Shown here one piece after another: positions 1-22,096 of a stretch of 22,096 nt of DNA. The notes beneath the pieces were generated by a model that saw nothing but the letters and a program-made list of their open reading frames with translations, did no database searches and was not told the origin of the DNA. Source of the DNA: a virus. Within the stretch, counting starts at the first letter, position 1; every line of letters starts with the position of its first letter. Location of the stretch: positions 1 to 22,096 of IMG/VR virus record IMGVR_UViG_3300026277_000001. One strand, written 5' to 3'. The translations under genes and the position numbers were made by a program.

Positions 1-128
1 TAGCCTCCACTGAAAAGGAACCATTTCCCCGCTTCTGTTTGTCCTGAACCACGCTGCAAAACTTGAACCAATTGATTTACATCAGCCGCCAAAACTGTTG
101 AGCCCGTAGTGACCGTATTGAGTGCCAT
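1..128 (-). CDS. Tail protein, N-terminal part (cut by window edge)
   Basis: An open frame starts at ATG 128-126 and runs off the window edge after 42 codons without a stop. The ribosome site GAGGTAA lies just upstream, 6 bases or so before the ATG. The protein begins MALNTVTTGSTVLAADVNQL, followed by VQVLQRGSG. The pattern 'aaDVNQLVQ.L.G' is common at the start of phage tail-fibre and tail-tip proteins, where it leads into a beta-rich body. It follows the 199-aa tail gene by 10 bases and is the last gene of the visible tail module. What is seen is only the start; a role in the tail tip or fibre is inferred from this opening and from position. Confidence 0.6.
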   Translation of the reverse strand, partial: MALNTVTTGSTVLAADVNQLVQVLQRGSGQTEAGKWFLFSGG

Positions 129-138
129 TTATCTTACC

Positions 139-738
139 TCACCGTATAGTCATCAAATAGTCGTTAGTTATGGCTTGCCCGTTAATCTTAGGATACGTAT
201 ATAGCGTATGTGTCATTAAAGTACCTGAACCTAGTGTAGCAGTTGCATTTATGCCGTAAAACCCACAATTTGTATAGTTACCGTTTGCCTGACTGGGACC
301 GAAATATGTGCTAACATTTACCTGCTGACCAGTGATAACCACAGATGTAGGTACCGCTCTAAATATTTCCGTTTGGACTTGGTTATCACCAGGGCTTACC
401 GACGTGATGGGGAACGTCCCGACTGAGAAGTATTGAGCAAAAGCACCAATAACAGCGTTATTTGAAGCGGCAAAATTGAGAAGCTGAGCACGCCCCGGGG
501 TCATCAAGTCGTTCTTGTGGCGTGCTACTGTGTAGCGATCTCTCTCCTTTTCTGACAATCTGGGCCACCATTCCAGAAAGTCAGGTAGTTCAATCCCAGA
601 AGGTAGTTCCCTGGCATGCACAATCCCAACAAAACGAATGACTTCCCCGCCTACAAGCAGCCGAATAAGAGCATCTTTTATATTCTCTTGTACTTCTCTT
701 GCACTTGGTATATGCAGTCTTCTTATAAAATCAGCCAT
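139..738 (-). CDS. Tail-tip/fibre-associated protein, 199 aa
   Basis: The start is taken at ATG 738-736 because AGGAG lies 8 bases ahead of it and it begins 3 bases before the hub stop codon. The same frame stays open up to position 900 but that extension only overlaps the hub gene. The first 85 residues are helical and charged (MADFIRRLHIPSAREVQENI at the start, then a Trp-rich LEWWPRLSEKERD stretch). From about residue 85 it becomes beta-rich, with the pattern 'lmTpgRAqLLnfaasn...EifRavpTsvvitGqqvnvstyFg...GtLmtHtLy.ypKi.gq', resembling C-terminal modules of phage tail proteins that sit beside the fibre. No catalytic motif is visible. Position directly after the hub supports a tail-tip role. 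The specific function is unknown. Confidence 0.7.
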   Translation of the reverse strand: MADFIRRLHIPSAREVQENIKDALIRLLVGGEVIRFVGIVHARELPSGIELPDFLEWWPRLSEKERDRYTVARHKNDLMTPGRAQLLNFAASNNAVIGAFAQYFSVGTFPITSVSPGDNQVQTEIFRAVPTSVVITGQQVNVSTYFGPSQANGNYTNCGFYGINATATLGSGTLMTHTLYTYPKINGQAITNDYLMTIR

Positions 739-2893
739 ACACTGTACTCCTGCCATATTGAGCCGTACCGTATACACCTGTAGAGCCGCCGTAAGCACTC
801 GCGCCGTACACAGCAGTACCGTAAGTACTTGTTGAGAAGCTTGCCGCAGGTACCGCAGATATTGAGTCTCTATAGGACATAGTTTCAATTGCCACCACAT
901 CTATCTGTTGAGGAGCTGTTACACCGGATACTGTGATACTCCTATTCATCGCTTTGTTAGCATTTCGCAAGTGATCTATAATGCTTGGATTAAACGAGCC
1001 TAGAACATAATCATATTCATTGATACCGTTCCCCAAATGCCGACCTTTTACGGATTGGATGACATATGGCTTGTTGATAATGCCGCTCCGAGCATGTGTG
1101 ATATAGACAGCTACACCCGCCGGTGCGAACTGTTCGCTGGTAGCCTTCAGGATCTCCCTTGGATTCCCGCTCTTTGCTATCTCAGCAAGGCCTCTTTGAG
1201 TCGCACTGGTCAGCGAAATGATGTTGGTGTCGTTCACTTTGCTATCAAACAGCGGGATAGCATAGGCTGGTAAGGAAGGAAGCCCTGAGCCTTGCATGAT
1301 AGCCTGCGTGCTCACCGGAGCTTCGTAGCCATAGACCGCTGTGATATTGTTCGTGCCGCTGGGAGGCGCAGCATTGAATTGCAACTGCTTGGTAGTCTTG
1401 TTCATCAATACATCGTATTGCCCTGTAAACCCGTCTCTTCCAGCAATACCCACGCGTTGTGTTACCCCAGCAGACACAAGCGAATTCATCGAATATGGAG
1501 TATTGGTAAGTGTAAATATCTTATTGGAGCCATTCCCACTAAATGTCTCATATGCCGTTGCAATGAATTTACCACCTGTGATCTTAATCCTACGCTTTAC
1601 CTGCGTACCGTCTTTCTTGTAGTTGTACACAGAATACGGGAAAGAGGCTGATTCATCTGGTGCTTCTGTAAGGGTAAATTGAGCGACATTGTAGAACTCA
1701 GGCTGGTATCTGAGGGTGTAGTACATATCGACAAATGACACAAAGCCGGATTTATCAGTAAGACCGTTGGCTACTTCTCTGAGTGAATTGTCACCATAAG
1801 TGATCGAATCTTCTGTGATGCCTGTTTGGATTGGAGCTGCGCTACTGCTATTGGGTGCAACAGTCGAGAGCTGGCCCGGGAAATAGGTGCTGACCAGTGT
1901 GGTGAGAATGGTAGCATCAGTCTGACCAGTGAAGACCGCATTGATATTTCCATTTTCAAGCTGAGCCCCCGGGCCAGCACACGAGATGTGCCACACACGG
2001 TTAGGGCCATCATAATCCACATTGAAGTCATCAATGTAGCCTGAGAAGATCCTGCAGGTCCTGGACACCGTGAAATCTGGCATCTGCGAGCAGTTCACCT
2101 GATTGTAGTTGCAGTCAGGAGTTGGGTAGCTCACATTCCAATCTACTGACGTGTCTGAGAAGTACATCGGCTCGAGTTGGAAGGTGGCTATCTTGAGCGT
2201 CCCTGAATTGCTCGCAGCCACCATAGTTTCCCCGCCGAGTGAGACTCTGATATTAGCAGATCCCGGGGGTGCAGTTGCCTGGAGAGATACACGCGCATTG
2301 GAGAGCACTCCATCCTGATTGGTGATCGTGATGCCATTATTGCTATATTCTACTGGTGCTCCAAAGGCACGTAAGGCATAATTGCCTATGATGGTATTGC
2401 CTGAGCTATCCAAGAATTCGATAATCATCACGGTACGGCAATTCACCAAGGCAGTCGCTATGGTGACATAGGCCGAGAGCATGTACTTCTGTCCAGGGTG
2501 AACATAGCCGTTAGGAGTTGTCTGCTGTAGGAGGCCCGCGCCGAGTGCAGAGTTGTTGAAGATCATCTGCATTTCGAATGCTTGTGTGTATGAAATAAGC
2601 CCCGCGTGCGTACCGCTTGTACTCCATGGCGACGTGTTGATGGTCATCGCCTTTTGCAGCATATTGTGAGAAGGCACGGTAGGGACAGTTATAGCAGGAT
2701 TGAAGGTAGGTGCGTCTGGTGCATTCTCATCCCATAGAATACATTCCATACCCCAATCGAAGTTGAGTAGGCATCCATCGTCTATCACATCAAAATTAGC
2801 TTTTGGAAGCTGGTCATTGATTGCCTGGTCAAAGTTTATCGTGTTTTGTACATACCGAGTGACGTCTTTGCCATCTACAACCGTTAAAGTCAT
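731..2893 (-). CDS. Baseplate hub / tail-tip protein with carbohydrate-binding-like insert
   Basis: A 720-aa protein whose ATG overlaps the tape-measure stop by 4 bases (ATGA), implying coupled translation. Residues 1-58 and about 276-310 look like two halves of one beta domain of phage hub/minor tail proteins ('VTRYVQNTINFDQAI' early, then 'CRIFSGYIDDFNVDYDGPNRVWHISC'). Between them, residues about 63-265 form a jelly-roll-like stretch resembling carbohydrate-binding modules ('Y.HPGQKYMLSAYVTIA', 'NIRVSLGGETM', 'TLKIATFQLEPM'). The rest is beta-rich and typical of hub proteins. The last 37 residues are a low-complexity tail with six YG pairs. As the first large gene after the tape measure it should form the distal tail or hub. 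Sugar binding is inferred from pattern alone. Confidence 0.75.
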   Translation of the reverse strand: MTLTVVDGKDVTRYVQNTINFDQAINDQLPKANFDVIDDGCLLNFDWGMECILWDENAPDAPTFNPAITVPTVPSHNMLQKAMTINTSPWSTSGTHAGLISYTQAFEMQMIFNNSALGAGLLQQTTPNGYVHPGQKYMLSAYVTIATALVNCRTVMIIEFLDSSGNTIIGNYALRAFGAPVEYSNNGITITNQDGVLSNARVSLQATAPPGSANIRVSLGGETMVAASNSGTLKIATFQLEPMYFSDTSVDWNVSYPTPDCNYNQVNCSQMPDFTVSRTCRIFSGYIDDFNVDYDGPNRVWHISCAGPGAQLENGNINAVFTGQTDATILTTLVSTYFPGQLSTVAPNSSSAAPIQTGITEDSITYGDNSLREVANGLTDKSGFVSFVDMYYTLRYQPEFYNVAQFTLTEAPDESASFPYSVYNYKKDGTQVKRRIKITGGKFIATAYETFSGNGSNKIFTLTNTPYSMNSLVSAGVTQRVGIAGRDGFTGQYDVLMNKTTKQLQFNAAPPSGTNNITAVYGYEAPVSTQAIMQGSGLPSLPAYAIPLFDSKVNDTNIISLTSATQRGLAEIAKSGNPREILKATSEQFAPAGVAVYITHARSGIINKPYVIQSVKGRHLGNGINEYDYVLGSFNPSIIDHLRNANKAMNRSITVSGVTAPQQIDVVAIETMSYRDSISAVPAASFSTSTYGTAVYGASAYGGSTGVYGTAQYGRSTVYG

Positions 2894-5800
2894 GTTCTAC
2901 CCCCTGACGCCCACGATACCAGAACACCACTTCTATTCAATTCCTTCGTTAGTTCGTCCTTTACCTTATCCGCAATGTCTTGCGCTTCGTTACGAGAACG
3001 TCCGGGAGCATTGACGGTAACGTTGATGGTGTTATTGTTCACAGTGACCGAACTGCTCCCTACAGAGGCTGGGCTCTTGCCCACAAACGAGCTGCCTACG
3101 TTGGTATTGAGACCCGGAGACTTCAGAGAGTGCAGGACCTGATTATTGATCGTTGCGTCCAGAGCGGGTACACCTTTGAGCATGCCCTCACTTATCTGTT
3201 CTGTGATCATCTGACCTTGCTTGGCTAGATCTTTCAATGGGCCGACTTTTGCAGGACTATGTGGGAGATGGTCACGTATCTGCTGTCCCACCCACCCTAC
3301 AGCATCAGTTACCCAATGTACAGCGGCCCTGATCCCATCCCCGATACTTTTTACAATATTTGATCCTGCATTCCATGCGTCTGTTTTGACGGTATTCCAA
3401 ATGCCCATGACCTGACCTGGCAGACCTTGAAGGAAGCCCATGATCCGGCCCGGCAAGGACTGCCAGAAGCTCACAATATTGTTGATCGTGGCACTAACTG
3501 TTACAACTGCTGCTGCCCATAATGCCCTAAAATAATTGAGCACACCAGTTACCAGGAACATGACGAAACCTATCACTCTTCCTGGTAAACCTGCAAACCA
3601 TGCAATAATCCCGTTTATCATATCTGGAATGATGCTATGCCCAACAAGCGCGTTGTAGAGATGTATGAAAAAGCCAATAACGCCCATAACGAAGCCAGAC
3701 AAGATACCCCACACGGTCCATACGATCGCCCAGAATAGACCTGCGATCAGATTGCCGATGCCACCAAGCATGTTGAGGATGCCATACCAGGCCACAAGCA
3801 GGTCAGCTCCGAGCTTATCCCACTGGCCTGTGAAGAGATCGACAATGAACGCAAGAATGCCAGACACGAATTGAACTAAACCACCAACAAACTGGATAAC
3901 GCCGCCTAAAACTTGCGCCAAACCAATGAGGAGCCCTGCAAAACCCTTAGCAAGCCCGGTGATGATCCCAACGAGCAGGCCAAGCGCCACAACAAGGATA
4001 ACTCCTGCAACCATAGCCAGGGCTCCGAGTAGCATCATGAGCGGTTCGACCACTGGTTGCAATCCTGAGAATGCAGGTATAAGCTGTGCTTGCCAGACAT
4101 GCACAAGCTCATCCCAGACTGGCTTGAATTCTGTTGCAATGAAGGAGCCAAGCAATTGCATGCCAGACCAGAGCCAGAGAAGCACTGGCATTATGGCGTG
4201 AATAGCTGAAACGGTACCCGATTGTAGGCTCTGCCATAGCGCAATAGCACCATTGACCACGGCTTCATTCTGGATAATAGAGTTTTGCTGCTGCATTGCC
4301 TGTTCTACACCATTTTTTTGCCTGTTTATAGCAGCAACAACCCCATCCGCTTGCTTTTTAGCATGGTCGATAGACTTGAGCCTTAGTTCCAACGCCTCAA
4401 GAGCACCTTCAGTATGTGCATGGTGCATCTCGTTTATGACACCTGCCCGCTGCCTGGAAAGGTTCTTTACAACACCCTCGGACTGAGCAAGAGAATGGTT
4501 GATACTGGTGTCTTTCATCTGAAGCATGTGAAGCTTCGTAGCAGGGTCTAGTTGTTTCAGTTGATCTATCACACTTGCTCTTTGCCATGCAGACGCTTGG
4601 ACGACTCCTCTAGCTTGCGCTTCAGCATTATTGATAGCTGTTAATTTTGCTTTAAGTGTGTTTAAGGTGACAGCATCATGGAAGAAGATCATTTCGCTCT
4701 GAATATGTGCTCTTTGATCTTGGTAGTGTGCAATAAGCTTTTGTTTTTGTTCAATAGTATTGCTGAGTGAGCTTGCTTTCGCTTTTAGTGTTTGCTGTTC
4801 TGCTACAGTACCGATGGCAGTCATAGCTAGCTGTGCTTCATTCTGGAGACTATGGAAAGTATTTTCAGCAGTTTTCATCGCAGGCTTCAGATTATTCTCC
4901 AGCGATAAAGCGAATGATTGAACTGATCCAATCGAATCATCAACAATTGCCTTGAATCCCTTAGAATTGTTATAGAAGTAGATAAAGGCTGCAACAACTG
5001 CTGCTATAGCCGCTGCTACGAGATAGAAAGGCAGTGTAGCACCTATCAGAGTTGCTGCCAGTCCGATCAAGGCAGGGACTACTACTGCCAGGATGAGAGC
5101 AGCGCAGCCAGCCAACACCCCGCTCAGGATAGGGACAAGCAAATTCGCTTTGTCTAGCCAGCTAATAAAATTAGAGAAACCAGTAACCACAGGCATAAGA
5201 GCCCCCATAATCGAGGTGACCATAGGAAGCAGAGCAGTCCCGATCTTGATCTTGAGTACCTCCACTACCTCTTTGGCTTGCTGCATTCTTGTATTCAAGT
5301 TCTGTTGGACTAATTCCCAGCCCTCAACTGATTTGCCCCCGGCTTTAAGTGCTGCCGTGATACTTGATACATTCTTTCTGTAGGCTTCCATGTTTGACCC
5401 GCCAACCTGCAAAGCAACATTCAGACCTGTGGCACCGCCCATGATGTTCTTGAGTGCCGTCGTTGCTTCTATGCTTCCCGCTGGGAACTTCTTGCCAATA
5501 TGCTCCTCTATAAGCTGTAGAGCAGCAGGCAATCCTTTGGTGGAAAGGGTATCTTTGAGGTCCTGAGCCGAGAGTCCTACGGCTTGCATCGACTTTTGTG
5601 CAATTCCAGAAGGAGCTGATAGTGACCGGATAGCATTGGCTAGATTCATCGATGCTCGTTGCGCGGACATACCTGCATTGGTCATCATGGCTATAGCACC
5701 GCCCACGTCTGCAAAGGAGAGACCTGCTTTGACAGCAACAGGCAAAACATTGCCCATTGATCCCGCCAAGTCCTGCATGTGCATCTTTCCCGCCTTTGCT

Positions 5801-6312
5801 GCTGCTACGAGCTCATTTGTTGCTCCTACAGCATTAGAAGCAGGTATATGATAGTCTGTCATGATAGTGGTTAATGCCTTGGTAACCGTGGTCAGATCGG
5901 CATTGTCAGTTTTCGCCCCTTGAGCCGCTGCTCTGAGCACGTTCAGTCCGTCTGCGCCTATCTTGCCGCTCGAATTGATCATGAACATAGCAGAGGTCAG
6001 GTCTTTTGTTGCAGTGCCTGTTTCTATGGCGATGTCTTGGATACCGGACCCTACCATCTTGAGGTTTTTGGGAAGCTCACCTGCACCTGTTACCAGACTG
6101 GTCAGTTGGGACTGAAAGTCCGCTGCAGGTTTGATAGTTGAGGCAATGGCACCCGCTACAAGTGCCGCTCCGCCAGCTGCAAGCAGGAGGCCTGAGCCTG
6201 CCATCGATCCCGATCCACTCAGATCCTGGAGAGATCTGCCAACATTCTTGACAACAGAAGAAGCAAGATCCTTCGCCTGGAGAGCAATACGCAAGTAGAG
6301 ATCATCGCCCAC
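2890..6312 (-). CDS. Tail tape-measure protein
   Basis: A 1140-aa protein, the longest gene here, that sets tail length and occupies the tail-tube lumen. It starts with GTG (6312-6310), with GGAG about 10 bases upstream, and overlaps the frameshifted chaperone frame by 11 bases. Residues about 60-375 match the usual tape-measure core (Ala/Gly-rich, 'ATKDLTSAMFMINSSGKIGADGL', 'MHMQDLAGSMGNVLPVA'; quoted in part). Residues about 390-448 are strongly hydrophobic and likely membrane-active. Residues 514-689 hold four degenerate 44-residue helical repeats. Residues about 700-960 are Gly/Val/Leu-rich with several more hydrophobic stretches. The end ('GDGIRAAVHWVTD...LPHSPAKVGPL') is typical of tape measures in phages of Gram-positive-like hosts. 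Length, composition and place after the chaperone make the call firm. Confidence 0.93.
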   Translation of the reverse strand: MGDDLYLRIALQAKDLASSVVKNVGRSLQDLSGSGSMAGSGLLLAAGGAALVAGAIASTIKPAADFQSQLTSLVTGAGELPKNLKMVGSGIQDIAIETGTATKDLTSAMFMINSSGKIGADGLNVLRAAAQGAKTDNADLTTVTKALTTIMTDYHIPASNAVGATNELVAAAKAGKMHMQDLAGSMGNVLPVAVKAGLSFADVGGAIAMMTNAGMSAQRASMNLANAIRSLSAPSGIAQKSMQAVGLSAQDLKDTLSTKGLPAALQLIEEHIGKKFPAGSIEATTALKNIMGGATGLNVALQVGGSNMEAYRKNVSSITAALKAGGKSVEGWELVQQNLNTRMQQAKEVVEVLKIKIGTALLPMVTSIMGALMPVVTGFSNFISWLDKANLLVPILSGVLAGCAALILAVVVPALIGLAATLIGATLPFYLVAAAIAAVVAAFIYFYNNSKGFKAIVDDSIGSVQSFALSLENNLKPAMKTAENTFHSLQNEAQLAMTAIGTVAEQQTLKAKASSLSNTIEQKQKLIAHYQDQRAHIQSEMIFFHDAVTLNTLKAKLTAINNAEAQARGVVQASAWQRASVIDQLKQLDPATKLHMLQMKDTSINHSLAQSEGVVKNLSRQRAGVINEMHHAHTEGALEALELRLKSIDHAKKQADGVVAAINRQKNGVEQAMQQQNSIIQNEAVVNGAIALWQSLQSGTVSAIHAIMPVLLWLWSGMQLLGSFIATEFKPVWDELVHVWQAQLIPAFSGLQPVVEPLMMLLGALAMVAGVILVVALGLLVGIITGLAKGFAGLLIGLAQVLGGVIQFVGGLVQFVSGILAFIVDLFTGQWDKLGADLLVAWYGILNMLGGIGNLIAGLFWAIVWTVWGILSGFVMGVIGFFIHLYNALVGHSIIPDMINGIIAWFAGLPGRVIGFVMFLVTGVLNYFRALWAAAVVTVSATINNIVSFWQSLPGRIMGFLQGLPGQVMGIWNTVKTDAWNAGSNIVKSIGDGIRAAVHWVTDAVGWVGQQIRDHLPHSPAKVGPLKDLAKQGQMITEQISEGMLKGVPALDATINNQVLHSLKSPGLNTNVGSSFVGKSPASVGSSSVTVNNNTINVTVNAPGRSRNEAQDIADKVKDELTKELNRSGVLVSWASGGRT
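4246..4773 (-). repeat. Four 44-residue repeats within the tape measure
   Basis: Codons for residues 514-689 encode four degenerate units in phase: 514-557, 558-601, 602-645 and 646-689. Shared positions are 'I/L..A..Q..GVV.....QRA.VI..M', for example AQARGVVQASAWQRASVI, AQSEGVVKNLSRQRAGVI and KQADGVVAAINRQKNGVE. The first unit is most diverged (EQKQKLIAHYQDQRAHI). The repeats are helical and are divergent enough at the DNA level to be an old duplication. Confidence 0.75.
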
Positions 6313-6915
6313 TATTCTTGATCTCCTCTCTTTGCGCTTGCTCTTTCTCTTTGTCTACTTGTATCTCAGCCTGGTAACGTATCCATTGCCTATGAGCTTC
6401 TAATCTAGGTGCTCTCATGTAGTCGCTCTTACTACCATAAATATCCCACATGACAGCATCTTTGATTTCAGGTACTAACTCTCCTGATGTGCCTCTATAA
6501 CATTCGAGGCAGGCGGCAAAAAAGTTTGCTCCTCCTCCTCACTCATGTCAGGATTGCGGTCTGCTATTTCCTTTGCAATAAAGTCATAGTAGGTTTTAGG
6601 AAGCTCTTCGACGTTTTCAGGCGAGAAGACTAACGGCATCTCGACGGATGTTCCATCAGCTTGACGAACCGTGTTGAGGATATTCCAGCCCTTGACCATG
6701 CGCTTCAAGGTGGCAAGTTTGACAGAGCCAACCTGTATTTTTACGTTCATGTTCTGCTTGGCAAGCTGTTTGCCGATCTCAGTGCGCACAAGCTGATCCT
6801 GTATCCAGGCGTCATCACCCGCTTTCATCACTGTTTTGATGATGACATACTCACCTGGTTTGAACCATGGCGCTCGTATACTCTCTACTTCGTTAGGATT
6901 AAATCCATTGTTCAT
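6302..6915 (-). CDS. Tail assembly chaperone GT fusion made by -1 frameshift
   Basis: The chaperone G frame carries TTTTTTG at 6523-6517, read ACT TTT TTG in frame 0. Slipping back one base at TTT TTG enters a frame that stays open for 71 more codons (GCC GCC TGC CTC..., through ELVPEIKDAVMWDIYGSKS and a charged helical end QAEIQVDKEKEQAQREEIK) to TGA at 6304-6302. The extension has no good start of its own and fills the otherwise empty 170 bases between the G stop and the tape measure. Lambda gpG/gpGT and most siphoviruses use this arrangement: the rare longer product binds the tape measure and recruits tail-tube subunits. Predicted product is about 204 aa from ATG 6915, or 216 aa from ATG 6951. 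Confidence 0.8.
6475..6915 (-). CDS. Tail assembly chaperone (G-like, unshifted product)
   Basis: This lies between the major tail protein and the tape measure, the standard place for the lambda-G-type chaperone. From ATG 6915-6913 it is 146 aa; I prefer this start because AAGAGGAA precedes it by about 6 bases. Upstream in-frame starts exist (ATG 6951, overlapping the major-tail stop as TGATG, and GTG 6954) but no ribosome site is visible for them, and they would add a basic stretch GILRKIFKRNK. The body is mixed alpha/beta with 'VRTEIGKQLAKQNMNVKIQV' and ends in an acidic 'DMSEEEEQTF' stretch where the frameshift occurs. It should coat the tape measure during tail assembly and not stay in the virion. 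Confidence 0.78.
   Translation of the reverse strand: MNNGFNPNEVESIRAPWFKPGEYVIIKTVMKAGDDAWIQDQLVRTEIGKQLAKQNMNVKIQVGSVKLATLKRMVKGWNILNTVRQADGTSVEMPLVFSPENVEELPKTYYDFIAKEIADRNPDMSEEEEQTFLPPASNVIEAHQES
6517..6523 (-). other. -1 ribosomal frameshift slippery heptamer TTTTTTG
   Basis: Minus-strand T TTT TTG, with frame-0 codons ACT TTT TTG. Both P- and A-site tRNAs can re-pair one base back on TTT TTT. The -1 frame downstream is open for 71 codons to the tape-measure start while frame 0 ends after 13 more codons (TAG 6477-6475). Location near the end of the G gene matches the known tail-chaperone frameshift. Confidence 0.8.
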
Positions 6916-6950
6916 CTTGTTCCTCTTGAATATCTTGCGTAAAATGCCCA

Positions 6951-8672
6951 TCACGCGGCGTAGTTTGGTGGGAGTTGGTTCTGTGATACGAACTTGATTT
7001 CGTAGCCTAGAGTATCTGTGTACTCTGTTGAGAACTTGATCTTTGCCTCAACTCTATCCAACTTACTTGCATCTCTCTTTGCTTCAATGATCTTTGCTGG
7101 GAAAGTAAACGTCCAGTTCTTGAAGTAGGTAGTACCTCCTGTAGTACCCATGTAGATGTTACTCAGGAATTGCGCGACAAGAAGCTGCTTTACATTCTGC
7201 CTGTATTTCTCATACTGTATGAGGTCTTCGAAGAGAATGGTAAGCTCAATCTCAGTTTCGCGTTGTTTCCGGGTGACCGATTGCAAACGCTGACTATTGA
7301 CGGCGGGAAAGTTTCGCGTGCGCGGGATCTTGAAGATAAGCTTCCAGTCCAGGACCTGATTGTATGCGGTAGTGCCTGCTGTACCTGAGAGTGGGTCAAT
7401 AAACCAGGCTGTTTGCCAGCCACCTATACCTACCTCTTGAGGTTGCCAAAGAGCAGAGAGAGCACCTATAGCACCGAATGGAACGTTACCAGCGGTATTT
7501 TCCATATTGAGGGTTGTCCGGTCACCTATGGCCAACTGGTCTTGAGCGCCACCTTTGCAGGTGACCTTGTTCTCCTTTTCAGTACCACCCTCAATAGTGA
7601 CTTCCTCAAAGAAAGTGAGAGGATGTACCAACGCGTCTACGCCCGTATACTGCTCGAGTGTGACCGATTGGAGTATGTCGCCAGCTCCTGTTCCTGCAAG
7701 GCCGACCTGGTAAGTTTCTTGGATACCGATAATGCCGTTAATGGCCACTGAGCCGCCTGTGAGACCGCCGCCGAGTGCTACACCAGTAGCAGCGACACTG
7801 GCAAACACCTGCTGAGTGTAGAAGGTACCGTTTCCGTTGGCAGCCGCTGGCATGCCACAAATAACCGTCTCTGTGATCGTCTGGCCGAAGATGTTTGTAC
7901 CTGTGATGACAACGGTCCCCACTGCTGACGATCCGGTCACAACCAATTGGAGAATTGAGCCAGGGCCTATGGTGTTGGGCTGTGTAGTCAAACTTATTGG
8001 GAAGGTAGCAACAGCCGTTGTGGTCTTCAATACCGTAGGTGATGCTGGTATCGTGGCCTGAGATGGGTTGCTTCCCACAACTGACCGACCAAACCACTCA
8101 GCACAGTTGTCAAGATAGAAGTCCTGTTCGAACTTCCCGACATCGACAACCTTATTCAGGTTCTTAAAGTTGGTATTCCTGGAAAGTGTACCTCTTTGCT
8201 CTTCAGGTGAGTGCTTTGCTATCTTCTCCTCAGGTGTTTCAAGCATCGCTGGCGTTAAGCTGCTAGCCGCTGGTATTGCCCATATCCTGACAATGCCACC
8301 TGTGAGGCCTGTCACTGTCACACCTGAAGCATCTACAGTGCTATATATCCCTGGTGTCACATACTCGAATGGCTGTTGACCTGCGCTGGTAGAGGCAATG
8401 GGTATCGTAGGTGTGGTACTCACCAGTGCGCTTATAGCCTGAGTGAAGTCTTTGCCAGTGACGATTATCGTTCCGGTTGCGAAGTTGCCTCTCACATCAA
8501 TGAGTAGCCTCGCACCTGAGAACACAGACCGGCCCGGTACAGCGTTTGGCTGTGTGGTCAAAGATGCTGGAAGGCTCGACACGGGCGTCGGCCCCAACAC
8601 CAATTGGAGACCAGGATTAGTAAGGCTTTCTAAGGCGATTCCTACCCGGCCCAATGCGGAATTTCCACTCAT
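6951..8672 (-). CDS. Major tail protein (tail tube) with duplicated beta domain
   Basis: 573 aa, far longer than a usual tube protein (about 150-300 aa). The start ATG has AAGAAGGTAAG just upstream. Residues about 320-573 look like the tube domain: 'VTLEQYTGVDALVHPLTFFEEVTIEGG', a charged beta region, and a C-terminal 'KAKIKFSTEYTD'-like end (both shortened or paraphrased from residues 335-560). Residues about 137-200 contain another tube-like segment (LSRNTNFKNLNKVVDVGKFE). Two related beta domains, 34-133 and 224-315, are added. Its place just before the chaperone pair and the tape measure is diagnostic. No ATPase or sheath features appear, supporting a non-contractile tail. Confidence 0.8.
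   Translation of the reverse strand: MSGNSALGRVGIALESLTNPGLQLVLGPTPVSSLPASLTTQPNAVPGRSVFSGARLLIDVRGNFATGTIIVTGKDFTQAISALVSTTPTIPIASTSAGQQPFEYVTPGIYSTVDASGVTVTGLTGGIVRIWAIPAASSLTPAMLETPEEKIAKHSPEEQRGTLSRNTNFKNLNKVVDVGKFEQDFYLDNCAEWFGRSVVGSNPSQATIPASPTVLKTTTAVATFPISLTTQPNTIGPGSILQLVVTGSSAVGTVVITGTNIFGQTITETVICGMPAAANGNGTFYTQQVFASVAATGVALGGGLTGGSVAINGIIGIQETYQVGLAGTGAGDILQSVTLEQYTGVDALVHPLTFFEEVTIEGGTEKENKVTCKGGAQDQLAIGDRTTLNMENTAGNVPFGAIGALSALWQPQEVGIGGWQTAWFIDPLSGTAGTTAYNQVLDWKLIFKIPRTRNFPAVNSQRLQSVTRKQRETEIELTILFEDLIQYEKYRQNVKQLLVAQFLSNIYMGTTGGTTYFKNWTFTFPAKIIEAKRDASKLDRVEAKIKFSTEYTDTLGYEIKFVSQNQLPPNYAA
7728..8573 (-). repeat. Duplicated beta (Ig-like) domain in the major tail protein
   Basis: Copy 1 covers residues 34-133 (8573-8274) and copy 2 residues 224-315 (8003-7728). 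Shared landmarks in order are SLTTQPN, a Gly-rich strand, 'VRGNFATGTIIVTGKD' against 'VTGSSAVGTVVITGTN', and 'VDASGVTVTGLTGG' against 'VAATGVALGGGLTGG'. The copies are spaced by 190 residues, so one sits near the N-terminus and one in the middle of the protein. Confidence 0.8.
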
Positions 8673-8689
8673 GTCTTACCTTCTTTCTT

Positions 8690-8878
8690 TCATTCCTTCG
8701 ACTCTATTTGAGTCTCTACTTGCTTCTTTTGTGCTTTGGCAGGTTTCTCTTCCTCTTGAGGCGTTTCATGACCCGCATAGACGCTGTTCTGGAAGAAGAC
8801 TTTTGTGCCTGGCGGATACGTCGCCTCATGTCCCGGTTGATCCACATGGCCATCGGCATCTGCTATTTTTTCATCCAT
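8690..8878 (-). CDS. Small hypothetical protein, 62 aa
   Basis: The ATG is preceded by AAAGGAAC at about 6 bases, and the gene sits in the tight gap between two tail genes (12 bases after the 71-aa gene, 17 before the major tail protein), which supports translation. The first half is acidic and contains 'YPPGTKVFFQNSVYAGHE'; the second half is a Glu/Lys/Gln-rich tail likely to be disordered. No family is recognised. The 'PPGTKVFF.N' stretch hints at a small beta structure, possibly a tail accessory protein, but this is a guess from place. Confidence 0.6.
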   Translation of the reverse strand: MDEKIADADGHVDQPGHEATYPPGTKVFFQNSVYAGHETPQEEEKPAKAQKKQVETQIESKE

Positions 8879-8890
8879 CTTTGTTCCTTT

Positions 8891-9106
8891 CTAAAGACCT
8901 TCTAGCAACAATCGCTCATACTCCTTCATAGATAGGGCATACGAGAGAGTCTTTTCACGACATGATGCTGATACTATACCTACAATCTCATCCTGTGTTA
9001 GCTTTTTTCGCTTGTGCATCTCAACTACACTGCTTATCTTTTGCCACTCATCGGGTGTAAAGCTTACAGTGATGTTCACTGTAGTATCAAATTTCTCTTC
9101 ATTCAT
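8891..9106 (-). CDS. Small hypothetical protein, 71 aa
   Basis: ATG 9106-9104 with a modest AGGA 6 bases upstream, 8 bases after the tail-terminator-like stop. The sequence opens with a short strand 'TTVNITVSFTPDEWQKIS', followed by two helices. The strand followed by '(S/T)xxEWxKI' recalls ribbon-helix-helix DNA-binding proteins, but the second helix lacks a clear signature. A tail role from context or a regulatory role from the fold hint are both possible. Function unknown. Confidence 0.6.
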   Translation of the reverse strand: MNEEKFDTTVNITVSFTPDEWQKISSVVEMHKRKKLTQDEIVGIVSASCREKTLSYALSMKEYERLLLEGL

Positions 9107-9114
9107 ATACCATC

Positions 9115-9612
9115 CTATGGCACCATAAAAATGTTATATTGATATTGCACGCGTAGTACATTTCTGTACACGCGATAGATCTCACCAGATCTCTCGACAT
9201 ACAGATACTCACCATCGTCGCCTTCGAGCTTGCTGCTCTGAACTTGTCCAGGCATGCCAAGATTAGCCGACGCGTGGAACATCTTGGTGAGCGCGTCTCT
9301 GATGCCTGGTAGGGTTGTACTCTCGACTGTTTCAGAGTCAGCGTCTGAGTATGCAAGAGTGACCTCAAAGGTGTAATCTTGCGAGTCATCGATCCTTCCT
9401 CCGACTACAGGAGCGCCCCCAGCAGTTTGCCGCTTCGTTGCATCCTTTGGCCCCAAGACCACTTCAAATGCTGGTAGATTGTCTCGGATATCCTTGAAGC
9501 GTCCCACTTTGCAGTTCGCAGTCTGGAAGAAGTTGGTGGCTCCGACCTGCACGCCTTGCGCCATGGTCTTGATCTGCTGCAATACTGCTGGTGTGTTAGG
9601 CGCACTTGGCAA
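9115..9612 (-). CDS. Tail terminator / tail-completion-like protein (TTG start)
   Basis: 165 aa, starting at TTG 9612-9610 with AAAGGAAG 6-7 bases upstream; no ATG lies near. The protein has 'QVGATNFFQTANCKVGRFKDIRDN' (partly quoted), a central beta region 'DYTFEVTLAYSDADSE' and a C-terminal 'GEIYRVYRNVLRVQYQYNIF', an alternating alpha/beta plan of about the size of siphovirus tail terminators. It follows the HK97-gp10-like gene and precedes the major tail gene, exactly where tail terminators are found. The family call rests on size, fold pattern and place, not on a unique motif. Confidence 0.6.
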   Translation of the reverse strand: MPSAPNTPAVLQQIKTMAQGVQVGATNFFQTANCKVGRFKDIRDNLPAFEVVLGPKDATKRQTAGGAPVVGGRIDDSQDYTFEVTLAYSDADSETVESTTLPGIRDALTKMFHASANLGMPGQVQSSKLEGDDGEYLYVERSGEIYRVYRNVLRVQYQYNIFMVP

Positions 9613-9615
9613 AGC

Positions 9616-9876
9616 TTACTTCCTTTCATCCAATGAAAAGTGTTTATCCAGGAAAGTAGTAATCTGCTGTTCATCACCTTCCTCATGCTCTATTTTCATC
9701 TCTTTGAGGACAGTACGAAACATCATTTCTCCAATGCGGTCTTCAGTCCATGTAGAGACCTCTAGGCTTCCGCTGGTATGAAACATCGATCTTTTGAGTT
9801 GAGCAGACTCTTGCCGACGCCACACCTCGCCTTGTGCTTTGCCTGAATCACTAAGACTTAGCTTGAAGTACTTCAT
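9616..9876 (-). CDS. Hypothetical neck/tail-region protein, 86 aa
   Basis: The ATG overlaps the previous stop by 4 bases (ATGA) and GGAGG lies close upstream, so it is very likely translated by coupling. The product has a beta start (MKYFKLSLSDSGKAQGE) and an acidic helical end (KEMKIEHEEGDEQQITTFLDK). No known domain is recognised. Its place between a gp10-like protein and a terminator-like protein suggests a tail-completion or accessory role. Confidence 0.65.
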   Translation of the reverse strand: MKYFKLSLSDSGKAQGEVWRRQESAQLKRSMFHTSGSLEVSTWTEDRIGEMMFRTVLKEMKIEHEEGDEQQITTFLDKHFSLDERK

Positions 9877-10280
9877 ATACCTCCCAATCTCGTAAGAGCA
9901 GCATTCACAGCTTCAGTAAAGTTAGCGTCAATCTCGCCTCTCTTCTGCTTTAGCGCATTGTCCATGTAAAATGCGCCTTTGTCGTGGTATACGCGTCCTA
10001 GCGAATCAGTGCCATCGAAGCCCCAGTTGCGGCGGCGGGCATAAGGTAAGTCAGTTCCCACCCAAGATGCATAGGGGTTCACAACTCTCCTCTTCACGCT
10101 GCTTTTTAGCTTGCCTGATGGATTCTTCCAGTTCATGTTTGCTTTTGCAGCGGCTTTCAGAGCTATATCACTCTTCCTATGAGCTTTGACTAGCTCCTCT
10201 TCAAGTACTATTTTCCATCCTTCAAACTGCTTGATCTTGGCAAGTGCAGTAGGATCTATTGTGTACGAGAATTCAAGCAT
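9873..10280 (-). CDS. HK97-gp10-like head-tail joining/tail component
   Basis: 135 aa, the usual size for HK97-gp10-like proteins, starting 7 bases after the previous stop with AGAGGA upstream. The family pattern is visible: an N-terminal helix with 'EEELVKAHRKSDIALKAAAK', then 'PSGKLKSSVKRRV', a strand with 'ASWVGTDLPYARRRNWGFDG', and a final helix 'AFYMDNALKQKRGEIDANF'. Such proteins act at the neck/tail junction during head-tail joining. The 'tG.lk.Si......g.Vg.d..YA...e.G' logic of the family is well kept here. Confidence 0.8.
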   Translation of the reverse strand: MLEFSYTIDPTALAKIKQFEGWKIVLEEELVKAHRKSDIALKAAAKANMNWKNPSGKLKSSVKRRVVNPYASWVGTDLPYARRRNWGFDGTDSLGRVYHDKGAFYMDNALKQKRGEIDANFTEAVNAALTRLGGI

Positions 10281-10287
10281 ATTTCCT

Positions 10288-10590
10288 CTATGTTTTGACT
10301 ATGAGATCAAGAGGACATTCTGTGTGATCAAGATCAAAATGCTCAGGTCTACCAGCTACACGATACGAATTAATTTGACCTGCAATATCAGCATTCTGGT
10401 CTACTAAGAGATCTCCTAAACGTATGTCCACGACACCCCCAATGGTATAGCCCCAATGTGAGAATGAAGGTTCTGCACCTCCCATGTTGCTTTTCATGCG
10501 CATATCTTCGTTTTCATCAATTTGCACTAGAATATTCGTTTTGATAGTAGTAGTGCCTCTTTTTTGTGTGACACGTCTTGTGTTGCTCAT
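10288..10590 (-). CDS. Stopper-like head-closure protein, 100 aa
   Basis: Start taken at ATG 10590-10588, which overlaps the tailspike stop as ATGA; an upstream in-frame ATG at 10605 would add only five residues and a longer overlap. A basic start (MSNTRRVTQKRGTTTIK) is followed by a small beta-barrel-like body with 'GDLLVDQNADIAGQINSYRVAG' (partly quoted) and 'HFDLDHTECPLDLIV'. Phage head-closure proteins of about 100-110 aa (SPP1 gp16-like) show a similar 'gD.l.d...g..y.V.g.p...l.Hte..l' pattern. It sits just before the gp10-like gene, as stoppers usually do. The family assignment is moderate. Confidence 0.6.
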   Translation of the reverse strand: MSNTRRVTQKRGTTTIKTNILVQIDENEDMRMKSNMGGAEPSFSHWGYTIGGVVDIRLGDLLVDQNADIAGQINSYRVAGRPEHFDLDHTECPLDLIVKT

Positions 10591-12515
10591 ACAATACCAA
10601 CCCATGCACCACTTGATTTGACATAAATACGCTGATTAACCGTACCCGGTGTGTCTGTTCTGAAGTAAAAATCTCCATTGCTTCCCATGCCTGACGATGG
10701 TACTCCTGAGCCGGAAAAGAGCGTGGGGCCGCTCCCAAGCTTCGCAGCATTGCCTACCTGGACAATTCCCGCCGCACTTTTTTGAACATATGTATCAAAG
10801 CCATTGCCGAACCAGATCTGACCTGCTGCATTGTTGGCAAAGTCATTCGCGTAGGTATTGCCTCCATCAGTGAAAAGGCCGAATGCATAGCCATTCTGCA
10901 GAGCAAAGCCGCCACCGTTGGCCTTGCTCATGGTGTTCATGGCAAAGATGGCATCTCCTGTTTGCCCAAAGGCTTTGAAGCCGTTGTAGCTTCTCATGTT
11001 CGCCATTTGGAACGTGCCACCAGTGCCAGGACTCCCATCGAGTACGAGCCCTTCAACGGTGATCATCCCTGCTGAGAAAGGATTGAGATAACCCCCAACA
11101 ATAGCAGTACCTCCAGTTTGATATACATTCAGGTCATAGATGTTCCCGCTAGTATTCCTCTCATCTATCGCTCCAGCGTTGCAATCATATATTTTGCCTG
11201 ATATATGACATACATTTGCAGTTGCAGCAGTTGTGAGACCTCCACTCTGATAAACCTGTCCTGCATATGGTGTCTGTCCTGCTTGTTGTCCTAGTTGTAG
11301 ACCTCTTCCTTGTCGGCTAGCATCGGCTGTCGAGCCTAATTCCAGGCATGACGATTGAAAATCGTTAGCTAGATTGACCAGAGCACACGTATCGCTCCCT
11401 TCGATCTGGCAACTGCTGAGAACAAGCTCGGCAGCCTCATTAAGCAGCGTCACCGAATTGTTACCGATCGGGGTAGCCCACAGGTGGCAATGGGCCATGC
11501 GGAGCGCAACACAGTTTGGCCCAATGTGGGCAACATGTGAGCCTGAGGCAAAGCCATTCACTGCGATCCATTGCATGTCCGTTGGTCCGCCAATCTCGTA
11601 AGCAAACCCGTTACAGTCGTGGGACATCACGTCGTACCAGCGTGGCATAAAAGCATTGTTTGGGGCGCTAGGGTTAGCAGACCCATTGTAATCCATCAAA
11701 ACATTGCCGCTATAGCCGTTCTTGATCTCGACATGCTCAAGGACATGGCGATGTCCGTAGACACGGATGGCATAGGATGGCCCTGCCGTTTGATTCGCTT
11801 TGTTGCCATCAAGAGTCATATTGCGGAAGCCAAAGTTGGTTATTGCAGTATTTGATCCTGATTGGGGTGCCGCTGCAAGGTTGATGCTGCTTGTCAGTGC
11901 GCTAAAAATATCAGTATTTGCACCGTTTTTGAGTCTGACAATTGTCAAACCTGGGCCAGCACCGTCGTCAATGACATTGCTATAGCATGGTTGGTTGCCT
12001 GTAAGATAGAGTCCAGGTGGATAGTAGACCAGAGCAGCGCCTATGTTATTTGCCGCTGCTCTTGCATTGGCTATAGCTGTGGTCTGATCCGTGCCATCCC
12101 CCAATGCTCCGTAATCCCTGACATTGATCACAAGCGGAGAGGCTGCTGGTGCTGGAAGCACACCAGCAGGAGCTACACCCGCGCCGACGGTGCCAGGAAG
12201 AATATCAACAGGGTCGGGATCAAATTCACGCGGACCTGGCTCGCTGGGAAGCTTTGCCGTCACATAGTGCTTCCATCTGCCAGCTGTATCCACATCGGAT
12301 AGCATGTATTGGTAGGATGCTTTACCCTTTGCAGCATCTGTAATTGTCCATACGCCTGTGCATACTTTTGATGTATTTGCATATTCATTAAGCATGGTGA
12401 GAGTAAAGCTATTGCTGTTGCATCCTGTGAGATCAATGGCTTTACCATCATCATCAACTAACTCAACATTATATGGAGGGTCTATAAACCCTATATAACG
12501 CGGAGAGTTCCCCAT
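10587..12515 (-). CDS. Tailspike/tail fibre with pectate-lyase-like beta-helix
   Basis: 642 aa in three parts. Residues 1-90 are a small beta domain like the N-terminal virion-anchoring domain of baseplate proteins ('YIGFIDPPYNVELVDDDGKAIDLTG' in part, then 'GVWTITDAAKGKASYQYMLS'). Residues about 100-128 are a Pro/Ala linker. Residues about 128-580 form a right-handed beta-helix introduced by the pectate-lyase-3 hallmark 'INVRDYGALGDGTDQTTAI' and a 'YYPPGLYLTG' turn. The C-terminus ends 'GSNGDFYFRTDTPGTVNQRI', a short module common at fibre tips. Such proteins bind and often cleave surface polysaccharide; no catalytic residues can be assigned here. GAGGG lies upstream of the ATG. Its place among neck genes is unusual. 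Confidence 0.8.
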   Translation of the reverse strand: MGNSPRYIGFIDPPYNVELVDDDGKAIDLTGCNSNSFTLTMLNEYANTSKVCTGVWTITDAAKGKASYQYMLSDVDTAGRWKHYVTAKLPSEPGPREFDPDPVDILPGTVGAGVAPAGVLPAPAASPLVINVRDYGALGDGTDQTTAIANARAAANNIGAALVYYPPGLYLTGNQPCYSNVIDDGAGPGLTIVRLKNGANTDIFSALTSSINLAAAPQSGSNTAITNFGFRNMTLDGNKANQTAGPSYAIRVYGHRHVLEHVEIKNGYSGNVLMDYNGSANPSAPNNAFMPRWYDVMSHDCNGFAYEIGGPTDMQWIAVNGFASGSHVAHIGPNCVALRMAHCHLWATPIGNNSVTLLNEAAELVLSSCQIEGSDTCALVNLANDFQSSCLELGSTADASRQGRGLQLGQQAGQTPYAGQVYQSGGLTTAATANVCHISGKIYDCNAGAIDERNTSGNIYDLNVYQTGGTAIVGGYLNPFSAGMITVEGLVLDGSPGTGGTFQMANMRSYNGFKAFGQTGDAIFAMNTMSKANGGGFALQNGYAFGLFTDGGNTYANDFANNAAGQIWFGNGFDTYVQKSAAGIVQVGNAAKLGSGPTLFSGSGVPSSGMGSNGDFYFRTDTPGTVNQRIYVKSSGAWVGIV

Positions 12516-12606
12516 GCTTTCTTACCCTCTTACCTTCAGTTTTGACTTTCCATCTCTACATTTAAGTTTAGATATACCGTTACGCGTTTTAAGTATACTT
12601 GACACC
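12516..12606. other. 91-bp AT-rich gap between connector and tailspike
   Basis: The longest non-coding stretch apart from the 17.2-17.4 kb spacer. The minus strand carries the tailspike ribosome site (GAGGGTAAG) and two TATA-like boxes (AAGTATACTT, TATATC), but neither has a convincing -35 box at 16-18 bases. The inverted repeat AAGTATACTT is too short to call an operator. No terminator is visible. Confidence 0.5.
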
Positions 12607-13524
12607 TTACACTGTCCTCTTGTACTTCTTGAGTATCCTGCACGCCTCTCCTACAAGGTCTCTCTCATCCTTACCTGATGACCACTTTTGTGTTCTCTTC
12701 CCAAGCTTCAACTCAGTCGCTCCAAACGGATTGTTCATCAGTTTCATTTGGACAGCAAAGAAAAGGCTACACGCTTCTTTCACATCATCTGGTATATTCT
12801 GAAACCCTCCAGTGTACGTTGTTCTCATGATCCCCTCACGCATCACCACAGTACCCACATCGAAGCGGTACCAGCCTTCATTCGGTACAATCGTTCTGCC
12901 AGATGTAACAGACCGGAATTCATCATCAAATGAGAATGCATGCTCTACGCTATTGATATTGATAATTGGATAGCTCTTGAGAAAAACGACGCGGGTAAGT
13001 CCCCCATGGAGTAGAGGGCCTACATGTGCCTCTGCTATTTGCGCCTCTTGTGTCAAGAAAGCCTCTGTAAATGGATCGCTACTAGATGAGCTGCCAGCCT
13101 CTGTTGTCTCTTTGTAGAGGTAGACTACAGCCTCTCCAGAGTTATGAGAGAACTGCAGTGCACTGGCAAGATCGATGGTTCCCGCGTAGGGACTTGCCCA
13201 ATTGGTGACAGTCACACCTCCAGACTTGACTAGAATGGTCTCTTGTGTTGATCCGGTACCGATCTGTACAGCCTGCTCGTCAAGCTCATCAAGAGTAAGA
13301 GTAGAGGCTACCGAGATCTGTGTAGCCCCCGGACTAGCAGGTTGTGCGAGTGTAGTGCTACCTGGAGCTTGCAATCTCCTTTTGCACTCAGAGTCACAAC
13401 GCACTGAGGCCCGACTTAGCAATTTGTCAATAACATTTGTGCCAAGAGTAGAGATAGAAGAAGCAAGACCTATCCCTAAAGGCATCTCGTTAAGCTCACT
13501 AGGAGTGAGATAAAGCCTAACCAT
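12607..13524 (-). CDS. Head-tail connector (adaptor, gp6/gp15-like) with extra beta domain
   Basis: 305 aa, with AGAGGTAAG upstream of its ATG. It opens 'MVRLYLTPSELNEMPLGI', the style of siphovirus head-tail adaptors, and contains the family's helix signature 'IPDDVKEACSLFFAVQMKLM' near residue 250, followed by a short basic end. Usual adaptors are about 100-130 aa; here about 60-170 residues after the first helix are replaced by a Ser/Thr/Gly-rich beta insert ('LAQPASPGATQISVASTLTL', 'EETILVKSGGVTVT'-like strands) and an acidic linker. The first contact of the portal ring with the neck is its expected role. Placement downstream of the capsid genes agrees. Confidence 0.7.
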   Translation of the reverse strand: MVRLYLTPSELNEMPLGIGLASSISTLGTNVIDKLLSRASVRCDSECKRRLQAPGSTTLAQPASPGATQISVASTLTLDELDEQAVQIGTGSTQETILVKSGGVTVTNWASPYAGTIDLASALQFSHNSGEAVVYLYKETTEAGSSSSSDPFTEAFLTQEAQIAEAHVGPLLHGGLTRVVFLKSYPIININSVEHAFSFDDEFRSVTSGRTIVPNEGWYRFDVGTVVMREGIMRTTYTGGFQNIPDDVKEACSLFFAVQMKLMNNPFGATELKLGKRTQKWSSGKDERDLVGEACRILKKYKRTV

Positions 13525-13545
13525 GCTTGTCTTACCTCTAATACA

Positions 13546-14115
13546 CTATTCTTCAGTCCATTCCATCATAATGTCGAATGAAGCTGTAGCAGTAGGAGTT
13601 GCAGTATTCAAGTTGATTGCAAGAACCTCGCCAGTCCTCAAAACAAGCGCCTGTGCTGGTCGGTTGCCAAATTCCCAGTTCACCCGATCCATTGGCGGGA
13701 AATCCGAGGCAGTGTAAGGAGTCAGCGCAAGCATGAGCTTCTGGTTACGAAGAGCCGTACCAACAAGAGTACCAGTTGTGGGAGGTGCGGTATAGCTCAG
13801 CACAGTAGCGGTCGGTGCTAGATTCAGACTATCATGAGCTACAGGCGTCGGGCTTCCTGTACTTGTGCCAAGCGTGTTGGCTGTAGACCGCTTCAGTAGT
13901 AGCACATCAAGAGCAGCGGGTGTTGCTGATGTGGTTGTGCCCACGATCTCTATGCGCGTAACCCTGACAAGCAACCCGCCTGCTGTGATGGTGAAGATAT
14001 CGGTAGCACTCGCGCCCGGTACCAGCCCAACCTTTGCAGCGGAATAGGTTGCTTTCTGTCCATCGGTCGGCCCGCCTATAGTTCGATAATTCGTATCAAG
14101 CTGTTGTACTGGCAT
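13546..14115 (-). CDS. Possible capsid decoration/structural protein, 189 aa
   Basis: The ATG has GGAGG 5 bases upstream and follows the preceding stop with no gap. The protein is Ala/Thr/Val/Gly-rich and almost all beta ('DIFTITAGGLLVRVTRIEIVG', quoted in part; 'PAALDVLLLKRSTAN'; 'ASFDIMMEWTEE' at the end). Cys-free, no signal peptide. Such proteins directly after the major capsid gene are commonly capsid cement or decoration proteins. No family-specific motif could be named; the call rests on composition and place. Confidence 0.55.
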   Translation of the reverse strand: MPVQQLDTNYRTIGGPTDGQKATYSAAKVGLVPGASATDIFTITAGGLLVRVTRIEIVGTTTSATPAALDVLLLKRSTANTLGTSTGSPTPVAHDSLNLAPTATVLSYTAPPTTGTLVGTALRNQKLMLALTPYTASDFPPMDRVNWEFGNRPAQALVLRTGEVLAINLNTATPTATASFDIMMEWTEE

Positions 14116-14388
14116 CTATTCCTCCAATGATCCTGGCGTTTTCCGTTCCCTAAGATTGCCTCTTTCCTGCTTCATATATGCATTCTGCTCAGTTGGCGTT
14201 GCTAAACGATGTCCCAACTTTTGAAGCTCTTCTACATCATGCTCTCTGGCATGAGCAGGCGGATCTATCTCCAGAAAATGTCCCTTCTGCTGGTAGTTCC
14301 TCGCATATGTATGTACTCCCGCTATGATCTTTTCATTGAGAGCAACGTTTCCATCACTATTCTGTTCGTGATACATGAGAATTGACAT
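14116..14388 (-). CDS. Hypothetical head-region protein, 90 aa
   Basis: Its ATG overlaps the capsid stop by one base (TAATG), a typical coupled start. The product is charged and helical with many His, Glu, Gln and Arg residues ('GVHTYARNYQQKGHFLEIDP', 'HDVEELQKLGHRLATPTEQN', ending 'RKTPGSLEE'). No family is recognised. It could be a minor capsid or head-assembly factor by context. Confidence 0.6.
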   Translation of the reverse strand: MSILMYHEQNSDGNVALNEKIIAGVHTYARNYQQKGHFLEIDPPAHAREHDVEELQKLGHRLATPTEQNAYMKQERGNLRERKTPGSLEE

Positions 14389-15830
14389 TAAGCAGCCCTC
14401 ACTCTACCAATTTTTGCAGCAAACGCAGGAGCTCTCAGAGCTAGCGTCTTGTCAGAGTTCAATGCAAACTGACGACTACGTGCATTTACCACAGCTAGAA
14501 GCTCGGTCTGGATCGGATTAACTTCAGGACAAACGAGAATATCCGGGTCGCGCGGGATGAGGTAAATGTCCTCAGTAACCTGCGTGCCAGTTTGTACGCG
14601 CGGGAAAGTAACACCATCGGAAATGGCATTAGCACCGGAAGAGGCAACAGTAGCCCAATACAAGGTGTTGGTGGCAGTAGGATTTTGGATCAATCCGGTG
14701 TCTGTAAAGGAGGTTACTGCAGCGTCATTGATGTCATAAGCTGCGACCAGCGCATACAGGCTCTCGGCGCCGCTAGAAGTGCTTCTGAATATGCGATATC
14801 CGAGAATATCGATGACATTGCCGTCAGCATCGGTAGGAGCTGGTGTTGTCCAAGTGAGAACAACATTCTTGCCATCGGCAGAAGGTGTTTGTGATGCCTC
14901 AGCACTGGCAGCAGTCAATCCGTATCTGGTGACAGCTTCCACCCTGTAGTAGTAGGTGTTTGCAGCAAGGAGGCTAGAACCCGTGCCAGTATTGCCAGTT
15001 GTGCTAATGGTTCCCATAGTCCCCTGATTGCCCATAAAGCTTGAAATGATGATGGGGATGTTACGATACGACTCGACTTCCACACCTGCATCAATGGCAT
15101 TGTCTGCTACTGGCGCTCCTGGATCTCCATAGTCATCTCGCAAGAACATGCGTTTCATCACCTGATTGTAACGTGCGTTCTGAACGTGAAGCCCATTAAG
15201 GTAGGATTGCATCTTGGGGGACATCATCCAGAAGTAGTCCATGCCAAGCTCTTGGGCGTATCGACCTCTGACAGCATCAATAGCATTGTCCATCATCAGG
15301 AATGCCAGGAGCTGAGTATTGGCGTCAATCTTGTTGGCATTGGCAACCATGATGTCCACGCCGTCCCATTGCGGTCTCTTCGTATTGAGCGTGGCAGCCG
15401 CTGAGCCATACATATGCGTGGTCTCCTCCAACCACACCATAGCTTTGGCATGAGCCCCAAGCTCAAGGTCGAACATGTTCCCGTTCGCACGTGCAACCTG
15501 AACCATGAACTTGGACAGATCCCCGATGGACTCGGTATGCTTGATCGGAAATTGCCCTTGAGTGTAGGTCGAGTTGGAAGCTGCTACCGATCCTGTTCCA
15601 CTGGTAGGAGGTGCTTCTAGCGTATGTTGAGGCTGTGGGAGTGCAGTACGCTTGTTGAAGAAGAATATGTCAGTTTCCCATGTGCGGCGCGGGATCGCTC
15701 TACCTAATGGCCCCCATTTGCGCTGCAGCTCTGTAAGCGTGCTGTCAATCTGCTTGAGGATGAGATTGAGAGCGCCACCCGATGATGCTAAGCTGAAGGC
15801 CTCCCTGATCTCCCTGAGACTAGCAGGCAT
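14388..15830 (-). CDS. Major capsid protein (HK97-like) with FN3-like insert
   Basis: 480 aa with AGGAGGGA upstream of the ATG, placed right after the protease/scaffold gene. Helical N-arm with 'REIREAFSLASSGGALNLIL' fits the start of HK97-fold capsid proteins, followed by E-loop-like and P-domain-like segments ('KAMVWLEETTHMYGS', 'WDGVDIMVANANKIDANTQ', 'DYFWMMSPKMQSYLNGL'). Residues about 272-388 form an extra beta sandwich ('LLAANTYYYRVEAVTRYGLT', 'LTWTTPAPTDADGN', 'ILGYRIFRSTS', 'AVTSFTDTGL'), the pattern of a fibronectin-III domain. The A-domain resumes after it ('DIYLIPRDPDILVCPE'). The protein lacks a removable N-terminal delta domain that I can define, as scaffold function lies in the upstream gene. 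Confidence 0.85.
   Translation of the reverse strand: MPASLREIREAFSLASSGGALNLILKQIDSTLTELQRKWGPLGRAIPRRTWETDIFFFNKRTALPQPQHTLEAPPTSGTGSVAASNSTYTQGQFPIKHTESIGDLSKFMVQVARANGNMFDLELGAHAKAMVWLEETTHMYGSAAATLNTKRPQWDGVDIMVANANKIDANTQLLAFLMMDNAIDAVRGRYAQELGMDYFWMMSPKMQSYLNGLHVQNARYNQVMKRMFLRDDYGDPGAPVADNAIDAGVEVESYRNIPIIISSFMGNQGTMGTISTTGNTGTGSSLLAANTYYYRVEAVTRYGLTAASAEASQTPSADGKNVVLTWTTPAPTDADGNVIDILGYRIFRSTSSGAESLYALVAAYDINDAAVTSFTDTGLIQNPTATNTLYWATVASSGANAISDGVTFPRVQTGTQVTEDIYLIPRDPDILVCPEVNPIQTELLAVVNARSRQFALNSDKTLALRAPAFAAKIGRVRAA
14667..15017 (-). other. Fibronectin-III-like domain insert in the capsid protein
   Basis: Codons for residues 272-388. The domain shows FN3 hallmarks: 'YYYRVEAVTRYGLTAAS' strand, 'VVLTWTTPAP' (the conserved Trp strand), 'GYRIFRS' (Tyr-x-I/V-x-R strand) and 'SFTDTGL' end strand. 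It lies between 'IISSFMGNQG' and 'TLYWATV' of the capsid fold, so it probably projects from the shell surface. Confidence 0.75.
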
Positions 15831-15831
15831 G

Positions 15832-16365
15832 CTAAATCCCTCCTATCTGTATATCACCATCAAAACTATGCTGAGCGTCCATAATGCCCATTAGTTCAAC
15901 TTCAAGCTCTTTGAGTACTCTCTCAGCGTTGTACCATTCAGGCTTAGGTCGACTACGATCAAGTAGCTCAAGACGTGTATTGTAATCTTTCATTTGCTCT
16001 TTCATGTAGTCCCCATTGCGGTAGTAGGACTTCTTGGGCTTCTCCTCAGAGTTAGAACCCTCAACCATACTCTTGCGCTGGGGGAACGTACGAGGTGCAA
16101 GCTTCTGCTGCATCTCAGTGAGCTTTGTTGCAAATGAGTCTTGCATCTCAGCAAACTTCTGATCAAGCTTCTCTTGCATGAGTTGTTCCGGCGTCTTTGG
16201 ATCTTGAATGATATGACCTGACTCTTGCAAGAGCTTTTTAGCATCCTCAACAGTGAGCTTAGGAAGCTCCTGCTGTACTACCTGTGGTGGAGGAAGCTCG
16301 GTAGTTCGTTCTGCCAGAGCAGCCTTCAGTTCCTCCAGAAGCTGTGCCTTCTCTTCAGGCGTCAT
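15832..16365 (-). CDS. Probable nested scaffold protein (internal start in protease gene)
   Basis: In frame within the protease gene, ATG at 16365-16363 (Met268) is preceded by GAGAGGA ending about 5 bases before it. The resulting 177-aa product begins MTPEEKAQLLEELKAALAER and contains the helical, Glu/Gln/Lys-rich part plus the basic C-terminal tail. Lambda C/Nu3 and similar phages make a free scaffold from an internal start in the protease gene. Coiled-coil character and the site support it; translation is not proven by sequence. Confidence 0.45.
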   Translation of the reverse strand: MTPEEKAQLLEELKAALAERTTELPPPQVVQQELPKLTVEDAKKLLQESGHIIQDPKTPEQLMQEKLDQKFAEMQDSFATKLTEMQQKLAPRTFPQRKSMVEGSNSEEKPKKSYYRNGDYMKEQMKDYNTRLELLDRSRPKPEWYNAERVLKELEVELMGIMDAQHSFDGDIQIGGI

Positions 16366-17166
16366 AAATTCCTCTCTTTCTGGAGATGCAGGCTGCTGGC
16401 CTGTACTCTCCTTACACTCCATTCCAAGGAATGAAGCTAGTCCATTGTGTGCATTTGCTAGATACTCTAGCGTCTTAGCGCTAAATTTCGCACCTACCTC
16501 AGTAATACCTAGAAACTTGAGTGCATCCGCACGTTCCATATTCTCAGGTGCGCATTCTAAACCTATTGCTTTAGCGAGATAGTTGTGAGTAGTTTCGAGA
16601 GATGGTAGATTTAATGCTTCATGAGGTTCTTTAAATTCTTCTATGAGTGAAGTATCTTTGAAAGTGAATATCTCAGTAAGGTCTTGAGGTTCCTTGGACT
16701 CGGAGACATACTCTACGCGTGCGTTGGGTATGCCAGGGGATGAGGTAAAGTCAATGCCAGTGAGACGGATATTCTCCCCGCCTACCATCGGGTATGGCTC
16801 GTCTTTGTCGATGTACATCTCTGCGTTAACAGCTCGTAGGGATTGCGACTTGATGTAGCCACCTTTCACAAGCTCTACAACCTCATGGCCCGCCTGGGTG
16901 TCCGGTACGTCAATCAGTGCAAACGCTTGGTTCCCTTCCTTGCCTATGGCTGCAATCTTGCCGACAATCTCATTGGTAGCATCCATGTATGCAGAGTCAT
17001 GTGAGAGGTAGACCGTAAGAGGTAGGGCATTAGTGTCACTGAGCTGTACTTGAGCAGCTTGCACAAGACGATTGACCGTCTTAGCAGGATATTTTCTGCC
17101 ATTCAGAGATGTGGCATCATCTTCTAGGAAGATAGACTTTACACGAGCTATGCGGTTTTCTGCCAT
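15832..17166 (-). CDS. Head maturation protease fused to scaffold domain
   Basis: 444 aa; ATG with GAGAGGT upstream. Residues about 1-155 form a prohead protease domain: 'RVKSIFLEDDATSLNGRKYP', 'PLTVYLSHDSAYMDATNEIV' (His56 as candidate catalytic residue), 'GGYIKSQSLRAVN' (Ser107 or Ser109 as candidate nucleophile) and 'LTGIDFTSSPGIPNARV', the family's usual ending. Residues about 265-365 are Glu/Gln/Lys-rich and coiled-coil-like, followed by a basic tail, a scaffold. Such proteins cut the scaffold and capsid arms during head maturation and are digested. It precedes the capsid gene by 1 base. Catalytic residues are inferred from spacing, not proven. Confidence 0.82.
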   Translation of the reverse strand: MAENRIARVKSIFLEDDATSLNGRKYPAKTVNRLVQAAQVQLSDTNALPLTVYLSHDSAYMDATNEIVGKIAAIGKEGNQAFALIDVPDTQAGHEVVELVKGGYIKSQSLRAVNAEMYIDKDEPYPMVGGENIRLTGIDFTSSPGIPNARVEYVSESKEPQDLTEIFTFKDTSLIEEFKEPHEALNLPSLETTHNYLAKAIGLECAPENMERADALKFLGITEVGAKFSAKTLEYLANAHNGLASFLGMECKESTGQQPASPEREEFMTPEEKAQLLEELKAALAERTTELPPPQVVQQELPKLTVEDAKKLLQESGHIIQDPKTPEQLMQEKLDQKFAEMQDSFATKLTEMQQKLAPRTFPQRKSMVEGSNSEEKPKKSYYRNGDYMKEQMKDYNTRLELLDRSRPKPEWYNAERVLKELEVELMGIMDAQHSFDGDIQIGGI

Positions 17167-17182
17167 TGGTACCTCTCGACAA

Positions 17183-17217
17183 TAAAAAAAAGAGCCAACA
17201 CCTTTCGATGTGGCTCT
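17183..17217 (-). terminator. Intrinsic terminator just ahead of the protease gene
   Basis: On the minus strand AGAGCCACA pairs with TGTTGGCTCT around a short TCGAAAGG loop (17217-17191) and is followed by eight T (17191-17184). The T-run ends 17 bases before the protease ATG, so any transcript that escapes it can start translation at once. The plus strand has no T-run after the hairpin, so the signal is directional. No promoter fits in the remaining 17 bases. Confidence 0.75.
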
Positions 17218-17244
17218 TGGCTCTTATGGCTCTTGGCTCTATGG
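17212..17244. repeat. GGCTCTT-type short tandem repeat
   Basis: Plus strand reads GGCTCTT GGCTCTTAT GGCTCTT GGCTCTATGG: four GGCTCT units in 32 bases. The outermost unit is the 3' arm of the terminator hairpin, so extra copies give alternative partners for its other arm AGAGCCA on the transcript. Function unknown. Confidence 0.7.
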
Positions 17245-17261
17245 TTACGTATTCAATTTAT

Positions 17262-17354
17262 TCCCGTCAGACAGGAATTGCACCCCTCTTCTCTCTACCT
17301 CCAATGGGTAGTCCATACGCGATAGAGAGCGTGCTACTGTTACACTACGACGGG
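17262..17354 (-). tRNA. tRNA-like element with enlarged anticodon region (identity unassigned)
   Basis: On the minus strand CCCGTCG (17354-17348) pairs with TGACGGG (17269-17263) as a 7-bp acceptor stem with one G-T pair. It is followed by TA and a good D-arm, GTGT-AACAGTA-GCAC. Near the 3' side is a T-arm-like hairpin with loop TGCAATT and a stem carrying one mismatch; the base after the acceptor is A, with no encoded CCA. Between them the stem CTCTC/GAGAG (extendable to CTCTCTATC/GGTAGAGAG) encloses 21-29 bases instead of a 7-base loop; alternative folds (for example CTACC-CATTGGA-GGTAG) exist. The anticodon is therefore not assignable. It may be a tRNA with an insertion, a decayed tRNA or an RNA signal that mimics one. 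Confidence 0.4.
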
Positions 17355-17373
17355 ATAGGTGGACTGATTGTCA

Positions 17374-17565
17374 TCAGTATAGCACACGTTGTTCTGATGT
17401 GCTAGCCTCTTGCTTCTCATCAAGCTCTGACCACAATCTATTGATCTCCTCACGCGATATGCTATGGTCTTCTTTGCATCCCTTGCAATATAAGTGTATA
17501 GAAGTTTGATCGATTATAGCAAGCTTACGATGCATCTTATTGCATGTGATAGCTTTTCTATTCAT
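17374..17565 (-). CDS. Small zinc-ribbon protein, Com-like
   Basis: 63 aa; the ATG overlaps the portal stop by 4 bases (ATGA) and a GGAAGGAAAG ribosome site precedes it. The pattern is 'ITCNKMHRKLA...LYCKGCKEDHSISREE', that is C-x3-H then C-x2-C with a KLA motif in between, similar in plan to Com-family zinc ribbons (phage Mu Com activates mom translation by binding mRNA). One of the usual four Cys is a His. The C-terminal third is helical and acidic. A metal-binding RNA/DNA-binding protein is plausible; the exact role is not known. Its stop lies 20 bases before the tRNA-like element. Confidence 0.65.
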   Translation of the reverse strand: MNRKAITCNKMHRKLAIIDQTSIHLYCKGCKEDHSISREEINRLWSELDEKQEASTSEQRVLY

Positions 17566-18059
17566 TCTTTCTTTCCTTCCACATCCAACGAATACGCGTA
17601 TCTCTCATCACCAATCGCCAGCCATAGCAGGTCAAAATTGAGATCTATGGCAGGGACTGTTTCAATGGGCATAGGATCACCAGATGGGATGTACGAGAGG
17701 GTTATGTGAGGTGTATAGCCGTGCTCAGCATTCGGAGGGTAGCCAGCCTCTTGTAGGACCTTTACCAGCCCTTGACGCCATTCTGACAGCCCTGGTGCAT
17801 CCACTGAAGCATAGACGGGAGTAGGCTCCCCATCGGGTACTGAGGTGAACCGGCCTATGCCAGATATCCGGGCCTGTAGAGCAGGTGCGTTCTTGGCATA
17901 GGATGATACAGCCTGCTTCAGTTTGTCGGTATCCCCCAGTTGGGCCTTGTCTCCCAGGAAAGCAAGGGTCATGTGAAGATCATCGATCAACTCACCAGTG
18001 GGAAGTACCAAGGCCCGGGCCTCGCTTGGCTTGAGGAAGAAACCAGCCATCACACCAGT
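17562..18059 (-). other. 2H phosphoesterase domain at the portal C-terminus
   Basis: Codons for residues about 567-731 of the portal polypeptide. The domain opens with 'TGVMAGFFLKPSEA', carries the first HxT as H595-M-T597 in 'DDLHMTLAFLGD' and the second as H684-I-T686 in 'HGYTPHITLSYI', 89 residues apart. That is the full signature of the 2'-5' RNA ligase/2H phosphoesterase superfamily; both His and both Thr are present, so activity is likely. Confidence 0.85.
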
Positions 18060-19757
18060 CCAGTTTGCCTCTTGCATCTGACGTTCTAGCCAAATGGTTT
18101 CAGCTATGCAGGCATTCATAGCTGCTTCACGCTGCGCAGGGAGTCGGAAAGCATGGCTCAAAAGATACGCAGGATCATACTCTGATGGCATGTGACGAAA
18201 TTTGCGCATATTCTCATCCCTCTCTTTCGGCTTCTTATCCTTCTCAGGAGGTTGCTTATCCTGTGGTGGCTGGTCTTTGTTACCCTGATCATCAGGGTTA
18301 TTCTGGTCACCCTGCGCAAGACGTTGCATAGCCTGTTGAGCACCTTGCAGGGATAGCTCGGCCTGTTGTGTCTGCTCTTGCTCTAAGGTTGCCAGCCGTG
18401 CCACAGGGGTGATGACATTGCCAGTGGTGACAGTTGGTACATCGCCACCTGGAATAGAGACGCGCCCACGTTCTTGACGTGCCTCATCTCTGGTGAGCGT
18501 TCCGTTGCCGATCTCTTTATTCTCAATTTCCGCAATGTCTTTATCATCCCTGTAGTCGGCATGTCTGGTCTTGACCTTCCAGTCCTCTACACCTAGCCCC
18601 GTCTTCACTGCTCTATAATTCAGCTTCTCAAGTATCCTATTCTCTAGTGGTATAACCTTATTGTAGATAAAAGATTTATTCTGGCTCTCGCCTGTACCAC
18701 CGCCTATATTGCCACTTTCAATGATACCCAACATAGCAGGTGGCACCCCATAGACGACCAATGCTCTATCACGCTGGTTATCCTGACTCTTGTCAAAATC
18801 AAGCTCAATAGAACCTTTGCCATATTCGTGTATCTCACTCCCCCCATACATGACAGGTGGAATATGCGCGTTTTCTATACCTGTGTAATTCTCTTTATAC
18901 CATTTAATATACCTACTTGCATCATCCTCATCTGAGTCGTCTCCCATACCTACCCAATATGAAGGCTTGCCCCCTTGCCTAAAGAACTTTTCACCCCATG
19001 TCACCATTGATCGATCTAAGAACACCGGGTCCTTCAGCTTTTCAATGGGGGAGAGAGCTTTCTTTTTTGACTTGGGGTCTGGTAGCCACCATCTGATAAT
19101 CTCGCGAGGCTCAAATCTCACAACCTCGGTACTCTTCTCCAGGCGTTGGGTATAGCCAGTGATAACGCCATGCTGGTCAAAGTGTGTGGTCATGGTTATC
19201 GAGTCTACTGTGTAGAGGTTCGCTACAAGACCATCAGGGCCATATGTCATCTCAGCAAAGGCTTCACCAAAGATAAGTAAATCAGTTGCAATTGAGTTGA
19301 AAAACTGTAAAAAGTCTTCTTCTATGTCTTCAAAGTTAAATAATTGCTTTACTCTCGCCTCATTTTTAGGATTGCCTTTACCCTGCTCAATCTCAATAGT
19401 CTCCCAGCCACCGGATATCATGCGCTCAGCAGTCGTGTCTACGCAGCCTGAAACCCACTGGTTTCCACAATAGACCAGGTAGCATGTCTCTTTCTTCTGC
19501 CGATCATCTTGCGATCCCTCACGTATGAGACCAAAAGAGGTGTCATCCCATGCCATGGAGAGGTTCTTTGGCCCCCTGGGCTGTGGAACTTTCGTACTGC
19601 GCTTCGATGCTGCTTCTAGATTGATAATGCCCACGTTACGCTCGTATAGCTCTGAGGTGTGGGAATTGGGAGGATAGTTAGGTGCCTGGAATGGACGTTC
19701 TATCACACGGGAACGCCGCTTAGGGATGCGTATCCAGTTGGGGAAGTTGATTGCCAT
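17562..19757 (-). CDS. Portal protein fused to 2H phosphoesterase domain
   Basis: 731 aa in one uninterrupted frame. Residues about 60-430 match phage portal proteins: 'VSGCVDTTAERMISGGW', 'FNSIATDLLIFGEAFAEM', 'VRFEPREIIRWWLPDP', 'VYGVPPAMLGIIES', 'SFIYNKVIPLENRILEKLN'. Portals form the 12-fold ring through which DNA enters and leaves. Residues about 440-510 are Gln/Pro/Lys/Asp-rich and probably disordered. Residues 511-566 are helical. Residues 567-731 are the 2H domain with both HxT motifs. Usual portals are about 400-550 aa, so this is a true C-terminal addition. No frameshift is seen. ATG follows the previous stop by one base. The ring therefore could carry an array of phosphoesterase domains. 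Confidence 0.85.
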   Translation of the reverse strand: MAINFPNWIRIPKRRSRVIERPFQAPNYPPNSHTSELYERNVGIINLEAASKRSTKVPQPRGPKNLSMAWDDTSFGLIREGSQDDRQKKETCYLVYCGNQWVSGCVDTTAERMISGGWETIEIEQGKGNPKNEARVKQLFNFEDIEEDFLQFFNSIATDLLIFGEAFAEMTYGPDGLVANLYTVDSITMTTHFDQHGVITGYTQRLEKSTEVVRFEPREIIRWWLPDPKSKKKALSPIEKLKDPVFLDRSMVTWGEKFFRQGGKPSYWVGMGDDSDEDDASRYIKWYKENYTGIENAHIPPVMYGGSEIHEYGKGSIELDFDKSQDNQRDRALVVYGVPPAMLGIIESGNIGGGTGESQNKSFIYNKVIPLENRILEKLNYRAVKTGLGVEDWKVKTRHADYRDDKDIAEIENKEIGNGTLTRDEARQERGRVSIPGGDVPTVTTGNVITPVARLATLEQEQTQQAELSLQGAQQAMQRLAQGDQNNPDDQGNKDQPPQDKQPPEKDKKPKERDENMRKFRHMPSEYDPAYLLSHAFRLPAQREAAMNACIAETIWLERQMQEANWTGVMAGFFLKPSEARALVLPTGELIDDLHMTLAFLGDKAQLGDTDKLKQAVSSYAKNAPALQARISGIGRFTSVPDGEPTPVYASVDAPGLSEWRQGLVKVLQEAGYPPNAEHGYTPHITLSYIPSGDPMPIETVPAIDLNFDLLWLAIGDERYAYSLDVEGKKE

Positions 19758-19758
19758 G

Positions 19759-20211
19759 TTACTCTTGCTCCTTTGCCAGTTGCTCCAATCTAGAACGCTC
19801 TTGCTCTAACCACTTCAGAAGCGAAAGAGCTTGTTTAGGCGTAAGTACTGCTGTATCATCCATATAGTACTTAGCATCTGATTTGCATTCAATCCATATA
19901 GTAGTACATATGTAGCTTGTTGCATAACTAACCTCATAGTCGCCTTTTTCGTCAATCTTTCCATCATGTATCTTACTCACCAGCTCATCTAATTCTTTTG
20001 CCATATGATCTTCAGTAAAGTACTGAATAACACGTGTATCATACGTTGCTAGTACCTTGCCGTCCTTTTTCACATCGATCAAGTGTACTGTGTAGGGATA
20101 GGCCACGTCATGCCTACGAGCAGTATGCTGATATGCTGAGAGACCTCGCTCGCCAAGCATTGCTATGAATCTCTCTGGTGTTAGATCTTCCTCTTGTTGT
20201 TCTATCTCCAT
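19759..20211 (-). CDS. Hypothetical protein between terminase and portal, 150 aa
   Basis: The ATG overlaps the terminase end by 10 bases, with GAGGATGA upstream. Acidic ends flank a mixed body: 'LTPERFIAMLGERGLSAYQH', 'YTVHLIDVKKDGKVLATYDT', 'VSYATSYICTTIWIECKSDA' and a helical end 'LSLLKWLEQERSRLEQLAK'. No known domain is recognised, and no membrane segment or signal peptide is visible. The place suggests a packaging or early head role; function unknown. Confidence 0.7.
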   Translation of the reverse strand: MEIEQQEEDLTPERFIAMLGERGLSAYQHTARRHDVAYPYTVHLIDVKKDGKVLATYDTRVIQYFTEDHMAKELDELVSKIHDGKIDEKGDYEVSYATSYICTTIWIECKSDAKYYMDDTAVLTPKQALSLLKWLEQERSRLEQLAKEQE

Positions 20212-21737
20212 GCTAGTTCATCCTCCTCTTCATACTGTTGCTTCTCTTTCTCTTCTTCAGTTTGCTTATCGACTACCATACCACCTACACTGCGAGGCAT
20301 GCCCAACTCTTCACAAGCCATTGATGCATTATCCACCTGATCATCATTCGCACCCAAGGGGAATAACAGAAGCTCATCCTCCCATTCATGTAACCATGAT
20401 GCCTGTTTGGGGTGGAACACCTTACTTGACTCGTAGTAGACAGCAGCCGTTGTAGCACGTGCCACCTTGTCCTTGACTGGCTTGTATTCCTTGACGGGTA
20501 AGCCTTGCCTACGAAGCTGCTGGACAAGGGCTAGCTGGTAGGCTACAGTCTCAATTTTTATGAAGCTGGGACGATATCGTTGGTAGAGCACAGATGATTG
20601 CTGTTGCTGAGCAGGGTTATCCAAGCGGTCACGAAGTCGGCCTATGAGGAGCAAGTCACGATCTGGTGTCACAGCCCAGATGCACATCACGGTGTAATCT
20701 GCGGTTTGCTTAGTCGAGATAGCCAGGTCCTCAGTCATGAACAGCCAGCAATTCTTGATCAGGAACCGCTTGATACCAGTGTCAGTTTCTAGCTGATAAT
20801 AATCATTCTCAGTTGTGAAATAGCGGAACCATTGCTTTTTGAATTGCCCGCCCCCAGCGGGTACCGGGCGCTGCTGAAAAAGTCCTGCATAGCCCATACT
20901 TCCAAGTTGCTTTTTGAACCTTGTAAGGATGCTCTCATTAAAACGCGCTTTCCACAGTAGTTCACCCTCTTCTTTACGGGGATCTTCCCATCCAAGGGTA
21001 GTTGAACACCTGCTTGATGCTTCGAATTCTGCAGGCAAGTTTAAATGTTCCCAGCCACCTAGCTCAAGAATATGACCTGACACGTCTTGTGAGTGAATAC
21101 GGTGCCCTACTACAACCATCGCGCCCGTTTGTTGATCATTCAACCGTGTTGACCAGGTATTATCAAACCAATCTATAGCTGCTTCTCTTTTTGCATCAGA
21201 CTCTTTTTCATCTATATTGTGTGCATCATCTAGTATTAATATATCTCCGCCTTCACCCGTTGTGCTTGAGCCAACAGATGTAGCCATTCGATAGCCTAGT
21301 TGACTGGTTTCAAACTTTGTTTTTGCATCCTGATCTTTTGTAAGATGTAAGCGCCACCCATAGCGCGATTGAAACCAGGGAGACTTGATAGCTCGGCGTG
21401 TCTTGAGGTTATCGCGTGTTGCCAGATTCATGGCATAGGAACCACACAACAGACGTGTAGCAGGATTGTTGAGGAGAAGCCAAACAGACCATAGAACACT
21501 AATGAGAGACGATTTCCCATGGCGAGGTGGCATGTTGACCAGTAACCGGGTGATATTCCCTCGGCTCACAGCCTCTAGATGCTCAGCAATCGCTTCCAGG
21601 TGCCAACCCGGGGTGAATGGGCGACCCGGTTCAATTACTGGCCATGCCATAGTAACGAACTGCTTGAAGCTGAAACGTGCGTTCTCAGCATCGAACTCTT
21701 CTAGGGGGCTAAGGTCCTTTACTAGCATCATAACCAT
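20202..21737 (-). CDS. terL: Terminase large subunit
   Basis: 511 aa, the typical length. N-terminal ATPase: 'LLVNMPPRHGKSSLISVLWS' holds the Walker A variant (Lys75), and 'GEGGDILILDDAHNIDEKES' holds Walker B (Asp170/Asp171). Further motor signatures are 'GSYAMNLATRDNLKTRR' and 'VVGHRIHSQD'. C-terminal RNase-H-like nuclease: 'LFMTEDLAISTKQTADYTVM' with its first Asp, 'FIKIETVAYQLALVQQLRRQ' and the closing 'FPLGANDDQVDNASMACEEL' with an acidic pair. It pumps DNA into the head and cuts concatemers. The ATG overlaps the upstream stop (TAATG). Confidence 0.93.
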   Translation of the reverse strand: MVMMLVKDLSPLEEFDAENARFSFKQFVTMAWPVIEPGRPFTPGWHLEAIAEHLEAVSRGNITRLLVNMPPRHGKSSLISVLWSVWLLLNNPATRLLCGSYAMNLATRDNLKTRRAIKSPWFQSRYGWRLHLTKDQDAKTKFETSQLGYRMATSVGSSTTGEGGDILILDDAHNIDEKESDAKREAAIDWFDNTWSTRLNDQQTGAMVVVGHRIHSQDVSGHILELGGWEHLNLPAEFEASSRCSTTLGWEDPRKEEGELLWKARFNESILTRFKKQLGSMGYAGLFQQRPVPAGGGQFKKQWFRYFTTENDYYQLETDTGIKRFLIKNCWLFMTEDLAISTKQTADYTVMCIWAVTPDRDLLLIGRLRDRLDNPAQQQQSSVLYQRYRPSFIKIETVAYQLALVQQLRRQGLPVKEYKPVKDKVARATTAAVYYESSKVFHPKQASWLHEWEDELLLFPLGANDDQVDNASMACEELGMPRSVGGMVVDKQTEEEKEKQQYEEEDELAWR

Positions 21738-22096
21738 TATCCTGCCCTCTCTTTTGTCTGCTGATCTTCTACGAGAGCAAGACGGATCTTTGCACGGGTC
21801 TCAGGAGAAATCTTGCCTACTGGGATAACCATGCCTTCAGGTTGCTCTTGCGGATCTTCTTTTGGAGCTGATTGAAGGACTTTCACATATTGGGCTAATG
21901 CATCAGAAAGTAATTTATGGTCTTTAATCTCTAGTATTTGATCTGATTGGAGATGTTGAGCAAGCTGGGATAATCCAACACGGGCAATAGTTACAGCGTC
22001 AGCAGGAATAGGAAACCGTAGGGGGGTACCTGGTCGGTCGGTCAGTGGTCGGTCAGTGGTCGGTCGGTCAGCAGATGGGCGTTCCCAATTCTCTTT
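21737..22096 (-). CDS. Probable terminase small subunit, C-terminal part (cut by window edge)
   Basis: An open frame enters from the window edge and ends at TAA 21739-21737, overlapping the large-terminase ATG by one base. The visible 119 codons give 'KENWERPSADRPTTDRPLTD', a Pro/Arg/Asp-rich repeat region, then helical 'ARVGLSQLAQHLQSDQILEI', 'LSDALAQYVKVLQSAP' and 'SPETRAKIRLALVEDQQ'. The gene immediately ahead of terL is usually terS. No helix-turn-helix is visible because the N-terminus is missing, so this is a call from place. The repeats make its linker unusual. Confidence 0.5.
   Translation of the reverse strand, partial: KENWERPSADRPTTDRPLTDRPGTPLRFPIPADAVTIARVGLSQLAQHLQSDQILEIKDHKLLSDALAQYVKVLQSAPKEDPQEQPEGMVIPVGKISPETRAKIRLALVEDQQTKERAG
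22031..22071. repeat. GGTC-rich direct repeats in the small-terminase frame
   Basis: Plus strand TGGTCGGTCGGTCAG (22031-22045), TGGTCGGTCAG (22046-22056), TGGTCGGTCGGTCAG (22057-22071). Three tandem units of 15, 11 and 15 bases share TGGTCGGTC...AG. They encode DRPTT DRPLT DRP-type peptide on the minus strand. The 11-base middle unit shifts the phase between units but leaves the frame open. Confidence 0.85.

Follow-up and report, generated by a model that had tools for sequence, protein, structure and literature searches.

Why would the portal protein of a tailed phage end in a 2H phosphoesterase, and what could such an enzyme do in a phage head? One gene of a 22,096-base IMG/VR virus record raises this question; the record comes from a soil phage, may be a fragment, and is called the window here over its full length. 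A preliminary description of this DNA had reported a continuous frame with a complete HxT/HxT pair that joins a 2H domain to a phage portal protein, and had likened it to the anti-CBASS enzyme Acb1.

A portal protein and a 2H domain share one open frame

The fusion gene, the parts of its portal half and the neighbouring head genes are as follows.

20202..21737, minus strand: terminase large subunit (phrog_38 E 1.4e-91; PF17289)
17562..19757, minus strand: portal-2H fusion gene, a single open frame of 731 aa with an ATG start (PF04860 and PF13563)
18468..19454, minus strand: HK97-type portal domain, residues 102-430 (PF04860 E 1.5e-35; phrog_12 portal E 1.8e-47; TIGR01537 below cut-off; solved portals 9lbn, 9lw9 and 6te8 matched by sequence)
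18318..18404, minus strand: extended helix C-terminal to the portal core, residues 452-480, presumably the crown (helical in the full-length prediction)
18174..18314, minus strand: Q/P/K-rich disordered linker, residues 482-528 (pLDDT < 50 over 482-528; relatives without 2H end in the same linker)
18069..18140, minus strand: predicted helix entering the 2H domain, residues 540-563 (differs between relatives, with a shorter version in L004)
15832..17166, minus strand: S77-like prohead protease with a scaffold-like C-terminal part, the next gene after portal-2H (PF03420 E 9.9e-6, just below cut-off; phrog_207 head maturation protease E 8.8e-11)
14388..15830, minus strand: major head protein (phrog_752 E 4.1e-15)

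The window holds the head and tail cluster of a tailed phage (terminase, portal-2H, S77-like protease, major head protein, head-tail adaptor and tape measure), with the portal gene between the terminase large subunit and the head protease and capsid genes. At 10587-12515, between the head-tail adaptor and the tail genes, lies the gene for a protein of 642 aa that has a pectate-lyase-like (rhamnogalacturonase/epimerase) domain. Scans of genome contigs with portal alignments, run for host assignment, found no relative.

The frame at 17562-19757 on the minus strand is uninterrupted by a stop over its 731 aa, and the stretch first singled out (17562-18059) corresponds to residues 567-731, essentially the entire 2H domain. 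Pfam places Phage_portal and 2_5_RNA_ligase2 in this one frame, both above their curated cut-offs, and PHROGs divides the protein in the same way, with portal families matching the first part and 'RNA ligase' families the last. The continuous frame and the fusion of a 2H domain to a phage portal were thus described correctly. PF04860 matches with 123.4 bits against a curated cut-off of 39.1 and is covered from profile position 3 to 320 of 321, while the match to TIGR01537 (portal_HK97) reaches 88.8 bits, below the equivalog cut-off of 112.05; judged by these profiles, the portal part is a member of the broad PF04860 portal family outside the narrow HK97 equivalog. The full-length model comprises an ordered portal core, helix 452-480, the linker (482-528), helix 540-563 and a separate, well-predicted 2H domain.

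Portal and 2H stand in one uninterrupted frame in the independent contigs L002, L003, L004 and L017 (the portal sequences of L002 and L004 being identical), and the more distantly related portals of L024 and L025 (43% identity in the best segment) carry a 2H domain in their tail too. Since the identical join occurs in contigs from several different metagenomes, we reject a sequencing or assembly error that fused two genes as next to impossible. A search of other phage portals for the same tail, proposed in the preliminary description, thus found it in these six contigs and in many portals of a wider scan.

The 2H domain belongs to a LigT-like branch

17583..18062, minus strand: 2H phosphoesterase domain, residues about 566-725 (PF13563 E 1.3e-9; PF02834 E 1.6e-7; best Foldseek matches 2H/LigT; block pLDDT mostly 78-92)
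17967..17975, minus strand: first catalytic motif, H595-M-T597 (H and T invariant in 56 aligned 2H domains)
17700..17708, minus strand: second catalytic motif, H684-I-T686 (invariant in 56 aligned 2H domains; the scan pattern selected for this motif)

These two HxT motifs are the only ones in the 731-aa protein and lie exactly where the preliminary description had put the pair. The pattern with which relatives were collected included the second HxT only, so that the invariance of the first is unforced. When the 172-aa tail was shuffled and scored for an HxT pair at the observed spacing, such a pair arose in 0.26% of trials; evidence from homology is far stronger than this statistic. 2_5_RNA_ligase2 (PF13563) matches residues 594-696, above its curated cut-off, and LigT_PEase (PF02834) likewise matches the tail.

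An AlphaFold2 (AF2) model of residues 541-731, computed with six sequences, reached a mean pLDDT of 76.8 and a pTM of 0.68. Compared with the PDB by Foldseek, it matched ThpR/LigT RNA 2',3'-cyclic phosphodiesterases first (1iuh E 1.3e-8, TM 0.65/0.68; 5h7e; 5ldm), followed by viral 2'-5' phosphodiesterases, Usb1 and AKAP18; no Acb1 was among the 50 PDB matches listed. The best matches among predicted viral structures were phage proteins, several of them annotated as RNA ligase, structural protein or capsid morphogenesis protein, and an Acb1 appeared only at rank 47. A profile of 56 related 2H domains searched against the PDB found ThpR-type structures at E about 1e-10, as against 0.014 for the penguinpox cGAMP phosphodiesterase and 0.029 for Acb1.

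The domain thus shows the sequence and fold features of the 2H superfamily, a group of enzymes that hydrolyse cyclic or 2'-linked phosphodiesters: two HxT motifs in the symmetric 2H fold, a PF13563 match above cut-off and a Foldseek match to 2H structures. Comparison of the predicted tail with 2H families and Acb1, the check proposed beforehand, upheld the 2H fold in agreement with Pfam. The likeness to Acb1 fared less well: an HxT/HxT tetrad is common to both, but kinship is weak, with the profile E value of 0.029 set against about 1e-10 for ThpR and no match of the portal-2H protein to the Pfam Acb1 model (PF23474) at E<=0.1. We therefore reject membership of the Acb1 family. A ThpR orthologue is rejected as well, as TIGR02258 (ThpR) matches at E 3.5e-9 with 36.8 to 40.8 bits, below its equivalog cut-off of 65.7. 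Because ThpR-type proteins come first by fold and profile, TIGR02258 stays below its cut-off and Acb1 is distant, the portal-borne 2H is, by sequence and model, best placed in a LigT-like branch of 2H proteins, neither ThpR orthologue nor Acb1.

In alignment A10 (residues 73-77 and 124-129), the phage-head 2H set keeps near-invariant GxGRF and HITLxY, where the ThpR-type PH0099 has GIGVF and HITLGR; the position of the arginine may have moved in the phage-head set.

An optional, exchanged module under purifying selection

The preliminary description held that only the fusion is seen, which was an understatement: in the relatives the 2H domain is optional, by all appearances exchanged, and under purifying selection. 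The same portal lineage occurs without it, and the domain is absent in L005, L006, L018, L019, L022, L023 and L026-L028. The portals of L005, L006 and L018 terminate in the same Q/P/K-rich linker, and in L026-L028 the linker runs directly into a short cysteine/histidine tail. What separates the near-sister portals of L025 and L026 is the 2H domain itself, cleanly inserted ahead of this tail in L025. On the portal tree, 2H presence needs three changes, at least two of which are forced by well-supported branches.

Site patterns pair the window with L004 in the portal (24:2:0) and with L003 in the 2H domain (10:1:2). Maximum-likelihood trees of the same six rows resolve these forks weakly, and therefore the site counts carry the argument for exchange. 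Since portal and 2H disagree on kinship, the module appears to have been exchanged, and the conflict is best explained by recombination of the 2H module. Among four close members, NG86 dN/dS is about 0.08-0.11 for the 2H domain and 0.03-0.07 for the portal, rough values with dS near saturation; they place the 2H under purifying selection.

A short Cys/His motif (CxxC ... FPSGA ... HxxCxC) ends the portal tails of L019, L022 and L025-L028. To us it resembles the end of MuF proteins; PF04233 (MuF) does not match the similar tail of L019.

Other genes lie downstream of some portals of this lineage that lack 2H: in L018 (5555-6172), directly adjacent, a gene for an Rv2179c-like 3'-5' exoribonuclease; in L006 a DUF6210 gene; and in L005 (5518-6510), again adjacent, an antisense HNH endonuclease gene, on a contig that also encodes a recombination endonuclease VII (6921-7520).

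Related 2H domains on other head proteins

With the portal-borne 2H as query, a scan of virus contigs by 2H alignment gave 80 loci, and the counts therefore describe near relatives of the window's domain rather than phages at large. All 79 proteins checked carry the HxT pair, of which the second motif was part of the scan pattern and the first was not. The 2H domain lies more than 400 residues into the frame in 36 proteins, with matches to Phage_portal (24), Portal_Mu (3), P23-45 portal (1), MuF (3) and ADP-ribosyltransferase (2), categories that can overlap. It lies nearer the start in 28, with matches to Peptidase_S78_2 (8), Mu-like_Pro (5), Phage_capsid (4), DUF2213 (3), S77 (1) and MuF (1). 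The capsid cases place 2H near the start of a long frame whose match to the HK97-type Phage_capsid is strong in L041:4671-7655 and L073:4902-8279 and weak in L095:4833-7637 and L105:4983-7934. In L049, 2H stands at the start of an S77-type protease resembling the gene that follows the portal in the window. An ADP-ribosyltransferase (ART) is joined to 2H in L034:3645-6320, and in L068:2625-6185 a single chain unites a Mu-type portal (Portal_Mu), 2H and a weak ADP-ribosyltransferase match.

No close cultured phage was found, none covering 80% of the portal-2H protein, and cultured relatives carry 2H on neighbouring genes, not on the portal. In annotated phages the nearest 2H genes are from actinophages, mostly in or beside the head cassette, and are free or fused to proteases or MuF. 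A simple reading would be that a 2H gene lodged between those for portal and protease became joined, on more than one occasion, to one or the other of them.

Placement in the head and possible roles

Solved portal structures have their wide end and crown turned towards the capsid interior (PMC4493910; 80-alpha portal, PMC10541612), so that a C-terminal fusion should lie inside the head, at twelve copies per portal. By this analogy the 2H domain should sit at the portal vertex within the head, a location that fits its company of portal, MuF, head protease and ART. The portal would be a working one whose interior-facing C-terminus bears the 2H on a flexible linker, and the twelve copies in each head would surround the inner mouth of the portal channel as head-associated cargo, taking no part in the portal machine.

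The 2H domain keeps its catalytic motifs invariant, evolves under purifying selection, is dispensable to the portal and moves between portals; taken together, this argues for an accessory enzyme, predicted to be active, that the head carries. We give a probability of about 0.6 to this as the best explanation, namely a working portal with an accessory, catalytically competent LigT/ThpR-like 2H as head cargo, most likely acting in the host. Its target there would be 2'-linked or cyclic phosphodiesters; candidate substrates are the 2',3'-cyclic ends left where host anti-phage RNases have cut RNA, or 2'-5' and cyclic oligonucleotide immune signals. The enzyme might be released by the neighbouring head protease and injected with the DNA, or might act on free portals and proheads late in infection. 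By analogy with phage T4, whose portal channel is about 28 A wide (PMC4493910), injection would meet an obstacle: a folded domain of ~160 residues would first need to be released and then threaded through this passage.

Two sub-cases of this explanation differ in role. The first, which we rate as possible but less likely than not, is counter-defence, in which the 2H, like Acb1 or viral 2'-5' phosphodiesterases, would cut CBASS, CRISPR type III or 2'-5' oligonucleotide signals. Viruses repeatedly use 2H/LigT-like phosphodiesterases against nucleotide signalling (PMC11410667; PMC9117128), and this use of related folds favours the idea, as do the accompanying ART effectors, which are joined to 2H in L034 and, by a weak match, in L068. 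Foldseek also matches the 2'-5' phosphodiesterases of rotavirus VP3 and a viral RNase L antagonist, and passages of Iyer et al. (PMC5512222; PMC9503650) already propose this role for portal- and MuF-borne 2H. The failure of PF23474 to match and the distance to Acb1 in the PDB profile search, where ThpR scores far better, count against it.

RNA end healing, by which the 2H would open the 2',3'-cyclic phosphates that host anticodon nucleases leave on cleaved tRNAs and so ready these tRNAs for kinase and ligase, we regard as possible but rather unlikely. Closeness to the ThpR/LigT RNA 2',3'-cyclic phosphodiesterases, the nearest solved relatives by sequence and fold, favours RNA 2',3'-cyclic ends as the substrate, in line with the TIGR02258 match, although its score is below that of a ThpR orthologue. 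Upstream of its terminase and portal-2H genes, one contig (L107:917-1843 and L107:3446-5041; L035:3501-5729) encodes an RNA ligase as well as a frame resembling the Pnkp kinase/phosphatase, and L004 has an AAA_33 kinase. Against this, of 39 records, many of which are fragments, just 4 matched the RNA ligase family PF09414 and 1 matched PF09511, so we reject RNA ligase co-occurrence as a general rule; Iyer et al. (PMC5512222), too, report not having seen these versions of 2H together with RNA ligases.

Three further readings are improbable. An RNase similar to Usb1 would trim or cut host RNA on entry, and an RNase role is among the suggestions in passages of Iyer et al. (PMC5512222). Usb1 is indeed among the fold matches, but at E 2e-4 against 1e-8 for ThpR/LigT, and it is unmatched in the sequence profile search; we give this reading little credence. 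Equally doubtful is a portal C-terminus that serves as a swappable cargo slot from which a tethered 2H, never injected, would act in place late on portals and proheads, removing a nucleotide signal or RNA lesion raised by head assembly itself. A purely structural role, with 2H aiding portal, scaffold or capsid assembly and its chemistry irrelevant, agrees with the attachment of most relatives found to head-assembly proteins, but we disfavour it, since close relatives lack 2H altogether, the domain is swapped between portals and both HxT motifs are invariant in 56 domains.

For the preferred reading, a catalytic cargo of the head, this lineage offers near-matched portals with and without 2H, so that cargo status, substrate and delivery to the host can be cleanly asked. 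If the 2H does defeat nucleotide-based defence, some phages would bring the antidote with them, ready fitted inside the head.

Comparison with known systems

ThpR/LigT proteins (1iuh, 1vdx, 5h7e, 5ldi) resemble the window's 2H domain in fold and in their two HxT motifs, and are its best match by sequence and structure. They differ in that the window's domain falls below the ThpR equivalog cut-off, belongs to a phage-head set with near-invariant GxGRF/HITLxY where PH0099 has GIGVF/HITLGR, and forms part of a head protein. The anti-CBASS protein Acb1 of phages T4 and FBB1, whose HxT/HxT catalytic tetrad has been described (PMC9117128), has in common with the window's domain the 2H fold, that tetrad and a phage origin. 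Acb1 differs as a free small protein with marginal sequence similarity (E 0.029), outside the 50 PDB matches listed and 47th in the viral library. Other hallmarks of Acb1 are an aromatic lid at the C-terminus that closes over the cyclic nucleotide, and the cleavage of cyclic oligonucleotide signals by which it defeats CBASS. Arthrobacter phage Wheelbite gp18 (2H with Peptidase_S78_2; about 37% identity) has one of the 2H domains nearest to that of the window in annotated phages, and its gene likewise lies in the head cassette, immediately after those for portal and protease; its 2H is carried by a protease domain, unlike that of the window, which is carried by a portal.

The closest precedent is the head-packaged effector fusion type (polyvalent/MuF/portal), marked by an effector fused to a portal or MuF protein, as found here, with MuF and ART among the relatives. 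Our literature search found no experimental test of any 2H-portal fusion. Passages of Iyer et al. 2017 (PMC5512222) report 2H fusions to MuF or portal proteins and propose an RNase or a 2'-5'/signal-degrading role, and passages of Iyer et al. 2022 (PMC9503650) repeat the proposal, with 2H packaged in the head and injected. The kind of fusion is therefore not new: portal-2H and its proposal as a packaged effector are known, and the window protein adds another example. As far as those passages on phage polyvalent proteins go, architecture and proposal are the same, with general lists there and one lineage in detail here. Our analysis adds the optional presence of 2H in one portal lineage, its clean insertion, its apparent exchange, an affinity that is LigT-like rather than Acb1-like, and joins of 2H to capsid proteins, which those passages do not mention.
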